From Pseudomonas mendocina (GTDB taxonomy: Bacteria > Pseudomonadota > Gammaproteobacteria > Pseudomonadales > Pseudomonadaceae): a stretch of 64,000 nucleotides of DNA. The position numbers and the translations under genes were made by a program. The stretch lies in the NCBI RefSeq assembly GCF_003008615.1, contig NZ_CP027657.1, forward strand, positions 4,836,001-4,900,000. The letters run 5' to 3'. Positions 1 through 64,000 of this stretch are shown here, piece after piece. Under the pieces are notes generated by a model. It ran no database searches. It was not told where the DNA came from and saw only the letters and a program-made list of their open reading frames with translations. Every line of letters begins with the position of its first letter. The first letter of the stretch is position 1.

Positions 1-1522
1 GGTGCTGCTCGCGGATGGCCTGGCGGATCTGCCCGTGGTTGAGGTCGCTGCAGCCGCAGATGGCCTTCTCGCTCTTGGGTTTGACGTCTGCTGCGCCTCC
101 GACGGTGCTGATCAGGATCTGCTCGACCAGGCCGGTGCAGGAGCCGCAGGAACTGGCGGCCTTGGTGTGCTTCTTGACCTCGTCGACCGAGAACAGGCCG
201 TTCTCCTGGATCGCCTTGACGATGGTGCCCTTGCATACGCCGTTGCAGCCGCAGACTTCCATGCTATCGGGCATGTTGGCGGTCTTGTCCGCGCCCTGGT
301 GGCCGACGTCGCCGATGGCGCCTTCTCCGAACATCAGATGGTCGCGAATCTCGCTGACGTTGTGACCCTCGCGGATCTGGCGGAAGTACCAGCCGCCGTC
401 GGCGGTGTCGCCGTAGAGGCAGGCGCCGACCAGCACGTCGTCCTTGATCACCAGCTTCTTGTACACGCCACCGATGGGGTCGGAGAGGGTGATGGTTTCG
501 CTGCCTTCGCTGCCCATGAAGTCGCCAGCGGAGAACAGGTCTATGCCGGTGACCTTGAGCTTGGTGGAGGTCACCGAGCCCTGATAGCGCGAATAGCCAA
601 GCTGGGCCAGGTGGTTGGCGCAGACCTTGGCCTGCTCGAACAGCGGCGCCACCAGGCCGTAGGCGATGCCGCGATGACTGGCGCATTCGCCGATGGCGTA
701 GATGCGCGGATCGAAGGTCTGCAGCGTGTCGTTGACCAGAATGCCGCGGTTGCAGGCGATGCCGGCGCGCTCGGCCAGTTCGCTGTTGGGGCGGATGCCG
801 GCGGCCATCACCACCAGGTCGGCCGGGATCACCTCGCCGTCCTTGAATTTCACCGCGCAGACACGACCCTCGCCATTGTCCAGCAGCTCGGCGGTGTGTT
901 TGGGCAGGAGGAACTTCAGGCCGCGATCTGCCAAGGATTTCTGCAGTAGCTCACCGGCGGTGCGGTCGAGCTGACGCTCCAGCAGCCAGTCGCCGATGTG
1001 CACCACGGTCACGTCCATGCCGCGCAGTTTGAGGCCGTTAGCCGCCTCCAGGCCGAGCAGGCCGCCGCCGATGACCACGGCATGCTTGTGAGTCTTGGCA
1101 GTGTCCATCATCGCCCGCGTGTCGGCGATGTCGCGGTAGCCGATCACTCCGGTCAGATCCTTACCGGGGACGGGCAGGATGAAGGGCGTGGAGCCGGTGG
1201 CGATCAACAGGCGGTCGTACTCGGCTTCGCTGCCATCGTCGGCGATCACGCGGCGCGCCTTGCGGTCGATCTTCACCACCGTGCGCCCGAGCAGCAGCTT
1301 GACGCCGTTTTCGGTATACCAGTTGAGGTCGTTGAGGATGATGTCCTCGAATGCCTGCTCACCGGCCAGTACCGGCGAGAGCAGGATACGGTTGTAGTTG
1401 GGGTGTGGCTCGGCGCCGAACACGGTGATGTCGTACAGATCGGGAGCGAGCTTGAGCAGCTCTTCGAGGGTGCGCACACCCGCCATACCGTTGCCGATCA
1501 TCACCAGCTTGAGTTTTTGCAT
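1..1522 (-). CDS. nirB: Assimilatory nitrite reductase [NAD(P)H] large subunit, N-terminal 507 codons
   Basis: Reduces nitrite to ammonium in the cytoplasm with NAD(P)H, FAD, Fe-S and siroheme. The visible part starts MQKLKLVMIGNGMAG at an ATG at 1520-1522, with the FAD-binding glycine motif at residues 10-15, then a second nucleotide-binding stretch (IGGGLLGLEAA), then two BFD-like [2Fe-2S] segments with CGCNGVC and SSCGSC. The siroheme half lies beyond base 1, so the gene is cut by the window edge and not broken. It sits behind a sigma-54-type promoter and an ANTAR-type attenuated leader, so expression should need both nitrogen limitation and nitrate/nitrite. Identification is firm from the continuous reading frame and motif order. 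Confidence 0.96.
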   Translation of the reverse strand, partial: MQKLKLVMIGNGMAGVRTLEELLKLAPDLYDITVFGAEPHPNYNRILLSPVLAGEQAFEDIILNDLNWYTENGVKLLLGRTVVKIDRKARRVIADDGSEAEYDRLLIATGSTPFILPVPGKDLTGVIGYRDIADTRAMMDTAKTHKHAVVIGGGLLGLEAANGLKLRGMDVTVVHIGDWLLERQLDRTAGELLQKSLADRGLKFLLPKHTAELLDNGEGRVCAVKFKDGEVIPADLVVMAAGIRPNSELAERAGIACNRGILVNDTLQTFDPRIYAIGECASHRGIAYGLVAPLFEQAKVCANHLAQLGYSRYQGSVTSTKLKVTGIDLFSAGDFMGSEGSETITLSDPIGGVYKKLVIKDDVLVGACLYGDTADGGWYFRQIREGHNVSEIRDHLMFGEGAIGDVGHQGADKTANMPDSMEVCGCNGVCKGTIVKAIQENGLFSVDEVKKHTKAASSCGSCTGLVEQILISTVGGAADVKPKSEKAICGCSDLNHGQIRQAIREQH

Positions 1523-1581
1523 GCCGGCTATCTCCTGGGTCAATAGTCACGGAAAGCTGGCTGCCAGAAATGGCAGGCCAG

Positions 1582-1627
1582 AAAAACAAAAAAGGCGTCC
1601 CGCTAGTCACCTAGCGAGGACGCCTTT
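1582..1627 (-). terminator. Attenuator hairpin in the nirB leader
   Basis: On the minus strand AAAGGCGTCC, then CGCTAG, a GTGA loop, CTAGCG and GGACGCCTTT form a long stem followed by TTTTTTGTTTTT. It lies about 60 bp before the nirB start codon and so inside the transcribed leader, where it would stop transcription unless relieved. Confidence 0.9.
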
Positions 1628-1634
1628 GTCCAAG

Positions 1635-1677
1635 TCCCGAGCTCTCGGGAAGTGCGATGCTCTTCGTTGAGCACCGC
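1635..1677 (-). promoter_or_regulatory. Tandem hexaloop hairpins (ANTAR/NasT-type binding site) in nirB leader
   Basis: Two hairpins precede the terminator in the transcript. The first (1677-1654) has a 9-bp stem with one G-U pair closing the hexaloop AACGAA; the second (1650-1635) has stem TCCCG/CGGGA closing AGAGCT. Both loops have A at position 1 and G at position 4, the signature of ANTAR-domain RNA targets. NasT (with its sensor NasS) is the expected partner in Pseudomonas; neither gene is in the window. Confidence 0.8.
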
Positions 1678-1704
1678 GCTTTAATCAAGTTGTGTGGTTA
1701 GCAA

Positions 1705-1720
1705 TGCAGTGCTTGTGCCA
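1705..1720 (-). promoter_or_regulatory. Sigma-54 (-24/-12) promoter candidate for nirB
   Basis: Minus-strand TGGCACAAGCACTGCA matches the RpoN consensus TGGCACG-N4-TTGCA with the invariant GG and GC separated by exactly 10 nt. The start of transcription would fall near 1694, just before the first hexaloop hairpin, which fits the leader architecture. Confidence 0.65.
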
Positions 1721-1833
1721 ATTTGCCAAAGCCTCAAGTTTGGCGGGTTTCAGGGTGCATAGTGATTGCCCGCACTTTCTGCGGGTGCACCTTTTCAAGG
1801 CTGTGAGCGCCGATTTGGTGCGGCGCTGGCCTG

Positions 1834-2010
1834 TCAGTGACAGGGTTCGACCTTGCCGGCCGTGTGCTCGACCTGAATCGGCACCTGCGTCGTGGCGGCT
1901 TGATTGGTTGTTGTAGTGGCATGAGTGGGAAGGGGCAGGGTGAGCAGTGGCCAGGCGGAGAGGCTGGCGATCAGAGCTGCGCGCTGGGCGCGTTGACGCA
2001 TAGCTGGCAT
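1834..2010 (-). CDS. Small exported protein, unknown function (58 aa)
   Basis: No family recognised. The ATG at 2010 is preceded by a strong GGGAGG ribosome-binding site 7 nt away, which decides this start over a longer upstream one. The N-terminus has basic residues (MRQRAQRAA), a hydrophobic stretch and a signal-peptidase-like THA site near residue 30; the mature part would be only about 28 residues, rich in Thr, ending VEPCH. It lies between the thioesterase gene and the nirB promoter, same strand. Coding status is plausible but not proven: it is short and no homologue can be checked here. Confidence 0.45.
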   Translation of the reverse strand: MPAMRQRAQRAALIASLSAWPLLTLPLPTHATTTTNQAATTQVPIQVEHTAGKVEPCH

Positions 2011-2115
2011 TGCGGTTCCTCCCAAGGTCGCCCTGCACCGGGGCGGCGCAGGGCTTTTATCGTTATGCCCTAAGGCGTAGCAGAGGAATTAGCAACTGTC
2101 ACGCCAACAGGTCGG

Positions 2116-2562
2116 TTATCCGACCACACGATTGACCTTGGGGAATTTGGCGCTGAAAGGCTCCGGCATCGGCACCACCTTCGACTGCAGATAATCGAAG
2201 AACACGAAGCCGGATTTGGCCATCGCTACCAGCGCGCCGTCAGCCGGACGCGTGATACGGAAGGTGATGTCGCCACCGTACCTGTTGAAGTCCATCACGC
2301 CCACCTCGAACAGCAATTGGTCGCGTGCATGAGCTTCGGCGCGGTAGGTGGTGGCCAGGTCGGTAACGATGATGCCGGTGCCTTTGCCGTCGGTTTCGCG
2401 GATGCCGAACTCGAAGAGAAAACGGGCACGCGCCTCGGAAATCATCGAGATCATCGAGTCATTGCCCAGGTGGTTGGCGCCATTGATGTCGGTGACGCGC
2501 ACGGTCAGGTGGGTGCTGTAGTAATACTGGTCTTCGGGGAAGTCGAGGGTCAGGCGCGCCAT
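2116..2562 (-). CDS. Acyl-CoA thioesterase, 4-hydroxybenzoyl-CoA thioesterase (hotdog) family
   Basis: A 148-aa single hotdog-fold protein, the usual length for YbgC/4HBT-type thioesterases that hydrolyse acyl-CoA in the cytoplasm. The segment HLTVRVTDINGANHLGNDS corresponds to the conserved D/N-containing active-site loop of the family (normally YxDTDxxGHVNN-like), followed by the long helix ISEARARFLFEFG. Substrate cannot be told from sequence. It follows the PL7 lyase gene by 46 bp on the same strand, so the two may be cotranscribed, though their functions have no obvious link. Confidence 0.85.
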   Translation of the reverse strand: MARLTLDFPEDQYYYSTHLTVRVTDINGANHLGNDSMISMISEARARFLFEFGIRETDGKGTGIIVTDLATTYRAEAHARDQLLFEVGVMDFNRYGGDITFRITRPADGALVAMAKSGFVFFDYLQSKVVPMPEPFSAKFPKVNRVVG

Positions 2563-2608
2563 GATCAGGCCATTGTCGAGGAAAGCGGCGATTGTAAGCC
2601 GTCGCGCC

Positions 2609-3298
2609 TCAGCGGTGCAGGCTGTTGAGGTGATGGAAGGTGACGCGTCCGCCTTCGCTGTCCGGCCCGTAATTGTCCTGAATGTAGGCGCCGGCCTTGA
2701 AGTACAGGTGCTGGGTGCTCCAGGCGCTGCTCAACTGACGGTAATAGCTGCCGTCGTCGCCATCCGTGCTGGCCACGCTGACGCCGATGCGTCCGCTGGG
2801 CGTAACCCGCAGGTCGTAACCGAAGCGCTCGCCAAGCTGGATGTTTTCGGCCAGCAGGACGTTCTGTACCTCGCTGTCGCCAGGACGGACGCGTAGCAGC
2901 ATTTCCACCCGGCCCACACCGCGGCGATAGTGATATTGCAGCTTGATCAGCGGGTCATTCTGGCTGCCCGGCACATCGGTGCTGTGGATCTGGCCGATCA
3001 CCACCTTGTTGCGGCTGGGCACCTGGTCGACTTGCAGCACGGCACTGAGATAGTTGTCCGAACTCGCATGCAGCCAGTTGCCGAGGCTGCCGTCGCGCTG
3101 GGTTTCGCGCAGCTCGCTGCGTGGGTAGCGGGCATCGGCCGTGGTCGAGCCGGTGACCGGCACCCAGAAGGTCACGCTACCGTCGGCATTACGGCGAAAG
3201 TAGCGGCTCTCATAGCCGTTGTTCAGACGCTGGGTGGTGATGGTGGTGGGCGTTGGTTCGGTGGGAATCGACAGATTCCAGGTGGTGAGGTCGAGCAC
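2609..3298 (-). CDS. Polysaccharide lyase family 7 (alginate lyase 2 domain) protein
   Basis: A 229-aa single-domain PL7 lyase that should cleave alginate or a related uronan by beta-elimination. The three PL7 hallmarks are present: RSELRE (residues about 60-65), QIH (about 102-104, catalytic His region) and YFKAGAYIQ (about 199-207, catalytic Tyr region). No signal peptide is visible, so the enzyme is predicted cytoplasmic unless exported otherwise, which is also true of some Pseudomonas relatives. The start codon is GTG at 3298 and its ribosome-binding site is weak. It lies 97 bp downstream of the nitrate importer ATPase gene. In P. aeruginosa a PL7-like gene also neighbours nitrate assimilation genes (from memory). 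Confidence 0.93.
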   Translation of the reverse strand: MLDLTTWNLSIPTEPTPTTITTQRLNNGYESRYFRRNADGSVTFWVPVTGSTTADARYPRSELRETQRDGSLGNWLHASSDNYLSAVLQVDQVPSRNKVVIGQIHSTDVPGSQNDPLIKLQYHYRRGVGRVEMLLRVRPGDSEVQNVLLAENIQLGERFGYDLRVTPSGRIGVSVASTDGDDGSYYRQLSSAWSTQHLYFKAGAYIQDNYGPDSEGGRVTFHHLNSLHR

Positions 3299-3395
3299 GG
3301 GATTCTCTGCCTGTCGGTTGAATGCCCTAGTTCGTCCGTGCCAGAGGCCAGAGGTTCAACCGCTCCAGCCCTCGAGCCAGAGCGGTTGCTGGTGA

Positions 3396-4187
3396 TCAGG
3401 CGGCGGGCCGCTGCTGGCGCTGGTAGAGGAATTCCAGCACGGCAGTGCGATAGGCGTGGTACTGCGGGTCGTTGGCCAGGGCCAGGCGATCGCGCGGGCG
3501 CGGCAGCTCCACGCTGAGAATTTCGCCGACGGTGGCAGCCGGGCCGTTGGTCATCATCACGATGCGATCAGACAGCAATACCGCCTCATCCACGTCATGG
3601 GTGACCATCACCACGGTGCTCTGGGTTTCGCCGACGATACGCAGCAGCTCGTCCTGCAGATGGGCACGCGTCAGGGCATCGAGGGCTCCGAAGGGCTCGT
3701 CCATCAGCAGCACCTTGGGTTCCATGGCCAGGGCACGAGCGATGCCGACACGCTGTTTCATGCCGCCGGAGATCTCGTTGGGGTGCTTGTGCATGGCATG
3801 CGCCAGACCAACCATGTTCAGCGCCTGTTCGGTACGAGCCTTGAGTTGCGCCTTGTTTTCGCGCTCGCCGAATACGCGTTCCACCGCCAGGTGCACATTG
3901 CCGAAGCAGGTCATCCACGGCAGCAGGCTGTGGTTCTGGAACACCACCGCACGTTCCGGGCCGGGGCCGTCGATCTCGCGGCCGTTACATATCAGACCGC
4001 CCTCGTTGGCATCGAGCAGGCCGGCGATCAGGTTGAGTACCGTCGACTTGCCGCAGCCGGAGTGGCCGATCAGGGCGACGAACTCGCCGCGGGCGATACT
4101 CAGATTGACCTCGGACAGCGCCTGGAAACGGCCTTTCTTGGTGTCGAAGTGCTTGCTGACGCCGGTCAGCTCCACGAATTTGTCCAT
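3396..4187 (-). CDS. Nitrate ABC transporter ATP-binding protein
   Basis: A 263-aa ABC ATPase of the nitrate/sulfonate/taurine group, energising nitrate uptake. Walker A GHSGCGKS (about residues 42-49), the variant signature ISGGMKQR, Walker B VLLMDEP and the switch histidine in MVTHDVDEA are all intact. The gene follows the permease gene by 10 bp and is the last of the three-gene importer operon. It is the stand-alone ATPase type (NrtD/NasD-like), not fused to a second substrate-binding domain. Its cargo is inferred from the neighbouring NrtA homologue. Confidence 0.95.
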   Translation of the reverse strand: MDKFVELTGVSKHFDTKKGRFQALSEVNLSIARGEFVALIGHSGCGKSTVLNLIAGLLDANEGGLICNGREIDGPGPERAVVFQNHSLLPWMTCFGNVHLAVERVFGERENKAQLKARTEQALNMVGLAHAMHKHPNEISGGMKQRVGIARALAMEPKVLLMDEPFGALDALTRAHLQDELLRIVGETQSTVVMVTHDVDEAVLLSDRIVMMTNGPAATVGEILSVELPRPRDRLALANDPQYHAYRTAVLEFLYQRQQRPAA

Positions 4188-4197
4188 GTTCGTCTCC

Positions 4198-5049
4198 TTA
4201 GCTGGTGTAGTCGAAGCGTTTGGCGATCAGCAGCAGGCCTTGCTCCAGGGCGAGGCCGATCAGGCCGACGACGATGATGGCGATGAGAATGTGCTCGACG
4301 TTGAGGTTGTTCCACTCGTCCCATACCCAGAAGCCCAGGCCGATGCCGCCGGTGAGCATTTCCGCAGCAACTATCACCAGCCAGGCTACGCCGATGGACA
4401 GGCGAATGCCGGTCATCAAGTGCGGCAGCACGGCAGGGAAGAGGATGCGCGTCAGTACCTTGAACTCCGACAACTTGAGCACGCGGGCGACGTTCAGGTA
4501 GTCCTGCGGCACGCTGGCAACACCGGCAGCAGTGTTGAGGATGATCGGCCAGATCGAACTGATGAAAATCACCCAGATCGATGCCGGGCCGGCCGCCTCG
4601 AACACCAGCAGGCCGATCGGCAACCAGGCCAGCGGTGAGACCGGGCGCAGCAGACTGATGATTGGCGCGAGCATGCCGGCAAGAAAGGCGAAGCGGCCGA
4701 TGGCGAAGCCCAGCGGGATGCCCACCAGTGCGGCCAGACCGAAGCCGACGCCGACCCGGCCGAGCGAGTTGAGGATGTTCCAGCCGATGCCCATGTCGTT
4801 CGGGCCGTTGTCGTAGAACGGGTCGCTGAACAGCACCAGCGCCGACTGCCAGGTGCTCAGCGGCCCAGGCAGGCCTTCGCTGTATTGCGCCAGCAGCGAC
4901 CAGAAGCCGATGAAGGCGAGGATGCCGAGTAACGGGGCGATGCTGGCCTTGCCCAGGTTACCCAGTGTGGCGCCGCTCGGCAGCAGGGCGGCAGGCGAAA
5001 GGCGTGGTTTGGCGATTTGCGGCAGAGGCGTTTTCAGGGGCGCATTCAT
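4198..5049 (-). CDS. nrtB: Nitrate ABC transporter permease
   Basis: A 283-aa inner-membrane permease with an N-terminal cytoplasmic tail of about 35 residues and six or so membrane segments; the family EAA-like loop lies in the stretch RVLKLSEFKVLTRILFPAVLP around residue 195-215. The long insertion YDNGPNDMGIGWNI before the second helix is typical of NrtB/NtrB. Start ATG 5049 lies 12 bp after the nrtA stop, so the genes are tightly coupled. Confidence 0.95.
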   Translation of the reverse strand: MNAPLKTPLPQIAKPRLSPAALLPSGATLGNLGKASIAPLLGILAFIGFWSLLAQYSEGLPGPLSTWQSALVLFSDPFYDNGPNDMGIGWNILNSLGRVGVGFGLAALVGIPLGFAIGRFAFLAGMLAPIISLLRPVSPLAWLPIGLLVFEAAGPASIWVIFISSIWPIILNTAAGVASVPQDYLNVARVLKLSEFKVLTRILFPAVLPHLMTGIRLSIGVAWLVIVAAEMLTGGIGLGFWVWDEWNNLNVEHILIAIIVVGLIGLALEQGLLLIAKRFDYTS

Positions 5050-5061
5050 GTCGACCTCCGC

Positions 5062-6345
5062 TCAGGCTTTGATGACAAAGGAATCGGCGTAGACGGCCGG
5101 GTTGCTGCCGTCCCAGACCACACCGTCGATCAGCGTGCTGCTGCGCAGCGGGCTGCTCGGCACTGCCAGTTTCAGCGCACTGGCGGCCTCGGCGTAGAGC
5201 GCTGTCTGATTGATCTGCGCGGCGACTGCCACATAGTCCGGCGCCTCCTTGAGCAGGCCCCAGCGCTTGAACTGGGTGAGGAACCACATGCCGTCGGAGT
5301 GGTAGGGGAAGTTGACGCTGCCGTCCTTGCAGAAGGCCATGGCGTGCTCGTCCTTCCAGCTGTTGCCGAGGCCGTCCTCGTACTGGGCGAGGAAGCGCGG
5401 TTCGATCACCTGTACCGGTGCGTTGACGTAGGCCTTGCCGGAAATCAGCTTGGCGGTGCTCTTGCGGTTCTCCTCGCTGGCCTCGATGAAACGGCTGGCG
5501 TCGAGAATGGCCATGATCAGTGCGCGGGCGGCGTTGGGATACTGCTCGATAAAGGCGCGGGTGGTGCCCAGCACCTTCTCCGGGTGATCCGGCCAGATCT
5601 GCTGGGTGGTGGTGGCGGTGAAGCCGATCTTGTCGAAGATCGCCCGTGCGCCCCAGGGCTCGCCGACACAGAAGCCATCCATGTTGCCGACACGCATGTT
5701 GGCCACCATCTGCGGCGGCGGCACGACGATGGTCTTCACGTCGCTCATCGGGTTGATGCCGACACTGGCCAGCCAGTAATATAGCCACATGGCGTGAGTG
5801 CCGGTGGGGAAGGTCTGGGCGAAAGTCAGCGGGTTGCCGCCTTTCTTGACGTGCTCGGCCAGTTGCGCGCCATTGGTGACACCCGCTTCGCGCAGTTGCC
5901 TGGAAAGGGTGATGGCCTGGCCGTTCTGGTTCAGGCCCATTAATACGGCCATATCCCTCTGCGGGCCAGCCAGACCTAGCTGGGCACCGTACATCATGCC
6001 GTAGAGCACGTGGGCCGCATCCAGCTCACCGGTGTTGAGCTTGTCACGCACACCGGCCCAGGACGCCTCCTTGCTCGGGGTGATGCTCAGACCGTACTTC
6101 TCGCCGAAGCCCTGCGTTGCCGCGACTACCACCGAGGCGCAATCGGTCAGCGGGATGAAACCCACTTTCAGCGCAGCCTTTTCCGGGGCATCGGAACCAG
6201 CTGCCCAGGCAGCGCTACGCAGCGAGGCCGGTGCCGAGAGCCCGAGGGCGGCGATACCGCCGAGTGCGCCGGCCATGGCGATGGATTGCTTGAGGAAGTT
6301 GCGGCGGCTGCTGTCGACGGTCTTTTTCGAATCACGATCGGTCAT
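5062..6345 (-). CDS. nrtA: Nitrate ABC transporter substrate-binding protein, Tat-exported
   Basis: A 427-aa periplasmic nitrate/nitrite-binding protein. The N-terminus has a twin-arginine signal (SSRRNFLKQS at about residues 12-21) and then a hydrophobic Ala/Gly-rich stretch ending near AWA. The body matches NrtA/NasF, including KVGFIPLTDCASVVVAA and the conserved VGEPWGARA region. First gene of the importer operon, preceded by a sigma-54-type promoter and an ANTAR-type leader, so it should be controlled like nirB. Confidence 0.95.
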   Translation of the reverse strand: MTDRDSKKTVDSSRRNFLKQSIAMAGALGGIAALGLSAPASLRSAAWAAGSDAPEKAALKVGFIPLTDCASVVVAATQGFGEKYGLSITPSKEASWAGVRDKLNTGELDAAHVLYGMMYGAQLGLAGPQRDMAVLMGLNQNGQAITLSRQLREAGVTNGAQLAEHVKKGGNPLTFAQTFPTGTHAMWLYYWLASVGINPMSDVKTIVVPPPQMVANMRVGNMDGFCVGEPWGARAIFDKIGFTATTTQQIWPDHPEKVLGTTRAFIEQYPNAARALIMAILDASRFIEASEENRKSTAKLISGKAYVNAPVQVIEPRFLAQYEDGLGNSWKDEHAMAFCKDGSVNFPYHSDGMWFLTQFKRWGLLKEAPDYVAVAAQINQTALYAEAASALKLAVPSSPLRSSTLIDGVVWDGSNPAVYADSFVIKA

Positions 6346-6375
6346 GGGCTGATCTCTTTATTCGGGGCATAAAAA

Positions 6376-6430
6376 AACGGCGTACGTCGGATCACCTCGA
6401 TGGGAGGAAGGTGATCGGACGGACGCCGTT
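6376..6430 (-). terminator. Attenuator hairpin in the nrtA leader
   Basis: On the minus strand the outer stem AACGGCG/CGCCGTT and the inner stem GATCACC/GGTGATC enclose a 12-nt loop and are followed by a run of seven T. It ends about 30 bp before the nrtA start codon. Its 5' arm overlaps the second hexaloop hairpin (6420-6435), so the two structures exclude each other. Confidence 0.88.
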
Positions 6431-6464
6431 GTCCGTGATCCTCGGCCCGCCGCCGTTGGCGTGC
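6420..6464 (-). promoter_or_regulatory. Tandem hexaloop hairpins (ANTAR/NasT-type binding site) in nrtA leader
   Basis: First hairpin 6464-6445: stem GCACGCC/GGCGGGC with one A.G mismatch, loop AACGGC. Second hairpin 6435-6420: stem CGGAC/GTCCG, loop AACGGC. The loops are identical and have A1 and G4 as required for ANTAR recognition. Binding would hold the second hairpin and disrupt the terminator it overlaps. Confidence 0.78.
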
Positions 6465-6488
6465 TACGCAGGATGCTTGCTGTGATCT

Positions 6489-6504
6489 AGCAAGTGGCTT
6501 GCCA
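6489..6504 (-). promoter_or_regulatory. Sigma-54 (-24/-12) promoter candidate for nrtA
   Basis: Minus-strand TGGCAAGCCACTTGCT fits TGGCACG-N4-TTGCW with one mismatch and the required 10-nt spacing between GG and GC. Predicted start near 6478, immediately ahead of the hexaloop hairpins. Confidence 0.65.
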
Positions 6505-6684
6505 GTTCTGGTTTGGGATGCCTCTGCCTTGGGCCGATAACCCGCCGCGCATTATCGGCAGGCCTTCTTGAGGTGCTTGCTGCCTGCTAGAGACAGGGAT
6601 GTAGCCTGAACCGATGCGCATCGTTATGGGCCAATGTCGTGCACCGCTCTGCCTTGCTGAGCTTTTTTGGGTCGGATGGTACTT

Positions 6685-6999
6685 CTACGAGGCTGGCTGG
6701 ATATGCGCCTCTTCGACAAAGTCACGCAACCAGCGCAGCACCTCCACTGCCTCCCAGCGGGCTGGATCGAACAGTGCGTAGGCGAGTCCCTGATAACCGA
6801 CCACATCCAGTTGCCGGTGATAGCCCGCACGCTGCAAAAGCGCCTCGATCTCGGCGAAACAGCTGTTGAAGTGCTGGCGATTGAACGGAGTGCGACTCTC
6901 GGTAACGATGCCTTCGAGCAGCAGCTCATCGACCATCTCGCGCACGCGCTCCAGCGGCATGCGGTTCACTCGGTGTTTCAGCTGCAGTACGTCCAGCAT
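6685..6999 (-). CDS. Conserved-looking hypothetical protein, LexA-box neighbour
   Basis: 104 aa, soluble, no signal or membrane segment; begins MLDVLQLKHRVNRMPLER and contains a mostly helical, Leu/Glu-rich fold. No family recognised. A GGAGCGCC sequence precedes the ATG at 6999. Its promoter region, shared with the divergent lipoprotein gene, carries a good LexA box at 7056-7071, about 57-72 bp upstream, so SOS control is likely for one or both. An overlapping ORF at 6624-6929 in another frame is judged a shadow. Confidence 0.65.
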   Translation of the reverse strand: MLDVLQLKHRVNRMPLERVREMVDELLLEGIVTESRTPFNRQHFNSCFAEIEALLQRAGYHRQLDVVGYQGLAYALFDPARWEAVEVLRWLRDFVEEAHIQPAS

Positions 7000-7055
7000 G
7001 ATGGCGCTCCTGTTTGATCGGTGTTTTACCTGCGGAATAGGGTAATCGAAAAATA

Positions 7056-7071
7056 CTGTACAAATAAACAG
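7056..7071. promoter_or_regulatory. LexA (SOS) box
   Basis: CTGTACAAATAAACAG matches the CTG-N10-CAG LexA consensus (CTGT-N8-ACAG) and is AT-rich in the middle as expected. It lies between the divergent genes at 6999 (minus) and 7154 (plus). Confidence 0.75.
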
Positions 7072-7153
7072 TATTAGGTGATAGTGGCCTCACTCAGGCG
7101 ACAACAACCCGTCCACCGTGCAGATGTGGGCGCCTTGCAAGGGGGTATTGGCA

Positions 7154-7546
7154 ATGCAACAGATGCTGATGACGATTGTGCTATTGGCCCTGCTCAGCGG
7201 CTGCGCGCAACCGCAGATCGAGCGACCACAGGCCAACGGCGCCTATCTGGTGATCGAGGGTGACCAGGCCTGGGCCGTGTTGGTTTCCGATGGCCAGCGA
7301 GTCGAGGAGGAGGGCGTCGTACTCGACGTGGTTCGTCTGCCCAGCCATCACTCGAACATTGCGGCCAGTTACGTGATCGAAACGCCCAATTGCGGCAAGC
7401 TGCAGTGGCTAACCGAGCGGCATGGTGCCGCGGAAGGGGAAACCACGCTGCTGCCGGCGGCGTTCAATGAGCAATTGAGCAAGCCGGGTTGCGTGTTGGC
7501 ACAAGGCTTGAGCCGAGCCTGGACGGCCCTCGACTATTCCGGCTGA
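7154..7546 (+). CDS. Small lipoprotein, unknown function
   Basis: 130-aa predicted lipoprotein. An AAGGGGG ribosome-binding site 8 nt before the ATG at 7154 selects this start over one 36 bp upstream. The signal ends in the lipobox LLSGC, so Cys at about residue 16 would be acylated; the following residues AQPQ do not include Asp at +2, suggesting outer-membrane sorting. The mature domain has two Cys (NCGKL and GCVLA) that could form a disulfide. No family recognised. Divergent from the 104-aa gene across a LexA box and followed by a bidirectional terminator. Confidence 0.75.
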   Translation: MQQMLMTIVLLALLSGCAQPQIERPQANGAYLVIEGDQAWAVLVSDGQRVEEEGVVLDVVRLPSHHSNIAASYVIETPNCGKLQWLTERHGAAEGETTLLPAAFNEQLSKPGCVLAQGLSRAWTALDYSG

Positions 7547-7595
7547 CGCGTAGGGTGTGCCGGGCGCCCCGAGGCTCACAGCAGTTAAATTCCCG

Positions 7596-7633
7596 AAAAA
7601 AGCGCCGCGACCTCAACGGAAGCGGCGCTTTTC
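7596..7633. terminator. Bidirectional intrinsic terminator
   Basis: AAAAGCGCCGC (7598-7608) pairs with GCGGCGCTTTT (7622-7632), with A-runs and T-runs on both sides. It separates the convergent lipoprotein and crotonase genes. Confidence 0.85.
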
Positions 7634-7653
7634 ATTGGCACGCTGTGGCGTGT

Positions 7654-8343
7654 TTACATCAGGTGCTGCTTGTCGGTCTCGATGGCTGCATCAAGAGTCT
7701 CCAGCAGTGCCTTGCGCACCTTCAGCTTGGTGTTCTTGTGCGCGGTCATGTTGATCTTCTTCATCTGCTGCGCCACGGCCTGGGCGGTTGCCAGCAGCTG
7801 TTCGGCCGGCACTATCTTATCCAGGAAGCCGGCATCTACCGCGCCTGCAGGGTCGAACATCTCGCCATTGATCACCGAGCGGTGGAATGCCGACTTGCGC
7901 AGACGATCACGTGCTAGCTCGATACCCACATGGTGCATGGTCATCCCGATCTGCACTTCGTTCAGGCCGATGTTGAAGGGGCCCTCGACGCCGATGCGGT
8001 AATCGGCCGACAGCAGAATGAAAGCGCCTTTGGCCACGGCATGGCCGGGGCAAGCGACGATGATCGGGTAGGGGTGGGCGAGCATGCGGCGCGCCAGGGT
8101 CGAGCCGGCAGCCACCAGATTGATTGCATTCTGCGGGCCGGAGGTCATCACCTTCAGGTCGTATCCGCCGGAGAGAATACCCGGCTGCCCGGTGATGATG
8201 ACAATGGCGCGATCCTGCTCCGCACGATCGAGCGCGGCATTGAATGCGGCGATCACGTCGGGCGAGATAGCGTTGACCTTGCCATTGCTCAGGGTAAGGG
8301 TGGCGATGCCGTCTTCGAGTTGGTAGCTGATCAGGTCGCTCAT
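7654..8343 (-). CDS. Crotonase/enoyl-CoA hydratase-isomerase family protein
   Basis: 229-aa crotonase-fold enzyme acting on an acyl-CoA substrate in the cytoplasm. The oxyanion-hole segments are visible: SGGYDLK (first) and AVAKGAFILLSADYRIG (second). The usual catalytic Glu pair of hydratases is not evident in the second half (GLNEVQIGMTM carries one Glu), so hydratase, isomerase or other crotonase chemistry cannot be decided. It is slightly shorter than classical EchA (about 260 aa). Monocistronic, ending at the bidirectional terminator. Confidence 0.9.
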   Translation of the reverse strand: MSDLISYQLEDGIATLTLSNGKVNAISPDVIAAFNAALDRAEQDRAIVIITGQPGILSGGYDLKVMTSGPQNAINLVAAGSTLARRMLAHPYPIIVACPGHAVAKGAFILLSADYRIGVEGPFNIGLNEVQIGMTMHHVGIELARDRLRKSAFHRSVINGEMFDPAGAVDAGFLDKIVPAEQLLATAQAVAQQMKKINMTAHKNTKLKVRKALLETLDAAIETDKQHLM

Positions 8344-8529
8344 GGCAGTTTTCCTTGTTAGAGCCGTGGGGCCGAATGTGGGCAGAAGGTACTCAGCCGA
8401 ATCGCTCTGGTAAAGCGCCGCGACTGACCGGTGAGTCAGTGTTTTTGCCTATCGCGGCCATGTCGTATGGCAATTGGCCGAATGCAAAACCTGGGCTTTA
8501 AGGTGAGCAGCGTACCGAAGGAGCTGCTC

Positions 8530-8748
8530 ATGAATATCTTCTATTCCATCCTTTATACGGCTGCGGTGATTGGCCTGCTGCTGGTGTCGGTTCTGCTCAG
8601 CGAAATCCTTGCCCTGCGTAGCCCATCCGGCGTGCTACTGCTATTTGGCATAGGCTTGTTCACGTCCCTAGGGTTTCTGCTATTCGGTCATATACGCTTC
8701 GACGAGCAGCCCTGCGAGGAGCCCGACGAAAACCCGCTGCGCTCTTAA
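8530..8748 (+). CDS. Small inner-membrane protein, unknown function
   Basis: 72 aa with two predicted membrane helices ([20 protein letters not shown] and [20 protein letters not shown]) and an acidic C-terminal tail. A GAAGGAG site just before the ATG at 8530 chooses this start over an upstream one at 8431. No family recognised. Lies immediately upstream of the tRNA-Ser promoter. Confidence 0.75.
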
Positions 8749-8772
8749 GCGCATGAATCCTTTAAAAAAAAT

Positions 8773-8801
8773 TTGCCATCGGAAAAACATTCGACTACAT
8801 T
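8773..8801 (+). promoter_or_regulatory. Sigma-70 promoter of tRNA-Ser
   Basis: -35 TTGCCA (8773-8778), 17-nt spacer, -10 TACATT (8796-8801), followed by a GC-rich discriminator, as in stable-RNA promoters. It is about 38 bp before the tRNA. Confidence 0.7.
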
Positions 8802-8838
8802 AGCGCACCTCGACGGGCTGCACGGCCAATCGAGATCC

Positions 8839-8928
8839 GGTGAAGTGTCCGAGCGGTTGAAGGAGCACGCCTGGAAAGTGTGTATACGGGAAACCGTATC
8901 AAGAGTTCGAATCTCTTCTTCACCGCCA
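8839..8928 (+). tRNA. tRNA-Ser(GGA)
   Basis: Acceptor stem GGTGAAG/CTTCACC, anticodon loop CTGGAAA with anticodon GGA (reads UCC/UCU), the long variable arm typical of serine tRNAs (TACGGGAAACCGTA), T-arm AGAGTTCGAATCTCT, discriminator G and encoded CCA at 8926-8928. Its last 24 nt are the left end of the prophage attachment repeat, so the tRNA remained intact after integration. Confidence 0.97.
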
Positions 8929-8987
8929 CTTTCGCAATACCTAAAGCCCTGAAAGCTAACAAGTTTTCGGGGCTTTTTGCTTTCTGG
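8905..8987 (+). repeat. attL: 83-bp direct repeat at tRNA 3' end
   Basis: Identical to 23117-23199 over 83 bp. It covers the T-arm to CCA of tRNA-Ser and the downstream tRNA terminator (AAAGCCC ... GGGGCTTTTT). This is the host-phage core shared by both ends, so the exact crossover lies inside it. Confidence 0.95.
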
Positions 8988-8994
8988 CTTTCGG

Positions 8995-9018
8995 CAGGTG
9001 TCGAAAAAGTGTCGAAAT
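8995..9018 (+). repeat. 24-bp phage end repeat, left copy (candidate integrase arm site)
   Basis: Contains GTGTCGAAA twice in tandem. The identical 24 bp recur at 23000-23023 inside the right end, in the same orientation and outside the 83-bp core, as expected for arm-type binding sites of a tyrosine integrase. Confidence 0.7.
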
Positions 9019-9092
9019 GCCAGCTTTCTGTCTTTCAGACGTGCCGCTTCTTGTTTCAGAATGCCAGCTCCATGGACGTGAGGCGGATCAGG

Positions 9093-9803
9093 ATGCGGGT
9101 CAATTACGTATTTATCGACTACGAGAATGTGCAGGCTACATCGCTACGCTTGCTGCAGCCGGAGCATTTCAAGCTGCGTGTTTTTCTCGGGCCGAATAAT
9201 TCGAAGCTGCCCACTGACCTTGTGACTGCAATCCATCGGCTTCATGAGCGAGCTGAGTACATCCAGATGGATACGCCGGGCACTAACGCTCTGGATTTCC
9301 ATATCACGTACTACCTAGGTGTTTTGTCGGCGGCGGATCCAGTTGGTTACTACCACATAATCTCCAAAGACAAAGGCTTTGATCCGTTGATCAAGCATCT
9401 GAAATCGAAGGGACTCACGGTTGTTAGATCAGAGAGCATCGAGCAAATGCCTTGCTTCGCTGCGACTGTTGTTGCGCCTAACCCGCCTCAGAAGGCCGCT
9501 ACGCCAAATCCACCAAAACCTGCGCCTAGCCAGCCTAAAAAGCCTGAGCCGGCAAAGGCCTCGCCATCAAAAGCGACGGATAAGAACCAAGATGCTCTTA
9601 TCAAGCTGGTAGTCGCAGATCTGATCGCCAGGAAGGCTTCGAAGCCGCGAACGATAAAAACGTTGATGAACACCATTCATTCCAAGCTCGGCAAAGACCG
9701 CGCTCTTAGTGAGATAGAGCAGATCTACAAGGTCATGCGTCAGCGAGGCCTGGTGAAAGAGGCTGGTACGAAGGTGTCTTACGCGCTACCGAGTGGGAAA
9801 TAA
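9093..9803 (+). CDS. NYN/PIN-like (LabA-type) putative RNase, prophage cargo
   Basis: 236 aa. The N-terminal half begins [12 protein letters not shown], with acidic residues as in the NYN subgroup of PIN-fold nucleases, followed by a conserved [11 protein letters not shown] acidic motif and [16 protein letters not shown] (third metal-binding Asp). A Pro/Lys/Ala-rich linker (about residues 135-165) leads to a C-terminal helical domain resembling a winged helix ([12 protein letters not shown]...RGLVKEAG). The start at 9093 is chosen because an AGGCGG precedes it; ATG 9072 is an alternative. Lies between attL and the integrase gene, converging with it with an 18-bp overlap. Probably a lysogenic-conversion (possibly antiviral) gene; the activity is inferred. 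Confidence 0.8.
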
Positions 9804-10775
9804 CGGATTGAGTGTCAAAGCATCCTGCAAATGATCGGGCGACAGGTGTGCATAGCGCATGGTCATCGCCAAAGACGTATGACCCAGGATTTTCTGTAGC
9901 GTCAGGATGTTCCCGCCCCGCATGACGAAGTGACTGGCGAAGGTGTGCCGCAAGACATGAGTGGCCTGGCCGGCCGGGAGCTTGATTGAGGTCTTCTCCA
10001 GGACCCTGCTAAAGGTCAGTATGCAGTTGGTGAACAGGCCGCGTCGCTTGAAGTAGACGTGCAGTGCCTTCTCCAGTGCGCTATCGATAGGAATCGACCG
10101 GGTTCGTTTCGATTTGGTGTTGGCGAAGGTCACCATGCCGTTCCGCACACGCTCAGGTGTCAGCGCTTGGGCTTCTCCCCATCGAGCACCCGTACTCAGA
10201 CAGACGCGAGCGATCAGGCCGATGCCTGGGCTAGTCGTGCGTCCGTCCAGGGCCTCGAGCAGTTCCGCTATCTGGCAGGTCGACAGGAAGGAGATAGGGC
10301 GTTCCTGAAGGCGTAGCGGACGTACCTTGGCCAGCGGGTTGGGGTAGTCGATATCGCCCAGGCGGTGCAGTTCGTTGAACAGCGCTTTCAGGTAGCCCAG
10401 CCGGTTATTCATGGTCTTACCCTGAATGCCAGCCTTTAGCAGCTCGCTTCGCGTTTCGCAGAAGGCGTTGCCGGTAAGCTTGATCGCGATAGGGTCACCT
10501 AGATCCTTGGCCAGATTCTGCAGGGTGCGGAGTATGGCGGTACCGTCAGCTAGGGCGTGGCCGTGCAGTTCGTGGTAGCGGGTGCAAAGCTCGGAGAGGC
10601 GGCGACGGTCTTTCGGCTTGGGCGTCCAGGCAGGGGATTCGATGCAGTTGGCCCGGCAGGTTGCCTCAAAGCGCTGGGCTTCACCCTTGGTCTTGAAGGT
10701 CTTGCGAAAGCGCCGGCCCTTGATGGGCTCAACGTCGACTTTCCAGCGGCCATCGCTCAGTTGCTCAATTGCCAT
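9786..10775 (-). CDS. Phage integrase, tyrosine recombinase
   Basis: 329 aa from ATG 10775 (MAIEQLSDGRWKVD). N-terminal arm-binding AP2-like region, central SAM-like core-binding region, then the catalytic domain with Arg in GARWGEA, HVLRHTFASH, LGHTSLAMT and the nucleophile Tyr in MRYAHLS near the C-terminus. All catalytic residues are present. Integrates and excises the prophage at tRNA-Ser. It follows the replication initiator gene (stop 10845) at the end of the phage operon, a feature of Pf-type phages. The ORF could start further upstream at 10841, but MAIEQL is the family-like beginning. Confidence 0.95.
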   Translation of the reverse strand: MAIEQLSDGRWKVDVEPIKGRRFRKTFKTKGEAQRFEATCRANCIESPAWTPKPKDRRRLSELCTRYHELHGHALADGTAILRTLQNLAKDLGDPIAIKLTGNAFCETRSELLKAGIQGKTMNNRLGYLKALFNELHRLGDIDYPNPLAKVRPLRLQERPISFLSTCQIAELLEALDGRTTSPGIGLIARVCLSTGARWGEAQALTPERVRNGMVTFANTKSKRTRSIPIDSALEKALHVYFKRRGLFTNCILTFSRVLEKTSIKLPAGQATHVLRHTFASHFVMRGGNILTLQKILGHTSLAMTMRYAHLSPDHLQDALTLNPLFPTR

Positions 10776-10844
10776 GATGTCGGCCCCGGCCAAGAGCGTG
10801 AACGTCAGCGTGTTTGTCTTGTTTGTGTATTTGGCAAACAAACA

Positions 10845-12122
10845 TCAGACAGCACGCCCCCAACGCACATGCCGTTCTTCAAGAATGCCTTTGATGTGCT
10901 TATACAGCCCGTCTTCATCCATGCCCTTGGCGGCATAGTGGTCGCGGATCACCGGCCAGCACTCCCAATCCTTGAGCCGATAGAAAGCCTTTCTAGCGCC
11001 CACTCGCTCCCGTGCCAGCAGGCTGACGAAGTTTCCCAGGAACAGTTCCACGTTCTTGCCGGAGAAGCCCCGTGAGGTCTTGTATTGGCGCTTGTACTCG
11101 GTTTCGTCCACCAGGGAATCGACCGGCAGATCGACGCGCACGTCGTCACGGATCAGCGTCCAGATGGGTTCGAAGTAACCAGGGCGAGCCAGCAACTTGA
11201 ATTGGCGTAGGCCATAGCGCCACAGGCCGTCGAGGTGCGGAGCAAAGGCGGCGTAGCTGTTGGTTTCGATGGCCTGGTTTGTGTGTAGATCAACAGAGCC
11301 CGAAGCGAATTGCTGGATGACAGAGTGGTGATAACGCAGCTCGACACGCCACACGTCTTGCTCGGGGTTGTAGTTGTCCGGGTCGGTTTCGTCGAAGCTA
11401 TCGCGACGCCTCCAGACGCCTTCCCAATAGTCGAGTTTATCGATGGCGCGGGCCTGTTCGGTCTTGTTGTAGATACCGAGCTGGACGCCTCCAGCGGAGC
11501 CGAACAGATACGACTGGCCTTTGCCGTAGGTGGCAGACTCCAGCGTCCACTGGATTTCCTTGATGCCGGAAATATCACGGGCTGCACGTGCGCGGCAGTG
11601 CATACGGGCTACCAGATCGGCAGGCGGTTGCCAGCCTTGGAGGTCAAGCGCGAGGTGAACGGCGCATTGGTTGCGTTCGACGTTGGTCAGGACGTGGCTG
11701 GCGTAGTAGTCCAGGCGTTCTTGCAGGCGCTCAGGTGAGAAGGTGTCGATAGCGTGGGGCGAGACTTCGATTTTCAGGTGGGGGCCGATGTTCTCAAGCT
11801 TGGCGTTGAAATTCTTCACCAGCAGGATGATGCCAAGGTCAGCGTTTTGCAGCTTGTACTGGTAGCCGGAATCCTTGCTGACACGCCCCGAGTGCCAACG
11901 CTGGCCAGCGAAATCGACGATGGTGCCGGGCTTCTCGAACAGGCACATGATTTCAGGGCGGATCAGGCCACGGTACAACTGGCGGACGGTATCGACGCTA
12001 CAGGCCAGGATTCGGACGTTGGAAAGGTCAGTTATCCGAGCGGTCATGCTGTCGAAGAACAGCCTACCGGTTGGAGTTTTCTTGAACTCACGATCTACGC
12101 GGAGTAGGTCTTTAACTGCCAT
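10845..12122 (-). CDS. Phage replication initiation protein (Pf-type RI, rolling circle)
   Basis: 425 aa, in the position of the Pf4 replication initiator (PA0727). It should nick the double-stranded replicative form to start rolling-circle replication. Visible features that fit a Rep_trans/phage-plasmid replication protein: HLALDLQGW, YGKGQSYLFGSAGGVQLGIYNKTEQA and WRVELRYHH. Preceded by GGAGC and separated from zot by a 143-bp region with strong hairpins. No frameshift. Confidence 0.88.
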   Translation of the reverse strand: MAVKDLLRVDREFKKTPTGRLFFDSMTARITDLSNVRILACSVDTVRQLYRGLIRPEIMCLFEKPGTIVDFAGQRWHSGRVSKDSGYQYKLQNADLGIILLVKNFNAKLENIGPHLKIEVSPHAIDTFSPERLQERLDYYASHVLTNVERNQCAVHLALDLQGWQPPADLVARMHCRARAARDISGIKEIQWTLESATYGKGQSYLFGSAGGVQLGIYNKTEQARAIDKLDYWEGVWRRRDSFDETDPDNYNPEQDVWRVELRYHHSVIQQFASGSVDLHTNQAIETNSYAAFAPHLDGLWRYGLRQFKLLARPGYFEPIWTLIRDDVRVDLPVDSLVDETEYKRQYKTSRGFSGKNVELFLGNFVSLLARERVGARKAFYRLKDWECWPVIRDHYAAKGMDEDGLYKHIKGILEERHVRWGRAV

Positions 12123-12185
12123 TTTCTAATGCTCCAAATAGTGCCGAATCGACACGTTTAACCTTGGTTTATCTGACGTGCTACA

Positions 12186-12248
12186 GGGACGTCAGCAGGC
12201 GCGTTCTGCGCGCCCGCTCGTCCCTCGCAGGCGTGTGCAGAACACGCC
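12186..12248. other. Two strong hairpins between zot and the replication gene (candidate phage origin)
   Basis: Hairpin 1: outer arms GGGAC (12186-12190)/GTCCC (12220-12224), inner stem GGCGCG/CGCGCC with a 5-nt loop. Hairpin 2: GGCGTGT (12230-12236)/ACACGCC (12242-12248), 5-nt loop. There is no T-run on either side, so these are not ordinary terminators. Filamentous phages carry replication origins and packaging signals as intergenic hairpins; which one this is cannot be told. Confidence 0.5.
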
Positions 12249-12265
12249 CAGGACGCCCCGAGGCA

Positions 12266-13441
12266 TCACCACAAGAAGCGCCCCTTCTCATAGGTCACGA
12301 TGGTGACGCCGTTGTTTGGCTGCGGTTGTGAGTGGGTTTGAACGGGGGGCGGGCTGGGCGATTGGGCGGCGGCACCCTGGGCGTACTCGGGTTGTGTGCG
12401 ATCAGCTATCGCCGGATCGAAATAACCGTTCTCGACGATATCCAGGCAGAACCGAAAGTCGGTTTGCACCTTGGTGCCTTGCTGGGTGTAGCACTGGCAC
12501 ACGGTCGGCCTGCCGTTGACGGTGGCACTTGGGGCTCGGGCGAACTTGCGGGCGTAGATGTCGGGGTCATGACTGGACATGCAGTACAGCCGCGGGAAGG
12601 CCTTGGGCTTGGTCAGGTCGTCATAGATGGGCGCCGAGGCGGGCAGATCGGCTACCCGTGGAACACGTTGATCGAGGTAGCTGGCGGTAGATTGCGGGCC
12701 GGAATTTTCGCCGGTATCGCCAAGCGGCTTGATGAAGGCTCCAACGGTGCTTTTGACCTGATCGACCATGCTGGCCGGCGCCGCGCCTGGCGCGCTTTCC
12801 TGTTTGCCTTGCTGGTAGCGCTCATACACCCGAAAGACCATGATCCCGGCGATGATGATGACGGCAATCGCCATTAAGAACTTGGTCGGCACCTTGGCCT
12901 GAAAGTGGTGCTTGGCGTTGGTGCTGGTATAGGAGCCGAAGTAACGCTTATCGAGACGAAGCGTTTTCTTGTCGGCATCCTTGAAGCTGGTTTTGACTTC
13001 GACCTTTTCCACCACGACTTCGGATTCGAAGCGCAGCAGCTGGGGGGACTTGAACACGCGCCAGTAGTGGATATGGCTGTTGCACAGACGACGAAGGTGC
13101 ACATCCAGGTATCGCGGATCTTGGGTAACCAGGTGCACTTCGTGGCCTTGGTGGCGCATGGTTTCGAAGCGGGTGATGTGCTCAGGCGGTCGTGCCCTGG
13201 GATCACGGGCACCAAACCAGCCTTGGGCTTCGTCAACGACGATGATGCAGTCATGCGGCAGCTCGTACCACTTTTCGGGGTCGTCGAAGCTGAACCACTG
13301 CGCTTGCAGCGTTTCGGGCTTGAGGCCGTTGATGTTGTGGAAGTAGACGACGCGACCTTCGGCATGGGCCTTCTGATCCACTTCGCGGATGGTGTTGAGT
13401 GTCTTGCCATGGCCGGGCTTGCCGGTGCGAATAATGAGCAT
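12266..13441 (-). CDS. zot: Zot-domain assembly ATPase (pI-like)
   Basis: 391 aa. N-terminal Zonular occludens toxin P-loop domain with Walker A TGKPGHGKT (residues 6-14) and Walker B IIVVDEAQGW; one membrane helix at about 190-210 (FLMAIAVIIIAGIMVF); then a periplasmic tail with three or four Cys (LYCMSS, VCQCYTQ, FCLD). This is the inner-membrane motor that extrudes and assembles the filamentous virion, equivalent to M13 pI and Pf4 PA0726. Starts 11 bp after the preceding DUF2523-like gene. Confidence 0.95.
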   Translation of the reverse strand: MLIIRTGKPGHGKTLNTIREVDQKAHAEGRVVYFHNINGLKPETLQAQWFSFDDPEKWYELPHDCIIVVDEAQGWFGARDPRARPPEHITRFETMRHQGHEVHLVTQDPRYLDVHLRRLCNSHIHYWRVFKSPQLLRFESEVVVEKVEVKTSFKDADKKTLRLDKRYFGSYTSTNAKHHFQAKVPTKFLMAIAVIIIAGIMVFRVYERYQQGKQESAPGAAPASMVDQVKSTVGAFIKPLGDTGENSGPQSTASYLDQRVPRVADLPASAPIYDDLTKPKAFPRLYCMSSHDPDIYARKFARAPSATVNGRPTVCQCYTQQGTKVQTDFRFCLDIVENGYFDPAIADRTQPEYAQGAAAQSPSPPPVQTHSQPQPNNGVTIVTYEKGRFLW

Positions 13442-13452
13442 CGGTCGGCCTC

Positions 13453-13779
13453 CTAGGCTTCAATCGAGGTGCCGCCGGGCTTGCGCCAGACTTGGTTGCG
13501 TTGTCGGTCGGTGGCCTTGTCGATGCCGGCCAGGATGAAGCGCGTGGTGATGGCAGCGAAAAAGATGTTCACGCACACATCGAACTTGGCCAGCCCAAGG
13601 ATTTGTTGAATCACTGGGCCCGATTCACCCATCCGGGCAATGACGTAGCTTTGCGCTTCACCAATGATCAGGTTGAAGCCGACGTAGGTGACGAAGCCGA
13701 AGCCGATGATTTTCAGCGCCATCTTGACCAGTGGGCCGACGACGATGATCAGCAGTTGAGCCAGAAACAGGTAATGCAT
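13453..13779 (-). CDS. DUF2523-like inovirus minor coat/assembly membrane protein
   Basis: 108 aa with three hydrophobic segments (residues about 3-18, 22-42 and 75-95). It sits between coaA and zot exactly where Pf4 PA0725 and the pVI-type minor coat protein lie. The start ATG overlaps the end of coaA by one base, so translation is coupled. A structural pVI-like role is inferred from position and hydrophobicity. Confidence 0.85.
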   Translation of the reverse strand: MHYLFLAQLLIIVVGPLVKMALKIIGFGFVTYVGFNLIIGEAQSYVIARMGESGPVIQQILGLAKFDVCVNIFFAAITTRFILAGIDKATDRQRNQVWRKPGGTSIEA

Positions 13780-15272
13780 CAGTTACCTCCTACGGAACGC
13801 CCGACGTACAGGGCAGCAAGGATGGTGGCGACAGCCACGAACAGGCCGCTGAGGTCAGAGGCGGCCTGACACAGCGGTTCAAAGGAAAGGGCGAAGGTGC
13901 GACCGCCAGCGGTGCGCAGGTTGAAGCTCTTGTCTTGGGGGCAGGTGGCGGGCAGAAAGCGGGTGCCCTGGCGGATCAGGGACGGGACTTCGATATCGCC
14001 CTGGCCTTCCTGCAGGTCGAATTGCTCACCCTCGAACAGGCCTTCGATATCGGATTTCTTGCCCGCGTAGTCGGACATTTCCTCAGCCAGGCAGCGCTGT
14101 TCTTTCTGCTGCTGGAGGATGGCGCAGTCGATGGCGTCGCCCGAGCAGGACACCGGCGCATCACATTCGCCTACGGTGGCGGTGCGTTCCTCTTCCTCGC
14201 CTTCTTCTTCACCCTCACTTTCCTTGTCACCGTCCTTTTCACCTTCACCCGGTTTGCAGCCGGTACCGGTGCACGTGCCGGACTCATTGCCAGGCTTGCC
14301 GTCTGCGTCAGTCTCGCTGGTGCCAGTTTCGGTCTTGCTGGTGGAGGTGCAGGGCTTCACGCCCTTGCAGGTGGTTTTGTCGGTGGTCTTGGTGGTGTCG
14401 GTTTTTTTGGAACCGTCCGGGTTGGTGGTCTCAGTGGTGTTCTCGGTGGTTTCAGTCTTGGTGTACTCGGGCGGCGGATTGCCCGCTTTGCAGGCGCTGG
14501 ACTGCCAGCCGGCTACACAGTCAATAGTGCCAGGTTGCTTGAACTCTTCTTTGGCGGTGCAGGATCGGCTACGGGTGCCGTCAGGGTTGGTGACCCACTG
14601 ATCGCAGATATTGTCGCGGGCGTACTCGGGCGTTTTATCCATCGGCGGTTGTGCCGGTGGCTGATCGAAGACGCTGCCGTTCTGCGGGTCATCCGACTCG
14701 GTGCAGGAGGTGCCATTACCCTGATATTCGTACTTACCGTAGCTGTTATCGAGCTGGTCAGGGCTGGGGTTCACGAAGCGGTAAACGTCGAGCACCTTGT
14801 AGGTGAACGTGTACTGGCAGGCGTTCTCGCAGATGGTCAGCGGCGGTTCGACGACCGGCCCGCCAACGGGACCTCGAAGGTGTTGATGGGCAGTGCGTCG
14901 CCCCGATGTGGACTCACATGGATCGCCCTTACATTGAGATGAGCCATCACCAATGCTGGGGTCGTAGACAGTTCCAGCAGGGCAATCGGTACCCCGGCGA
15001 ACGGTTTGGATGGTGATTCGGCATGACCCGGCGGTGCACCCGTTGACTCTGTAGCGATAAGAAATCTGGTCGGGTGATGTAGATGTGACCGTCTCGAAGG
15101 TGAGGCCATTCGGGTAGGCACCCTGAGATGCAAAGGAAGCGAGTCGAGCGTCGCGAACCTCTAGGCTAGTCGTAAATCGGCCAAAGCCAGGGTTACCGGA
15201 CAGTTCCCAGTAATACTCTTCAGCCGATGCCAATGCAGGCAGTACGAAGAAGAACGCAATCCACCAACGCAT
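13779..15272 (-). CDS. coaA: Adsorption protein CoaA (pIII-like)
   Basis: 497 aa from ATG 15272, chosen because GAGG lies 5 nt before it and it gives a clean signal peptide (MRWWIAFFFVLPALASA). The N-terminal domains are Cys-rich; the middle (about residues 255-360) is low-complexity Thr/Ser/Glu/Gly repeat; the end has one membrane anchor (FVAVATILAALYVG). This is the layout of pIII-type tip proteins that bind the pilus receptor and the TolA-like coreceptor. The very acidic Glu-rich run just before the Cys cluster (ECDAPVSC) is conspicuous. Confidence 0.92.
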   Translation of the reverse strand: MRWWIAFFFVLPALASAEEYYWELSGNPGFGRFTTSLEVRDARLASFASQGAYPNGLTFETVTSTSPDQISYRYRVNGCTAGSCRITIQTVRRGTDCPAGTVYDPSIGDGSSQCKGDPCESTSGRRTAHQHLRGPVGGPVVEPPLTICENACQYTFTYKVLDVYRFVNPSPDQLDNSYGKYEYQGNGTSCTESDDPQNGSVFDQPPAQPPMDKTPEYARDNICDQWVTNPDGTRSRSCTAKEEFKQPGTIDCVAGWQSSACKAGNPPPEYTKTETTENTTETTNPDGSKKTDTTKTTDKTTCKGVKPCTSTSKTETGTSETDADGKPGNESGTCTGTGCKPGEGEKDGDKESEGEEEGEEEERTATVGECDAPVSCSGDAIDCAILQQQKEQRCLAEEMSDYAGKKSDIEGLFEGEQFDLQEGQGDIEVPSLIRQGTRFLPATCPQDKSFNLRTAGGRTFALSFEPLCQAASDLSGLFVAVATILAALYVGRSVGGN

Positions 15273-15279
15273 ACCCACC

Positions 15280-15351
15280 TCACACCCGCCCAAAGAACAC
15301 GGCCCACAACGCGGCGACCGTGATCAGCAGGACAAACAGTTCGTAACTCAT
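15280..15351 (-). CDS. Tiny hydrophobic virion protein (pVII/pIX-like), 23 aa
   Basis: MSYELFVLLI... is a single hydrophobic helix ending FFGRV, between the coaB terminator and coaA, 8 bp from the latter. Inoviruses encode such short helical minor coat proteins. The ATG at 15351 has GGTGCTCCCG before it, a moderate ribosome-binding site. Assignment rests on position and composition. Confidence 0.65.
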   Translation of the reverse strand: MSYELFVLLITVAALWAVFFGRV

Positions 15352-15364
15352 CGGGAGCACCTGA

Positions 15365-15392
15365 AAAGAAAACCCCGCCGAGGCGGGGCTTT
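15365..15392 (-). terminator. Intrinsic terminator after coaB
   Basis: Minus strand CCCCGCC-TC-GGCGGGG followed by TTTTCTTTTC. A central terminator directly after the major coat gene is typical of filamentous phages and keeps coat protein expression far above that of downstream genes. Confidence 0.85.
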
Positions 15393-15422
15393 GCTTGCTT
15401 CGGCACATACGTGCAGTTGCGG

Positions 15423-15629
15423 TTACAGCGCGCGGCGCATGTACTTGAAGGCCATGGCCGCGATGATCACGGCGAACACGGCCCAACCGATGGTGCCGAC
15501 GTCGGTACCGGCGGTATCCAGGGCGGCGGTGGCTTCGGCCGGAACAGCGGCGTAGGCCTGTTGAACCGACAGCAGGCCGATTGCAGCGGCGGCGCCGAGC
15601 GAACGGCGCAGGGTCTTGATGTGTTGCAT
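15423..15629 (-). CDS. coaB: Major coat protein CoaB (pVIII-like)
   Basis: 68 aa from ATG 15629 (MQHIKTLRRS), signal peptide cleaved after AYA (about residue 27), leaving a mature coat of about 41 residues: short acidic/Ala-rich N-terminus (EATAALDTAGTD), a hydrophobic helix (VGTIGWAVFAVIIAAMAF) and a basic end KYMRR that faces DNA. The length and charge pattern are those of Pf-type coat proteins. Upstream in-frame extension to 15797 lacks support. Confidence 0.95.
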   Translation of the reverse strand: MQHIKTLRRSLGAAAAIGLLSVQQAYAAVPAEATAALDTAGTDVGTIGWAVFAVIIAAMAFKYMRRAL

Positions 15630-15634
15630 GGGTA

Positions 15635-15853
15635 TTACCTCGCTTTCAGGACTTTTTTCAGGACGAGGAACCCGAACACAGTGGCGAACAGAATCACCGC
15701 TTCGCCTTGCAGTTCGGACACGTCGTCCCAGGTGAGCGCAGAGCCGATAAGGCTCTGCATTTCGTCGTCCGCGATGGAAACCAGCTGGCCCGTGCACAGG
15801 AGTTCACCCGAGGCACCAACCGACCATTCCCCATCGCAGGCGATGAAATTCAT
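15635..15853 (-). CDS. Pf-type small phage protein with C-terminal membrane helix
   Basis: 72 aa; N-terminal MNFIACDGEWSVG with two Cys (ACDGE, LLCTGQ), C-terminal hydrophobic helix VILFATVFGFLVLKKVLKAR. Immediately upstream of coaB (5 bp) and equivalent in position to Pf4 PA0722. Could be a minor virion or assembly protein; the function is unknown. Confidence 0.8.
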   Translation of the reverse strand: MNFIACDGEWSVGASGELLCTGQLVSIADDEMQSLIGSALTWDDVSELQGEAVILFATVFGFLVLKKVLKAR

Positions 15854-15862
15854 AGGCCCTCT

Positions 15863-16042
15863 TTACTCAGCCAGGCTGGGGTCGCGGATGACCTCAGCCA
15901 TGTCCAGGCAGTCGGGGCACAGGGTTTGGTGGGGCGCCTGGTTCAGATCGGGCAGCAGGTCGGGCTGTGGGGCAGGCTGGCTGTAGAGCTGGCCCATGGG
16001 CTGCCCGCAGCAGTCACACAGCACGCGATCAACGATCAGCAC
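15863..16042 (-). CDS. Small zinc-ribbon-like phage protein (GTG start)
   Basis: 59 aa, too short for usual ORF cut-offs. Starts at GTG 16042 with GGAGGG 6 nt upstream. It has two Cys pairs, CDCCGQPM (residues 9-16) and CPDC (42-45), which look like a zinc ribbon, joined by a Pro/Gln-rich linker. It lies between the ssDNA-binding protein and the next small gene, equivalent to Pf4 PA0721. Function unknown. Confidence 0.8.
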   Translation of the reverse strand: MLIVDRVLCDCCGQPMGQLYSQPAPQPDLLPDLNQAPHQTLCPDCLDMAEVIRDPSLAE

Positions 16043-16057
16043 GGCGGCGCCCTCCGG

Positions 16058-16426
16058 TTAAGCCTTGGCCGCGTCCGGCTGGGTGCCGGTCGGCTTGGCT
16101 TGTTGTTGGGCGGCATGCTGAGGCGCGGGCTTGCTGGCCTGAGCAGGCTTGGCCGACTCGACGTGCAGGACGATGAACTTGCCCGCGTTCTTGGAGCCCC
16201 GGTCGATTTCCACCGTGACGCGGACGGTCTCCAGCACATCGAGGCCTTTGCAGGACGCCCAGACTTCGTCCAGGGAGCCTTCTGCTACCTGCATCGAGAG
16301 CAGGGAGACGCCCAGATCCTTTTCGCCGTCCGGTTCGTCGCCCAGGTACAGCTTCACCAGATCCACGTTGTCGAACTTCACGCGCTCAGCGCTGATGAAT
16401 GCCAGTTCCATAGTGGTGCGTGCCAT
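16058..16426 (-). CDS. Phage single-stranded DNA-binding protein (pV-like)
   Basis: 122 aa. The N-terminal about 90 residues form the OB-like domain (VKFDNVDLVKLYLGDE...VLETVRVTVEIDRG), followed by a flexible Ala/Gln/Pro-rich tail. In position and composition it matches the Pf1 gene V protein (144 aa in Pf1; Pf4 PA0720), which coats progeny ssDNA before assembly. Slightly shorter than Pf1's because of the tail. Confidence 0.88.
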   Translation of the reverse strand: MARTTMELAFISAERVKFDNVDLVKLYLGDEPDGEKDLGVSLLSMQVAEGSLDEVWASCKGLDVLETVRVTVEIDRGSKNAGKFIVLHVESAKPAQASKPAPQHAAQQQAKPTGTQPDAAKA

Positions 16427-16677
16427 GTGTGTTTCCTCGCTTAGTTGCGCGTTAGTGCGCGGGTTTGCCTTTCAGCAGGCCGAGCGAGTCCACACGGGCA
16501 AACTTCGCGTTTTTGCCCAGGTGGTTTTCTCGACTTGCCGAGGTTTTCAGTTAGCGCCGCTGGTGTAGCGGGTTTGGTTCAACACCAAGGGCTTTGCCCT
16601 TGTAATCCCACTCTTGCCGCCGAGGGCTCGGGAGCGCGGGGCGGTGAAGCTGCCCCACACTCACGAGCGGAGGCTAT
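16427..16677 (-). other. Intergenic region upstream of the ssDNA-binding gene, no gene called
   Basis: 251 bp. Short minus-strand reading frames occur (one ends LLKGKPAH before a stop near 16455) but none has a convincing start and ribosome-binding site. Likely leader/promoter DNA for the structural gene block. Confidence 0.4.
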
Positions 16678-16989
16678 TTAAGGTGGTGGGTGTTCAAGGG
16701 TGCGCTCCGCCCGTGCCTCCGTTTGACCGAACGGTGGAGCGTGTTCGGACAAGCCGGGGGCGCGGCCCTTGACCTGTTCAACATCGGCGGCGTTGGCCGG
16801 ATCGCTGGGGGCGCACTGGTGAACGACCTTGGTCATTGCCTGATAGAAGTAGCCGTCTACCGTCTCCAGCAACGAAACTGCTTGCCACGTGCCGAACACG
16901 CAGCCCACAGCAAAACCGATAAAGCCCCAAGGCGCGGAATGCCAGAGCAGGGCGACCAGATAGCGGCCGACACGGAAAGAGACAGTCAT
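16678..16989 (-). CDS. Phage membrane protein, unknown function
   Basis: 103 aa; hydrophobic N-terminal third (YLVALLWHSAPWGFIGFAVG) as one or two membrane segments, then a hydrophilic Pro-rich tail. AGGAGGGG precedes the ATG at 16989, which overlaps the upstream gene's stop by ATGA. No family recognised; part of the early Pf-like block. Confidence 0.7.
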   Translation of the reverse strand: MTVSFRVGRYLVALLWHSAPWGFIGFAVGCVFGTWQAVSLLETVDGYFYQAMTKVVHQCAPSDPANAADVEQVKGRAPGLSEHAPPFGQTEARAERTLEHPPP

Positions 16990-17186
16990 GACTGCGCCCC
17001 CTCCTGCTGCTTATCGACGACCGGATAGACGCGAATTAGCCAGTCCCGCAACTTGATGGCGTCCTCATCGCAAATGTTTACGTAATGAGAGCCGCCAATT
17101 ACTTCGAAGAAGATTCCGTGGGGAGCATCCACCGAAACCTTGAGGCAGTTATCAATAAGCGACGGCTTGCTATTAAACGTTGTCAT
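16986..17186 (-). CDS. Small phage protein, unknown function
   Basis: 66 aa, soluble, acidic; MTTFNSKPSLIDNCLKV. Its stop overlaps the next gene's start (ATGA), which supports genuine coupled translation. Not recognised. Confidence 0.65.
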   Translation of the reverse strand: MTTFNSKPSLIDNCLKVSVDAPHGIFFEVIGGSHYVNICDEDAIKLRDWLIRVYPVVDKQQEGAQS

Positions 17187-17962
17187 GCGTTCACCCCTCC
17201 AATTCGAACGGTTCGCGCAGGGGCACGAAGGGCGTGGGTTTGCCGGTGTCGCTCACAACGCTCCAATACTTCTCCGGTCGGGACGGTGGCGTGTGTTTCT
17301 CGCAGGTAAAGGCCGGCGTAACGTGGTTGCGACCATTTACCTTTGACCATTGCGCGGGGCGGCACTCGGTGCATGGTGTGAATCGGGAGGTATCCGAGCT
17401 CGATGATGTGGGGAGCGACTCCCAGTTTCTTTTCACGTAGCACACAGAGCAGTCGCAGTTGTCGGCGTGCGGGTGCCGGTGAAAGGCGAACGTCTTGCCC
17501 CGTGGATTCCGGGCAAAGCAGCCCTGGCAGCCGCATTCCTTGGGATGCAGTGGGTGCTGGAGATACTGCGCAGGATCGATCATTGGTCGAGCCCTGCGCT
17601 TGGGGCTTTACATGTACGGGATCTACAACGTAATAACCAGGCAGATGAATCACTCCAGTCGTTGATTCAGCAGCAAGAGCAGCCTTGTGGCGCTTGAACC
17701 ACACCGAAGTCGGCATGTATGGCCCGGCGTTACGCTCGTCAGGGAATCGCAGATCAGGAGAATGGTTAAGTGCGTTGTGGGCGAGAATCTCAAGCCGACC
17801 AACCTGCGCAACGCTCAGGAAGCCTTCACCCTGGCTACGAGAAATGAGCGAGCGAACCTCATACCAGGCGACGCTAGGCGAATCACCGGCCAGGCGCAGA
17901 TCAGAGAGCGCACAGAGCAGGCGCCAGAGGAAGTTTTGATAGTCCATGACTGGCTTGCTCAC
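17183..17962 (-). CDS. Phage protein with long 3' overlap; unknown function
   Basis: 259 aa from GTG 17962 (GTGA overlap with the preceding small HTH gene), or from ATG 17947. The first about 130 residues (DYQNFLWRLLCALSDLRLAG ...) look like a normal helical protein. The part downstream of about 17583 is rich in Arg and His and reads as a shadow of the Cys-rich ORF 17191-17583 in another frame, so either the two genes truly overlap for about 390 bp, or the first once ended near 17580 and lost its stop. Not recognised. Confidence 0.55.
   Translation of the reverse strand: MSKPVMDYQNFLWRLLCALSDLRLAGDSPSVAWYEVRSLISRSQGEGFLSVAQVGRLEILAHNALNHSPDLRFPDERNAGPYMPTSVWFKRHKAALAAESTTGVIHLPGYYVVDPVHVKPQAQGSTNDRSCAVSPAPTASQGMRLPGLLCPESTGQDVRLSPAPARRQLRLLCVLREKKLGVAPHIIELGYLPIHTMHRVPPRAMVKGKWSQPRYAGLYLRETHATVPTGEVLERCERHRQTHALRAPARTVRIGGVNA
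17191..17583 (-). CDS. Cys/His-rich putative zinc-binding phage protein
   Basis: 130 aa with ordered Cys/His motifs: CGCQGC (residues 17-22), HRHPHADNCDCSVC (35-48), CTEC (71-74) and FTCEKH. This is a likely multi-zinc protein and the better coding candidate of the two overlapping frames here. The ATG at 17583 overlaps the preceding frame. No family recognised. Confidence 0.6.
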   Translation of the reverse strand: MIDPAQYLQHPLHPKECGCQGCFARNPRGKTFAFHRHPHADNCDCSVCYVKRNWESLPTSSSSDTSRFTPCTECRPAQWSKVNGRNHVTPAFTCEKHTPPSRPEKYWSVVSDTGKPTPFVPLREPFELEG

Positions 17963-18108
17963 TGGTTCACCCCCAGAAACAGCACCACGCGGGTTTTGCC
18001 GAGCTTCACGCTGTCGACGGCACCGGTCTTGATCCACTGCGCGACCTGCTCGACGGGAACACCGGCCAGGGCGGCGAAGGCGGCTTGCGTATAGAAGGGA
18101 GGATTCAT
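17959..18108 (-). CDS. Small HTH (MerR/excisionase-like) phage protein
   Basis: 49 aa, too short for usual ORF cut-offs. MNPPFYTQAAFAALAGVPVE then QWIKTGAVDSVKLGKTRVV has the helix-turn-helix plus wing pattern of AlpA/excisionase-like proteins. Starts in an ATGA overlap with the upstream 71-aa gene and ends in a GTGA overlap with the next, so it is translationally coupled on both sides. Confidence 0.75.
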   Translation of the reverse strand: MNPPFYTQAAFAALAGVPVEQVAQWIKTGAVDSVKLGKTRVVLFLGVNQ

Positions 18109-18320
18109 GCCGTCCACTCCTGTTCCAGCAGCCAGGTGCGGAGCAGGGCGCTGTTGACCATGCGGCGCTTGCCTAGCTTTACGGTGGGGAGAACGCCTTT
18201 CATTGCCCAGGCACGCGCGGTGCCGTAGGTCAGGCCGTTGCGGTCGGCCCAGGACTCGACGGTTTCCACGTCCTGTTGCGGGCCTATCAGCTTCGAAGGT
18301 TCCAGCTCTTCCAGTTCCAT
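18105..18320 (-). CDS. Excisionase/AlpA-like DNA-binding protein
   Basis: 71 aa; ESWADRNGLTYGTARAWAMKGVLPTVKLGKRRMVNSALL is a MerR-like HTH with wing (LPTVKLGKRR). First gene of the phage minus-strand operon, directly facing the repressor-like gene across an operator region. In Pf4 the excisionase XisF4 occupies an equivalent early position and also activates the lytic operon; the same dual role is a reasonable inference. Confidence 0.75.
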   Translation of the reverse strand: MELEELEPSKLIGPQQDVETVESWADRNGLTYGTARAWAMKGVLPTVKLGKRRMVNSALLRTWLLEQEWTA

Positions 18321-18363
18321 GCTCGTTCCGTCACTATTCGTGTGGTTTTACACAAAACGTGTA

Positions 18364-18430
18364 ATAAATAATTCATCAGTGCAGGGGCATGATGGCCTTT
18401 GATGAATTATTTATCAATAAATTATTCATC
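18364..18430. promoter_or_regulatory. Operator region of the lysogeny switch: three related 14-bp half-sites
   Basis: GATGAATTATTTAT (18401-18414) and ATAAATTATTCATC (18417-18430) form a 30-bp palindrome with one mismatch; a third half-site ATAAATAATTCATC lies at 18364-18377 and is an exact reverse complement of the first. They occupy the AT-rich gap between the divergent HTH gene (18320) and repressor-like gene (18451). Confidence 0.75.
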
Positions 18431-18450
18431 ATTTATAAGAGCTTTTTGGA

Positions 18451-18720
18451 ATGATCGAGGAAAGGCTTAGAACCCTAGTGAGGCACATAGGGGCCACGAA
18501 GCTGGCTGAGGCCACTACGATCAAGGAACGCCAGCGGTGGCAGACTGTGGCGACCAATCGGAAGGTGAAGACCCGGATCGAGGATCTAGAGGAGCTTCTG
18601 AAGGTATTTCCTCAATACGAGTTGTGGTTGTGGAGGGGAGAGGTAGACCCTGCAAAAGGCCAGGTGTCACCTGGCTACGAAGAGGCCGATTCAAACTTGC
18701 CCGATCAAAGCGCGGGATAG
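18451..18720 (+). CDS. Repressor-like small DNA-binding protein of the prophage
   Basis: 89 aa; MIEERLRTLVRHIGATKLAEATTIKERQRWQTVATNRK resembles an HTH (helix LVRHIGATKLAEA, recognition helix around RQRWQTVATN) followed by a helical dimerisation region ending DLEELLKVFPQYELWLWRGE. Divergent to the lytic operon and next to palindromic sites, the expected place for the immunity (C-type) repressor of a Pf-like phage. Role inferred from position. Confidence 0.7.
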   Translation: MIEERLRTLVRHIGATKLAEATTIKERQRWQTVATNRKVKTRIEDLEELLKVFPQYELWLWRGEVDPAKGQVSPGYEEADSNLPDQSAG

Positions 18721-18778
18721 CGATCACAACGGAAATAGCTAGGCGCTGGTACGCCCGAAAAATTTAGCTGGAGATTTT

Positions 18779-20380
18779 ATGAGCAAGGATATTGATAAGG
18801 CTGCATCTGAAAGTATATGTCTTGAAGATCTTATGGAGGCTCTTTCATATTATGTTCCTACCGGGACGGCTGAGGGGGAGCGGTACATACTGCAGGAAGC
18901 ATTTGTTCAGACGCATGAGTATGCAGACATTATTGCGCCTCCTATTGGAAGCCCAAGGCTGCTGATAGGGAAGAAAGGCTCTGGAAAGAGTGCTATTTTA
19001 GACTTTACCATGCGCTTTTTAACTGATGCAAAAATACCAGGCCTGCTAATAAAGCCATTAAATCTCGATCTATCCTCTATGAAAGAAAATGGATCGTCGG
19101 GGGAGCTGACAAGAGTTGCATATGAGCAACTGATGCAGTCTATTGCTGTTGCGATAGGTCAGCAGCTCCCCATGATGGTCGATGAATCAAATAGAGTACT
19201 ACTTGAAGCGGCAGTAAATTCAGGTGTGCGGGAAGTGGATTTTGTTTCTAAATTTACGCGCGCACTCAATTCTTTTTCAAAGCCGTTCACTGGCTATGAT
19301 TTTTCTAAATTGCTCCCTTCTTCGATGCCCGCCAGCCGTTTAAGACTGGAGAGAGCTGTTCGTCGAAATATAGATGCTTCGGGTTCCGCATTTTATGTGC
19401 TTCTTGATGACACTGATCAGGTTGCAAACCCTGGTACGAAAAATCACCTAAATAGAATATGGGCTTGCATTCTTGCAGCTCGTGAAATAACGCAACAGAA
19501 TAATAAAATTAGGTTTGTAATATCTTTGAGGGATGAGGTTTGGCGTTCCCTAGAGAAAGAAGGTACCGCGCAGAGAGATCAAATAGATCACTTTTTACCA
19601 TTGGTTTACAGGCTAAATCCAAGTTTAGATCATGTGCAGCGCATTATAGAAAAAAGACTAATACTTGCTGCCGCACGTGCGGGATTTGAGTCAGAACTTC
19701 CGCATTATGAACTATTTTTTGAGGGTGATAGCCCTAGAATGCCAAATAGTGAAAAATTAAGTAGCTGGCCCGATATTATTAGGTCTCGATCAAGAGAAAG
19801 ACCACGTGATGCTGTCCAGTTTGTAGGGCAAATGGTTAGCGTTGCATTGGAAGGCGAGGCAAAAAAAATCGATGACAATATTTTGTCGAGAATTATGCCG
19901 AACTATTCTCGGGAAAGAGCCGGACTGGTTGCAGGGGAGTATGGAGCTGAATGCCCAGAGCTTCTTACGGTTATTCGGTCATTTTCAAAGGTAAATTATG
20001 CGCATGGATCATTTTTGGCCGACTCTGAAACAATCCGGAAACACCTGAGTGCAATTCAAGGCGCTTTAACAATAACCATAAACGGGATTGCGCTAAAATC
20101 GGGCTCTGATGATGATGTATTCAAGATATGGTCACTTCTTTTTGAGGCCGGCTTTTTCTATCCCCGCGTTTCAGATAATAGAGAGAAAGATGGGTATCGA
20201 TTTGTGCTTCCAAGCGATGAGCCTGATCTGGTATGCAAGAAAAGGTGGAATGATATCCAGCAAGCGTTGTGGGAGGTGCATCCGGTATTTAGGGATTTCT
20301 TGATTGAGGATCAGAAAGAGCATGCTGCTCGCTTTGGCCTTCCAGTTAAGCCCAAAAAACCTAGGAAGGGTTTTCGTTAG
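18779..20380 (+). CDS. P-loop ATPase (Sll1717-like family), prophage cargo
   Basis: 533 aa. Walker A GKKGSGKS at residues 64-71 and a Walker B-like FYVLLDDTDQ near 206-215, with a sensor-like FVISLRDEVW after it, mark an AAA/STAND-type ATPase; the N-terminal lead and the long helical C-terminal part resemble the Sll1717 family of P-loop ATPases. AT-rich codon use, unlike the phage core, shows separate origin. It follows the repressor gene by 58 bp, same strand, and precedes three membrane-protein genes. Homologues are often found in defence-gene contexts (general knowledge), so an anti-phage or superinfection role is inferred; no toxic effector domain is recognised in it. Confidence 0.8.
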   Translation: MSKDIDKAASESICLEDLMEALSYYVPTGTAEGERYILQEAFVQTHEYADIIAPPIGSPRLLIGKKGSGKSAILDFTMRFLTDAKIPGLLIKPLNLDLSSMKENGSSGELTRVAYEQLMQSIAVAIGQQLPMMVDESNRVLLEAAVNSGVREVDFVSKFTRALNSFSKPFTGYDFSKLLPSSMPASRLRLERAVRRNIDASGSAFYVLLDDTDQVANPGTKNHLNRIWACILAAREITQQNNKIRFVISLRDEVWRSLEKEGTAQRDQIDHFLPLVYRLNPSLDHVQRIIEKRLILAAARAGFESELPHYELFFEGDSPRMPNSEKLSSWPDIIRSRSRERPRDAVQFVGQMVSVALEGEAKKIDDNILSRIMPNYSRERAGLVAGEYGAECPELLTVIRSFSKVNYAHGSFLADSETIRKHLSAIQGALTITINGIALKSGSDDDVFKIWSLLFEAGFFYPRVSDNREKDGYRFVLPSDEPDLVCKKRWNDIQQALWEVHPVFRDFLIEDQKEHAARFGLPVKPKKPRKGFR

Positions 20381-20438
20381 ATTAGATATAGAAGCTCGAC
20401 AAGGCATATTTATTTTCTGATGCATGCAAGGATGCAAT

Positions 20439-20654
20439 ATGAAATCCGACTGTGAAGACGCACCAGACTATCTACGCAACAAGAAAAAGCCCGGCCCATG
20501 GCGAATGGTGGCCATCCTGGGCGTGGGTTCCGCGATTACCTGGGGCGTGATCGCGATGTTTGCCAAGCCAATCGTGATCGACGTTGATCAGCTCAAGCAG
20601 GCGATCCACGTAGACGGCAAACCGCTACCGGGCAGACAAATCAGTTTTACCTAA
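20439..20654 (+). CDS. Small membrane protein, paralogous N-terminus with the next gene
   Basis: 71 aa from ATG 20439. N-terminal MKSDCEDAPDYLRNKKKPG, one membrane helix (VAILGVGSAITWGVIAMFA), short periplasmic tail. The opening MKxDxxDAP...K pattern and the following helix are repeated in the gene that starts 16 bp after its stop, indicating an old tandem duplication. Not recognised. Confidence 0.65.
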   Translation: MKSDCEDAPDYLRNKKKPGPWRMVAILGVGSAITWGVIAMFAKPIVIDVDQLKQAIHVDGKPLPGRQISFT

Positions 20655-20669
20655 GTGCAAGGAGGCATG

Positions 20670-21362
20670 ATGAAAGCCGACTGGGATGATGCACCTCGCC
20701 ATATGCAATCAAAAGGCAAGGGCACGGATATAGCGAGATGGATATTTTCTGGCCTGGCTGGCTGTGCAATTACCTTTGGTATCTTGTATTTCGCTAGCGG
20801 GAACCTGAATGGCGGGCTATTCAAGTCTAAGCCTGTGCCTACTGAGCCTGAATCCTACTCTCGCTACGAACCGCTGGAAGAGATTGCTCCCCCGCAAAAG
20901 ACCTCAGAGCAAATATTCTGGGAGAACGTCGAGGCTGACAACCGCAGGCAGGCGGCTTTGAATGCAGAGAAACAGAACGTATTCAATGACAATAATTACC
21001 AGCCCAAGCGAGTAGAAAACACCTATAGCCCGCCGACTTACCAGCAGGCTGCCTCCAGTCAATCACAAACAACCCGCGTTCAACGAGAGCGTGACGGCTA
21101 CTGGATTGACAAGTGGAGCGGCGGTGCACGGTACTACGCCGAGTGGGAAATCGTGAACAACTACATCGAAGGCACCAGCGTATGCGCCAACCATCGCCGG
21201 GGTTCCATCGACTATCGCGAGTGCCGCAAGGGCGCGAAACAGTTCTTCAAAGAACAATGTAAAGGCTGGAGCGGGCGCTACAGAAGTGACCGTAAAGCCT
21301 GGAGCGACCGCATGAAGCAGCGCTATTGCTCAGCGGCTAGCAACTTTAATCCGATGGGATAG
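20670..21362 (+). CDS. Membrane-anchored protein with Cys-containing C-terminal domain
   Basis: 230 aa from ATG 20670, 4 nt after AAGGAGG (ATG 20667 is also possible). MKADWDDAPRHMQSKGKG, one membrane helix (IFSGLAGCAITFGILYFA), a Pro/Gln-rich linker, then a C-terminal domain of about 95 residues (YWIDKWSGGARYYAEWEIVNN onward) with four Cys that could pair in the periplasm. No family recognised. Codon use is nearer the core than that of the ATPase gene. Confidence 0.7.
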   Translation: MKADWDDAPRHMQSKGKGTDIARWIFSGLAGCAITFGILYFASGNLNGGLFKSKPVPTEPESYSRYEPLEEIAPPQKTSEQIFWENVEADNRRQAALNAEKQNVFNDNNYQPKRVENTYSPPTYQQAASSQSQTTRVQRERDGYWIDKWSGGARYYAEWEIVNNYIEGTSVCANHRRGSIDYRECRKGAKQFFKEQCKGWSGRYRSDRKAWSDRMKQRYCSAASNFNPMG

Positions 21363-21366
21363 CTTA

Positions 21367-22065
21367 ATGTTGATATTTGGGTGTGTTTTAACTGCTGTAT
21401 GGTTGGTAGGGTTGGGGGTGGCTGTTTATTTGAATATAGATAAAGCCGCGTCAATGGAGTTGAATTCGTGGGGGGATTTTTTAGCAGGTGGATTTGCCCC
21501 TCTAGCATTCTTTTGGTTGGTTATAGGTTATTTTCAGCAGGGTAGAGAATTAAAACTAAGCACTAAGGCTTTAGAGAAGCAAGAAGAAGCCTTGAAGTTA
21601 CAGGTTGAGGAGCTAAGGTCGTCTGTTGAACAACAAAAGGAACTGGTCAAGGCTGCTAGGGAAGAGATGGAAATGACTAGATCCGAAATTGAGCGCGAGA
21701 GAATAAAGGATAAGTTGAATGCTCAGCCATATCCAGAAATGTCCCAGACAGGGATGGATGAGCATTTAGGAGTTGTTAAGTATGTTGTTCAGTTGGCTAA
21801 CTCTGGCGCAGGAGTTACTAATGTGGAACTTGTGGAGAAAAATCTGGAGTGTGACGTGGTTCTATCTCAGGATCATAGAACTATGCGATGGGCAAAGGGG
21901 ATGGACATAAGGTTTGACTTTAGTCTTCCTGTTGAGAGCAGGCTTAAGCCGAGTGAGAGATATGCGTTCGTTATCTCATTTACGGATGCTTTAGGGGATA
22001 AGGAGCAGTTGCAGTTGAACTTTGTAGTGAATAATGGTGGTAGGTTCATTCATTCTAAGTTTTAA
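21367..22065 (+). CDS. Membrane protein with coiled coil and C-terminal beta-rich domain
   Basis: 232 aa. Two N-terminal membrane helices (about residues 2-22 and 38-57), a strong coiled coil at about 62-118 (LEKQEEALKLQVEELRSS...), then a hydrophilic domain of about 110 residues. Strongly AT-rich. It starts 4 bp after the preceding stop, so it is coupled with it. The layout (2 TM, coiled coil, cytoplasmic sensor-like domain) resembles uncharacterised membrane proteins found beside defence ATPases, but no family is recognised. Confidence 0.7.
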   Translation: MLIFGCVLTAVWLVGLGVAVYLNIDKAASMELNSWGDFLAGGFAPLAFFWLVIGYFQQGRELKLSTKALEKQEEALKLQVEELRSSVEQQKELVKAAREEMEMTRSEIERERIKDKLNAQPYPEMSQTGMDEHLGVVKYVVQLANSGAGVTNVELVEKNLECDVVLSQDHRTMRWAKGMDIRFDFSLPVESRLKPSERYAFVISFTDALGDKEQLQLNFVVNNGGRFIHSKF

Positions 22066-22151
22066 ATAATTCGCCAGTCGAGGCTAAAAACTTTTAGCTG
22101 GTGGGGTGGGTGTTTTCATTTTCATGTAAGTAAGTCTGCATGGGTTGGGCG

Positions 22152-22469
22152 CTATGCGCTGAGCCAACTTGGAATATCTTTCATATCATGCAAAACACGC
22201 CAAACATCAATATGACTTTCTTGCTCGACATAGAACACAAGGTAGGGATAGCGCCGGAGTGGCCATGAGCGTAGGCCGGGCAGATCCAGTTCGTGCGCGT
22301 AGCGAGTCGAACCGGAAGCGGGGTGGCGGCTGATCTGCTTGTAAGCACGCTCCAGGGCGTCAACGAAGCCTAGCGCGGCTTTCTCGGCCTGTTCTTCGAG
22401 GTAGTAGGTAATGGCGTTGTCTACGTCTCGGGTAGCTAGCTCACGTGGGATGATGGGTTTTTGCTTCAT
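22152..22469 (-). CDS. parE: ParE-type toxin (RelE/ParE superfamily)
   Basis: 105 aa; the pattern EQAEKAALGFVDALERAYKQISRHPASGSTRYAH then LPGLRSWPLRRYPYLVFYVEQ is the ParE core, ending in the usual IDVWRVLHDMKD. ParE toxins poison DNA gyrase. Overlaps the antitoxin gene by ATGA. In Pf phages a ParE/ParD-like pair (PfiT/PfiA) stabilises the prophage, and this pair may do the same. Confidence 0.92.
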   Translation of the reverse strand: MKQKPIIPRELATRDVDNAITYYLEEQAEKAALGFVDALERAYKQISRHPASGSTRYAHELDLPGLRSWPLRRYPYLVFYVEQESHIDVWRVLHDMKDIPSWLSA

Positions 22470-22702
22470 CCTTGAGCGTTCCGCACGCGAGCACGGAGCG
22501 ATTCGAAGTAGTCAGCATCGGCAGGGACGGCGGGAGCGGATGCAGCACCAGCAAGCAGCAGGCCACGCAGGTGTTGGCGGTCTTGATCCTTACGAATCAG
22601 TTCGCGGACGTATTCGCTGCTGGTGCCGTAACCGCGCTGGTTTACTTGCTCATCAACGAAGCTTTTGAGAGTGTCCGGCAGGGAGATATTCATGGTGCTC
22701 AT
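22466..22702 (-). CDS. parD: ParD-type antitoxin (ribbon-helix-helix)
   Basis: 78 aa; MNISLPDTLKSFVDEQVNQRGYGTSSEYVRELIRKDQ is the ParD ribbon-helix-helix with the C-terminal toxin-binding tail. First gene of the pair and probable autorepressor. Start MSTMNIS at 22702; MNIS at 22693 is possible. Confidence 0.92.
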   Translation of the reverse strand: MSTMNISLPDTLKSFVDEQVNQRGYGTSSEYVRELIRKDQDRQHLRGLLLAGAASAPAVPADADYFESLRARVRNAQG

Positions 22703-22789
22703 TGGGCGTGCCTCTTGCCAAATTTTGCCAAATTCTACACCCGTTGGCTTGGTTCATGGAATGATGGCCGTTCATGTGCAGAGGTGCCT

Positions 22790-22993
22790 ATGAAGTGTCC
22801 TGTTTGCGGTAGCGCGGATCTGGTGCGGGAAAAGCGAGATATGCCGTTCACCTACAGGGAGCAGACAACGGTTATCACCGAGGTCGGCGCCGACTGGTGC
22901 AATGCTTGCGGGGAGGCATTGACTGACCCGGAGCAGAGCGAAAGGGTGATGGCTGCGATTAAGCGTTTTCGGCTACAGGTCGATGCAGGCTAG
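22790..22993 (+). CDS. MqsA/YgiT-type zinc-finger protein lacking the HTH domain
   Basis: 67 aa. MKCPVCGSADLVREKRDMPFTYREQTTVI and DWCNACGEALTDPEQSERVM carry the two CxxC pairs of the MqsA N-terminal zinc domain. MqsA proteins are about 130 aa and continue into an HTH; here the frame stops right after RFRLQVDAG, 7 bp before the phage end repeat. No MqsR partner is adjacent. Either a remnant cut by phage-end recombination or a stand-alone small zinc protein. Confidence 0.75.
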   Translation: MKCPVCGSADLVREKRDMPFTYREQTTVITEVGADWCNACGEALTDPEQSERVMAAIKRFRLQVDAG

Positions 22994-22999
22994 GCCGCT

Positions 23000-23023
23000 C
23001 AGGTGTCGAAAAAGTGTCGAAAT
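23000..23023 (+). repeat. 24-bp phage end repeat, right copy (candidate integrase arm site)
   Basis: Identical to 8995-9018; 93 bp inside attR. Together they would flank the core in attP on both sides. Confidence 0.7.
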
Positions 23024-23116
23024 CATAGAGCCGAATAGCGACGAATCGAGCCGGTGAGGGGAGCGGAAAGCCCGTATTGAGCGGGTTTGGCACGGACTGA
23101 CACGCTACCGAAACGG

Positions 23117-23199
23117 GTTCGAATCTCTTCTTCACCGCCACTTTCGCAATACCTAAAGCCCTGAAAGCTAACAAGTTTTCGGGGCTTTTTGCTTTCTGG
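23117..23199 (+). repeat. attR: 83-bp direct repeat
   Basis: Exact copy of 8905-8987 (tRNA-Ser 3' end plus terminator). Marks the right boundary of the prophage; chromosomal sequence resumes after it. Confidence 0.95.
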
Positions 23200-23394
23200 T
23201 CTTTCTCTCTTCTGATCTTTCTCAAGCTCGGCCACCTGCCGGTTCGTCTTTCCATGGCCTACGCGCCGCTTCACCGTTCCCTGGTGCAGTCATTGGCAAT
23301 ATCCATGGTCACTATCGAAAGCACTGATTTCTGTCTGGTGAGGCATCGGCCTAATGTTGACCTCAACGCAGATTGAGTTGGATTGGAGGTCGTG

Positions 23395-23601
23395 ATGTCC
23401 CGTATCGATGTGGTTTCCCTGGTCGGTAGCGCCGTACCGGCTGAGCTCAGATCCGATGGTCATATGGCGTGCTGGCTGCTGATGGTCGATGGTCAACCCA
23501 AAGCCGGCCCCTTCGCTTCCCGTGAGGCTGCGCTGGCCTGCCAAGCCGTCTGGCTGCTTAGCAGCGCTGTTCGCCGTGAGGGCGATTCGCTGCTGGCCTG
23601 A
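23395..23601 (+). CDS. Small hypothetical protein
   Basis: 68 aa from ATG 23395, chosen because TTGGAGG precedes it. Contains HMACWLLMVDGQPKAGPFASREAALACQAVWLL; soluble, no family recognised. Before integration it would have lain directly after the tRNA-Ser gene. Followed by a terminator. Confidence 0.7.
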   Translation: MSRIDVVSLVGSAVPAELRSDGHMACWLLMVDGQPKAGPFASREAALACQAVWLLSSAVRREGDSLLA

Positions 23602-23641
23602 TTCACCGTTTTACTCCGCGCTCGCTCCAGCGCTCCCCTTG

Positions 23642-23663
23642 GCCCGCCTCTGGCGGGCTTTTT
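23642..23663 (+). terminator. Intrinsic terminator
   Basis: GCCCGCC-TCT-GGCGGGC followed by TTTTTC, between the small gene and earP. Confidence 0.85.
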
Positions 23664-23709
23664 CTTGTCTGCCGGTTAGAATGGCGATCATTTTTTGAAG
23701 GGGCGTAGC

Positions 23710-24852
23710 GTGGCCAGGTGGGACATCTTCTGCAGCGTAGTGGACAACTACGGCGATATCGGCGTGACCTGGAGACTTGCACAGCAACTGGCGGCCGAGC
23801 AGGGGCATTCGGTGCGCCTGTGGGTCGATGATTTGGCTTCCTTCGTGCGCCTGTGTCCAGCGGCCAGTAGTGATGCTGAGTGCCAGCACTGGCGTGGTGT
23901 CGAAGTCCGCCGCTGGGCGGAGCCGTTCCCCATGCTGGAGCCGGCTGAGGTGGTGATCGAGGCCTTCGCCTGTCAGTTACCGTCTTCATATGTCGCGGCG
24001 ATGACTGCCAGTGGCACCCGGCGCCTCTGGCTGAATCTGGAGTACCTCAGCGCCGAAGATTGGGTCGCGGGCTGCCATGGCTTGCCATCGCCGCAGTCGG
24101 CTGGGTTGCAGAAGTTCTTCTTCTTTCCAGGGTTCGTGGAGGGCACAGGCGGTTTGCTGCGTGAGGCCAATCTGCTGGCGTGTCGACGGACTTTTCAGGC
24201 TGATGTGCAGGCGCAGAACGAATTTCTACGGTCATTCGGTGTGGTGCGTGAAGCGGGTGCGCGACTGATTTCGCTGTTCGCCTACGAGAATGCAGGCCTG
24301 GCTGGCTGGATGGATGCGTTTGCAGCCGACCCTCAATCGACTCAGTTGCTGGTGCCGCAGGGCAAGGTTCTGGCCGATCTGCAGGCCTGGCTGGGTTGCG
24401 CTCCGCTGGAGCCGGGGGATCAGCGGCGGTTCGGCAATCTGCAGATCCATGTGCTGCCTTTCGTTGCGCAGGATGATTATGACCGCCTGCTGTGGTGCTG
24501 CGATCTCAATGCGGTACGCGGCGAAGACTCCTTCATCCGTGCGCAATGGACTGGTCGGCCGCTGCTCTGGCATATCTACCCGCAGGAGGAGGGGGCGCAC
24601 TGGGACAAACTGGACGCTTTTCTGGCGCTTTATAACGCCGATCTGATGGCTGAAGCGGCTGTCGCTCAAGCCGAGTTCTGGCGAGCGTGGAATGCAGGCG
24701 AAGGGATGGAAACGGCCTGGCCTGCGCTTCTCGACGCATGGCCGGCACTGCAACGACATGCCGAGCAGTGGTGTGATCAGCAGGCCGCTCGGGCAGATCT
24801 TGCCACGGCGCTGGAACAGTTTTACCGAAATTGGCTATCATACGCGGCCTAG
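23710..24852 (+). CDS. earP: EF-P arginine rhamnosyltransferase
   Basis: 380 aa from GTG 23710, preceded by GAAGGGG at 7 nt. Begins [21 protein letters not shown], the conserved EarP nucleotide-sugar region with catalytic-loop Asp residues, and contains the family segments [22 protein letters not shown] and [14 protein letters not shown]. EarP transfers rhamnose from dTDP-rhamnose to Arg32 of EF-P, needed to rescue ribosomes at polyproline. It lies directly before efp, as in other pseudomonads. Confidence 0.96.
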
Positions 24853-24886
24853 ATTTCTGTACCTCCCGCATATTTCGGATATCCGC

Positions 24887-25462
24887 ATGAAAACTGCACA
24901 AGAAATGAGAGTCAACAGCGTGGCCCTGATCGATGGCCAGCCGTGGCTGATCCAGAAGGCCGAGTTCACCAAGTCCGGCCGTAACAGCGCCATCGTCAAG
25001 ATGAAGCTGAAGAATCTGCTCAACGGCTCCAAGACCGAGACCGTCTACAAAGCCGACGACAAGATGGAGCCGGTGATTCTCGAGCGCAAGGAAGTGAGCC
25101 TGTCCTACATCAGCGGTGAGGACTATGTGTTCATGGATCCGGAGTACAACTCCTACGAACTGCGTGCCGAAGATCTGGAAAGCGTTCTGCCGTTCATCGA
25201 AGAAGGCATGAGCGATGTCTGCGAAGCCGTGTTCTTCGAAGGCAAAGTGATCTCCGTTGACCTGCCCACCACCATCGTGCGTCAGGTTGTCTATACCGAG
25301 AACGCTGCTCGTGGTGATACCTCCGGTAAGGTGATGAAGCCTGCCAAGCTGCGCAACGGTACCGAGATCAAGGTCGCCGAGTTCGTCGACATCGACGACT
25401 GGATCGAGATCGATACCCGTGACGGTTCCTACAAGGGCCGCACCCAGGCGCCACAAGCCTAA
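24887..25462 (+). CDS. efp: Translation elongation factor P
   Basis: 191 aa from ATG 24887, the usual length, with KOW, OB and C-terminal domains. The modified residue is Arg32 (FTKSGRNSA), the EarP substrate, in place of the Lys of E. coli EF-P. Ends [20 protein letters not shown] strong terminator follows. Confidence 0.98.
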
Positions 25463-25478
25463 GCTTGAGCGTCACGAA

Positions 25479-25504
25479 AACCCGGCCTTTGCGCCGGGTT
25501 TTTT
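25479..25504 (+). terminator. Intrinsic terminator after efp
   Basis: AACCCGGC-CTTTGC-GCCGGGTT then TTTT. Confidence 0.9.
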
Positions 25505-25564
25505 ATGTCCGAGATATAGGGGCGGCCCGGCACTGGCGTCTGGTACACATGGCGCGTCCTACCT

Positions 25565-26524
25565 TCAAGGCAGGGTAGCCAGGCTTGCCTGTAGTGCCTG
25601 ATCCCAGGGTGGCGGGAAGCCGAAGCGCTGCTTCAGGAAACTCAGCAGCAGGCGCGTGCGCGGGCTGGCTTCGCGCTCCAGACGCAGGGCATAGATGCTC
25701 ACCGGCTCGGCGGCTGGCAGCCCCTGTTCGCAGAACAGCGGGATCAATTCGCCACGCTGCAAGTGCTCGCTGCTCATCCAGGTGGGGAGGTGAGCCACGC
25801 CGAGGCCGGCGAGGGCGCTGAAGAGCAGGGTTTCGGCGTTGTTGCTGGTCTGGCGCAGGCGCTTAGGTTTGCACTGCTGCAGCTTGCCGTCGACTTCGAA
25901 GCGCCAGGCGTAGGGCGGTGCCAGGCTGTCCCAGTCGAGGCCGTCGTGCTGTTCCAGCTCCAGCGGGCTGCGCGGGATGCCGCGGCGGCGTAGATAGTCC
26001 GGGCTGGCGCAGACGATGCGGGTCATCGACGCCAGTGGCGTAGCGACCAGGCGGCTGTCCGGCAGCGGTCCGATGCGCACGACGATATCCACTTCACCCA
26101 GATGTTCGCCTTGCAGGTCGATGAAGCTGTCGATCAGGCGCAGTTGCACGTCCAGGCCCGGATTGGCGCCGAGAAACTCGGCAATCGCCGGTGCCAGATG
26201 ACGTCGGCCGAAAGGCGAGGGCGCGTCGATGCGGATCAGGCCTTCCGGCGCGCTGCTCAGCGATACCGCCTCGGCACGCGCCAGATGCAGTTCGGCGAGG
26301 ATGCGTCTGGCGCGTTCGGCAAACGCCAAACCTGCCGGAGTGACGCGCACGGCATGAGTGTTGCGGCTGAACAGTACGCTACCCAGTGCACGTTCCAATG
26401 CGTCGATACGCCGCGCAACCGCCGAGGGTGTGAGTGGATGGCGCCTGGCAGCGGCGGAGAAACTGCCGGTTTCCAGCACGTCGAGGAAGAGTTCCAGCTG
26501 GTCGGTCAGAGCATCGGGATTCAT
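25565..26524 (-). CDS. LysR-family transcriptional regulator
   Basis: 319 aa from ATG 26524. N-terminal winged HTH (LELFLDVLETGSFSAAARRHPLTPSAVARRIDALERALG), then the periplasmic-binding-protein-like effector domain (LIRIDAPSPFGRRHLAP onward). Belongs to the LTTR type that often controls a divergent neighbour; the divergent neighbour is the TSUP transporter gene 100 bp away. Confidence 0.94.
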   Translation of the reverse strand: MNPDALTDQLELFLDVLETGSFSAAARRHPLTPSAVARRIDALERALGSVLFSRNTHAVRVTPAGLAFAERARRILAELHLARAEAVSLSSAPEGLIRIDAPSPFGRRHLAPAIAEFLGANPGLDVQLRLIDSFIDLQGEHLGEVDIVVRIGPLPDSRLVATPLASMTRIVCASPDYLRRRGIPRSPLELEQHDGLDWDSLAPPYAWRFEVDGKLQQCKPKRLRQTSNNAETLLFSALAGLGVAHLPTWMSSEHLQRGELIPLFCEQGLPAAEPVSIYALRLEREASPRTRLLLSFLKQRFGFPPPWDQALQASLATLP

Positions 26525-26624
26525 GGTTACCTGCTTATGCGTTATCAGCAAAGCCATTGTGCGTTGCTGTGCGTTTCCGCGCTAGCTGCGACTGATTAAC
26601 ATGCGCCCACTGTCTGGAGGTGTC

Positions 26625-27389
26625 ATGAATCTGTTCGATCTGTTGCTGAATCTGTTGCTTGGGTTGGGGCTTGGAACGCTGGGCGGTTTGTTCGGGATTG
26701 GCGGCGGGCTGATCGCCATTCCGGTGCTAGGCGTGCTATTCGGCCTGGATCAGCAACTGGCGCAGGGCACCGCTCTGGTCATGGTGGTGCCGAACGTGAT
26801 GCTGGCGCTGTGGCGTTACCATCAGCGCAATCGCATCGACCCCCGACATGCCCTGTTGCTCGGCATTACCAGTTTCTTCTGCGCCTGGCTGGCGTCGCTG
26901 TACGCGGTAGAGCTGGACTCGCGCACCATGCGTTGGGCTTTCGTCGGTTTCCTGCTGGCGCTGGCGGCCTACAACCTGCTGCGCATGCTGATGGCCCAGG
27001 CGCCGGCCAGCGGCACGCTACGTCATCACTGGGCCTGGCTGGGGGCGCTGGGCGGGGTGTCCGGCGCAATGGGGGGCTTGTTCGGTGTCGGCGGCGCGGT
27101 GGTGGCGACGCCGGTGCTGACCAGTGTGTTCGGCACCACCCAGGTAGTGGCACAGGGGCTGTCGCTATCTCTGGCGCTGCCCAGTACCGGGGTTACGCTG
27201 TTTACCTACGCGTTGCACGATCACGTCAACTGGTGGATGGGTGTGCCGCTGGCGGTTGGCGGCCTGCTCAGCATCAGTTGGGGGGTGCGTCTGGCGCATT
27301 CGCTGCCGGAGCGCCTGCTACGCAGTCTGTTCTGCGGTTTCCTGCTGGTTTGTGCGTTGCTGCTGGGGTTGGAGTCCGGCGGTCTATAG
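26625..27389 (+). CDS. TSUP-family (TauE/SafE) membrane transporter
   Basis: 254 aa from ATG 26625, 4 nt after CTGGAGG. About eight membrane helices in two inverted halves, each with the TSUP glycine motif (GLFGIGGGLIAIPVLG and GLFGVGGAVVATPVL). TSUP proteins move sulfite, sulfonates or other organic anions; substrate unknown. Divergent from a LysR gene; its 3' end overlaps the convergent LysR gene by 6 bp. Confidence 0.92.
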   Translation: MNLFDLLLNLLLGLGLGTLGGLFGIGGGLIAIPVLGVLFGLDQQLAQGTALVMVVPNVMLALWRYHQRNRIDPRHALLLGITSFFCAWLASLYAVELDSRTMRWAFVGFLLALAAYNLLRMLMAQAPASGTLRHHWAWLGALGGVSGAMGGLFGVGGAVVATPVLTSVFGTTQVVAQGLSLSLALPSTGVTLFTYALHDHVNWWMGVPLAVGGLLSISWGVRLAHSLPERLLRSLFCGFLLVCALLLGLESGGL

Positions 27390-28238
27390 ACGAAAACCTT
27401 CGACGATATGATCGGCCAGGCACTCGGTTACGGGGGACTGGCTGCTTTCGTTGCGCAGCAGCACGATACTGGTCAGCGGCAGTAGGGGCAGGCCTTCGGC
27501 TTCGCCGAGAATGCGCAGATCCGGGGTGATCAGGCTTTGCAATTGCGCAGTGACGGCCAGGCCGGCACGTACCACTGCGAACAGTGCCGACAGGCTGGGG
27601 CTGGTGTAGGCGATGCGGTAGGGGCGGCCCATCGCATCCAGCGCGTTGCAGGCCCATTCGCGGCAGAAGCAATCGGCGTTGAACATGGCCAGCGGCATGG
27701 GGTTCTGTTCGTGCGGGCAGAAGCCCTGAGCCACGGCCCAGGCGAAGCGTTCCTGGCGCAGCAGTTGGCCGATCTCCTTGCCGGGCTGACGGGTGACGAT
27801 GGTCAGATCCAGATCCTGGCGCAGCAACAACTGGCCCGATGGTTCGCAGTGCACCTCCACCTGCACCAGTGGGTAGGCCTGGGCGAAGCGCGAGAGAATC
27901 TCGGGTAGAAAGCGCATCACGTAGTCATCCGGCGTGCCGATACGCACGGCGCCGACCATATGTGGTTCGCGCAGGGTATTGAGCACTTCGCCGTGCAGCT
28001 TGAGAATGCGCCGCGCATAGCCCAGCAGCACTTGGCCTTCGGGAGTCAGCCGTACTTGGCGGCCGTCACGCTCGAACAGTGCGCGTTGCACCACGTCTTC
28101 CTCCAGCCGTTTCATCTGCATGCTCACGGCCGATTGGGTGCGATTGACCGTTTCCGCGGCGCGGGTGAAACCACCGGTGTCGGCAATGGCAACGAAGCTG
28201 CGCAGCAATTCGGTATCAATACTGGGGTGGAAGGCCAT
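27384..28238 (-). CDS. LysR-family transcriptional regulator
   Basis: 284 aa; HTH LLRSFVAIADTGGFTRAAETVNRTQSAVSMQMKRLEEDV, effector domain with GTPDDYVMRFLPEILSRFAQAYP. Resembles LrhA/HexA-like LTTRs. Divergent from a DUF1127 gene, a pairing seen repeatedly in Proteobacteria, so control of that gene is likely. Confidence 0.94.
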   Translation of the reverse strand: MAFHPSIDTELLRSFVAIADTGGFTRAAETVNRTQSAVSMQMKRLEEDVVQRALFERDGRQVRLTPEGQVLLGYARRILKLHGEVLNTLREPHMVGAVRIGTPDDYVMRFLPEILSRFAQAYPLVQVEVHCEPSGQLLLRQDLDLTIVTRQPGKEIGQLLRQERFAWAVAQGFCPHEQNPMPLAMFNADCFCREWACNALDAMGRPYRIAYTSPSLSALFAVVRAGLAVTAQLQSLITPDLRILGEAEGLPLLPLTSIVLLRNESSQSPVTECLADHIVEGFRL

Positions 28239-28335
28239 TCATCAATCCTCGAGATGGATTCCATAAGAAACATTCGTTGGATTGATCTTAAGCCCGACCT
28301 GACACTGGTGCCAACCCCACAGGGAGGGCATCGAG

Positions 28336-28560
28336 ATGAAAGGTCAGAAAGGTTATGCGTTAGCCCAGGCTATCCACTTCGAACGTCTGCCGTCATTGGC
28401 TGGCGTGTGGCGTATGCTGCGGCGCTGGCGTCAACTGGCACGCGAGCGTGGGCAATTGGCGCGACTGGATGGTGCGGCGTTGAAGGATCTGGGGTTGTCC
28501 CGCGCCGATGTGTTGCAAGAGGCCGAGCGGCCGTTCTGGGATGATCCGTTGAATAAGTGA
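28336..28560 (+). CDS. DUF1127 (YjiS-like) small protein
   Basis: 74 aa. The Arg-rich DUF1127 helix pair is seen: WRMLRRWRQLARERGQLARLDGAALKDLGLSRADVLQE, with LxDLGLSRxD hallmark. Such small basic proteins have been tied to RNA turnover and phosphate/nitrogen metabolism in alphaproteobacteria; the role here is unknown. AGGGAGG precedes the ATG. Confidence 0.9.
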   Translation: MKGQKGYALAQAIHFERLPSLAGVWRMLRRWRQLARERGQLARLDGAALKDLGLSRADVLQEAERPFWDDPLNK

Positions 28561-28583
28561 GCGGCCATGATTGGAGTTGTTGA

Positions 28584-29531
28584 ATGACCACGGTACGCAA
28601 GGGCGCCGATTTTTTCCTGTTCCAGCTGATGATGCTGTTATGCGCCATCTGGGGCAGTCAGCAGGTGGCGATCAAGCTGGCCGCGGACGATATTGCGCCC
28701 ATGCTGCAGGTGGCCTTGCGCTCCGGCATCGCCGCCGTATTGGTCGGTTTGCTGTTGCTGTGGCAGCGCGGATGGCGCGAATGGGTCAACTCGACATGGC
28801 TGGCGGGATTGCTGGCAGGCATGTTGTTCGCGCTGGAGTTCTTCTTCATTGCCCTTGGTCTGCGTTACACCACGGCTTCGCATATGGCGGTATTCCTCTA
28901 CACCGCACCGATCTTCTCGGCGCTTGGGCTGCACTTTCTGTTGCCCAGCGAGCGTCTGCGTCGCCTGCAGTGGCTGGGTATCGCCTTGTGTTTCGGCGGT
29001 GTGGTGATGGCATTTGGCGTGGGTGGTGGCAACTGGGCCGAGGTTGACCTCAGCATGCTGCTGGGCGATGCGCTGGGGTTGTGTGCAGGCATGGCCTGGG
29101 GCGCTACCACGGTGGTGGTGCGTGGCTCACGCCTGTCGGAAGCGCCGGCCGGGCTGACGCTGTTCTATCAACTGACCGTGGCGTTCGTGCTGCTGCTTGG
29201 TTACGCCTTGGCGGTAGTCGACCTCAGTCAGTTGCGTTGGAGTCCGGTGGCCATCGCCAGCATCCTGCTGCAGGGCGTAGTGGTGTCGTTCTTCACCTAT
29301 CTGACATGGTTCTGGCTGTTGCGCCGCTACCTGGCTTCGAACATGGCGGTGTTCTCGTTCATGACACCGCTGTTCGGTGTGAGCTTCGGCGTGCTGGTAC
29401 TGGACGAGCCGCTGACATTGAATTTCATCATCGGTGCCGCGCTGGTGCTGTCCGGGATCACTCTGGTCAGCAGTGAGGCCTGGCTGCGTCGGCGTCTGGC
29501 TGACTGGCGCGGCTTGCCGCAACAACCCTGA
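28584..29531 (+). CDS. EamA/DMT-family transporter
   Basis: 315 aa, ten predicted membrane helices in two EamA repeats; conserved GSQQVAIKLAADDIAPMLQVALRSG start and the glutamate-proline end of each repeat (LPSERLR; VLVLDEPLTL). Probably exports an amino acid or metabolite. Starts 24 bp after the DUF1127 gene, so possibly in its operon. Confidence 0.93.
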   Translation: MTTVRKGADFFLFQLMMLLCAIWGSQQVAIKLAADDIAPMLQVALRSGIAAVLVGLLLLWQRGWREWVNSTWLAGLLAGMLFALEFFFIALGLRYTTASHMAVFLYTAPIFSALGLHFLLPSERLRRLQWLGIALCFGGVVMAFGVGGGNWAEVDLSMLLGDALGLCAGMAWGATTVVVRGSRLSEAPAGLTLFYQLTVAFVLLLGYALAVVDLSQLRWSPVAIASILLQGVVVSFFTYLTWFWLLRRYLASNMAVFSFMTPLFGVSFGVLVLDEPLTLNFIIGAALVLSGITLVSSEAWLRRRLADWRGLPQQP

Positions 29532-29557
29532 GTATTCGCCTGCAAGGAGGCTGGTAA

Positions 29558-30004
29558 TTGTCCGCTTATCATTTGGCCCAACTGAATATCGCCTGGATGA
29601 AAGCGCCGCTGGAATCGCCGGAGATGGCCGATTTCGTCGCCAACCTGGAGCGCATCAATGCGCTGGCGGAAGGTTCGCCCGGCTATGTCTGGCGCCTGCA
29701 GGACGAGGAAGGCGATGCCACCACGATCCGTCCGTTCGGTGACGAGGTGCTGGTCAACATGTCGGTCTGGGAGGATGTGCAGTCGCTCAGCGACTACGTC
29801 TACAAATCCGCGCATACCGAGATGCTCAAGCGGCGCCGCGAATGGTTCGAGCGCGTCGAGCAGGCGCACCAGGTGTTGTGGTGGGTGCCGGCCGGGCACC
29901 AGCCTGGCATGGTCGAAGGGGCTGAACGCCTGGAACATCTGCGCGAGCACGGCGCGACGGCGAAGGCCTTTACCTTCCGTCATGCGTTCGCGGCACCAGC
30001 CTGA
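29558..30004 (+). CDS. DUF3291 domain protein
   Basis: 148 aa. Start TTG 29558, selected by AAGGAGG 7 nt upstream. Sequence AYHLAQLNIAWMKAPLESPEMADFV and VLVNMSVWEDVQSLSDYVY match the DUF3291 (dimeric alpha-beta barrel-like) family; function unknown. Confidence 0.88.
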   Translation: MSAYHLAQLNIAWMKAPLESPEMADFVANLERINALAEGSPGYVWRLQDEEGDATTIRPFGDEVLVNMSVWEDVQSLSDYVYKSAHTEMLKRRREWFERVEQAHQVLWWVPAGHQPGMVEGAERLEHLREHGATAKAFTFRHAFAAPA

Positions 30005-30018
30005 TAGGCTGAGTCGCC

Positions 30019-31212
30019 ATGACACTTTCTCTTTCTCTCGCTGAAGCGCGCCGTCTGGCCCTGGTAGCCCAGGGCTTCGGGCGTACGCCGCGCGGCGCGA
30101 TCGCCCACAAGCAGTTGCAGGCACAGATCGAGCGACTTGGCGTATTGCAGGTCGACTCGGTCAACGCGTTGGTGCGTTCGCACTATCTGCCAGCGTTTTC
30201 CCGCCTTGGTCATTACCAGGCTGAACACCTCGATGAACTGGCCTGGGGCCGCGCGCGGCGCCGGCGGTTGTTCGAGTACTGGGGGCATGAGGCGTCATTG
30301 TTACCTCTTGAGCTTTACCCGCTGCTGCGCTGGCGTATGCGTCGAGCCGCGGATGGGCAGGGCATCTACAGCCAACTGGCGACGTTCGGCGTGGAGCAAC
30401 GCGATGCGATAGACCGCGTGCTACAAACCGTGCGTGAGCGTGGTGCGTTGGGTGCCGGCAGTCTTTCTACGCGTACTGAGAAGGCCGGCCCCTGGTGGGA
30501 CTGGAGTGCGGAAAAGACGGCGCTGGAATGGCTGTTTGCGGCAGGCGAGGTGACGGTTGCTGGGCGGCGCGGCTTCGAGCGGCTATACGACCTGCCGGAG
30601 CGGGTCATTCCCGCTGATTATCTGAATCACGCCGATCTCGAGGAAGGCGAAGCGCAGCGCCGTCTGTTGCTACGTTCGGCCGATGCGCTGGGGGTGGCGA
30701 GCGAGAAGGATTTGCGCGATTACTATCGCCTGGATGCCTCCGACAGCAAGCTTCGTATCGCCGAACTGGTGGAGGCGGGCGAGTTGTTGCCGGTTGCGGT
30801 GCAAGGCTGGCGGCAGTTGGCCTATTGCCGGGGCGAGGCGCGCATACCTCGGCGCGTGCACCACAGCGCGCTGCTGTCGCCTTTCGACTCCTTGATCTGG
30901 GAGCGCGAGCGCACCGAGCGGCTGTTCGGTTTCCGCTATCGGCTGGAGATCTACACCCCACAGGCCAAGCGCGTGTACGGCTACTACGTGCTGCCATTCC
31001 TGCATCACGAGCGTCTGCTGGCGCGGGTGGATTTGCGCAGCGAGCGGGTGGCCGGTCGCCTGGCAGTGCATGCCGTGCACCTGGAGGAGGAGGTGCTGAG
31101 TGAGGAGGCGCGCCTGGCGCTGGGTGATTCGCTGCGCGCGTTGGCGCACTGGTTGGGCCTGGATGAGGTGTGGCTGGCGCCGGGTGTCAGTGTGCGTGGG
31201 CTGCTTGGCTAA
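30019..31212 (+). CDS. YcaQ/AlkX-type DNA glycosylase (winged-helix HTH_42 family)
   Basis: 397 aa, full length for the family that unhooks DNA interstrand crosslinks and alkylated bases. The catalytic Q-phi-D-type motif is QVD at residues 44-46 in LQVDSVNALVRSHY; other family landmarks are LFEYWGHEASLLP, GPWWDWSAEKTALEWLFAAGEV and LLSPFDSLIWERERTERLFGF. The start at 30019 lies 14 bp after the DUF3291 gene. Confidence 0.9.
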   Translation: MTLSLSLAEARRLALVAQGFGRTPRGAIAHKQLQAQIERLGVLQVDSVNALVRSHYLPAFSRLGHYQAEHLDELAWGRARRRRLFEYWGHEASLLPLELYPLLRWRMRRAADGQGIYSQLATFGVEQRDAIDRVLQTVRERGALGAGSLSTRTEKAGPWWDWSAEKTALEWLFAAGEVTVAGRRGFERLYDLPERVIPADYLNHADLEEGEAQRRLLLRSADALGVASEKDLRDYYRLDASDSKLRIAELVEAGELLPVAVQGWRQLAYCRGEARIPRRVHHSALLSPFDSLIWERERTERLFGFRYRLEIYTPQAKRVYGYYVLPFLHHERLLARVDLRSERVAGRLAVHAVHLEEEVLSEEARLALGDSLRALAHWLGLDEVWLAPGVSVRGLLG

Positions 31213-31598
31213 CCGCCGTTATCCAACAGAAATTTCAGTTCATCGACTCGCTGGATGTTCAACTGCATCGGGCAGGTGTAGTACATCGGCGAGCCGACGT
31301 GTTTGCCCTGCAGGTCGCATTGACCGTTGCGGTAGATCAGCCAGGCTTTCTGCGCCTCTTCCAGTTGCTGGGCATCTTCCGGAGCACTTTCCTGCAGCTT
31401 GAGGAAGAGCTGCTGGTAGACGCGATTCATCTCCTTCTTCACCGCTTCCGATACGCCTTCGGCGCAACCAGCGACGCTGGCGTTGTTGATCATCCCGCTG
31501 GCGTCCAGACAGGCCTGGTACTGCTGGTCGTAGTCGGCCACGGCGCTGAACGGCAGGATCAGCAATAGCGGTATCAGGTGTTTATGCAGGGCTGGCAT
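31209..31598 (-). CDS. DUF1311 (LprI N-terminal-like) exported protein
   Basis: 129 aa. Signal peptide (HLIPLLLILPFSAVA), then YQACLDASGMINNASVAGCAEG, KKEMNRVYQQLFLKL and EEAQKAWLIYRNGQCDLQ, the DUF1311 pattern with paired Cys. Family members include lysozyme-inhibitor-like proteins. Overlaps the convergent YcaQ gene by 4 bp. Confidence 0.85.
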   Translation of the reverse strand: MPALHKHLIPLLLILPFSAVADYDQQYQACLDASGMINNASVAGCAEGVSEAVKKEMNRVYQQLFLKLQESAPEDAQQLEEAQKAWLIYRNGQCDLQGKHVGSPMYYTCPMQLNIQRVDELKFLLDNGG

Positions 31599-31649
31599 GG
31601 CGGTTTTCCAATGAAACAGGGGCCGCTGAGCAGCCCCTGAGCGTCGTGC

Positions 31650-32405
31650 TTACTTGGCGGCCAGGCGGGTGCGCATGTTGTTGGCGCGGTCGCTGGAGCC
31701 CGGGTGCGAGGAAAACATGCTGCTTTCGCCGCCGCCCAGTTTGGCCAGCTTCTCGAACGCGGTGACCAGCCCCTCACGCGGGATGTTGCGCTGGGTCAGC
31801 AGGTCGAAGGAGAAGTTGTCGGCAGAGGTTTCCTGGCTTTGCGAGAACTGCGCGTTGACCAGTTGCTCGCCCAGTTCACCGAGCTGCGAGGCGGACAGCG
31901 CGGCGACGGTGCCGTTGCCCGATGCTGCTGCTGCGTTACGAGCGGCGGCGGTGGCGTAGGCGGTCTGCATGGCTTTCTTGGTGTGGCCGAGGGCGACGTG
32001 GCCGATCTCGTGGCCGAGCACGCCTTCCACTTCGTTGTCGGTCATCAGATCCATCAGGCCGCTGTAGACGCGTACGCAGCCGTTGGCCATGGCCCAGGCG
32101 TTGACTTCGTCGGCCTGGTAGACCTTGTAGTTGATCGGCGTGCCGTTGATCTGATGGCCAAGGTTGTTGGCGATCTTGTCCAGGCGCTTGGTGTACGGGC
32201 TGCTCGGGCCGGCGACATTGGCCGCGGCGTCCATTTCGGCGCAGGCCTGGTCGGACATACTTTTCACTTCGGCGTCGCTGAGGGTTGCGGCCTGTACGGC
32301 CATCAGGCCGGATTGCAGCATGGCGTCAGCGGACATGTTCTGGCAGCCGGTCAGCAGAACGGCGCTGGAGAGGGCGAAAGCGGAGAGAGTGGTGCGCAGT
32401 TGCAT
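31650..32405 (-). CDS. M48-family metalloprotease, lipoprotein
   Basis: 251 aa. Lipobox LLTGC at the N-terminus, so anchored in the envelope; zinc motif HEIGHVALGH in the middle and third ligand region NARFSQ/ETSADNFSFDLL (the E of SADNF). Like the LoiP/YcaL group of M48 lipoprotein peptidases involved in envelope quality control. Separate transcription unit; a stem CAGGGGC/GCCCCTG with a weak T-tract follows at about 31617-31640. Confidence 0.92.
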   Translation of the reverse strand: MQLRTTLSAFALSSAVLLTGCQNMSADAMLQSGLMAVQAATLSDAEVKSMSDQACAEMDAAANVAGPSSPYTKRLDKIANNLGHQINGTPINYKVYQADEVNAWAMANGCVRVYSGLMDLMTDNEVEGVLGHEIGHVALGHTKKAMQTAYATAAARNAAAASGNGTVAALSASQLGELGEQLVNAQFSQSQETSADNFSFDLLTQRNIPREGLVTAFEKLAKLGGGESSMFSSHPGSSDRANNMRTRLAAK

Positions 32406-32569
32406 GGATCATCGTCCTTGTTGGAGGTGTTGGCCGCGAGTCCTTTCCGGCAGGGGAGCGTCGTTCGGCACCCGCTAGGGGGCTCGCGATGGGCCGGCAT
32501 TATGCCGGATAACGCACACAAGAAGTGCGAGCTTGTTCGCGCCCTGGCCGGCGGCCAGGGCGCAAATTA

Positions 32570-33916
32570 TCAGCGGCGTACCTGCTTCAGCGTTTCCGCG
32601 ATCATGAATGCCAGCTCCAGGGACTGGTCGGCATTCATGCGTGGGTCGCAGTGCGTGTGATAGCGGTCGGAGAGGCCGTCCTCGGTGATCGGGCGCGAGC
32701 CGCCGATGCACTCGGTGACGTTCTGCCCGGTCATCTCGATATGAATACCGCCGGCATAGGTGCCTTCGGCCTGGTGCACGGCGAAGAACTGGCGAACTTC
32801 GCTGAGAATCTGCGCGAAGTCGCGGGTCTTGTAGCCGCTGGAGGCCTTGATGGTGTTGCCGTGCATCGGGTCGGAGCTCCACAGCACCTGTCGGCCTTCG
32901 CTCTGCACCTTGCGCAGCAGGCGCGGGAAGTGCGCCTCGACCTTGTCCGCGCCTATGCGCACGATCAGGTTCAGGCGGCCCGGATCATTGTCCGGGTTGA
33001 GCGTATCGATCAGGCGAATCAGCTCGTCCGGATCCATGCTCGGGCCGACCTTCACGCCGATGGGGTTCTCGATGCCGCGCATGAACTCGACGTGGGCGCC
33101 GTCCAACTGACGGGTACGGTCGCCGATCCACAGCATGTGCGCGGAGCAGTCGTACCAGCGGCCGGTAAGGCTGTCGCGGCGCACGAAGGCTTCTTCGTAG
33201 TTCAGCAGCAGTGCTTCATGGGCGGTGAAGAAGCTGGTTTCCCGCAACTGCGGCGCGCTGTCCATGCCCACGGCGCGCATGAAGGCCAGGGTTTCGTCGA
33301 TGCGCCCGGCGAGCTGGTGGTATTTCGCGGCCAGCGCCGAGTTGGCGATGAAATCCAGGTTCCACTGATGCACCTGATGCAGGTCGGCGAAACCGCCCTG
33401 GGCGAAGGCGCGCAGCAGGTTGAGGCTGGCGGTGGCCTGGTGATAGGCCTGCATCAGGCGCTCGGGGTCGGGCACGCGGCTGGCGGCGTCGAAGCCGATG
33501 CCGTTGACGATGTCGCCGCGATAGGCGGGCAGGGTGACGCCGTCGATGGTTTCTTCGCCAGAGGAGCGCGGCTTGGCGAACTGCCCGGCCATCCGCCCGA
33601 CTTTCACCACCGGGCAACCGGCGGCAAAGGTCATGACGATGGCCATTTGCAGCAGCACCTTGAAGGTGTCGCGGATTTTCGCGGCGGAAAACTCGGCGAA
33701 GCTTTCCGCGCAGTCGCCACCTTGCAGCAGGAAGGCGCGGCCCTGAGTGACCTCTGCGAACTGACGGCGCAGCTCGCGCGCCTCGCCGGCGAACACCAGC
33801 GGCGGGTAGCCTGCCAGTGTCTGCTCGACACGACTGAGGTGGGCGGCGTCAGGGTATTCAGGCTGCTGCTGGATGGGCTTGGCCCTCCAGCTATCGGGGC
33901 TCCAGGCGTGCGACAT
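32570..33916 (-). CDS. 3-deoxy-7-phosphoheptulonate (DAHP) synthase, class II
   Basis: 448 aa. First step of the shikimate pathway: PEP plus erythrose 4-phosphate. Class II landmarks: [71 protein letters not shown] and SDPMHGNT. Metal and PEP ligands are intact. Plant/Mycobacterium-like class II enzymes are normal in Pseudomonas alongside class I isozymes. Monocistronic. Confidence 0.97.
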
Positions 33917-34003
33917 GCGGTGTCTCTAGCGGTTGTTCAGGCGGAGGCGCATGGTAACCGATAAGCCCTGAGGCTCGTACGGGTATCGCAGCGCCTCGGC
34001 TTA

Positions 34004-34167
34004 CTAGCAGGTCGCTGAAAAACTACCTGCGTTGGCAATACTGCGTTAAAAACGGCCTCGCGTGCGAGCCCAGTCAAAATGCTCATTTACCACCCGTAAA
34101 CTGCGCTTTTTCGGCCGTTTTTGCCTTGTCTTGCCTGCCTCGCCTACGTTTTTCAACGGCCTGCTAG
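34004..34167. mobile_element. MITE-like element, 164 bp, with 20-bp terminal inverted repeats
   Basis: Left end CTAGCAGGTCGCTGAAAAAC and the reverse complement of the right end, CTAGCAGGCCGTTGAAAAAC, differ at two positions. A nested perfect inverted repeat AAAAACGGCC (34048-34057)/GGCCGTTTTT (34113-34122) lets the element fold. No coding capacity. Its right end supplies the stop codon of the deacylase gene. Confidence 0.65.
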
Positions 34168-35960
34168 GCAGGAGCTGGATTGAAATCGCGCATCGGTGCT
34201 TGCTCTTGTCGAGGCAGCACGTCGCGAGCAGGCAGGAAGCGCCCGTAACCCTGCACCTTGCCCAGATCTTCCGGATATTCCAGGCCTCGACGATAGGCGA
34301 TGCGCCCATTGATCAGGGTCAGTTCGACCGCCGCATCGTTGCGTTTGACCACCCGCACCAGGCCGAGCACCTCCATCGGCGCTTCATGCAGTTCGTCCAG
34401 CGTGTCGTCCAGACCGGCGGGGTCGATCAGCACCAGATCGGCGCGATCCCCGACTCGCAGGTAGCCGGCATCGACACCGATGAAGTCTGCCAGCTCGCCG
34501 CTGCAACGGCGTACGGCCTGGCCCAGTTCCATGAAGGATTCGCCGGCCAGGTCGGCGTCCCGCACGTACTTGAGAAAGCGTAGCGGGAAGTTGTACTGGG
34601 CGATGGAGCGCAGGTGTGCGCCGGAGTCGGCGAAGCCGGGGTGCGTCCAGGGGCTGGACAGCAGTTTGCGCATGATCGCTTCGCGCTGATTGCCGTAACA
34701 GGTCGTCCATTTCAGCGACTCGCGGTATTGGCAGGCCAGTTCGAAGTAGGCATCAACCGCGTCCAGGCCGCGGGTCTGACCCAGTTGCTTGAAGTTCTTG
34801 CCGACCAGGCTGACATCCGGGCATTCGGTTACCCAGCAGTCGGAGAAGTCACGGTGCCACAGGCCCTTGGTCAGCACCGCCTTGACCTGCTTCTTGAACA
34901 GGGCGCGGAACTCGGGTTCCTTGACCTTGGCGTAGAGCTCGTCCGGATCCTTGATGTTGCGCAGCATCTCGCCGGCACCGAACTCCTCGAAAGCGTTCAC
35001 GTTGAGCCCTTCCAGGCGCAAGGTGAAGGGCGCTGGCAAGGTCTGCCAGCGGAAATGGCCGCGCAGCACCTTGTTCGCCAGCCAGCCGGAGAGACGGGTG
35101 AAGCGATGCAGCAGCGGCTGCGACTTGAGATCCAGCGCCGTGAGCATGGTGCATTTGAGCGGTTTCCTGAACCAGCCGTGCGCCTGCCAGAGGAAGGCGA
35201 ACACGTTGACCTTGGTCACCGCGTTGGGCGCGCCCTGCAACACGGCGCCGCGACGGCGGAGCACGGCGAACAGGCGCGAGAACTCTTTCCAGCTGGCGAA
35301 GGTCGATGGCAGCGGACTGGACCAAGCGCGGTCGCCATCCATCTTGTCTAGTCGAGTGGTCATCACCGACAGGCCGATACAGCCGGCATCCAGCGCCTCC
35401 TCGAGCAACTGCTGCATGCGCGCGAGTTCGGCTTCGCTTGGCTTTACCCGGCTGGTGGCGCGCTCCAGGCCCATCACCGCCACGCGCAGTTCGGAATGGC
35501 CAAGGAAGGAGTTGACGTTCGGGCCCAGCGGCAACTGGTCGTAGAAGGCCCGATAGCCGGCGGCGTCCCGCCAGGTTTTCTTTTCTTGCAGGATCGGCAA
35601 CACGTACTCGCGCGGCACCGCTTCGACGCGGGTGAACAGGTCGGAGCAGTCCTCGGCATCGGCCAGCACCATGCTGATCGAGCAGGAACCGATGGTCACG
35701 CTGGTGACGCCGTGGCGTACCGACTCTTTCAGTGCGGGGGCGGCGATCACTTCGGCGTCGTAGTGCGAGTGAATTTCCAGAAAACCGGGAGTGACCCATT
35801 TGCCGTGGGCATCGATCACGTGCGGGCAGTCGCGCTCATCCAGCGGGCTGAGGCTGAGCACATCGACCTTGCCGTTCTTGATGCCGATATGGCGCACCGC
35901 GCCGGGGGCGCCGGTACCGTCGAAGTACAGGCCGTTGTTGATGATGATGTCGTAGCTCAT
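34164..35960 (-). CDS. N-acyl-D-amino-acid deacylase family amidohydrolase
   Basis: 598 aa. Metal-dependent amidohydrolase fold: N-terminal beta-sandwich start YDIIINNGLYFDGTGAPG, metal motif HSHYDAEV, the SDSGAH-like FADSGAHLRSIAQYNFPLRF near residue 455, and C-terminal VGDRADLVLIDP. Expected to hydrolyse N-acylated D-amino acids or a related cyclic amide. The frame ends PAPA-stop with the TAG lying in the terminal repeat of the adjacent MITE-like element, so the native C-terminus may have been slightly different. Last gene of a five-gene operon, overlapping the TSUP gene by ATGA. Confidence 0.88.
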   Translation of the reverse strand: MSYDIIINNGLYFDGTGAPGAVRHIGIKNGKVDVLSLSPLDERDCPHVIDAHGKWVTPGFLEIHSHYDAEVIAAPALKESVRHGVTSVTIGSCSISMVLADAEDCSDLFTRVEAVPREYVLPILQEKKTWRDAAGYRAFYDQLPLGPNVNSFLGHSELRVAVMGLERATSRVKPSEAELARMQQLLEEALDAGCIGLSVMTTRLDKMDGDRAWSSPLPSTFASWKEFSRLFAVLRRRGAVLQGAPNAVTKVNVFAFLWQAHGWFRKPLKCTMLTALDLKSQPLLHRFTRLSGWLANKVLRGHFRWQTLPAPFTLRLEGLNVNAFEEFGAGEMLRNIKDPDELYAKVKEPEFRALFKKQVKAVLTKGLWHRDFSDCWVTECPDVSLVGKNFKQLGQTRGLDAVDAYFELACQYRESLKWTTCYGNQREAIMRKLLSSPWTHPGFADSGAHLRSIAQYNFPLRFLKYVRDADLAGESFMELGQAVRRCSGELADFIGVDAGYLRVGDRADLVLIDPAGLDDTLDELHEAPMEVLGLVRVVKRNDAAVELTLINGRIAYRRGLEYPEDLGKVQGYGRFLPARDVLPRQEQAPMRDFNPAPA

Positions 35961-36697
35961 GGCAATCTCCAGGGCGCCAGCAGCAGGATGCCGGTGACCA
36001 GCAGCAGGATGTAGATGGCAATGCGGAAATGGCGCTCGTCAACGCGCCGGTGCAGGCGTTCGCCCAGCCATACGCCGAGCAACAGGAGCGGGGCGTAGGT
36101 AAGCACCTGCGGCAGTGCAGGCAGCAAGCGACCATCGAGCAGAAAGGCGAGGGTGAGCAGGCTGTTGAGGGTGAACCAGACGGTTACCAGAGTGGCGCGT
36201 AGCCGTGCCTTGTCCAGGTGAGTGCCGGCCAGGCCATAGACCAGCAGCGGGCCGCCCGAGGCGAACAGGCCATGACTGAGTCCTGCGGCCAGGGTAATGC
36301 CGCGGGTCAGCCAGGCTGGGCGAGCCGGCAGCGTATGGGCCTGGCGCAGGCGCCACAGCTCGCGGCCGGCAAACCAGACGATCAGCGCACCGAAGCCGAC
36401 CTTCAGTGCCTGGGTGTCCAGATAAGGCAGCAGCCAATAACCGAGCAAGGTACCGATGACCATGCCGGGCAGCAGGGTGCCGAGCAGCAGGCGGCGGTCG
36501 ATCAGCTGCCAGTGGCGGCGCACCAGATAGCCGGTCATGCAGATGTTCAGCGGCACCAGAATCGGCAGCAACTGTTCGATGGGTAGCAGCAGGGCGCCGA
36601 GTGATAGGGCGATGACCACGCTGCCGAAACCGGTGATGGCCTCAAGGGTGTAGGCCAACAGGATAAAGGCGCCGAGCGCATAGGGAGCCAGTGCCAT
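35957..36697 (-). CDS. TSUP-family (TauE/SafE) membrane transporter
   Basis: 246 aa from ATG 36697, which shares its A with the TGA of the SDR gene (TGATG coupling). About eight membrane helices, with the TSUP motifs TGFGSVVIALSLGALLLPI and GLFASGGPLLVYGLAG in the two halves. Substrate unknown, probably an anionic product or precursor of the operon's pathway. Confidence 0.9.
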   Translation of the reverse strand: MALAPYALGAFILLAYTLEAITGFGSVVIALSLGALLLPIEQLLPILVPLNICMTGYLVRRHWQLIDRRLLLGTLLPGMVIGTLLGYWLLPYLDTQALKVGFGALIVWFAGRELWRLRQAHTLPARPAWLTRGITLAAGLSHGLFASGGPLLVYGLAGTHLDKARLRATLVTVWFTLNSLLTLAFLLDGRLLPALPQVLTYAPLLLLGVWLGERLHRRVDERHFRIAIYILLLVTGILLLAPWRLP

Positions 36698-37479
36698 CAG
36701 CTCATCTCCCCGGCGAAGCGCTGGCTCATCTTGCGGTAATACAGGCCAGGTGCCAGGCGCCAGAGCAGACTGGCCAGCCAACTACCACGATCCGGAAACA
36801 GGCGCTCGTGGCGACGATCGAGTGCATCGAGGATCAGGCGCGCCATCCAGTCGGCGCCACGTATCTTGCCGATGGTCGAGCGTGCATGGCCTGCTGGTTG
36901 GCCGTCGCCACCCAGTGCGTTGCGGTCGATGGAGGTGTCGAGAAAGCTCGGATAGACCATCAGCAGGCCAATGCCATCACGGCTGATTTCCGCCCGCAGC
37001 ACTTCGAAGGCTTGTCCCAGGGCGCTCTTCGCCGCGCAGTAACCGGCGCGGCCGAGCAGCGGCATCCAGCCAGCCATGGAGCCGATGGCAACGACCTGGC
37101 CGCGGCTCGCGCGCAGCAGTGGCAGGGCTGCCAGGGTCAGTTCCAGCGGTGCGTGGTAATCCACCGCCATGACCTTGCGAAAGACCGCCGGGGCGGTCGT
37201 TACGGTCGGTGAACGATGGGTGATGCCGGCGTTGTTGATCAGCAGGTCGAGGCGTCCGAAACGCGTCTTGCAGGCCTCGACAAGCCGTCTGTGCAGGTCG
37301 GCATCGGTGATATCGCCAGCTACGCCATGGATGCGGGTCTCACCCAGTTCGGCAAGGCGCGCAGCCAGGCCATCGGCGTCGATATCGGTGAGCAGCAGCG
37401 CGTCGCCACGGGCATGGCAGGCGCGTGCCAGTTGCCAGCCGAGGCCGCTGGCGGCCCCGGTGATCAGGGTGACGCGCAT
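36697..37479 (-). CDS. Short-chain dehydrogenase/reductase (SDR)
   Basis: 260 aa. Cofactor motif TGAASGLG (residues 6-13; acidic DID after beta-2 suggests NAD preference), NNAG, active-site Ser in IGSMAG and YCAAK. A C-terminal extension of about 40 residues (LLWRLAPGLYYRKMSQRF) suggests membrane association, as in some SDRs acting on lipids. Coupled to its neighbours by TGATG overlaps. Confidence 0.94.
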   Translation of the reverse strand: MRVTLITGAASGLGWQLARACHARGDALLLTDIDADGLAARLAELGETRIHGVAGDITDADLHRRLVEACKTRFGRLDLLINNAGITHRSPTVTTAPAVFRKVMAVDYHAPLELTLAALPLLRASRGQVVAIGSMAGWMPLLGRAGYCAAKSALGQAFEVLRAEISRDGIGLLMVYPSFLDTSIDRNALGGDGQPAGHARSTIGKIRGADWMARLILDALDRRHERLFPDRGSWLASLLWRLAPGLYYRKMSQRFAGEMS

Positions 37480-38411
37480 CAGGATTCTCCCAGCGCAGCC
37501 GCGACGGCTGGTGGCGGTTCGGGGACAGGTGGCCGGCGTGACCAGAACCAGGCCAGGCTGAGGCCCGACACCAGGTGCCAGCAGCCCCAGAACGCGGCGA
37601 TCAGCAGCATGCCGCCGGCCTGGGGGAAGAAGGTGAAGATGATCACCAGCCCCAGTGCCGAGTTCTGGATGCCGGTTTCCAGTGTCACTGCGCGCTGATC
37701 GGCGTCACTCAGACCGGCCAACCGCGCGCTGCCGTAGCCGATCAACAGCGCCAGCAGGTTGTGTCCGACCACCAGCCAGAAGAACAGGTGGAAGTGGCTG
37801 ACGAACTGATCCAGGTTAAGGCTGAAAGCCAGGGCGACGAACCCCAGCATCACGCTCAGGCTGAGCATGCGCAGGGGTTTTTCAATGCGCATGGCCAGCA
37901 TCGGAAAGCGCCTGCCGATGGCCATGCCGGCGATCAACGGCACGCCAAGCACCAGTACCACCAACAGCAGCAGGCCCAGTGGGTCGATATCGATTTCGGT
38001 CAGCAGTGGGCGGGTGTAGGGGTTCAGCCAGGCATAGACGGCGAAGTTGAGCGGTGTCAGGACGCTGGCAGCGAGGCTGGAAACGGCGGTCATGCTGACC
38101 GAGACGGCGACGTTGCCGCGGGCCATCCAGGTCATGATGTTGGAGAAGCTGCCGCCTGGGCAGGCAGCGACCAGGATCATGCCCAGCGCCAGTTCCGGCG
38201 GGATGCGCAGCAGCCAGCAGGCCAGGCAGGTCAGGGCCGGGAGCAACAGGAACTGCGCGAGCATGCCGATCACCGGTGCCTTGGGCGAGCGGACGATGCG
38301 GCGGAAATCCTCGGCGCGCAAATCCAGGGAAACACCGAACATCATCAGGGCGACGATGAGGTTGATCAGTACCAGGCTGCTGGGATCGAACGCAATCTTT
38401 ATCGGTTCCAT
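37479..38411 (-). CDS. Bile acid:sodium symporter (BASS) family transporter
   Basis: 310 aa, nine to ten membrane helices. BASS/ACR3-like region: MMFGVSLDLRAEDFRRIV, LACCPGGSFSN-type motif seen as VAACPGGSFSNIMTWMARGN, and the second crossing helix VTLETGIQNSALGLVI. Probably imports an organic anion (bile-acid, keto-acid or steroid-like) with Na+. Its start lies 3 bp after the FMO stop. Confidence 0.92.
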   Translation of the reverse strand: MEPIKIAFDPSSLVLINLIVALMMFGVSLDLRAEDFRRIVRSPKAPVIGMLAQFLLLPALTCLACWLLRIPPELALGMILVAACPGGSFSNIMTWMARGNVAVSVSMTAVSSLAASVLTPLNFAVYAWLNPYTRPLLTEIDIDPLGLLLLVVLVLGVPLIAGMAIGRRFPMLAMRIEKPLRMLSLSVMLGFVALAFSLNLDQFVSHFHLFFWLVVGHNLLALLIGYGSARLAGLSDADQRAVTLETGIQNSALGLVIIFTFFPQAGGMLLIAAFWGCWHLVSGLSLAWFWSRRPPVPEPPPAVAAALGES

Positions 38412-38413
38412 GC

Positions 38414-39742
38414 TCAGGCCTCCTGGGTGGCTGGTATGCCACCTTCGGCCAGCTCGCGGCGCAGCGCCGTAGTATGGCTGGCAATGCGTTTACGGTAGCT
38501 GTCCTTGTGCACGTAGTAGGCCATGCGCTCCAGCTCCAGGTACTGGTAGCCACCGTCCAGGCGTTGGCCCGCCTGCTCTCGGATGGTTTGACGCAACGCC
38601 AGTGCAGCCGAGCTGCCAGCCTGTAATTGGCGGATATACAGGGCCACCAGCTCGGCCTGCTCGTCACGGCCCTGCCAGCCCAGGCCGGAGGCCTCGACCA
38701 TGCCGAGCATGAACAGGTCGTCGTGCTCGGGATGAAAGACGTTGAGGTACAGTCGCGGCGCGCCGGCGTCCTCTGGCCAGTTCAGCTCGCTGCGCGCGAT
38801 GAAGGGATAGTCGAGCTTGTAGCCGGTGGCCATCAGAATCAGGTCGTAGTCCGCCTGTTCGCCATTGGTGAAGGTCACGCGTTGGCCGTTCACCGCTGTG
38901 ATATCGCCACGGGGTCGGATATCGCCATGGCCGATGTGGTGCAGCACCAGCGAGTTCATCACCGGGTGTGATTCGTACAAACGGTAGTCTGGATTCGGTA
39001 GGCCGTATTGCGAGGGTTTGCCGACCAGGGCGCGCACCAGCAGGCCGTCGACCCACTGTTTGAGGCGGCGCGGCAGCTTGATCGCAGCGCCGAAGGTGTC
39101 GGTAGGCCTGCCAAGTATGAACTTGGGCAGGAAGTGATAGCCGCGGCGCACCGAGAGATCCACCGACGCGGCGCGATGCACGGCGTCCACTGCGATATCG
39201 CAGGCCGAGTTGCCGCAGCCGACCACCAGCACCCGCTTGTCGGTAAACAGGTCGGCGCTCTTGTAGGCACTGGCGTGCAGCAACTCGCCGGCGAAGTCGC
39301 CGGGCAACTGGGGCAGGTTGGGTGTATGCAGCGTGCCATTGGCGATCAGCACACCGTCGAAACGCCATTCGCGCTGCTCGCCATTGCGTTCGCTGATCAG
39401 CTTCCAGCCCTGATCCAGGCGCTGCAGCTGCACCACGCGGGTATCGAACTGATAGTGGTCGTAAAGGCGAAACTGCCTGGCGTAGTCGCGAAAGTAGCGG
39501 CGCATTTCGCTGTGATGCGGGTAGGGCGCCACTTCGGCGCGCATGGGAAACTCGCTGAACTCGGTGGTGAGCTTGGAGGAGATCAGGTGCGCCGACTGGT
39601 ACATGGTGCTGTGCGGGTTATCGATGTCCCACAAGCCGCCGACATCGCTGTGCAGCTCGAAACCGACGAAGCCGATCCCCTGTTTCTTCAATTGCCGGGC
39701 TGTGCACAGGCCCATGGGGCCGGCACCTATGATGGCGTACAT
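38414..39742 (-). CDS. Flavin-containing monooxygenase (class B, FMO/BVMO-like)
   Basis: 442 aa from ATG 39742 (MYAIIGAGPMG), with AACGAGG upstream; the ORF extends further 5' without support. FAD site GAGPMG, NADPH site GCGNSA and the Baeyer-Villiger/N-hydroxylase-type fingerprint FAGELLHASAY (FxGxxxHxxxY) near residue 150 are intact; ATGYKLDYPF is the FMO C-terminal motif. Oxygenates a carbonyl, N or S centre of a small substrate. First gene of the operon. Confidence 0.92.
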   Translation of the reverse strand: MYAIIGAGPMGLCTARQLKKQGIGFVGFELHSDVGGLWDIDNPHSTMYQSAHLISSKLTTEFSEFPMRAEVAPYPHHSEMRRYFRDYARQFRLYDHYQFDTRVVQLQRLDQGWKLISERNGEQREWRFDGVLIANGTLHTPNLPQLPGDFAGELLHASAYKSADLFTDKRVLVVGCGNSACDIAVDAVHRAASVDLSVRRGYHFLPKFILGRPTDTFGAAIKLPRRLKQWVDGLLVRALVGKPSQYGLPNPDYRLYESHPVMNSLVLHHIGHGDIRPRGDITAVNGQRVTFTNGEQADYDLILMATGYKLDYPFIARSELNWPEDAGAPRLYLNVFHPEHDDLFMLGMVEASGLGWQGRDEQAELVALYIRQLQAGSSAALALRQTIREQAGQRLDGGYQYLELERMAYYVHKDSYRKRIASHTTALRRELAEGGIPATQEA

Positions 39743-39878
39743 GACGAACCTCGTTATTGTTATGAGTAGCAGCGCAAGTGTCGGAATTATTGCGTGACCC
39801 GGGGCGGCTGCTTCAATGACAATCGGCGCCTTTAGCCCGCCACTTCTGGTACGGGATGTCACTGTTGAGGAGGGATCG

Positions 39879-40658
39879 ATGCCAGGGTTGCCGCCAGACG
39901 ACGAGATGCAGAAGCTGGATGAGGTGCTGCTGGCCGAGGTGCGCGATGCCTTCGGCGTGATCCGCGTGGTGCAGATCGGCGCCTACCGTTTCCTCGAGTT
40001 CGGTGATGCCATCGAACAGAGCTGCGTGTTTCAGGGGGATCCGAGCTGGCTCGAGTACGACTACACCCGGGCCATGCTGCTTGGTGCGCTGTGTCACGAT
40101 GCGCCGGAAACTGCGCTGTTTCTCGGCCTCGGCGCTGGCAACCTGACCCAGGCCTGCCTGAAGTTCCTGCCACTCGAGGATGTCGAGGCCATCGAACTGC
40201 GTCCGGACGTCCCGCGCCTGGCCATGGAGTTTCTCGGCCTGGATGACGACCCGCGGCTGACCATTCGTATCGGTGATGCCGTCGAGTTGCTGGAAAGTGC
40301 GGAAACTGCCGACCTGATCTTCCTCGACCTCTACACCGATCAAGGCCCCGGTGTCGGTCACCTGGCCTGGCGCTTTCTCGAACGCTGCCGGGAAAAACTC
40401 AACCCCGGCGGTTGGCTGATCATCAACCAGTGGGCCGGCAATGACGGCAAGCCGCTTGGCGCGGCGTTACTGCGCGGGCTCTACCATCGCCACTATTGGG
40501 AATGCCCGGTGAAGGAGGGCAACGTGGTGCTGTTGATTCCGGCGGAGCTTGATCAAGGCCTCGATCTTGGGCGGCTGCAGGCCCGTGCGGGCGAGCTTGC
40601 GCCCCGGTTGGGCTACTCACTGCAATCGCTGATTGCCGCCTTGCGCCCGGCGACCTGA
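39879..40658 (+). CDS. Spermidine-synthase-like / SAM-dependent methyltransferase-fold protein
   Basis: 259 aa from ATG 39879, preceded by GAGGAGGGA. Rossmann motif LFLGLGAGNLTQACLKFLP, acidic end of beta-2 (AIELRPDV), and DLIFLDLYTDQGPG in the place of the spermidine synthase catalytic Asp region. Polyamine-synthase-like proteins of this length without membrane domains are common in Pseudomonas; whether it makes polyamines is uncertain. Divergent from the FMO operon. Confidence 0.85.
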   Translation: MPGLPPDDEMQKLDEVLLAEVRDAFGVIRVVQIGAYRFLEFGDAIEQSCVFQGDPSWLEYDYTRAMLLGALCHDAPETALFLGLGAGNLTQACLKFLPLEDVEAIELRPDVPRLAMEFLGLDDDPRLTIRIGDAVELLESAETADLIFLDLYTDQGPGVGHLAWRFLERCREKLNPGGWLIINQWAGNDGKPLGAALLRGLYHRHYWECPVKEGNVVLLIPAELDQGLDLGRLQARAGELAPRLGYSLQSLIAALRPAT

Positions 40659-40816
40659 TGCGTCGCTCGGCGTAAAAACTGCGAAAAGCCGTCTGGAAGC
40701 GCCATCGAGTGCAGTGCAGGGATGTGCGCAGCATAAAAAACAGCACCTTGGTCAGGAATTTCCGGTATGATACGCGCCGGCCAATTCTCTGGCCACGTTC
40801 AGGTAGTGCAACTCGC

Positions 40817-40835
40817 CCGGGAAATTAACTCCCGG
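40817..40835 (+). promoter_or_regulatory. Leader hairpin upstream of the DEAD-box helicase gene
   Basis: CCGGGA-N7-TCCCGG within a roughly 220-bp region between a possible -10 (TATGAT near 40767) and the start codon. Long structured 5' UTRs are common for cold-shock RNA helicase genes; function here is not shown. Confidence 0.35.
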
Positions 40836-40988
40836 CAGCCAGTCCCCAGCGGACTATCCTTGACGATTCACTTTCATCACGTTTTCGCAAATCCCCGCCG
40901 ACCAGGCTGCCAGGGTGACCCAAAAGGTCTTACACGGCATGCGCAGCTTTGGAACATGGGTCTTTGCGGATGCACTTGAGGCAGACCC

Positions 40989-42680
<1,692 letters not shown>

Positions 42681-42746
42681 TAGGCCAAGAGCGCTGCCTG
42701 ATCGAGCATCAGGCGGCGCGCTGACTTGACTTATCTGTCGTCCAAA

Positions 42747-42782
42747 AGAAAACCCTCGGAGATCGCTCTACGAGGGTTTTTT
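42747..42782 (+). terminator. Intrinsic terminator after deaD
   Basis: AAAACCCTCG (42749-42758)/CGAGGGTTTT (42771-42780) and a T-run; the A-run on the other side lets it also serve the convergent lipoprotein gene. Confidence 0.88.
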
Positions 42783-42821
42783 GTTTACTGGCCTATGCAG
42801 TGGCTGGCACTGCCGGCTTGC

Positions 42822-43118
42822 TTACTGGCCGTCAACCTTGTCTTTGGCTTCTTCGCCTGCGTTTTCGATGGCGTCAGCGGCGTCACTGGCAGCATCTTCG
42901 ATCTTTTCGCCGGTGGTAGGCTCGGTGCCCATCACTTCGTCGGTTTTCTGTTCGATGGCATCGCCGGTTTCTTTGGCTGCATCGCCCAGGTTGTCCATGG
43001 CTTCGGAGACTGACTCCTTGGCCGACTCCATCTTGTCTTCCGGGGTTTTCTCGCAAGCGGCGAGACCCAGGGCAGTGGCAAGCAGCAGGGCGTAAGTCAG
43101 AGGTTTGTTCACGATCAT
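42822..43118 (-). CDS. Small lipoprotein, acidic/Ala-rich
   Basis: 98 aa from ATG 43118 (MIVNKPLTYALLLATALGLAAC), lipobox LAAC. The mature part is a charged helical chain (KESVSEAMDNLGDAAKETGDAIEQK...) like stress-related small lipoproteins; no specific family asserted. Its frame continues upstream to 43181 without support. Divergent from the thioesterase pair. Confidence 0.8.
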   Translation of the reverse strand: MIVNKPLTYALLLATALGLAACEKTPEDKMESAKESVSEAMDNLGDAAKETGDAIEQKTDEVMGTEPTTGEKIEDAASDAADAIENAGEEAKDKVDGQ

Positions 43119-43291
43119 CACTCCATGTGTGAGAGTTTTTAGGTGCCAGGGCAGACCCCGTGCGCACAACCCTTCGAACACGGCTCACGTGTTTTAGTTC
43201 CCTGAGTGCCCTGTCGACAGTAGCCCGGCGCGTGTGAGCGCTGGCGCAAGGCGTTATGATGCGCACCTTTTTCAGGTGGTGCAGGCGAGCG

Positions 43292-43759
43292 ATGGGCGAT
43301 CAGTCGATTCATGAACGGGCGCAGCGGTTTCTTGCCGCCCTGCGTCATTGTCAGGTGTTGGGCATGAGCGTGGAGGCGGCTGACGGCAAGGGCCTGACGC
43401 TGCGCTTGCCTTATGCAGCGCATATCGTCGGCAACCCGGATACCGGCGTCATCCATGGCGGCGCCATCACCACGTTGATGGATACCACCTGCGGGATTTC
43501 CACAGTCTGCGTGTTGCCGGAGTTCGAGATCTGCCCGACTCTCGACTTGCGTATCGACTACATGCACCCAGCCGAACCCGGCAAGGATGTATTCGGTTTC
43601 GCCGAGTGCTACCGGGTGACGCCCAATGTCATCTTCACCCGCGGCTACGCCTATCAGGACGACCCCGAGCAACCCATCGCCCACGTGGTTGGCGCCTTCA
43701 TGCGCATGGGCAAGGCCGTCAAGGGCAAGGGTGAGCTGACGCAAGGCGGTGCGGCATGA
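43292..43759 (+). CDS. PaaI-family thioesterase (hotdog fold)
   Basis: 155 aa from ATG 43292. The hotdog helix begins with GNPDTGVIHGGAITTLMDTTCG, where HGG and Asp in LMD form the PaaI active-site region. Acts on an acyl-CoA. Overlaps the next, related gene by ATGA; the pair looks like a tandem duplication that has diverged. Confidence 0.9.
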   Translation: MGDQSIHERAQRFLAALRHCQVLGMSVEAADGKGLTLRLPYAAHIVGNPDTGVIHGGAITTLMDTTCGISTVCVLPEFEICPTLDLRIDYMHPAEPGKDVFGFAECYRVTPNVIFTRGYAYQDDPEQPIAHVVGAFMRMGKAVKGKGELTQGGAA

Positions 43760-44202
43760 GCGATCTGAACCTGGAGCAACTGGTGGCGCGTGCGCACCAG
43801 CAGAACGACTACGATCCGCTGATCAACCTGATTCCCTACGCCAAGCTGCTCGGCATCGAGTGCCTGCGCCTGGGCGATGACATGGTCTTTCGTCTGCCGG
43901 CCAATCGCGACTGCATCGGCAACCCTGTATTGCCGGCGCTGCATGGCGGGGTGATCGCCGGTTTCATGGAGCATGCCGCCATGCTGCATCTGTTGATGTT
44001 CATGGGCATTCCACATTTGCCCAAAATCATCGACTTCTCGATAGATTACCTGCGCGCCGGCCATTATCGTGACACCTACGCGCAGTGCCAGGTCTGGCGC
44101 CAGGGGCGTCGGGTGGCCAACGTGGCGATCACCGCCTGGCAAACCACCCAGACCGAGCCGATTGCCACCGCACGTGCCCACTTCAAGGTCGATGAACCCT
44201 GA
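43756..44202 (+). CDS. PaaI-family thioesterase (hotdog fold), second copy
   Basis: 148 aa; GNPVLPALHGGVIAGFMEHAAML aligns with the active-site segment of the preceding protein, with Glu in place of Asp (FMEHA). The two proteins could form a heteromer because they are translationally coupled. Substrate unknown. Confidence 0.88.
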   Translation: MSDLNLEQLVARAHQQNDYDPLINLIPYAKLLGIECLRLGDDMVFRLPANRDCIGNPVLPALHGGVIAGFMEHAAMLHLLMFMGIPHLPKIIDFSIDYLRAGHYRDTYAQCQVWRQGRRVANVAITAWQTTQTEPIATARAHFKVDEP

Positions 44203-44269
44203 GTCATGACGCTCGTCTGGCAGTGGAGCGGATCGGTAGCGCAGTGAAATCATGACAAGGATTCTGTAG

Positions 44270-45517
44270 ATGGATGCGTTGCTGATAATCGGTGGCCTGT
44301 TATTGATGCTGGCCGGCCTGGTCTGGCTGGTCATGCGCGCCTTTGCCACCAGTCTGTTGTGGGGCTGGGGCAGCCTGCTGCCGCCGATCACGCTGATCTA
44401 CGTCATTCGCCACTGGGTACGTGCGCGCAGTGCCGTGATGCTGATTGGTCTGGGGGTGATTCCCTTGGTGGTTGGTTTGACCCTGCTGGCCAGCAAGGAC
44501 GCCGAGCGCCTGGCGGCGATCATTCGTCTCGACTGGCTCAAGCCAGACATACAGGAGCCGGCCGAGCTGGCCATCGAGCTTGCCGGTGAGCTCAATGGTC
44601 AGCCTTTCCGGCCGCAGCAGGGGGAGTTGATCGACGGCGTGCTGACCCTGCGCGAAGGTCTGGATTTCTTCGCCCTGCGTGAGCTGAGCATTCGTCTGCC
44701 GCAGCCGCTCGAGGGCCGTGTGCGCGTGGATGTCTTGCCACAGGACAGCGGCAACCTGCCGGAGGTGGAGCTGAGCTGGTTGTTGCCGGAGCAGGATCTG
44801 CCCGAGGCGCGGCGCCTGAGCCGTGGTTACACCCTGCATCTGGACTTGCAACCGCAGGCGCCGAATCGATTGGTCGGCGACTTTCACCTGGTATTGCCGC
44901 CGCGCTTCAAGACCAGCCTGAGTGGCCGGGTAGAGCTCTATAGTGATCGGCTGCGTTATACCGATGGCCAGATCGACGTGCGCTTCGATTCCCGCGACAC
45001 CATCGCCCACGTGCTGCAGGATTATCTGCAACGGCGTTTCGCCACGCGCAACGTGAGCGAGCTGAAGCTGCCGCCGTTCACTTTCGAAGGCGACACGCTG
45101 GAGGTGCAGGTCGAGGCGCAGATCGATCGGCGCAGCGAGCGCCTGCCCATTCGCCTGCACAAGCGCGCTGGGCAGGGCTGGGCTGTGGAGGGTGATCGCT
45201 TCCCGGCACTCCCTGCCGTGACGGCAGCACAGTCGACGCAATCGAGTGAGACTGCGCCCACGGAAGAGCGCCTGAGCCGCCCGGTCGACCGGCGCCAGCG
45301 TTTCAGCCTGGCCCGCTTGCAACGTAACCCGGAGCAGTATCGCAACCTCAGCATGCGCCTGAGTCGCGCCAGCGGCGGTACGGTGGAGGGGCGTTTTGCC
45401 GGTCTCGACGCCGACGGCAGCATTCGCCTCTCTCAGCAAATGGGTAGTGGCGGTGGTCAGGCCAGTTTCAGTTTCAAACCGGAGGAAATCGGACGGCTGG
45501 AGCTGTTGGAGCCATAG
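44270..45517 (+). CDS. Inner-membrane protein with large hydrophilic domain, unknown function
   Basis: 415 aa. Three N-terminal membrane helices (about residues 3-24, 29-46, 55-74), then a long hydrophilic, beta-rich, Arg/Glu-rich domain to the end with repeated ELSIRLPQPLEGRVRV-like segments. No catalytic motif recognised. It precedes htpG, separated by 144 bp containing the heat-shock promoter, so it is not in the htpG regulon by position. Confidence 0.75.
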   Translation: MDALLIIGGLLLMLAGLVWLVMRAFATSLLWGWGSLLPPITLIYVIRHWVRARSAVMLIGLGVIPLVVGLTLLASKDAERLAAIIRLDWLKPDIQEPAELAIELAGELNGQPFRPQQGELIDGVLTLREGLDFFALRELSIRLPQPLEGRVRVDVLPQDSGNLPEVELSWLLPEQDLPEARRLSRGYTLHLDLQPQAPNRLVGDFHLVLPPRFKTSLSGRVELYSDRLRYTDGQIDVRFDSRDTIAHVLQDYLQRRFATRNVSELKLPPFTFEGDTLEVQVEAQIDRRSERLPIRLHKRAGQGWAVEGDRFPALPAVTAAQSTQSSETAPTEERLSRPVDRRQRFSLARLQRNPEQYRNLSMRLSRASGGTVEGRFAGLDADGSIRLSQQMGSGGGQASFSFKPEEIGRLELLEP

Positions 45518-45580
45518 TGCAGGTGCGGCTCGCCCGGTGGCTTGGTGGCGACTGCAGGATGACATGCGTGATCCCAAGCC

Positions 45581-45609
45581 CTTGAAATCCATCTTGCTGG
45601 CCCCATTTG
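45581..45609 (+). promoter_or_regulatory. Sigma-32 heat-shock promoter of htpG
   Basis: CTTGAAA (45581-45587), 13-nt spacer, CCCCATTTG (45601-45609): an almost perfect RpoH promoter, about 50 bp before the htpG start codon. Confidence 0.85.
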
Positions 45610-45661
45610 TAGGTCATCGCCGCCGTAGCGGTTCCTGTCCTACAGATGGAGTTAGAAGACC

Positions 45662-47560
45662 ATGAGTGTGGAAACTCAAAAAGAAACCCTGGGCTTCCAG
45701 ACCGAGGTGAAGCAACTGCTTCACCTGATGATCCATTCCCTCTACTCGAACAAGGAAATCTTCCTGCGCGAGTTGATCTCCAATGCCTCCGATGCTGCTG
45801 ACAAGCTGCGTTTCGAGGCGCTGGCCAAGCCCGAACTGCTCGAAGGTGGCGATCCGCTGAAGATCCGCCTGTCCTTCGACAAGGAGGCCAAGACCGTCAC
45901 CCTCGAAGACAACGGCATCGGCATGAGCCGCGAGGAGGTCATCGCACACCTGGGCACCATCGCCAAATCCGGCACTTCCGACTTCCTGAAGAATCTCTCC
46001 GGCGACCAGAAGAAGGACTCGCACCTGATCGGTCAGTTCGGTGTCGGTTTCTATTCGGCGTTCATCGTCGCCGATCAGGTCGAGGTGTTCAGCCGCCGTG
46101 CCGGCAGCCCGGCCAGCGAAGGCGTGTACTGGGCGTCGAAAGGCGAGGGTGAGTTCGAGGTCGCCACCATCGACAAGGCCGAGCGTGGCACCCGCATCGT
46201 CCTGCACCTGAAGAGTGGCGAAGAAGAGTTCGCCGACGGCTGGCGCCTGCGCAACATCGTCAAGAAGTACTCGGATCACATCGCGCTGCCCATCGAACTG
46301 CCCAAGGAACATCACGGCGAAGACGCACCGGCGGAAGTCGAGTGGGAAACCGTCAACCGTGCCAGCGCCCTGTGGACGCGTCCGCGCACCGAGATCAAGG
46401 ACGAGGAGTACCAGGAGTTCTACAAGCACGTCGGCCATGACTTCGAGAACCCGCTGAGCTGGAGCCACAACAAGGTAGAAGGCAAGCTGGAATACACCTC
46501 GCTGCTCTACGTGCCGGGCCGTGCGCCATTCGACCTGTACCACCGCGAAGCGCCGAAGGGCCTCAAGCTCTACGTGCAGCGCGTGTTCATCATGGATCAG
46601 GCCGATCAGTTCCTGCCGCTTTACCTGCGCTTCATCAAGGGTGTGATCGACTCCAACGACCTGTCGCTGAACGTCTCCCGCGAAATCCTGCAGTCCGGCC
46701 CGGTCATCGACTCGATGAAGTCGGCGCTGACCAAGCGCGTGCTGGACATGCTGGAGAAGCTGGCCAAGGACAAGCCGGATGACTACAAGACCTTCTGGAA
46801 GGCCTTCGGTCAGGTGCTCAAGGAAGGCCCGGCGGAAGACTTCGCCAACAAGGAGAAGATCGCCGGCCTGCTGCGTTTCGCCTCCACCAATGGCGACGGC
46901 GACGAGCAATCGGTTTCGCTGGCCGACTACCTGGGCCGCGTCAAGGAAGGACAGGACAAGATCTACTTCCTCACTGGCGAAAGCTACGCACAGATCAAGA
47001 ACAGCCCGCATCTGGAAGTCTTCCGCAAGAAAGGCATCGAAGTGCTGCTGCTTACCGATCGCATCGACGAGTGGCTGATGAGCTACCTGACCGAGTTCGA
47101 CGGCAAGCAGTTCGTCGACGTGGCCCGTGGTGACCTGAACCTGGGTGAGTTGGACTCGGAAGAGGACAAGAAGGCTCAGGAGGAGGTGGCCAAGGCCAAG
47201 GAAGGGTTGATCGAGCGCCTCAAAGGGGCGCTGGGCGAGCAGGTCGCCGAGGTTCGTGTGTCTCATCGCCTGACCGACTCGCCGGCGATTCTTGCCATCG
47301 GCGAGCAGGATCTCGGCCTGCAGATGCGCCAGATCCTTGAAGCCAGCGGGCAGAAAGTGCCGGATGCCAAGCCGATCTTCGAGTTCAATCCCGCGCACCC
47401 GCTGATCGAACGCCTGGATGCCGAGCCGGACGAGGATCGTTTCACCGATCTGTCGCACATTCTCTTTGACCAGGCCGCCCTGGCCGCTGGCGACAGCCTG
47501 AAAGATCCTGCCGCTTACGTGCAGCGTTTGAACAAGTTGCTGGTGGAGCTTTCTGCCTGA
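45662..47560 (+). CDS. htpG: Chaperone HtpG (Hsp90)
   Basis: 632 aa, normal length. N-terminal GHKL ATPase domain with [22 protein letters not shown] (residues about 83-88), GTIAKSGT and [11 protein letters not shown]; middle domain with client and catalytic Arg loop (NVSREILQ); C-terminal dimerisation domain with [13 protein letters not shown]-driven folding of stress-sensitive clients. Sigma-32 promoter upstream, terminator downstream. Confidence 0.98.
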
Positions 47561-47576
47561 GAGGTCAGCTATTAGA

Positions 47577-47600
47577 GCAAGCCCGCTTCGGCGGGCTTTT
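47577..47600 (+). terminator. Intrinsic terminator after htpG
   Basis: GCCCGC-TTCG-GCGGGC followed by TTTT. Confidence 0.88.
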
Positions 47601-47696
47601 CTATGGGTGTGATTGATCGGCTTTAATTGACAAGCGCGACCCCGTCGTTTCAGATGCTGGCAATTGGCTGGCTTTCTGCCGGTGTTCTGGGGTTGT

Positions 47697-50600
47697 ATGT
47701 CGATTCTCGAGTTGTTCTTCATCATGGGCGCGGATCCTAGTGTCCTCGTGCTCAGTCGCTATGATCCCGAACTGGTGCTGTTGTCGCTGGCCATCGCCGT
47801 ATTCGCCGCCGGTATGGCGCTGCAACTGGCTGGCGAGGCCCGCAACAGTTCCCACCCCGTCGCCCGGCAAGTCACCATCTTTACCGGTTCGCTCGCGCTC
47901 GGCGGTGGCATCTGGGCCATGCACTTTCTCGGTATGCTCGCTTTCGAGCTGTGTGCGGCGGTGCGTTTCGACCTGGGTATCACGCTGCTGTCCATGCTGC
48001 CGAGCCTGGCAGCCTCCTGGGTCGCCCTGAGCCTGTTGGCGCGGCGTGATCTGAGCCTCCTGCAATTGTGCGTGGGCGGTGTGCTGGTTGGTGCTGGTAT
48101 TGGTGCCATGCACTACAGCGGCATGGCGGCGATGCAGATGGCGCCGCTGCTGCGTTATGACCCCTGGATGTTCGCCTTGTCGATCGTCGTGGCCGTCGCT
48201 CTGGCCATCGTCGCGCTGTGGGTGCGCTTCGGTCTGGAGGGGCGCCTGCCGACGCGCTGGTCGTTGCTGATCAGTGCGCTGGTCATGGGCCTGGCAATCA
48301 GCGGTATGCACTACACCGGCATGGCAGCGGCACGCTTCGTCGGTACGCCGGAGTCGGAGGCACCTATGGCGGTGGTCGACAGTGGCTACATAGCCGTCGC
48401 CATCACGCTGCTGACCGTTGCTCTTACGATATTCGTGGTGTCGGTCAACACGCTGCTGCGATACCGCCGAATGAGCCACCAGCTCAAGGCCAGTGAGCAG
48501 CACCTGCGTTCGATTTTCGATACCGCGTTGGATGCCATCGTCACCGTCGACCATACCGGCACCGTACGTTCGGCCAACCGTGCAGTCTCGCAGTTGTTCG
48601 GCTGGGAGCCACAAGCGTTGGTGGGCAAGCATATGCGCTCACTGATGCCTGCTCGCTATGTCGGTGAGGTGGAGAAACTGCTGGCCGACTACCTCAGAAC
48701 CGGTCGACTGACGCTACCGGCGGGGGAGCAGGAGCTGATCTGTCTGACCCGTGAGGGCGCGGAAAAACCGGTGCGTATCAGTGTGGGCATTACCCACGCA
48801 GGTAGCCGCCCACTGTTCGTGGTGTTCGTCGCTGACATCAGCGAAAGGCAGCGCATGGAGAAGGCCCTGCGCAGCAGTGAGCAGCAATATCGCTCGCTGA
48901 TCAGCAATATTCCCGGAGTGTCTTTCCGCTGCCTGCTGGATCGTGATTGGACCATGCTGTTCATCAGTGACGCAGTGCAGAATCTGACCGGTTGGAGTGC
49001 CGACGATTTCATCAGCCAGCGCTGCTCGATAGCCGATCTGTATCACCCGGATGACTACCAGACCACTGCCGATCAAGTGATCGCTGCCATCGAGCAGGGG
49101 CGCAACTACACGGTCGAGTACCGTTTGTTCGATCGCGAGGGCAACGAGCACTGGATCTGGGAAAGCGGCAGCGCTGTCTGCGACGAGCAGGGCTTGCCGC
49201 GCTGGATCGACGGGGTTTTGCTCGATCAGACCGAAACCAAACGACGTAATGCCGAGTACGAAGGCAAGGTCACGGCGATCAGCAAGGCCATGGCGCTGAT
49301 CGAGTTCGACCTCGATGGAAACATTCTGGACATCAACGACAATGCCCTGGCGTTGTTCGGTTATGAGCGCGACGAGGTGATTGGTCATCATCACGCCATG
49401 TTCTGCTACCCGGATCAGGTCGCCAGCGATACCTACCGCCAGGGGTGGGCCGACCTGCGAGCTGGCCAATTCCGCACGGGCGAATATCGCCGTAAAGGCA
49501 AGGATGGACGTGAGGTCTGGATCCAGGCCAGCTACAACCCGATTCTCAACACCGACGGCAAGCCATTCAAGGTGGTCAAGCTGGCCACCGACCTGACCCC
49601 GCGACGCCTGATGGAGCAGGAGCTGCGCGCCGCCCGTGACCGTGCCGAGGCCGCCGCCGCAGCACGCAGCAGCTTTCTGGCCAATATGAGTCATGAAATC
49701 CGTACGCCGATGAACGCGATCATCGGTTTCACCGACTTGCTGCTGGAAACGCCGCTCTCCAGCGAGCAGCGGCGTCATCTAAGTACCGTGCAGCACTCTT
49801 CGCGCTCGCTGCTGGGGCTGCTCAACGACATCCTCGACACCGCCAAGCTCGACCGCGGCGCCATCGAGCTGGAGCAGCTGGATTTCTCCCTGCGTGAACT
49901 GTGCGAGCAGGTCATCGCCAGCCAGCGCCTGGCCGCCGAAAGCAAAGGCCTGCAATTGCACCTGGATTACCCGGCAACCGTCACCGACTTCTTCTGTGGC
50001 GACCCGCTGCGCTTGCAGCAGGTGCTGACCAACCTGCTTGGTAATGCGGTCAAGTTCACCCTGCGCGGTGAGGTGTGTCTGAGGGTGACGGGCGAGCCGG
50101 GAGCTATGCGTCTGTCGGTGAAGGACACCGGTATCGGCATTGCCGCCGATCGACTGGAAAAGATCTTCGAGCCCTTCGCTCAGGCCGATGCCTCGATGAG
50201 TCGACGCTTTGGCGGTACCGGCCTCGGCACCACCATCTCTCGGCAACTGGTCGAGTTGATGGGCGGTCGTTTGCGGGTGGAAAGCACCGAGGGGCAAGGC
50301 AGCTGTTTCAGCGTCGAGCTACCGCTGCGTGCCGGCAAGCGCCTGGCCTCGCAACAGCGCGCGGTGCTGCCGGAGCTGGGGCCGTTGAACATCCTGGCCG
50401 CTGATGATGTGCCGCAGAATCTCGAGCTGCTGCAGTTGAGCCTGGAGCATTTTGGCCATCGCGTGCGCTGCGTCGCCGATGGTGAAAGTGCGTTACAGGC
50501 TTTCACCGAGGAGCGCTTCGACCTGATCCTGATGGATGTGCAGATGCCGGGTGTCGACGGTCTGGAAGCCTCGAGGCGTATTCGTCAGTTGGAGGCCGCC

Positions 50601-51386
50601 GAGGCCTGGGAGCCGATACCGATCATTGCCTTGACCGCCAGCGTGCTCGATCAGGATCGCCAGGCTGCGCTGGATTCGGGGATGAACGCCTTCGCCTCGA
50701 AACCGCTGGATCTCAATGCGCTGCTTTGGGAAATCGCGCGCCTGCTCGGCTTGACCGATGTACCCAGTGCGGTGGTCAGTGCCACCCGCGTTACCGAGGA
50801 TGGTTTGTTCGACTGGGTGCGTGGCAGCAACCTGTGGGGCGGGCCGTTGCGCATGGCGCAGGCGATCGCAGCCTTCGTTGATGAACAGCAGACCTTGGTG
50901 GCGCGCCTGAGCCAACTGTTGGAGGAGCACGACTGGAGTGAGGGCAGGGCCCAGGCGCACCGTCTATATGGCGCCGCCGGAAACCTGGCTCTGACCCACC
51001 TGACCACGCTGGCGCAGGCGCTCGAGCAGGCGTTCGAGGCGCAGGACGAGAATGTGCTGCGTGCCTTGCTCATGGAGCTGGAGCAGGCCTTGCGGGCTGT
51101 CAGGGACGTAGTGCCGCAGGTGCCTCAGTCGTCTGCGATAGATTCCGCGACGGCCGATCTGGGCATGTTGCGTGAGCTGGTGGGCCAACTGCGGCATGCG
51201 CTGGAGCGCGGTAGCCTGGACGATGAGACCCTGGCAGCCATGGAGCAGGCGGTGCGTGGTACTGCCTACAATGCAGCCCTGAACGATATCCGTCAGGCAC
51301 TGGATGACTTCGATTTCGATCTGGCGTTGACGATGCTGGATCAACTGTTGCGGCAATTGCAAGACGAGGAAACGACCCCATCATGA
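47697..51386 (+). CDS. Hybrid sensor histidine kinase with MHYT sensor, PAS repeats, REC and Hpt
   Basis: 1229 aa from ATG 47697. Order: MHYT membrane sensor (about 10-235; MHFLGM, MHYSGM, MHYTGM motifs, seven or so helices, possible copper/gas sensing); three PAS domains (about 255-365, 378-495, 515-620); HisKA with phospho-His in FLANMSHEIRTPMNA; HATPase (DTGIGI, GTGLGTTIS); receiver with phospho-Asp in DLILMDVQMPG; and a C-terminal Hpt-like domain with His in AQAHRLYGAAGNL. Overlaps the HD-GYP regulator gene by ATGA, so phosphotransfer to that regulator is very likely. The start is weakly marked; 47724 (MGADPS) is an alternative. Confidence 0.93.
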   Translation: MSILELFFIMGADPSVLVLSRYDPELVLLSLAIAVFAAGMALQLAGEARNSSHPVARQVTIFTGSLALGGGIWAMHFLGMLAFELCAAVRFDLGITLLSMLPSLAASWVALSLLARRDLSLLQLCVGGVLVGAGIGAMHYSGMAAMQMAPLLRYDPWMFALSIVVAVALAIVALWVRFGLEGRLPTRWSLLISALVMGLAISGMHYTGMAAARFVGTPESEAPMAVVDSGYIAVAITLLTVALTIFVVSVNTLLRYRRMSHQLKASEQHLRSIFDTALDAIVTVDHTGTVRSANRAVSQLFGWEPQALVGKHMRSLMPARYVGEVEKLLADYLRTGRLTLPAGEQELICLTREGAEKPVRISVGITHAGSRPLFVVFVADISERQRMEKALRSSEQQYRSLISNIPGVSFRCLLDRDWTMLFISDAVQNLTGWSADDFISQRCSIADLYHPDDYQTTADQVIAAIEQGRNYTVEYRLFDREGNEHWIWESGSAVCDEQGLPRWIDGVLLDQTETKRRNAEYEGKVTAISKAMALIEFDLDGNILDINDNALALFGYERDEVIGHHHAMFCYPDQVASDTYRQGWADLRAGQFRTGEYRRKGKDGREVWIQASYNPILNTDGKPFKVVKLATDLTPRRLMEQELRAARDRAEAAAAARSSFLANMSHEIRTPMNAIIGFTDLLLETPLSSEQRRHLSTVQHSSRSLLGLLNDILDTAKLDRGAIELEQLDFSLRELCEQVIASQRLAAESKGLQLHLDYPATVTDFFCGDPLRLQQVLTNLLGNAVKFTLRGEVCLRVTGEPGAMRLSVKDTGIGIAADRLEKIFEPFAQADASMSRRFGGTGLGTTISRQLVELMGGRLRVESTEGQGSCFSVELPLRAGKRLASQQRAVLPELGPLNILAADDVPQNLELLQLSLEHFGHRVRCVADGESALQAFTEERFDLILMDVQMPGVDGLEASRRIRQLEAAEAWEPIPIIALTASVLDQDRQAALDSGMNAFASKPLDLNALLWEIARLLGLTDVPSAVVSATRVTEDGLFDWVRGSNLWGGPLRMAQAIAAFVDEQQTLVARLSQLLEEHDWSEGRAQAHRLYGAAGNLALTHLTTLAQALEQAFEAQDENVLRALLMELEQALRAVRDVVPQVPQSSAIDSATADLGMLRELVGQLRHALERGSLDDETLAAMEQAVRGTAYNAALNDIRQALDDFDFDLALTMLDQLLRQLQDEETTPS

Positions 51387-52387
51387 TCACCGCTGCCGAC
51401 ACTCGTCCGCTGTTACTGCTGGTCGATGACGAACCCATCAACCTGCAGGTGCTGCGGCATATCCTGCAGGAGGACTATCGCCTGTTGTTCGCCAAGGAGG
51501 GGCCGCGTGCCCTTGAAATGGCCGAGCGCGAGTTGCCGGATCTGATCCTGCTCGATGTGATGATGCCGGGCATGACGGGCTATGAAGTGTGCGAGCAGCT
51601 CAAGGCTAACCCGCTGTTGCAGGCGATTCCGGTGATCTTCGTTACCGCCCTCGGTGATGTCGACGACGAGACACGTGGCTTTGAAGTCGGTGCCGTGGAC
51701 TACATCACCAAGCCGGTCAGTCCACCCATCGTGCGTGCCCGGGTGCGTACCCATCTGTCCCTGGTTGGGGTCGAGGAACTCAGACAGACCCGTCTGCAGA
51801 TCGTCCAGCGCCTCGGCATGGCGGCCGAGTACAAGGACAACGAGACCGGCCTGCACGTCATCCGCATGAGTCATTTCTCCAAGGTATTGGCGCTGGCCGC
51901 CGGTTTTAGCGCAAGTGCCGCCGAGGAATTGCTCAACGCCGCACCGATGCACGATGTCGGCAAGATCGGTATCCCCGACGCCGTGCTGCGCAAGCCGGGC
52001 AAGCTCGATGATGCAGAGTGGCAGGTGATGCGTCAGCATGTGGAGATTGGTGCGCGGATCATTGGCGAGCACAGTTCGGGGCTGTTGCGCACGGCGCAAC
52101 TGATCGCTCTGTCGCACCATGAGAAATGGGATGGCAGTGGTTACCCCAATGGCTTGAAGGGCGAGGAGATTCCCCTTGAGGGCCGTATCGTCGCTATCGC
52201 CGATGTGTTCGACGCGCTGACCAGCGTGCGCCCTTACAAGCAGGCCTGGACCGTGGAAGCGGCGGTCGACTTCCTGCGTGAGCAGAGTGGGCGTCACTTC
52301 GATCCGGGTCTGGTCGAGCTGTTCATCGCCTGCCTGCCCGAAATTCTGCAGATCAAGGAGCGCTGGGCCGAGCAGCCCGCTGCTTGA
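51383..52387 (+). CDS. Response regulator with HD-GYP domain (RpfG-like c-di-GMP phosphodiesterase)
   Basis: 334 aa. Receiver domain 1-125 with phospho-Asp in LILLDVMMPG, then HD-GYP at about 135-325: HVIRMSHFSK, MHDVGKIGIPD (HD pair), HHEKWDGSGYPNGLKG (GYP) and FDALTSVRPYK. All metal and GYP residues are intact, so it should hydrolyse c-di-GMP. Partner of the preceding MHYT hybrid kinase by overlap. Confidence 0.96.
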   Translation: MITAADTRPLLLLVDDEPINLQVLRHILQEDYRLLFAKEGPRALEMAERELPDLILLDVMMPGMTGYEVCEQLKANPLLQAIPVIFVTALGDVDDETRGFEVGAVDYITKPVSPPIVRARVRTHLSLVGVEELRQTRLQIVQRLGMAAEYKDNETGLHVIRMSHFSKVLALAAGFSASAAEELLNAAPMHDVGKIGIPDAVLRKPGKLDDAEWQVMRQHVEIGARIIGEHSSGLLRTAQLIALSHHEKWDGSGYPNGLKGEEIPLEGRIVAIADVFDALTSVRPYKQAWTVEAAVDFLREQSGRHFDPGLVELFIACLPEILQIKERWAEQPAA

Positions 52388-52482
52388 AATGTCCTGTGCA
52401 AATCCGCTGCATCGCGGATTTGGTCATTACCGCCGACGCGGCTATTGTTAGGGGCCTACCATTGCCAAGGGCAGGCCTCACC

Positions 52483-53271
52483 ATGCAGAAGAAGACACTG
52501 GTTCCCCTGTTGTGCGCGGCATTCGCCGGTCTTGCCGATGCGGCCGTCGTGACCAAGACGGTTGCGTACGAAATCGATGGCGAAGCGTTCGAAGGCGTAC
52601 TGGTTTACGACGACTCGGTGACCACGGCGCGTCCCGGTCTCCTTGCCGTACCCAGCTGGATGGGTGTCAATCAGGACACCGTCGCTAAGGCCGCGCGTGC
52701 GGCGGGCGACAAGTACGTGGTATTCGTCGCCGATATGTACGGCAAATCCATTCGTCCCAGCAATGCCGAAGAGGCCGGTGCCGCGGCAGGTGCGGTGCGA
52801 GCTGACCGCGCGCTGATGCGCAAACGTGCCCAGGCTGCGGTCGAGGTGCTCAAGGCACAGAGCAGCGAAGTGGCGCTGGATGTCAGCAAGCTGGGCGCTA
52901 TTGGCTTCTGCTTCGGCGGTGGCACGGTGCTGGAACTGGCCCGCTCGGGGGCGCCGCTGAAAGGCTTCGTCTCCTTCCATGGCAACCTGGACACGCCCAA
53001 CCCAGCCGATGCCAGGAACATCAAGGCGCCGGTACTGGTGCTGCATGGCGCGGACGATCCAGCCGTGCCGCAGGAGCAGGTCGACGGTTTCATCGCTGAA
53101 ATGAAAGCGGCCAAGACCGACTGGCAACTGGTGAGCTACGGCGGTGCGGTGCACTCGTTCACCAATCCCAAGGCCAACGTACCGGGGCGCAACGAGTACC
53201 ACCCGGTGGTGGCCGCACGGGCTTTCAAGGCGATGAATGATCTGTTCGATGAGGTATTCGCCGAGCAGTGA
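52483..53271 (+). CDS. Dienelactone hydrolase family protein, exported
   Basis: 262 aa from ATG 52483. N-terminal signal (LVPLLCAAFAGLADA). Alpha/beta hydrolase with nucleophile Cys in GFCFGGG, Asp in GADDPAVP and His in AVHSF, the DLH triad. The signal peptide is unusual for cytoplasmic dienelactone hydrolases but seen in this subgroup. Physiological substrate unknown. Bidirectional terminator follows. Confidence 0.92.
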   Translation: MQKKTLVPLLCAAFAGLADAAVVTKTVAYEIDGEAFEGVLVYDDSVTTARPGLLAVPSWMGVNQDTVAKAARAAGDKYVVFVADMYGKSIRPSNAEEAGAAAGAVRADRALMRKRAQAAVEVLKAQSSEVALDVSKLGAIGFCFGGGTVLELARSGAPLKGFVSFHGNLDTPNPADARNIKAPVLVLHGADDPAVPQEQVDGFIAEMKAAKTDWQLVSYGGAVHSFTNPKANVPGRNEYHPVVAARAFKAMNDLFDEVFAEQ

Positions 53272-53297
53272 AACCAGGCTTTATCACGCACTGAACG

Positions 53298-53329
53298 AAA
53301 GGCTGCGCCCATTGGGCGCAGCCTTTTTT
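53298..53329. terminator. Bidirectional intrinsic terminator
   Basis: AAAGGCTGCGCCC-ATT-GGGCGCAGCCTTT then TTT, between the convergent hydrolase and DUF4394 genes. Confidence 0.9.
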
Positions 53330-53333
53330 CATC

Positions 53334-54113
53334 TTACTTCGCGGGCAGGACGGCGATATCGATGATGCCGTCCGGCAGGTCGGCGATGTCGCCCAGGGTA
53401 GTCGGCTTGCCACTGGCCAGATCCAACTGGTGCAGGGTCTTGCCGGTCAGCACGTAGGCCGTGTTGCCACCTTTGCCATCGCTGGCGATATCCATGGCAG
53501 CCGCCTTGAGGCCATCGGCGACCTTGCCGACCACCTGCTGCACGCCGTCGTTTGGCGGGTTCTGCAGCATCAGGCTGCCGCTGGCCAGGTCGATGTTGTA
53601 GAGCGCGGTGCTCTGGGTGCCGGCATAGGCGTTGGTGTAGGCGCCGGCGACCACCTTGGGTTGCTTGCCGGCATAGGGGCCATCGGCGGCGTAGGCGAGC
53701 TTGCCGTCTACGGCCACTTCACCGGTGTCGACATTCACCCGCAGGCTGGTGCCGTCCGGGCCGAGCAGACGCAGGCGGTCGGCCACCGGGTTGAAATCGA
53801 CCACGGCCTGGCCACTGCCGGACAGCGCGGTCTGCAGCTTGCTGCCTGCCGTGGCCTTACCGCTGGCTGCGTCCAGGGTGTAGAGCTGATCGGTGCCGCT
53901 CAGGGCATAGAGCTGGCCGCTGGACGGGCGTACATCCAGGCCGCGCAGGTCGCTGGCGCCACTGACGGCCATGCTGGCGGTGACCTTGAGGCTGGCGACA
54001 TCGACCTTGAACAGTTTGCCATCGGTGCCGAGCGCGAGCAGTTCGGTGGCGCTGGCGGCACCTGCGCTCAGGGTCAGCAGGCCGGCGGTGCAGAGGGTAG
54101 TGATGCGTTTCAT
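53334..54113 (-). CDS. DUF4394 domain exported protein
   Basis: 259 aa; signal peptide ending ASA (about residue 22), then repeated beta-propeller-like blades (LLALGTDGKLFKVDVASLKV, LRGLDVRPSSGQLYALSG, ALYNIDLASGSLML) as in DUF4394. Periplasmic or secreted; function unknown. Lies downstream of an ECF sigma/anti-sigma pair and is a candidate target of that sigma factor. Confidence 0.88.
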   Translation of the reverse strand: MKRITTLCTAGLLTLSAGAASATELLALGTDGKLFKVDVASLKVTASMAVSGASDLRGLDVRPSSGQLYALSGTDQLYTLDAASGKATAGSKLQTALSGSGQAVVDFNPVADRLRLLGPDGTSLRVNVDTGEVAVDGKLAYAADGPYAGKQPKVVAGAYTNAYAGTQSTALYNIDLASGSLMLQNPPNDGVQQVVGKVADGLKAAAMDIASDGKGGNTAYVLTGKTLHQLDLASGKPTTLGDIADLPDGIIDIAVLPAK

Positions 54114-54297
54114 GGTTGTTCCTCATAAAGGTTTCAGCATCGAGACGAAGCCAGCTGGCCGGCTTCGCAGGTGCCTCGACGAAACACCTGTGAGCTATAC
54201 CCGCGAGGAACGGGGTTGGATGTCGGCGGATGAAAATATTTTTTCGGCAGGGGTCAGGCTGTTTGCAAGGTTGCCGGCCGGGTGGCCGGCAATCTGC

Positions 54298-55011
54298 TCA
54301 GTTGGTGCTGGCCAGCACGGCACGGCCGATATATAGCACCGGTCCGCTGGGACGGTTGTAGGGTGAACCACCGGCTGGCTCGAGCGTCAACTCGAACAGT
54401 TGGCCGGCTTGCACCGCGCCGATCTGCTCAGCTGGCAGACGCAGCGGTTGGCCAGCTTCGACCAGGCCCAGCGAGCGTGGGCCGTCGGCTGGATCAATCA
54501 GCGTCCAGAACTGCAAGGCGCGGCCTTCAGGTACCTGATCGGCGACCAGAGGGTCGAGCGAGAGCGTGCCATCGCTGCTGACCTGGATGACCCAGCCCGG
54601 TTTGGCGGCTTCGCCCGGCTGTTGCAACACCACGGTGTAGCGCTCGCCGGATATATCCGGGGCGCGCAACAGCGGCATCAACACGGCGACCAGCAGCGCC
54701 ATGGCCAGCGCGGCAGCGGTCAGGCGCCAGGTCAGCAGGCTGTTCCACCAGTAGGCCAGGGGGCTGTCGCGTGGCGCATCGTGCAGGCCAAGACTCTGCC
54801 GAATGCGGGGCCAGAGTGCCGGGGAGGGGGCTTGTGCCGGCAGCTGGTCGCTGAGGTCGAGAAAGTGCCGCTCCCACTCCAGGGCCATGCGGGCGGCCTG
54901 CTCATCGTTTTCGAGCAACTGGCGCACTTCGGCGGCTTCGTGCTCGTCGAGCAGGCCGAGCAGATATTCGCCAATCAGGGCGCGGCGTTCTTCGGGATCG
55001 TGCGGAATCAT
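54298..55011 (-). CDS. Anti-sigma factor (RskA/anti-sigma-K family)
   Basis: 237 aa from ATG 55011, which overlaps the sigma gene's stop by ATGA. N-terminal zinc-free anti-sigma domain (RRALIGEYLLGLLDEHEAAEVRQLLENDE), one membrane helix (LTAAALAMALLVAVLMPLL, about 97-117), and a periplasmic anti-sigma-K domain (LQFWTLIDPADGPRSLGLV). It would hold the ECF factor at the membrane until a periplasmic signal triggers release. Confidence 0.9.
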   Translation of the reverse strand: MIPHDPEERRALIGEYLLGLLDEHEAAEVRQLLENDEQAARMALEWERHFLDLSDQLPAQAPSPALWPRIRQSLGLHDAPRDSPLAYWWNSLLTWRLTAAALAMALLVAVLMPLLRAPDISGERYTVVLQQPGEAAKPGWVIQVSSDGTLSLDPLVADQVPEGRALQFWTLIDPADGPRSLGLVEAGQPLRLPAEQIGAVQAGQLFELTLEPAGGSPYNRPSGPVLYIGRAVLASTN

Positions 55012-55556
55012 GCTTGCAGACACTCCTGCAGCGCGCGCAGGCCGGCGCGGATACGGCCTTTGATGGTGCCCAGCGGTGTGCTCAGGCGACTGGCGATCTG
55101 CTCGTGGGTCAGGCCACGGTAGAAGGCCAGCAGAATCGGGTGACGGCGCGGCCTTTCCAGGCGCTGCAGGCAGTTGCGCAGCAGGCGCTGCTCGGCTTGC
55201 TCCAGCGCCTGCGCTTCGGCCTGTGGGCTATCGTCCAGCACGCGCTCGAAGAACTCATCGTCTACCTCGGCATGCCGGCCGCCACTGCGCAGGGCATTGA
55301 GGACGCGGTAGCGCAGAATGCTGTGGATCCAGGCGCGGCCGCTGCCCAGCTCGCGTCGAAAGCGCGCGGCGTGTTGCCAGATGCGCACGAAGGCGTCGTG
55401 CAGGCAGTCTTCGGCAATATCGCGCCGGCCCAGCATGCTGATGGCCAGGCCGAGCAATTGCCCGGCTTCTTGCCGATAGAGCGCCTGGAAGGCTCGTTCG
55501 TCACCGCGTGCGCAGGCTTCCAGGGTACTTTCGTAGTCGAACTCGCGATCTGCCAT
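55008..55556 (-). CDS. ECF RNA polymerase sigma factor (SigK-like)
   Basis: 182 aa with sigma region 2 (ACARGDERAFQALYRQEAGQLLGLAISMLGRRDIAEDCLHD) and region 4 (ILLAFYRGLTHEQIASRLSTPLGTIKGRIRAGL). Coupled to the anti-sigma gene. Typical ECF19/SigK-type arrangement. Confidence 0.94.
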   Translation of the reverse strand: MADREFDYESTLEACARGDERAFQALYRQEAGQLLGLAISMLGRRDIAEDCLHDAFVRIWQHAARFRRELGSGRAWIHSILRYRVLNALRSGGRHAEVDDEFFERVLDDSPQAEAQALEQAEQRLLRNCLQRLERPRRHPILLAFYRGLTHEQIASRLSTPLGTIKGRIRAGLRALQECLQA

Positions 55557-55692
55557 GGGTCATCCGTTGGCCTGAAAAATCCGCATGCAGCTTATACCCG
55601 GCAAGCGAGCCTCTGGATCACGCAGGCGTAACAAAAAATTGTGCGATCGGCTGATGCGAAGGTACGGCGTTTACCGACGCGGCAAGCCAACC

Positions 55693-56949
55693 TCAGGAGT
55701 CGTCCTGCATCTCGGCAATGGCCGGTGGATAGTCCATCTCCACCTCTTGCTCGGAGTACACCGGAGTACTGAGCGACGGGTCGGTCAGTACGGCGCGTAT
55801 GCGATAGCGCGCGGGAGGTAGTTCGGGAAAGAAGGGTACATAGCCGTCATTGCCCTGCCTGTCCGGGTGATAAATGAGGAACTGGCCATTACGGCTCTCG
55901 ATGTAGTTGTCGTCGAGCAACTCACCTTCGCCCTCACGCGCCTCGATGCTGTAGTTGACGCTGTAGAGGCGATGGCTGTAGTGCGTGCCATCGTCTGCGG
56001 TGAACAGCAGGTGGACTTCGGCCTGATCCAGCGTGGGGATACTGGGGCCGAGATTCAGTGTGAAGTTGGCGTCTTGCGGGTCGGAGAAGTCGCCCATGCT
56101 CAGGGTCAATCCATCCGGGTGCGGTGCTGCGTTGTAGCCTTGATGCAGGTCGTAGGCAGCATCGAGCGAAACCCAGCGCTCCAGCGGGCCTTTACGTGAT
56201 GCATAGCGAATCTGCAGCCAGCGGCCCTGTTGATCCAGTACCTCGCAGACGTCGCCCTGAATCAGGTAGGCCTTGGTTCGGCTGGCTTCGTTCGGTCGTT
56301 CATGCAGATACAGGCGCGAGCTGGGCACCGTCCAGGTCTGCGACTGATCGTCGTCGTCCAGCGCGCGGCTGGCGACGACCTTGCCCTGCTGGTCGAACGT
56401 CCTTTCGAAAATCGGAAAAAACACGTAGGGATAGTCCGGGCTGTAGTCATGGCGTAACTGCAGCGCTTTATAGCGCCAGGGAGCACCGGACTCATCGAAA
56501 CGGTAGGCGTCGTAGAACCAGCGCGGCCCACTACGGCAATGGCTGTACAGGGCGCGCTCGTCCTTGTTGGGGTGCAGCTCCGATAACTCCGAGCAGTTGG
56601 CGTTCTCCAGCAACTCGACTGGCATGTGCAGGTGCTCGAAGCGTTGCAGAGCCGGGTGATAGAGATAGAGGTGGTAGACGGAGTTGACCATCCCAACCGG
56701 TACGCGGATGGCCAGATCGGGATGGCCGTCGAAATTGTAGTCATCGACATCGAAGCTGGGCGCCTCTGCATCGTTGCCCTCGGGAATGCTCAGCTCGATC
56801 CGACTACCGTCGGGTTGCCGCAGGAAGTAGAGCTCACCCTGCCGTTCCACCTGAGCGTGCAGTCCTGGTTCCGGTTCGAGACTGGGCAGGTCAGCGAGGG
56901 CGCAGGCGGGTAAGCAGAGCAGGGCGGCGAGAGAGCGAGGCAGGAGCAA
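55693..56949 (-). CDS. Exported protein, unknown function (418 aa)
   Basis: Signal peptide (SLAALLCLPACALA). Near residue 68 it carries DVDDYNFDGHPDLAIR, a Ca-binding FG-GAP-like motif also seen in XAC2610-type proteins; a middle SH3-like segment (AYLIQGDVCEVLDQQGRWLQIRY) resembles bacterial SH3 domains that bind cell wall. No enzyme motif. Separate unit, minus strand. Confidence 0.75.
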   Translation of the reverse strand: MLLPRSLAALLCLPACALADLPSLEPEPGLHAQVERQGELYFLRQPDGSRIELSIPEGNDAEAPSFDVDDYNFDGHPDLAIRVPVGMVNSVYHLYLYHPALQRFEHLHMPVELLENANCSELSELHPNKDERALYSHCRSGPRWFYDAYRFDESGAPWRYKALQLRHDYSPDYPYVFFPIFERTFDQQGKVVASRALDDDDQSQTWTVPSSRLYLHERPNEASRTKAYLIQGDVCEVLDQQGRWLQIRYASRKGPLERWVSLDAAYDLHQGYNAAPHPDGLTLSMGDFSDPQDANFTLNLGPSIPTLDQAEVHLLFTADDGTHYSHRLYSVNYSIEAREGEGELLDDNYIESRNGQFLIYHPDRQGNDGYVPFFPELPPARYRIRAVLTDPSLSTPVYSEQEVEMDYPPAIAEMQDDS

Positions 56950-57008
56950 GATGACAGTCCTTTGCGAAGTTGACAGGCGCCGCCTGGCGCCTGGATTTCA
57001 TGAGCGCT

Positions 57009-57869
57009 TCAGCGTGGCAGTTCGATGCGCGTGGTTTCGCCAGGTACTTGCGGCCAGTCGCCAGCGGCCCAGCGCTGGCGCGCCTGGTCGATCAGCTCCG
57101 CGGTGGTGGCGACGAAGTTCCAGTTGATCCGCCGCGGGCCGATGGGCTCGCCGCCGATCAGGGCCAGGTGGCATTCACCGCAGGCGCTGAGCACGGGCGT
57201 TTCACCTTCTGGAATGACGGCCATGGTGTGTTTGGGCAGGGGCTCACCATCGAGCTCCGCTTCGCCATCGATCAGGTACAGGGCGCGCTCGCTGTGTTCG
57301 GTCGGGATCAACAGATTGGCACCAGCCGCCAGGCGCAGTTCGGCATACAGGGTCGGTGAACGCACCGGAACCGGCGATTCGAGGCAGAAGCCGCTGCCGG
57401 CGATCAGGGTGATCTGCACGCCCATGGCGTCGCTGCGTGGCAGCGACGCAGCCGGGTGGTGGCTGTAGGCCGGATCGCACTGCTCGTCAGCCTCCGGTAG
57501 CGCCAGCCAGACCTGCAGGCCATGGGCTCGCTTGTTCTGCCCGACCTGCTCGGCCGGAGTACGTTCGACATGGGCGACCGCGCGCCCAGCAGTCATCCAG
57601 CTGACGTCGCCCGGACCCACCAGTTGATCCGAGCCCAGGCTGTCCTTGTGCTGCAACTGGCCTTCGAACAGGTAGGTGAGGGTGGACAGGCCGATATGCG
57701 GATGCTGGGCGATGTTCATGCCGCTGCCGGCCGGGTAGGCCTTCTCCAGCATGTGATCGAAGAACACGAAGGGCCCGATGCTGCGAAAGCGTGCCGAGGG
57801 CAGGGGGCGCAGGATGGGTTGGCCAGCGATGTCCTCGGCACGTGGACGAATCAGTTGCAGCTGGCTCAT
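57009..57869 (-). CDS. Pirin family protein
   Basis: 286 aa from ATG 57869. Bicupin pirin with the metal motif MNIAQHPHIGLSTLTYLFEG and the C-terminal pirin_C domain (PTLYAELRLAAGANLLIP). Some bacterial pirins have quercetinase activity; role here unknown. Its start overlaps the OsmC gene by ATGA, so the two are coupled. Confidence 0.93.
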   Translation of the reverse strand: MSQLQLIRPRAEDIAGQPILRPLPSARFRSIGPFVFFDHMLEKAYPAGSGMNIAQHPHIGLSTLTYLFEGQLQHKDSLGSDQLVGPGDVSWMTAGRAVAHVERTPAEQVGQNKRAHGLQVWLALPEADEQCDPAYSHHPAASLPRSDAMGVQITLIAGSGFCLESPVPVRSPTLYAELRLAAGANLLIPTEHSERALYLIDGEAELDGEPLPKHTMAVIPEGETPVLSACGECHLALIGGEPIGPRRINWNFVATTAELIDQARQRWAAGDWPQVPGETTRIELPR

Positions 57870-58267
57870 GCCGAGGCTCCAGCCAGGCGGGTCTCGACCT
57901 GAATGTCGGTGGTGGTCATCAGCTTGTGGATCGGGCATTTGTCGGCGACGCGCAGCAATTGCTGGCGCTGGGCGTCGTCCAGCGGGCCTTTGAACGACAG
58001 CTCGACGATCAGGTGGTAGTTGCCGTCGCGCTCTTCGCTGTCGTCACGCTCAACGCTGACATCGATGCCTTCCAGTGGCAGGCCGCGCTGGCGCGCATAG
58101 AGCAACAGGGTCATGGCCTTGCAGGTGCCGAGCGAGGCGTCGAACAGGTCATGCGGATCGGGGCCGGCTCCTTCTCCACCCAGCTCGGGCGAGACGTCGC
58201 CAACGAGCTGGTGCGAGCCAATTTCGATCTGCTGCTGCAGACCCTTGTTGTTATGAATACGGATCAT
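57866..58267 (-). CDS. OsmC family protein
   Basis: 133 aa from ATG 58267. OsmC/YhfA-like: GGEGAGPDPHDLFDASLGTCKAMTLLLYARQRG with the conserved Cys of the LGTC motif; the second Cys in DKCPIHKLM near residue 117. Members detoxify organic hydroperoxides with the Cys pair. Confidence 0.93.
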   Translation of the reverse strand: MIRIHNNKGLQQQIEIGSHQLVGDVSPELGGEGAGPDPHDLFDASLGTCKAMTLLLYARQRGLPLEGIDVSVERDDSEERDGNYHLIVELSFKGPLDDAQRQQLLRVADKCPIHKLMTTTDIQVETRLAGASA

Positions 58268-58324
58268 GGCGCTTCCTGGTAGGCGTGACGGCAATGCCCG
58301 TCAGCCTATCTCAGGCAGGTCTGC

Positions 58325-59719
58325 TCACACCAGTGCAGACAGGCGCACATCGGCGCCCAGCACGCGCAGCAGACGCCCCTGGCCGTCGACGATAGGCACC
58401 GACACGGTGAAGCAGAAGTCATCGGTTGCCGAGGAGCGGTAGACCTGGGTGATATGGCTGTCCATCCGTTCGGCCACGGCGCGAAACCAGGGGCGCTGGC
58501 TCCAGTCGCGGCCACGACAACTGGCCTCTTCACTGTGCCTGACATCAGCGGCGAAGATGTTCTCGGAAATCTGCACGCCGCGGTTGTCGACCAGGTAGAA
58601 CAGCTCGAAACGACTGTCGCGCGCCAGCGTATCGGCAAGCAGTCGTTCGGCCGTTGCCACGTCGCTGGCCAACTCGGGACGCGTGGCCAGTTGCTCGACG
58701 CTGGCGCGCACGGCTGCGTGGATTTCCAGGCGGAAGTCGCCGAGTCCGGCGAGCAGGCGATCACCATCCTCGCGCACCGCCTGGCTGTGATGCAGTACCT
58801 GGCCTGCTTTGCCGAGTAGCTCAGCGGCGACCTGGGCGATGTTCTGCACGTCGCCGTTGATCGAGCGCACGGCCTGGCCGATCTGCTCGGTGCCAGCGGC
58901 GATCTGGCCGACCTGGCCATCCAGGCGATCCATGGCCTGGCGCGTGCTGTCCAGCCCCTCACTGACGGCGACAATGCCGACGCGGCCATCGGCCACGGCC
59001 AGGTTCATGTGCTGGCCGGCATCGCCAAGCTGCTGCATGCCCTCGCGAAAGCGCTCGATGATGTCGCTGACCTGGCCGGTGGCCTCCGTGGTATGGCCGG
59101 CCAGGCGCCGTACTTCCTCGGCGACCACGGCAAAGCCGCGACCGTGTTCGCCAGCGCGGGCGGCTTCGATGGCGGCGTTCAACGCCAGCAGATTGGTCTG
59201 TTGGGAGATGCTGGCGATCACACCGATGACCTTGCTCACTTCATCGAGCTGCCCAGCCAGTTGCTGGATCACCTGAGCCAGCTGCGCTTCGCTGGCATCG
59301 ATCACTTCGACCTGGCGGAGCACGGCCTGGCCGCTCTGTTGGCAGTGGTGCAGGGTGGCGGAGACTTCGGCGGACAGGCGCGCGACTTCGCCGGCGCCGG
59401 GCACCAGCTCGGCGTCCAGGGTGGTGGTGACCTGCTCGCTGGCGCTGGCGATCAGCTCCGAGGATTGCGCCAGCGTCTGTCCGCTCTGCTGGTTGGCTGC
59501 GGCGATGCGGGCCAACTGCGGCGCATGCGCGGCGATGCCAACGGCGGCACCGAGGCTGACGCGGATACGTTGCTGGAGGCTGGCGCTGAAGTCATTCAGG
59601 CGCACCATCCACTGATAGTCTTCCGGGAGGCGAGTCGTGAGGTCGTGCTGTTGGAACAAAGCATCCAATGCGGCCTCGTCCTGGGCCTTGCGAGCGGGCT
59701 TGCGCAGCAACTGCAACAT
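58325..59719 (-). CDS. Methyl-accepting chemotaxis protein, soluble, sensor domain at the C-terminus
   Basis: 464 aa, no membrane segment. The signalling domain comes first: coiled coil from about residue 70, hairpin tip [37 protein letters not shown] at about 165-200. The C-terminal about 130 residues ([21 protein letters not shown], then [22 protein letters not shown] and [22 protein letters not shown]) are a Cache-like sensor fold normally found in the periplasm. The inverted order suggests cytosolic sensing. Confidence 0.9.
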
Positions 59720-59950
59720 GGTGATTCCCCTATCTGGTCTACCTCGGACACTGCAAGCGAGGTGCCATCATTGGCTGGCGTTTCCAGGGTGATCCTGGGC
59801 TGTTAGTCAGCTATCGATGTGCTGGTTTGGTGCGCATATGGCTTGTGCGCTCCATATGAGGGCTTGGGCTGGCTGGAGTGGATGAGCACTCGTCGAACTT
59901 GCGCAGCGGGTCGGCGGTCTATGCTGCTCGTACCGTCAGGAGGACTCGCC

Positions 59951-60979
59951 TTGCTCACATCTCGAACGATGCCATGGATACTTGCGCTCAGCGCCGCGAT
60001 TGCGTGCAGCGCCCAGGCCCGCGAATACCGTTACAGCGATGCCCATCTGCATTATGTCGACTTTTTCCAGGAAAGCGCCGGCATGGATGAGTTGCTGGAG
60101 AAAATGGCGGAAAACAACGTCGATCATGTGATGTTCTCCGGTATTCCGGTGGCCAAGAAGTGGGACGAGGACGAGCCCAAGCGTCCGCGTTATTACGCTG
60201 GTGATGACGCCAATGCCTACTGGTACAGCGCCACCGACGTGTTTATCGCAGATGCCTACAAGCGCCTGCCTGCCGAGCAGCGCAAACGGTTCCACCCGTT
60301 TCTGTCCGGCTTCAACCCCAACGACAAGAATGCTGACGCGCATATCCGCCGCATGCTGGAACTCGACCCCGGCCTGTGGCAGGGCATCGGCGAGGTCTTC
60401 ACTCGGCATGACGATCTCACCGCGCTGATTCACGGCAGTGCGCCGCGGGCCAACAACGAGGCGTTGGCGCGGGTGTTCCACCTGGCCGCCGAGTATGACC
60501 TGCCGGTGATGCTGCATTCGAACATCACCTCCAAGCGTGAGCGCAATCCGCTCTATCTGGAGGAGATCGAGGCGCCGCTGCGCAATCACCCGCATGTGCG
60601 TTTTATCTGGGCGCATGCCGGCACCAGTGCCGAGATTCATCGTCACCAGGAGAAGCTCGACTTCCTCCTGGAGACCCTGGAACGCATGCTCGGCCAATAC
60701 CCGAACCTGTATATCGACCTGTCCTGGACCATGCTGCGGCCTTACTTGCTGGACGAGAGCGGCAAGCCTGATCCGAAGTGGGTGCATCTGGTCAGCAGTT
60801 ATCCAGAGCGTTTCATGCTGGGCTCGGATGTGGTCGGGCGCTTCGGTAGCCTGGGTGATTACATGAGGGGTTTCGACCCTTTCCTCGATGCGTTACCCGA
60901 GGATGTGGCACACAAGGTGGCACGCGACAACTTCCTCTCCGTGCTGCCGCGCAAGGTGCAGGCCGAGCTGGATCGATAG
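59951..60979 (+). CDS. Amidohydrolase-2 family protein, exported
   Basis: 342 aa. Start TTG 59951 chosen because AGGAGG lies 7 nt upstream; ATG 59969 lacks a site. Signal peptide MPWILALSAAIACSAQA. TIM-barrel amidohydrolase: metal motif DAHLHYVDFF, MLHSN, WAHAGTSAEIH and the Asp in LGSDVVGRFG. Substrate unknown. An unusual periplasmic member of the family. Confidence 0.85.
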   Translation: MLTSRTMPWILALSAAIACSAQAREYRYSDAHLHYVDFFQESAGMDELLEKMAENNVDHVMFSGIPVAKKWDEDEPKRPRYYAGDDANAYWYSATDVFIADAYKRLPAEQRKRFHPFLSGFNPNDKNADAHIRRMLELDPGLWQGIGEVFTRHDDLTALIHGSAPRANNEALARVFHLAAEYDLPVMLHSNITSKRERNPLYLEEIEAPLRNHPHVRFIWAHAGTSAEIHRHQEKLDFLLETLERMLGQYPNLYIDLSWTMLRPYLLDESGKPDPKWVHLVSSYPERFMLGSDVVGRFGSLGDYMRGFDPFLDALPEDVAHKVARDNFLSVLPRKVQAELDR

Positions 60980-61045
60980 CGCGACTGTCATCAGGCTGTC
61001 ACTCGGGCGTCATAGGCTCGCGCTCATCTCAACGAGGAGCGCACC

Positions 61046-61510
61046 ATGCATTACACCCGAGTGGCCATGATGGCCGGTCTATTCGCCTGGGCAGGTCTGA
61101 GCCAGGCTGACGTCCGTGTCGAAGGGCCGGTGGAATACGGCATCTTCAGCAGCCAGTATCAGGATTCTCAGCCTGGCGAGCGGGTGCTGACCCGCAGCAA
61201 TCAGGACATCGAGCGCACCGAGCAGATTCCCGCCAAGCTCGGCACCAAGTTCGGCATGCGATACAGCCTGGCCGGCAAGCGTGAGGGTGATATCCCGTTG
61301 ACGTTGCTGTACCTCACGCCAGGCGTTGTCACCCCGGATGGTCAGCGCCACGACAAGTTCGAGGTGCAGCAGAGGCTGGTAGTCGGTGCGCCGCAGGACG
61401 TGATGGCCTTCGAATTCACCGAGCATCACGAAGTGGTGCCCGGTGAATGGCATTTCATCGTTTATCAGGGTGACCGCAAGCTGGCCGAACAGCGTTTCAT
61501 GGTGCGCTGA
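61046..61510 (+). CDS. DUF3859 domain exported protein
   Basis: 154 aa. Signal peptide ending LSQA; then VRVEGPVEYGIFSSQ, TKFGMRYSLAGKREGDIPLTLLYLTPG and HEVVPGEWHFIVYQGDRKLAEQRF, the DUF3859 immunoglobulin-like pattern. GAGGAG precedes the ATG. Function unknown; the stop directly abuts the convergent dgkA stop. Confidence 0.88.
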   Translation: MHYTRVAMMAGLFAWAGLSQADVRVEGPVEYGIFSSQYQDSQPGERVLTRSNQDIERTEQIPAKLGTKFGMRYSLAGKREGDIPLTLLYLTPGVVTPDGQRHDKFEVQQRLVVGAPQDVMAFEFTEHHEVVPGEWHFIVYQGDRKLAEQRFMVR

Positions 61511-61897
61511 TCAGAGCAGGATGATCGCCCAGGTCAGGGCGATCATCAGCAGCGCGACCATTTGCGCCGCACTGCCCATGTCCTTGGCCTGCTTGGACAG
61601 TGGGTGCAGGTTCAGCGAGATGCGGTCGACCACCGCCTCGATGGCGGAATTGAGCAGCTCCACCACCAGCGCCAATAGCGGCACCAGCATCAGCAGCGCG
61701 CGTTCGGCGCGGCCGACATCGACCAGGCAAGCCAGTGGCAGCAGCACCAGGTTCAACCATACCAGTTGGCGGAACGCGGCTTCGCCCTGGTAGGCCGCGC
61801 GCAGCCCGGCTAGCGAGTAGCCTGTGGCGTCGAAGATGCGCGCCAGGCCTCGGCGGCCCTTGAATGACAGGGCGTCCAGATCGGGGCTGTCGTTCAT
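61511..61897 (-). CDS. dgkA: Diacylglycerol kinase
   Basis: 128 aa, three membrane helices, the normal length. Conserved DgkA segment ALVVELLNSAIEAVVDRISLNLHPLSKQAKDMGSAAQMVAL with catalytic Glu and Asp. Recycles diacylglycerol to phosphatidate during membrane-oligosaccharide/LPS modification. ATGA overlap with the preceding inaA gene. Confidence 0.96.
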   Translation of the reverse strand: MNDSPDLDALSFKGRRGLARIFDATGYSLAGLRAAYQGEAAFRQLVWLNLVLLPLACLVDVGRAERALLMLVPLLALVVELLNSAIEAVVDRISLNLHPLSKQAKDMGSAAQMVALLMIALTWAIILL

Positions 61898-62598
61898 GAT
61901 TGCAGCCTACCCCATGGATCGTTCAGCGCATGCTGATAAGCCTGGCGCAGGTAGAGCATGTCCGCTTCAGGCATGCTGCCGCCGTGGCGTTGCAGCTGGC
62001 CAAGATCACGCCGCGAAGCACTGGCAATCCGCCAATGCCGGCGGCTTTTCTCAAGATCCAACAGGGCGACGTCCACATCACCGTCGCTGCGAGCTTTGAC
62101 GAACAGATGCTTGGCGTAGCAGCAGCCATGCTGCCATCCACCCAGGTGCAGGCGCGCCAGGGTTACCGCCAGGCGTTGCAGCATGGTCTGGTTAAGCCTT
62201 GGCGCATGCGCGTCTTCATACCACTGCTCCAGGCTGACGAAACCTGGCAGGGCTTCGGTTACCAGCAGCGCCTGCCACTGCCCGCTCTGCTTGCGTGCCG
62301 CGCAGTAGACGATGTTCGGTGTGCGAATGCCGAGACGGGCCAGGGCGCGGTAGGCCTGCAGCTCTCGCAGGATGGTCGGTCGTCCCAACGGGTGACGCAG
62401 CGAGCGGTAGAGATGTCCGCTCTGGCGTTTGCAGTAGAGCAGGGGGCGATTGCTGTCCCAGTGCTGCAGGCGGCTGACGCCGCTTTCACCACCACGGCGC
62501 TGATTGGCCGGTTCGACCGGCTCTCCCAGGCTATGCCACCAGCGGTCGAATTCGGTCGAGGGCAGGGCGGTCAGTGCTTGTTCGCTGAGCATTCCCAT
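61894..62598 (-). CDS. inaA: InaA/WapQ-type lipopolysaccharide kinase-like protein
   Basis: 234 aa, protein-kinase-like fold: ERELQAYRALARLGIRTPNIVY-like region (ILRELQAYRALARLG), LARLHLGGWQHGCCYAKHLFV (catalytic loop H) and VALLDLEKSRR (metal Asp). Family Kdo/LPS-core kinases. In other pseudomonads it lies behind ColRS and a methyltransferase and contributes to outer-membrane integrity. Confidence 0.88.
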   Translation of the reverse strand: MGMLSEQALTALPSTEFDRWWHSLGEPVEPANQRRGGESGVSRLQHWDSNRPLLYCKRQSGHLYRSLRHPLGRPTILRELQAYRALARLGIRTPNIVYCAARKQSGQWQALLVTEALPGFVSLEQWYEDAHAPRLNQTMLQRLAVTLARLHLGGWQHGCCYAKHLFVKARSDGDVDVALLDLEKSRRHWRIASASRRDLGQLQRHGGSMPEADMLYLRQAYQHALNDPWGRLQS

Positions 62599-62599
62599 A

Positions 62600-63289
62600 T
62601 CAGTTCACCTTGCGCAGGACGTAGGTGCGCCACATGGCATAACCGGGCAGGAAGTCCAGATGGCCGAGAATCACGAAGCCGGCCTGGCGGAATTCTTCCT
62701 CCACGGTCGAGCGCGCGACGACGAAGCGATTCTGGTTTTCCGCGGCACGGCCTTGAGCCGTTCTGCGAGCTTCAAGGCGACGGCGTTTCCAGGCTTTGTA
62801 GTTGCCGTCGACCCATAGCGAGACGATCACCGTATCGCGACTGACGCGATGAAACTCGCGGAGGATGGCCAGGCGGTGTTCAGCCGACTCGATGTGGTGC
62901 AGCAGGCGGATACAGAAGATGCAGTCCACCGCATTGGTGCCCAGTTCGATATCGAAGGCCGAGGTACGGAAGCTGTTGATCCGTGCCACCACCTCAGGCG
63001 TTTGTGCGGCGCGGGCGGTGGCGATCATGTCGGCCGAGTTGTCGGCGGCGAAGATCACTCGGTTCGGCTGTTCGCAGAGCATCGGCCAGAAGCGTCCGGC
63101 ACCGCAGGGCAGGTCGAGCACCAGGTTCGGCTCATCGGCCATCTGCAGCGCACGGCGCGCCACCTGCACGTCGCGCCAGTGCGACAGGCGCCGGGCCAGG
63201 CCATCCTGATGCTTGTGCAGGTATTGCTGGGCGTGCTCGAAATCGTACTTGCGAGAAAAGTCCAGTTCGATGGGGCTAGGCTTGGGCAT
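62600..63289 (-). CDS. Class I SAM-dependent methyltransferase (WarA/PA4379-like)
   Basis: 229 aa. SAM motif LVLDLPCGAGRFWPML, acidic loop FAADNSADMI, motif VDCIFCIRLLHHIES; mid insert RRRLEARRTAQGRAAENQNRF. First gene after colS, and in ColRS-containing pseudomonads the equivalent gene is a ColR target together with inaA; hence the name WarA-like is inferred from context. Confidence 0.88.
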   Translation of the reverse strand: MPKPSPIELDFSRKYDFEHAQQYLHKHQDGLARRLSHWRDVQVARRALQMADEPNLVLDLPCGAGRFWPMLCEQPNRVIFAADNSADMIATARAAQTPEVVARINSFRTSAFDIELGTNAVDCIFCIRLLHHIESAEHRLAILREFHRVSRDTVIVSLWVDGNYKAWKRRRLEARRTAQGRAAENQNRFVVARSTVEEEFRQAGFVILGHLDFLPGYAMWRTYVLRKVN

Positions 63290-63358
63290 GACGAACGTCC
63301 CTTGATGGATACGCTCGTCACCCTAAAGAGCTGGGCATCAAGGCCGCGTCAAAGGGGC

Positions 63359-63374
63359 GTGAAAATTTCGTCAA
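63359..63374 (-). promoter_or_regulatory. Candidate ColR-binding site before the methyltransferase gene
   Basis: Minus-strand TTGACGAAATTTTCAC resembles the published Pseudomonas ColR motif (YYNASNNYTTTTTCAC, recalled from memory), 14 of 16 positions. It overlaps the colS stop codon and is 70-85 bp before the methyltransferase start. Confidence 0.45.
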
Positions 63375-64000
63375 GCGCCACTGCTCAGGGTGACCCGGAA
63401 GCGGGTATGGCCTGGTTCGCTCTGCAAGCTGACGCTCCAGCCTTGCTTGGCGCAAATCCGTTTGACCAGCGACAGCCCCAGTCCGAGCCCCTCGCCACGT
63501 GCTTGCGAGCCGCGCACGAAAGGCTGGAAGATCCGCTCGTGCTGCTCGGCAGGGATGCCGGCGCCGCTGTCCTCGATACGAAACGCTCCCGACTCAAGGA
63601 TCAGGCGCACACTGCCGTTTTCGGTGTAGTGCAGAGCGTTGCGCAGCAGGTTGGCCATCACCGTGCCGAGGAAGGTGGCGTTGTAGCGGCCACCGTCCTG
63701 GCCTTCCTCGATCAACTGGAAATCCAGGCCTTTCTCTTTCATCAGCGTGCCCCAGCGGCTGGCTTGCTCATGGGCGACGGCGGCCAGGGTTCGGTCGCCG
63801 ACGAACACGGCTTCGTTGCTCTTGTCACGCGCCAGTTGCAGAAAAGTCTGTACCAGCTCGCGCATTTCCTCGCTGGCGCGGGCGATGCGTGCCAGTTGTT
63901 CTTTCTCGCGCGATCCCAGTGGGGCCTCGGCAAGCAGTTCGCAGGAGGTGGCGATGACCATCAGCGGTGTACGCAGTTCGTGACTGACATCGCTGGTGAA
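63371..64000 (-). CDS. colS: Sensor histidine kinase ColS-like, C-terminal part
   Basis: Visible: H-box VSHELRTPLMVIATSCELLAE (phospho-His at the window edge), then N-box NLLRNALHYTENGSV, G1 IEDSGAGIP, G2 GEGLGLGLSLV. The N-terminal membrane sensor lies outside the window. Identification as ColS (Zn/Fe sensing, with ColR) relies on the downstream methyltransferase-inaA-dgkA order. Confidence 0.85.
   Translation of the reverse strand, partial: FTSDVSHELRTPLMVIATSCELLAEAPLGSREKEQLARIARASEEMRELVQTFLQLARDKSNEAVFVGDRTLAAVAHEQASRWGTLMKEKGLDFQLIEEGQDGGRYNATFLGTVMANLLRNALHYTENGSVRLILESGAFRIEDSGAGIPAEQHERIFQPFVRGSQARGEGLGLGLSLVKRICAKQGWSVSLQSEPGHTRFRVTLSSGA

Follow-up and report, generated by a model that had tools for sequence, protein, structure and literature searches.

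The window, a 64,000-nucleotide stretch of Pseudomonas mendocina DNA, contains a Pf-like inovirus prophage, recognized by its Zot-like, replication, integrase, and repressor genes together with an att repeat. Its core genes match phrog_197 (E 4e-85), phrog_1159 (E 5e-207), phrog_1 (E 1e-73), and phrog_147, and its repressor is positioned as in the phages PfAC02b, PfAC05, and PfAC08. A PIN7-domain gene is located between attL and the integrase gene. The original prediction had placed four same-strand genes (533, 71, 230, and 232 aa; here the ATPase, P72, P230, and P232) as phage cargo between the repressor and attR, and both the reading frames and their placement hold, with the phrog_147 repressor upstream and the 83-nt repeat beyond. 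The map reads repressor, slot 1, a membrane gene belonging to the phage itself (P230 family), slot 2, attR, and foreign genes enter both slots. Here a lone ATPase of the Sll1717 family occupies slot 1. Slot 2 is taken by P232 and a ParDE pair of the kind found in Pf phages; its toxin and antitoxin both score above their family cut-offs.

Table 1. Features of the P. mendocina prophage, in window coordinates
Feature	Position	Strand	Basis or remark
tRNA-Ser(gga)	8839-8928		overlapped by attL
attL	8905..8987	+	83-nt perfect direct repeat, over 3' end of tRNA-Ser(gga)
Pf-type repressor (CI / repressor C)	18451..18720	+	phrog_147 transcription regulator, E 1.7e-19; upstream border gene
Conserved -1-frame tail	18690..18767	+	overlaps repressor stop codon and continues beyond; left border of cargo cassette
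Cargo cassette 1	about 18760..20406	+	unmatched in sister phages, between conserved borders; ATPase is the sole gene inside
P-loop ATPase, Sll1717 family, 533 aa	18779..20380	+	NF047389
P72, 71 aa, one TM region	20439..20654	+	shortened N-terminal copy of resident P230-family gene
P230, 230 aa	20670..21362	+	phrog_7381, E 6e-82; full copy, phage gene after repressor
P232, 232 aa	21367..22065	+	phrog_9267; two TM segments, coiled coil, Ig-like beta-sandwich
ParE toxin	22152..22469	-	PF05016, 45.2 bits (cut-off 23)
ParD antitoxin	22466..22702	-	TIGR02606, 52.4 bits (cut-off 46.2); PF03693, 23.5 (cut-off 21)
MqsA-like fragment	22772-22993		same slot region as ParDE; named by eye
attR	23117..23199	+	second copy of 83-nt perfect repeat

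The borders of the first cassette were located by blastn against 24 sister loci; similarity stops at 18750-18762 and, in the loci reaching that far, restarts at 20406-20428. The Sll1717-like name that the ATPase had been given was borne out by its match to NF047389 (170.1 bits, cut-off 75; residues 30-508 against profile positions 5-454 of 454). Its Walker A motif (GKKGSGKS, residues 64-71) and Walker B-like acidic motif (DDTDQ, 210-214) are intact and are followed by QRDQIDH (265-271) and RERPRD (339-344); an alignment of 18 sequences shows these motifs to be conserved, with G64, K66, G67, G69, K70, D210, D211, and D213 invariant. A hydropathy scan detected no TM segment, and no effector domain was visible, nor any further domain above the Pfam or NCBIfam cut-offs. 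A multidomain defense ATPase of the STAND/Avs type, with effector domain, ATPase, and C-terminal repeat sensor combined in a single chain, was rejected for this 533-aa protein, in which the Sll1717 profile fills residues 30-508 and no other domain exceeds its cut-off. An AF2 model (pLDDT 84.7) retrieved Cdc6/Orc1 (2qby, E 1.2e-7) in Foldseek, a remote match with a TM-score <0.4 by query length. The C-terminal 25 residues contain 8 K/R versus 3 D/E, a charge that is inconstant among relatives (2 to 9 K/R per 25 residues, 18 sequences). In the predicted structure, the ORC/Cdc6-like fold and the basic tail are hints that the ATPase may bind DNA.

The two genes that follow are of a different kind. 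The P72 protein is 66-90% identical to the initial 64-68 aa of P230 proteins from 10 sister loci, and the DNA at 20426-20626 is 76-94% identical to sister loci. P230 has an Asp-rich N terminus, one TM region, a linker, and a C-terminal domain with four conserved Cys in the alignment. By these similarities, P72 and P230 are both versions of the resident phage gene that normally follows the repressor, P72 being its leftover N terminus. Base composition had suggested that the ATPase and the last protein were AT-rich and foreign, and this is what we observed: the ATPase (GC 0.435, GC3 0.367) and P232 (GC 0.425, GC3 0.433) lie well below the core genes int, rep, zot, p3, and ssb (GC 0.58-0.63, GC3 0.69-0.80), with P72 at 0.546 and P230 at 0.530. 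The description of P72, P230, and P232 as three membrane proteins likewise agrees with hydropathy, which gives P72 and P230 one TM region each and P232 two.

P232 matches phrog_9267, a profile with no assigned function (E 3e-32; residues 18-220 against profile positions 31-228 of 266), and was modeled at pLDDT 90.5 and pTM 0.61. It occurs in 30 of 398 Pseudomonas genomes and has 210 relatives in viral contigs, 80 of which were kept; across the family the TM and coiled-coil part is constant and the C-terminal domain varies. Its Pseudomonas loci, in a survey that scored 21 of 22 (P232 was unpicked in L123), contain integrase-like and other phage-like neighbors, named by eye. We conclude that P232 is a separate, independent prophage gene. 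It could by itself be an anti-phage or superinfection-exclusion membrane protein of this large prophage family, which is compatible with our preferred reading of the locus; its phage-like settings and its constant membrane part with a variable domain would fit such a role, whereas PADLOC gives it no match (LeoBC comes nearest, E 0.02), and it has no Pfam family above cut-off and only generic beta-sandwich matches in the fold search, with no informative PDB fold. We regard this as possible, at somewhat below even odds.

The original prediction went further and took the four genes as one candidate defense or superinfection module with a layout known from abortive infection, sensor ATPase plus membrane effector. 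In such a module, infection sensed by the ATPase would switch on P232 (or P230) as the effector in the membrane. The genes are adjacent on one strand, the ATPase and P232 are both AT-rich, and P232 combines two TM segments with a coiled coil and a soluble domain. Co-occurrence elsewhere contradicts this reading. Among 77 viral contigs containing P230, two contain an Sll1717 ATPase, one contains P232, and none contains both; the set was not dereplicated, includes some duplicates of genome loci (L240 corresponds to the contig of L001, and L160 to that of L283), and 17 of the 77 have <500 nt beyond P230. The other three Pf-like ATPase carriers are without P232 in the sequence covered, and the other three Pf-like P232 carriers (L065, L076, and L283) are without the ATPase. 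Comparison of the ORFs at 19 loci with ATPase relatives revealed no P72, P230, or P232 homologue (0/19) and no neighbor family recurring in more than three, with the caveats that the L106 ATPase ORF was missed and that L103 and L116 have short flanks. In our locus, moreover, the phage's own P72/P230 stands between the two supposed partners. P230 was also rejected as the effector because 75 of the 77 P230 contigs are without any ATPase. P232 also follows P230 in L065 and L283, which indicates some link of P232 to the slot and none to the ATPase. A four-gene defense module was therefore rejected, and we now consider a single sensor-effector system very improbable; what stands of the abortive-infection reading is that defense is a reasonable guess for the ATPase. 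The block is made up of two separate insertions of cargo, one on either side of the resident phage gene, and each cargo gene recurs without the others.

Sll1717 ATPases, for their part, recur in the same slots. We identified four Pf-like carriers: the window, one more Pseudomonas genome (G327/L071, 246 bits), and L266 (220 bits) and L304 (195 bits), the two viral contigs picked by P230 only. The L071 and L266 ATPases are 32% identical, that of L304 is nearest to L094 (43%), and ours is nearest to L102 (68%); by these identities the four carriers represent at least three ATPase subfamilies. Direct scans of viral contigs for the ATPase returned none, L266 and L304 having surfaced via P230 alone; tblastn of our ATPase against 50,697 phage records gave no match, and two plasmid records matched. 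The family is present in 30 of 283 Pseudomonas genomes, and a literature search for Sll1717 found nothing.

As had been predicted, no named system could be assigned. PADLOC-DB 2.0.0 gave no significant match for any of the four proteins (best E 0.02); PADLOC, Pfam, and NCBIfam yielded no defense name for P72, P230, or P232, and a search for solved relatives by sequence found no sensible match for three of the proteins. The closest tie to defense comes from L100, a distant family member that passes both the anti-phage model NF053860 DS41_1 (396 bits, cut-off 370) and NF047389 (112.6 bits, cut-off 75), placing DS41_1 within the Sll1717 ATPase family; this is why defense is our best guess for the ATPase. 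We equate NF053860 with DS-41 (DefensePredictor, PMC13092281) from the name. Our ATPase is only 14% identical to L100 and scores 24 bits against DS41_1, far under its cut-off. Similarly, the PADLOC phage-defense candidate PDC-M28C matches the L304 ATPase (E 3e-16) and not ours. Other Sll1717 ATPases share the core and add a TIR/deoxyribosyltransferase-like N terminus (matches below Pfam cut-offs) or a cold-shock domain, whereas ours has no extra domain. Foldseek also found an AAA/STAND-type core shared with ORC/Cdc6, BrxC, RdrA, and NLR proteins, weakly (TM-score <0.4 by query length, 10-14% identity), and we claim no membership.

A defense slot in Pf phages is of a known kind, and the ATPase is a new member: the accessible part of PMC11878078 reports eight defense systems in 12 Pf phages. 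Gabija (PfAC02b) and IetAS (PfAC08) share the place after the repressor and P230; they and the Pf6 kinases are named systems of other protein families, unlike our ATPase. Elsewhere, slot neighbors are Gabija, IetAS, ApeA, NACHT, Mrr, PIN_8, and paired kinases. In L060 and L067, which yielded no repressor, the upstream genes count as slot 1 cargo by inference only. The cargo genes might be neutral hitch-hikers, captured by chance and without selected function here, as the diversity of the cargo could suggest (154 ORFs in 123 clusters, from a crude list that includes antisense and transposase-like ORFs as well as L315 core genes). Against this, the ATPase frame is intact with every family motif present, and two of ~155 listed ORFs are Sll1717 ATPases versus ~0.003 expected from the genus background, assuming 5,500 genes per genome; the L304 ATPase is absent from the list because its repressor was unrecognized. 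We consider chance capture quite improbable. A further alternative is that the ATPase works for its own filamentous phage or against competing Pf phages, through replication control or superinfection exclusion, instead of targeting tailed phages. Its ORC/Cdc6-like fold and its position directly after the repressor would suit this, and the Pf6 accessory kinases, according to the accessible part of PMC11341870, both control co-resident Pf prophages and defend. However, the 19 relatives, drawn from genome contigs, occur in many non-Pf settings, and slot 1 is empty in 43 of 73 P230 contigs with a recognized repressor, so the phage can do without the ATPase; we view such a role as unlikely.

Our preferred reading, to which we assign a probability of roughly 0.6, is that the locus is not one system and consists of a solo Sll1717 ATPase in slot 1, with an anti-phage function, and of P232 with ParDE in slot 2. 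In the lysogen, the ATPase would probably be expressed along with the repressor; promoter and terminator scans of the locus stayed at background level, and the shared transcript is therefore an assumption. Its ORC/Cdc6-like AAA+ module, a C-terminal winged-helix-like part, and the Lys/Arg-rich tail would most likely sense or bind invading phage nucleic acid, and ATP use would then block phage replication or stop the cell, with no separate effector gene required. A bolder extension, which we offer as speculation and hold to be rather unlikely, is that stand-alone Sll1717 ATPases with an ORC/Cdc6-like fold form a widespread immune system of one protein each, captured by filamentous phages at least three times and acting directly on invading DNA via the winged-helix-like part and basic tail without a separate effector. 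Pf phages would then keep such genes in two exchangeable slots around P230, and at the border of the first slot programmed -1 frameshifting would lengthen the repressor protein. The tempting four-gene reading is thus corrected to a prediction that the single ATPase gene acts without its neighbors. A large, mostly untested family is now tied to an anti-phage protein that has been tested, as well as to a defense slot carried by a phage outside P. aeruginosa, and the map of repressor, slot 1, P230, slot 2, and attR provides a simple guide to further cargo.

Pf-type repressor genes have a conserved -1-frame tail past the stop codon, a pattern that suggests possible programmed frameshifting; the 32 tails compared were picked for RW in register, and the signal is weaker without this filter (differences by codon position 687, 545, 832). 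If the tail is translated, Pf lysogeny and superinfection immunity would be studied differently, since it adds a conserved C terminus missing from the annotated 89-aa repressor.

The window covers positions 4836001-4900000 of a single 5.77-Mb contig. It contains a Pf-like filamentous prophage with integrase, replication, Zot-like, and repressor genes, and genes named by eye as earP/efp-like adjoin the prophage's integration site. Because DNA similarity of four related prophage loci (L062, L063, L066, and L068) extends into this flank, the integration site is common to them. The interval between attL and the integrase is a third cargo position, beside slot 1 (between the repressor and P230) and slot 2 (after P230, before attR); it holds a PIN7-domain gene in the window, and a P232 relative can occupy the same place (L076). 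Immediately before attR lies an MqsA-like antitoxin fragment (by eye) without an MqsR gene, whose counterpart in L062 is longer and has a companion.

Coordinates of features in the window and, where a locus is named, in related prophage loci
Feature	Position	Strand	Remarks
attL	8905-8987		83-nt perfect repeat, overlaps end of tRNA-Ser(gga)
attR	23117-23199		second copy of the repeat
tRNA-Ser(gga) site with earP/efp-like genes	8839-8987 and 23117-25462		
PIN7-domain gene	~9090-9803	+	PF18475, 100.9 bits, cut-off 34
Repressor	18451-18720		
Conserved -1-frame coding tail past repressor stop	18690-18767		same place in L059-L078, L001-L004, L240-L316
ATPase	18779-20380	+	533 aa
P72	20439-20654		
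P230	20670-21362		
P232	21367-22065		
MqsA-like fragment	22772-22993		
Repeated repressor-end border sequence	L063 6610-6687		between two slot-1 cargo genes
Cargo pair	L065 5155-6665; L243 8789-10337		DUF7946/DUF7947-like protein (below cut-off) and small membrane protein
Two P230-type genes	L303 6155-6868 and 8001-8708		

The original prediction read the ATPase, P72, P230, and P232 as one candidate defense or superinfection module. Its assignment of the ATPase to the Sll1717 family was borne out (NF047389, 170.1 bits, cut-off 75), but the single four-gene unit is rejected, as the genes do not co-occur. An HMM scan of 77 viral contigs carrying P230 found a Sll1717 ATPase in two (L266, slot 2; L304, slot 1), P232 in one (L283, slot 2), and both together in none, in a set where 17 contigs have <500 nt beyond P230 and some slot-2 genes thus fall outside the view. 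P232 also occurs without the ATPase in slot 2 of L065 (G369) and beside the integrase of L076 (G148). Among 398 Pseudomonas genomes, P232 had matches in 30 and the window ATPase, at 1e-10, in two (both within Pf-like prophages), and the window's genome alone was common to the two lists. The ATPase is not tied to partner genes either, with no neighboring family in more than three of its 19 relatives' loci. Relatives of P232 are found in many prophages with changing neighbors, the most frequent neighbor cluster appearing at 7 of 22 loci. P232, a membrane gene, is independent and is separated from the ATPase by a gene of the phage itself.

The ATPase locus is an ordinary place of a known kind, the Pf defense slot. 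Five phage records encode P230, and in the three examined it comes first or second among the annotated genes 3' of the repressor. Gabija directly follows P230 in PfAC02b, and IetAS lies downstream with one gene between in PfAC08 (record annotations; PMC11878078, in excerpt). In blastn comparisons with 24 sister loci, similarity from the left stops at ~18750-18762, restarts at ~20406-20428, and continues through the start of P72, so that this first gap encloses the ATPase alone; further blocks span ~21132-21365 and ~23003 to attR, and some blocks are missing from individual loci. On the left, the cassette is bordered by the 3' end of the repressor gene and ~45 nt beyond it. A repressor was recognized in 73 of the 77 viral contigs; its distance to P230 was <150 nt in 43 and ≥400 nt in 30, and therefore slot 1 is mostly empty and at times filled. 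Pfam named 9 of 20 tested cargo proteins from sister Pseudomonas loci above cut-off (two kinases, a PLD-like protein, ApeA, PIN_8, NACHT, AAA_13 (PADLOC phage-defense candidate PDC-S06), DUF2971, and Mrr), and PADLOC named 4 of 10. Of the PADLOC models, 200 matched one or more of 101 viral-contig cargo representatives at 1e-10; those for Old, AbiL, AriA, and GajA each matched three members. L063 has the repressor-end border sequence twice, which looks as if cassettes were stacked. One two-gene cargo pair, whose small membrane protein has a related-looking start, occupies slot 1 in one Pf-like phage and slot 2 in another (by eye).

The profile phrog_7381 matches the whole of P230 (E 6e-82) as well as the N terminus of P72 (E 2e-7). 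Across 64-68 residues, P72 is 66-90% identical to the N termini of P230 proteins from 10 sister loci, to which the window P230 is 41-55% identical. P72 is thus a remnant of the resident gene's start, and the window P230 is a second, complete version of that gene, so the two go together. In an alignment, P230 shows an Asp-rich start, a single TM segment, and four conserved cysteines in its C-terminal domain. P232 matches phrog_9267 (E 3e-32), and its predicted structure comprises a TM hairpin, an ~87-residue helix, and an Ig-like domain (pLDDT 90.5, pTM 0.61). In L303, cargo lies between the repressor and the second of two P230-type genes, an arrangement paralleling P72/P230.

The 19 ATPase relatives, from genome contigs, come from alpha-, beta-, and gammaproteobacteria, Verrucomicrobium, an Omnitrophota MAG, and others; within the genus, 30 of 283 genomes have Sll1717 ATPases, and within the class 12 of 369. 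One such ATPase (L071 in G327, 246 bits) lies directly 3' of P230 in a Pf-like prophage. The four Pf-like carriers were drawn from at least three subfamilies, which supports repeated capture. Among ~155 listed cargo ORFs, two Sll1717 ATPases were observed versus ~0.003 expected, assuming 5,500 genes per genome and using a crude cargo list. One Sll1717 protein (L146) bears a cold-shock domain above cut-off, and others (L140-L143, L091-L093) have TIR/deoxyribosyltransferase-like N termini below cut-off; such additions would look expected of a modular sensor-type ATPase.

Defense is our best guess for the function of the ATPase because a family member, L100 (G409), scores above cut-off in both NF047389 (112.6, cut-off 75) and NF053860 DS41_1_antiphage (396, cut-off 370), and because the slots hold known defense genes. 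DS-41 is among systems protecting Escherichia coli (PMC13092281, in excerpt), and we infer from the model's name that NF053860 represents it. L100 thus shares the Sll1717 family with the window ATPase, although the latter is only 14% identical to it and below the DS41_1 cut-off, a large distance. The window protein is a new solo ATPase with a probable defensive role, the kind of function originally proposed for all four genes together. The fold closest to its predicted model (pLDDT 84.7, pTM 0.83) is Cdc6/Orc1 (E 1.2e-7), followed by BrxC, ORC subunits, RdrA, and an NLR, all at low TM-score, and the relative L116 weakly matches orc1/cdc6 (TIGR02928, E 2e-5, below cut-off). A basic C terminus (8-9 K/R per 25 residues) is present in the window protein and its nearest relatives, L102, L103, and L105, though not in all 18 sequences. 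The ATPase may act by ATP-driven binding to invader nucleic acid.

As a lead, the repressor tail may surprise more than the ATPase. A -1 frame resembling KL-QSKRGIAIT-EVARRWYAR continues past the repressor stop in 18 of 19 loci (the exception is L065). Of 23 phage-collection records in which a repressor was matched, 22 also have the tail (E up to 5), Pf1 among them, and a simple motif recovered it in 67 of 73 viral contigs, three of the six failures (L261, L294, and L297) keeping it by eye. The consulted portions of PMC7549136 and PMC8402870 make no mention of frameshifting of Pf4r. Across 32 distinct in-register tails, differences by codon position numbered 1063, 1106, and 2204, the synonymous share was 0.46 where the other two phases gave 0.07 and 0.12, and 0 tails contained stops versus 32 and 26, a signal that weakens without the register filter. 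In 52 of 61 distinct tail-bearing repressor ends, the open -1 stretch that precedes the stop lacks ATG, GTG, and TTG; GCG GGA TAG is the end of 54 of the 61. The scarcity of start codons and the conserved end suggest programmed -1 frameshifting at or near the repressor stop; a restart at ATA could instead make the tail. With frameshifting, GGA could slip to GGG at the stop.
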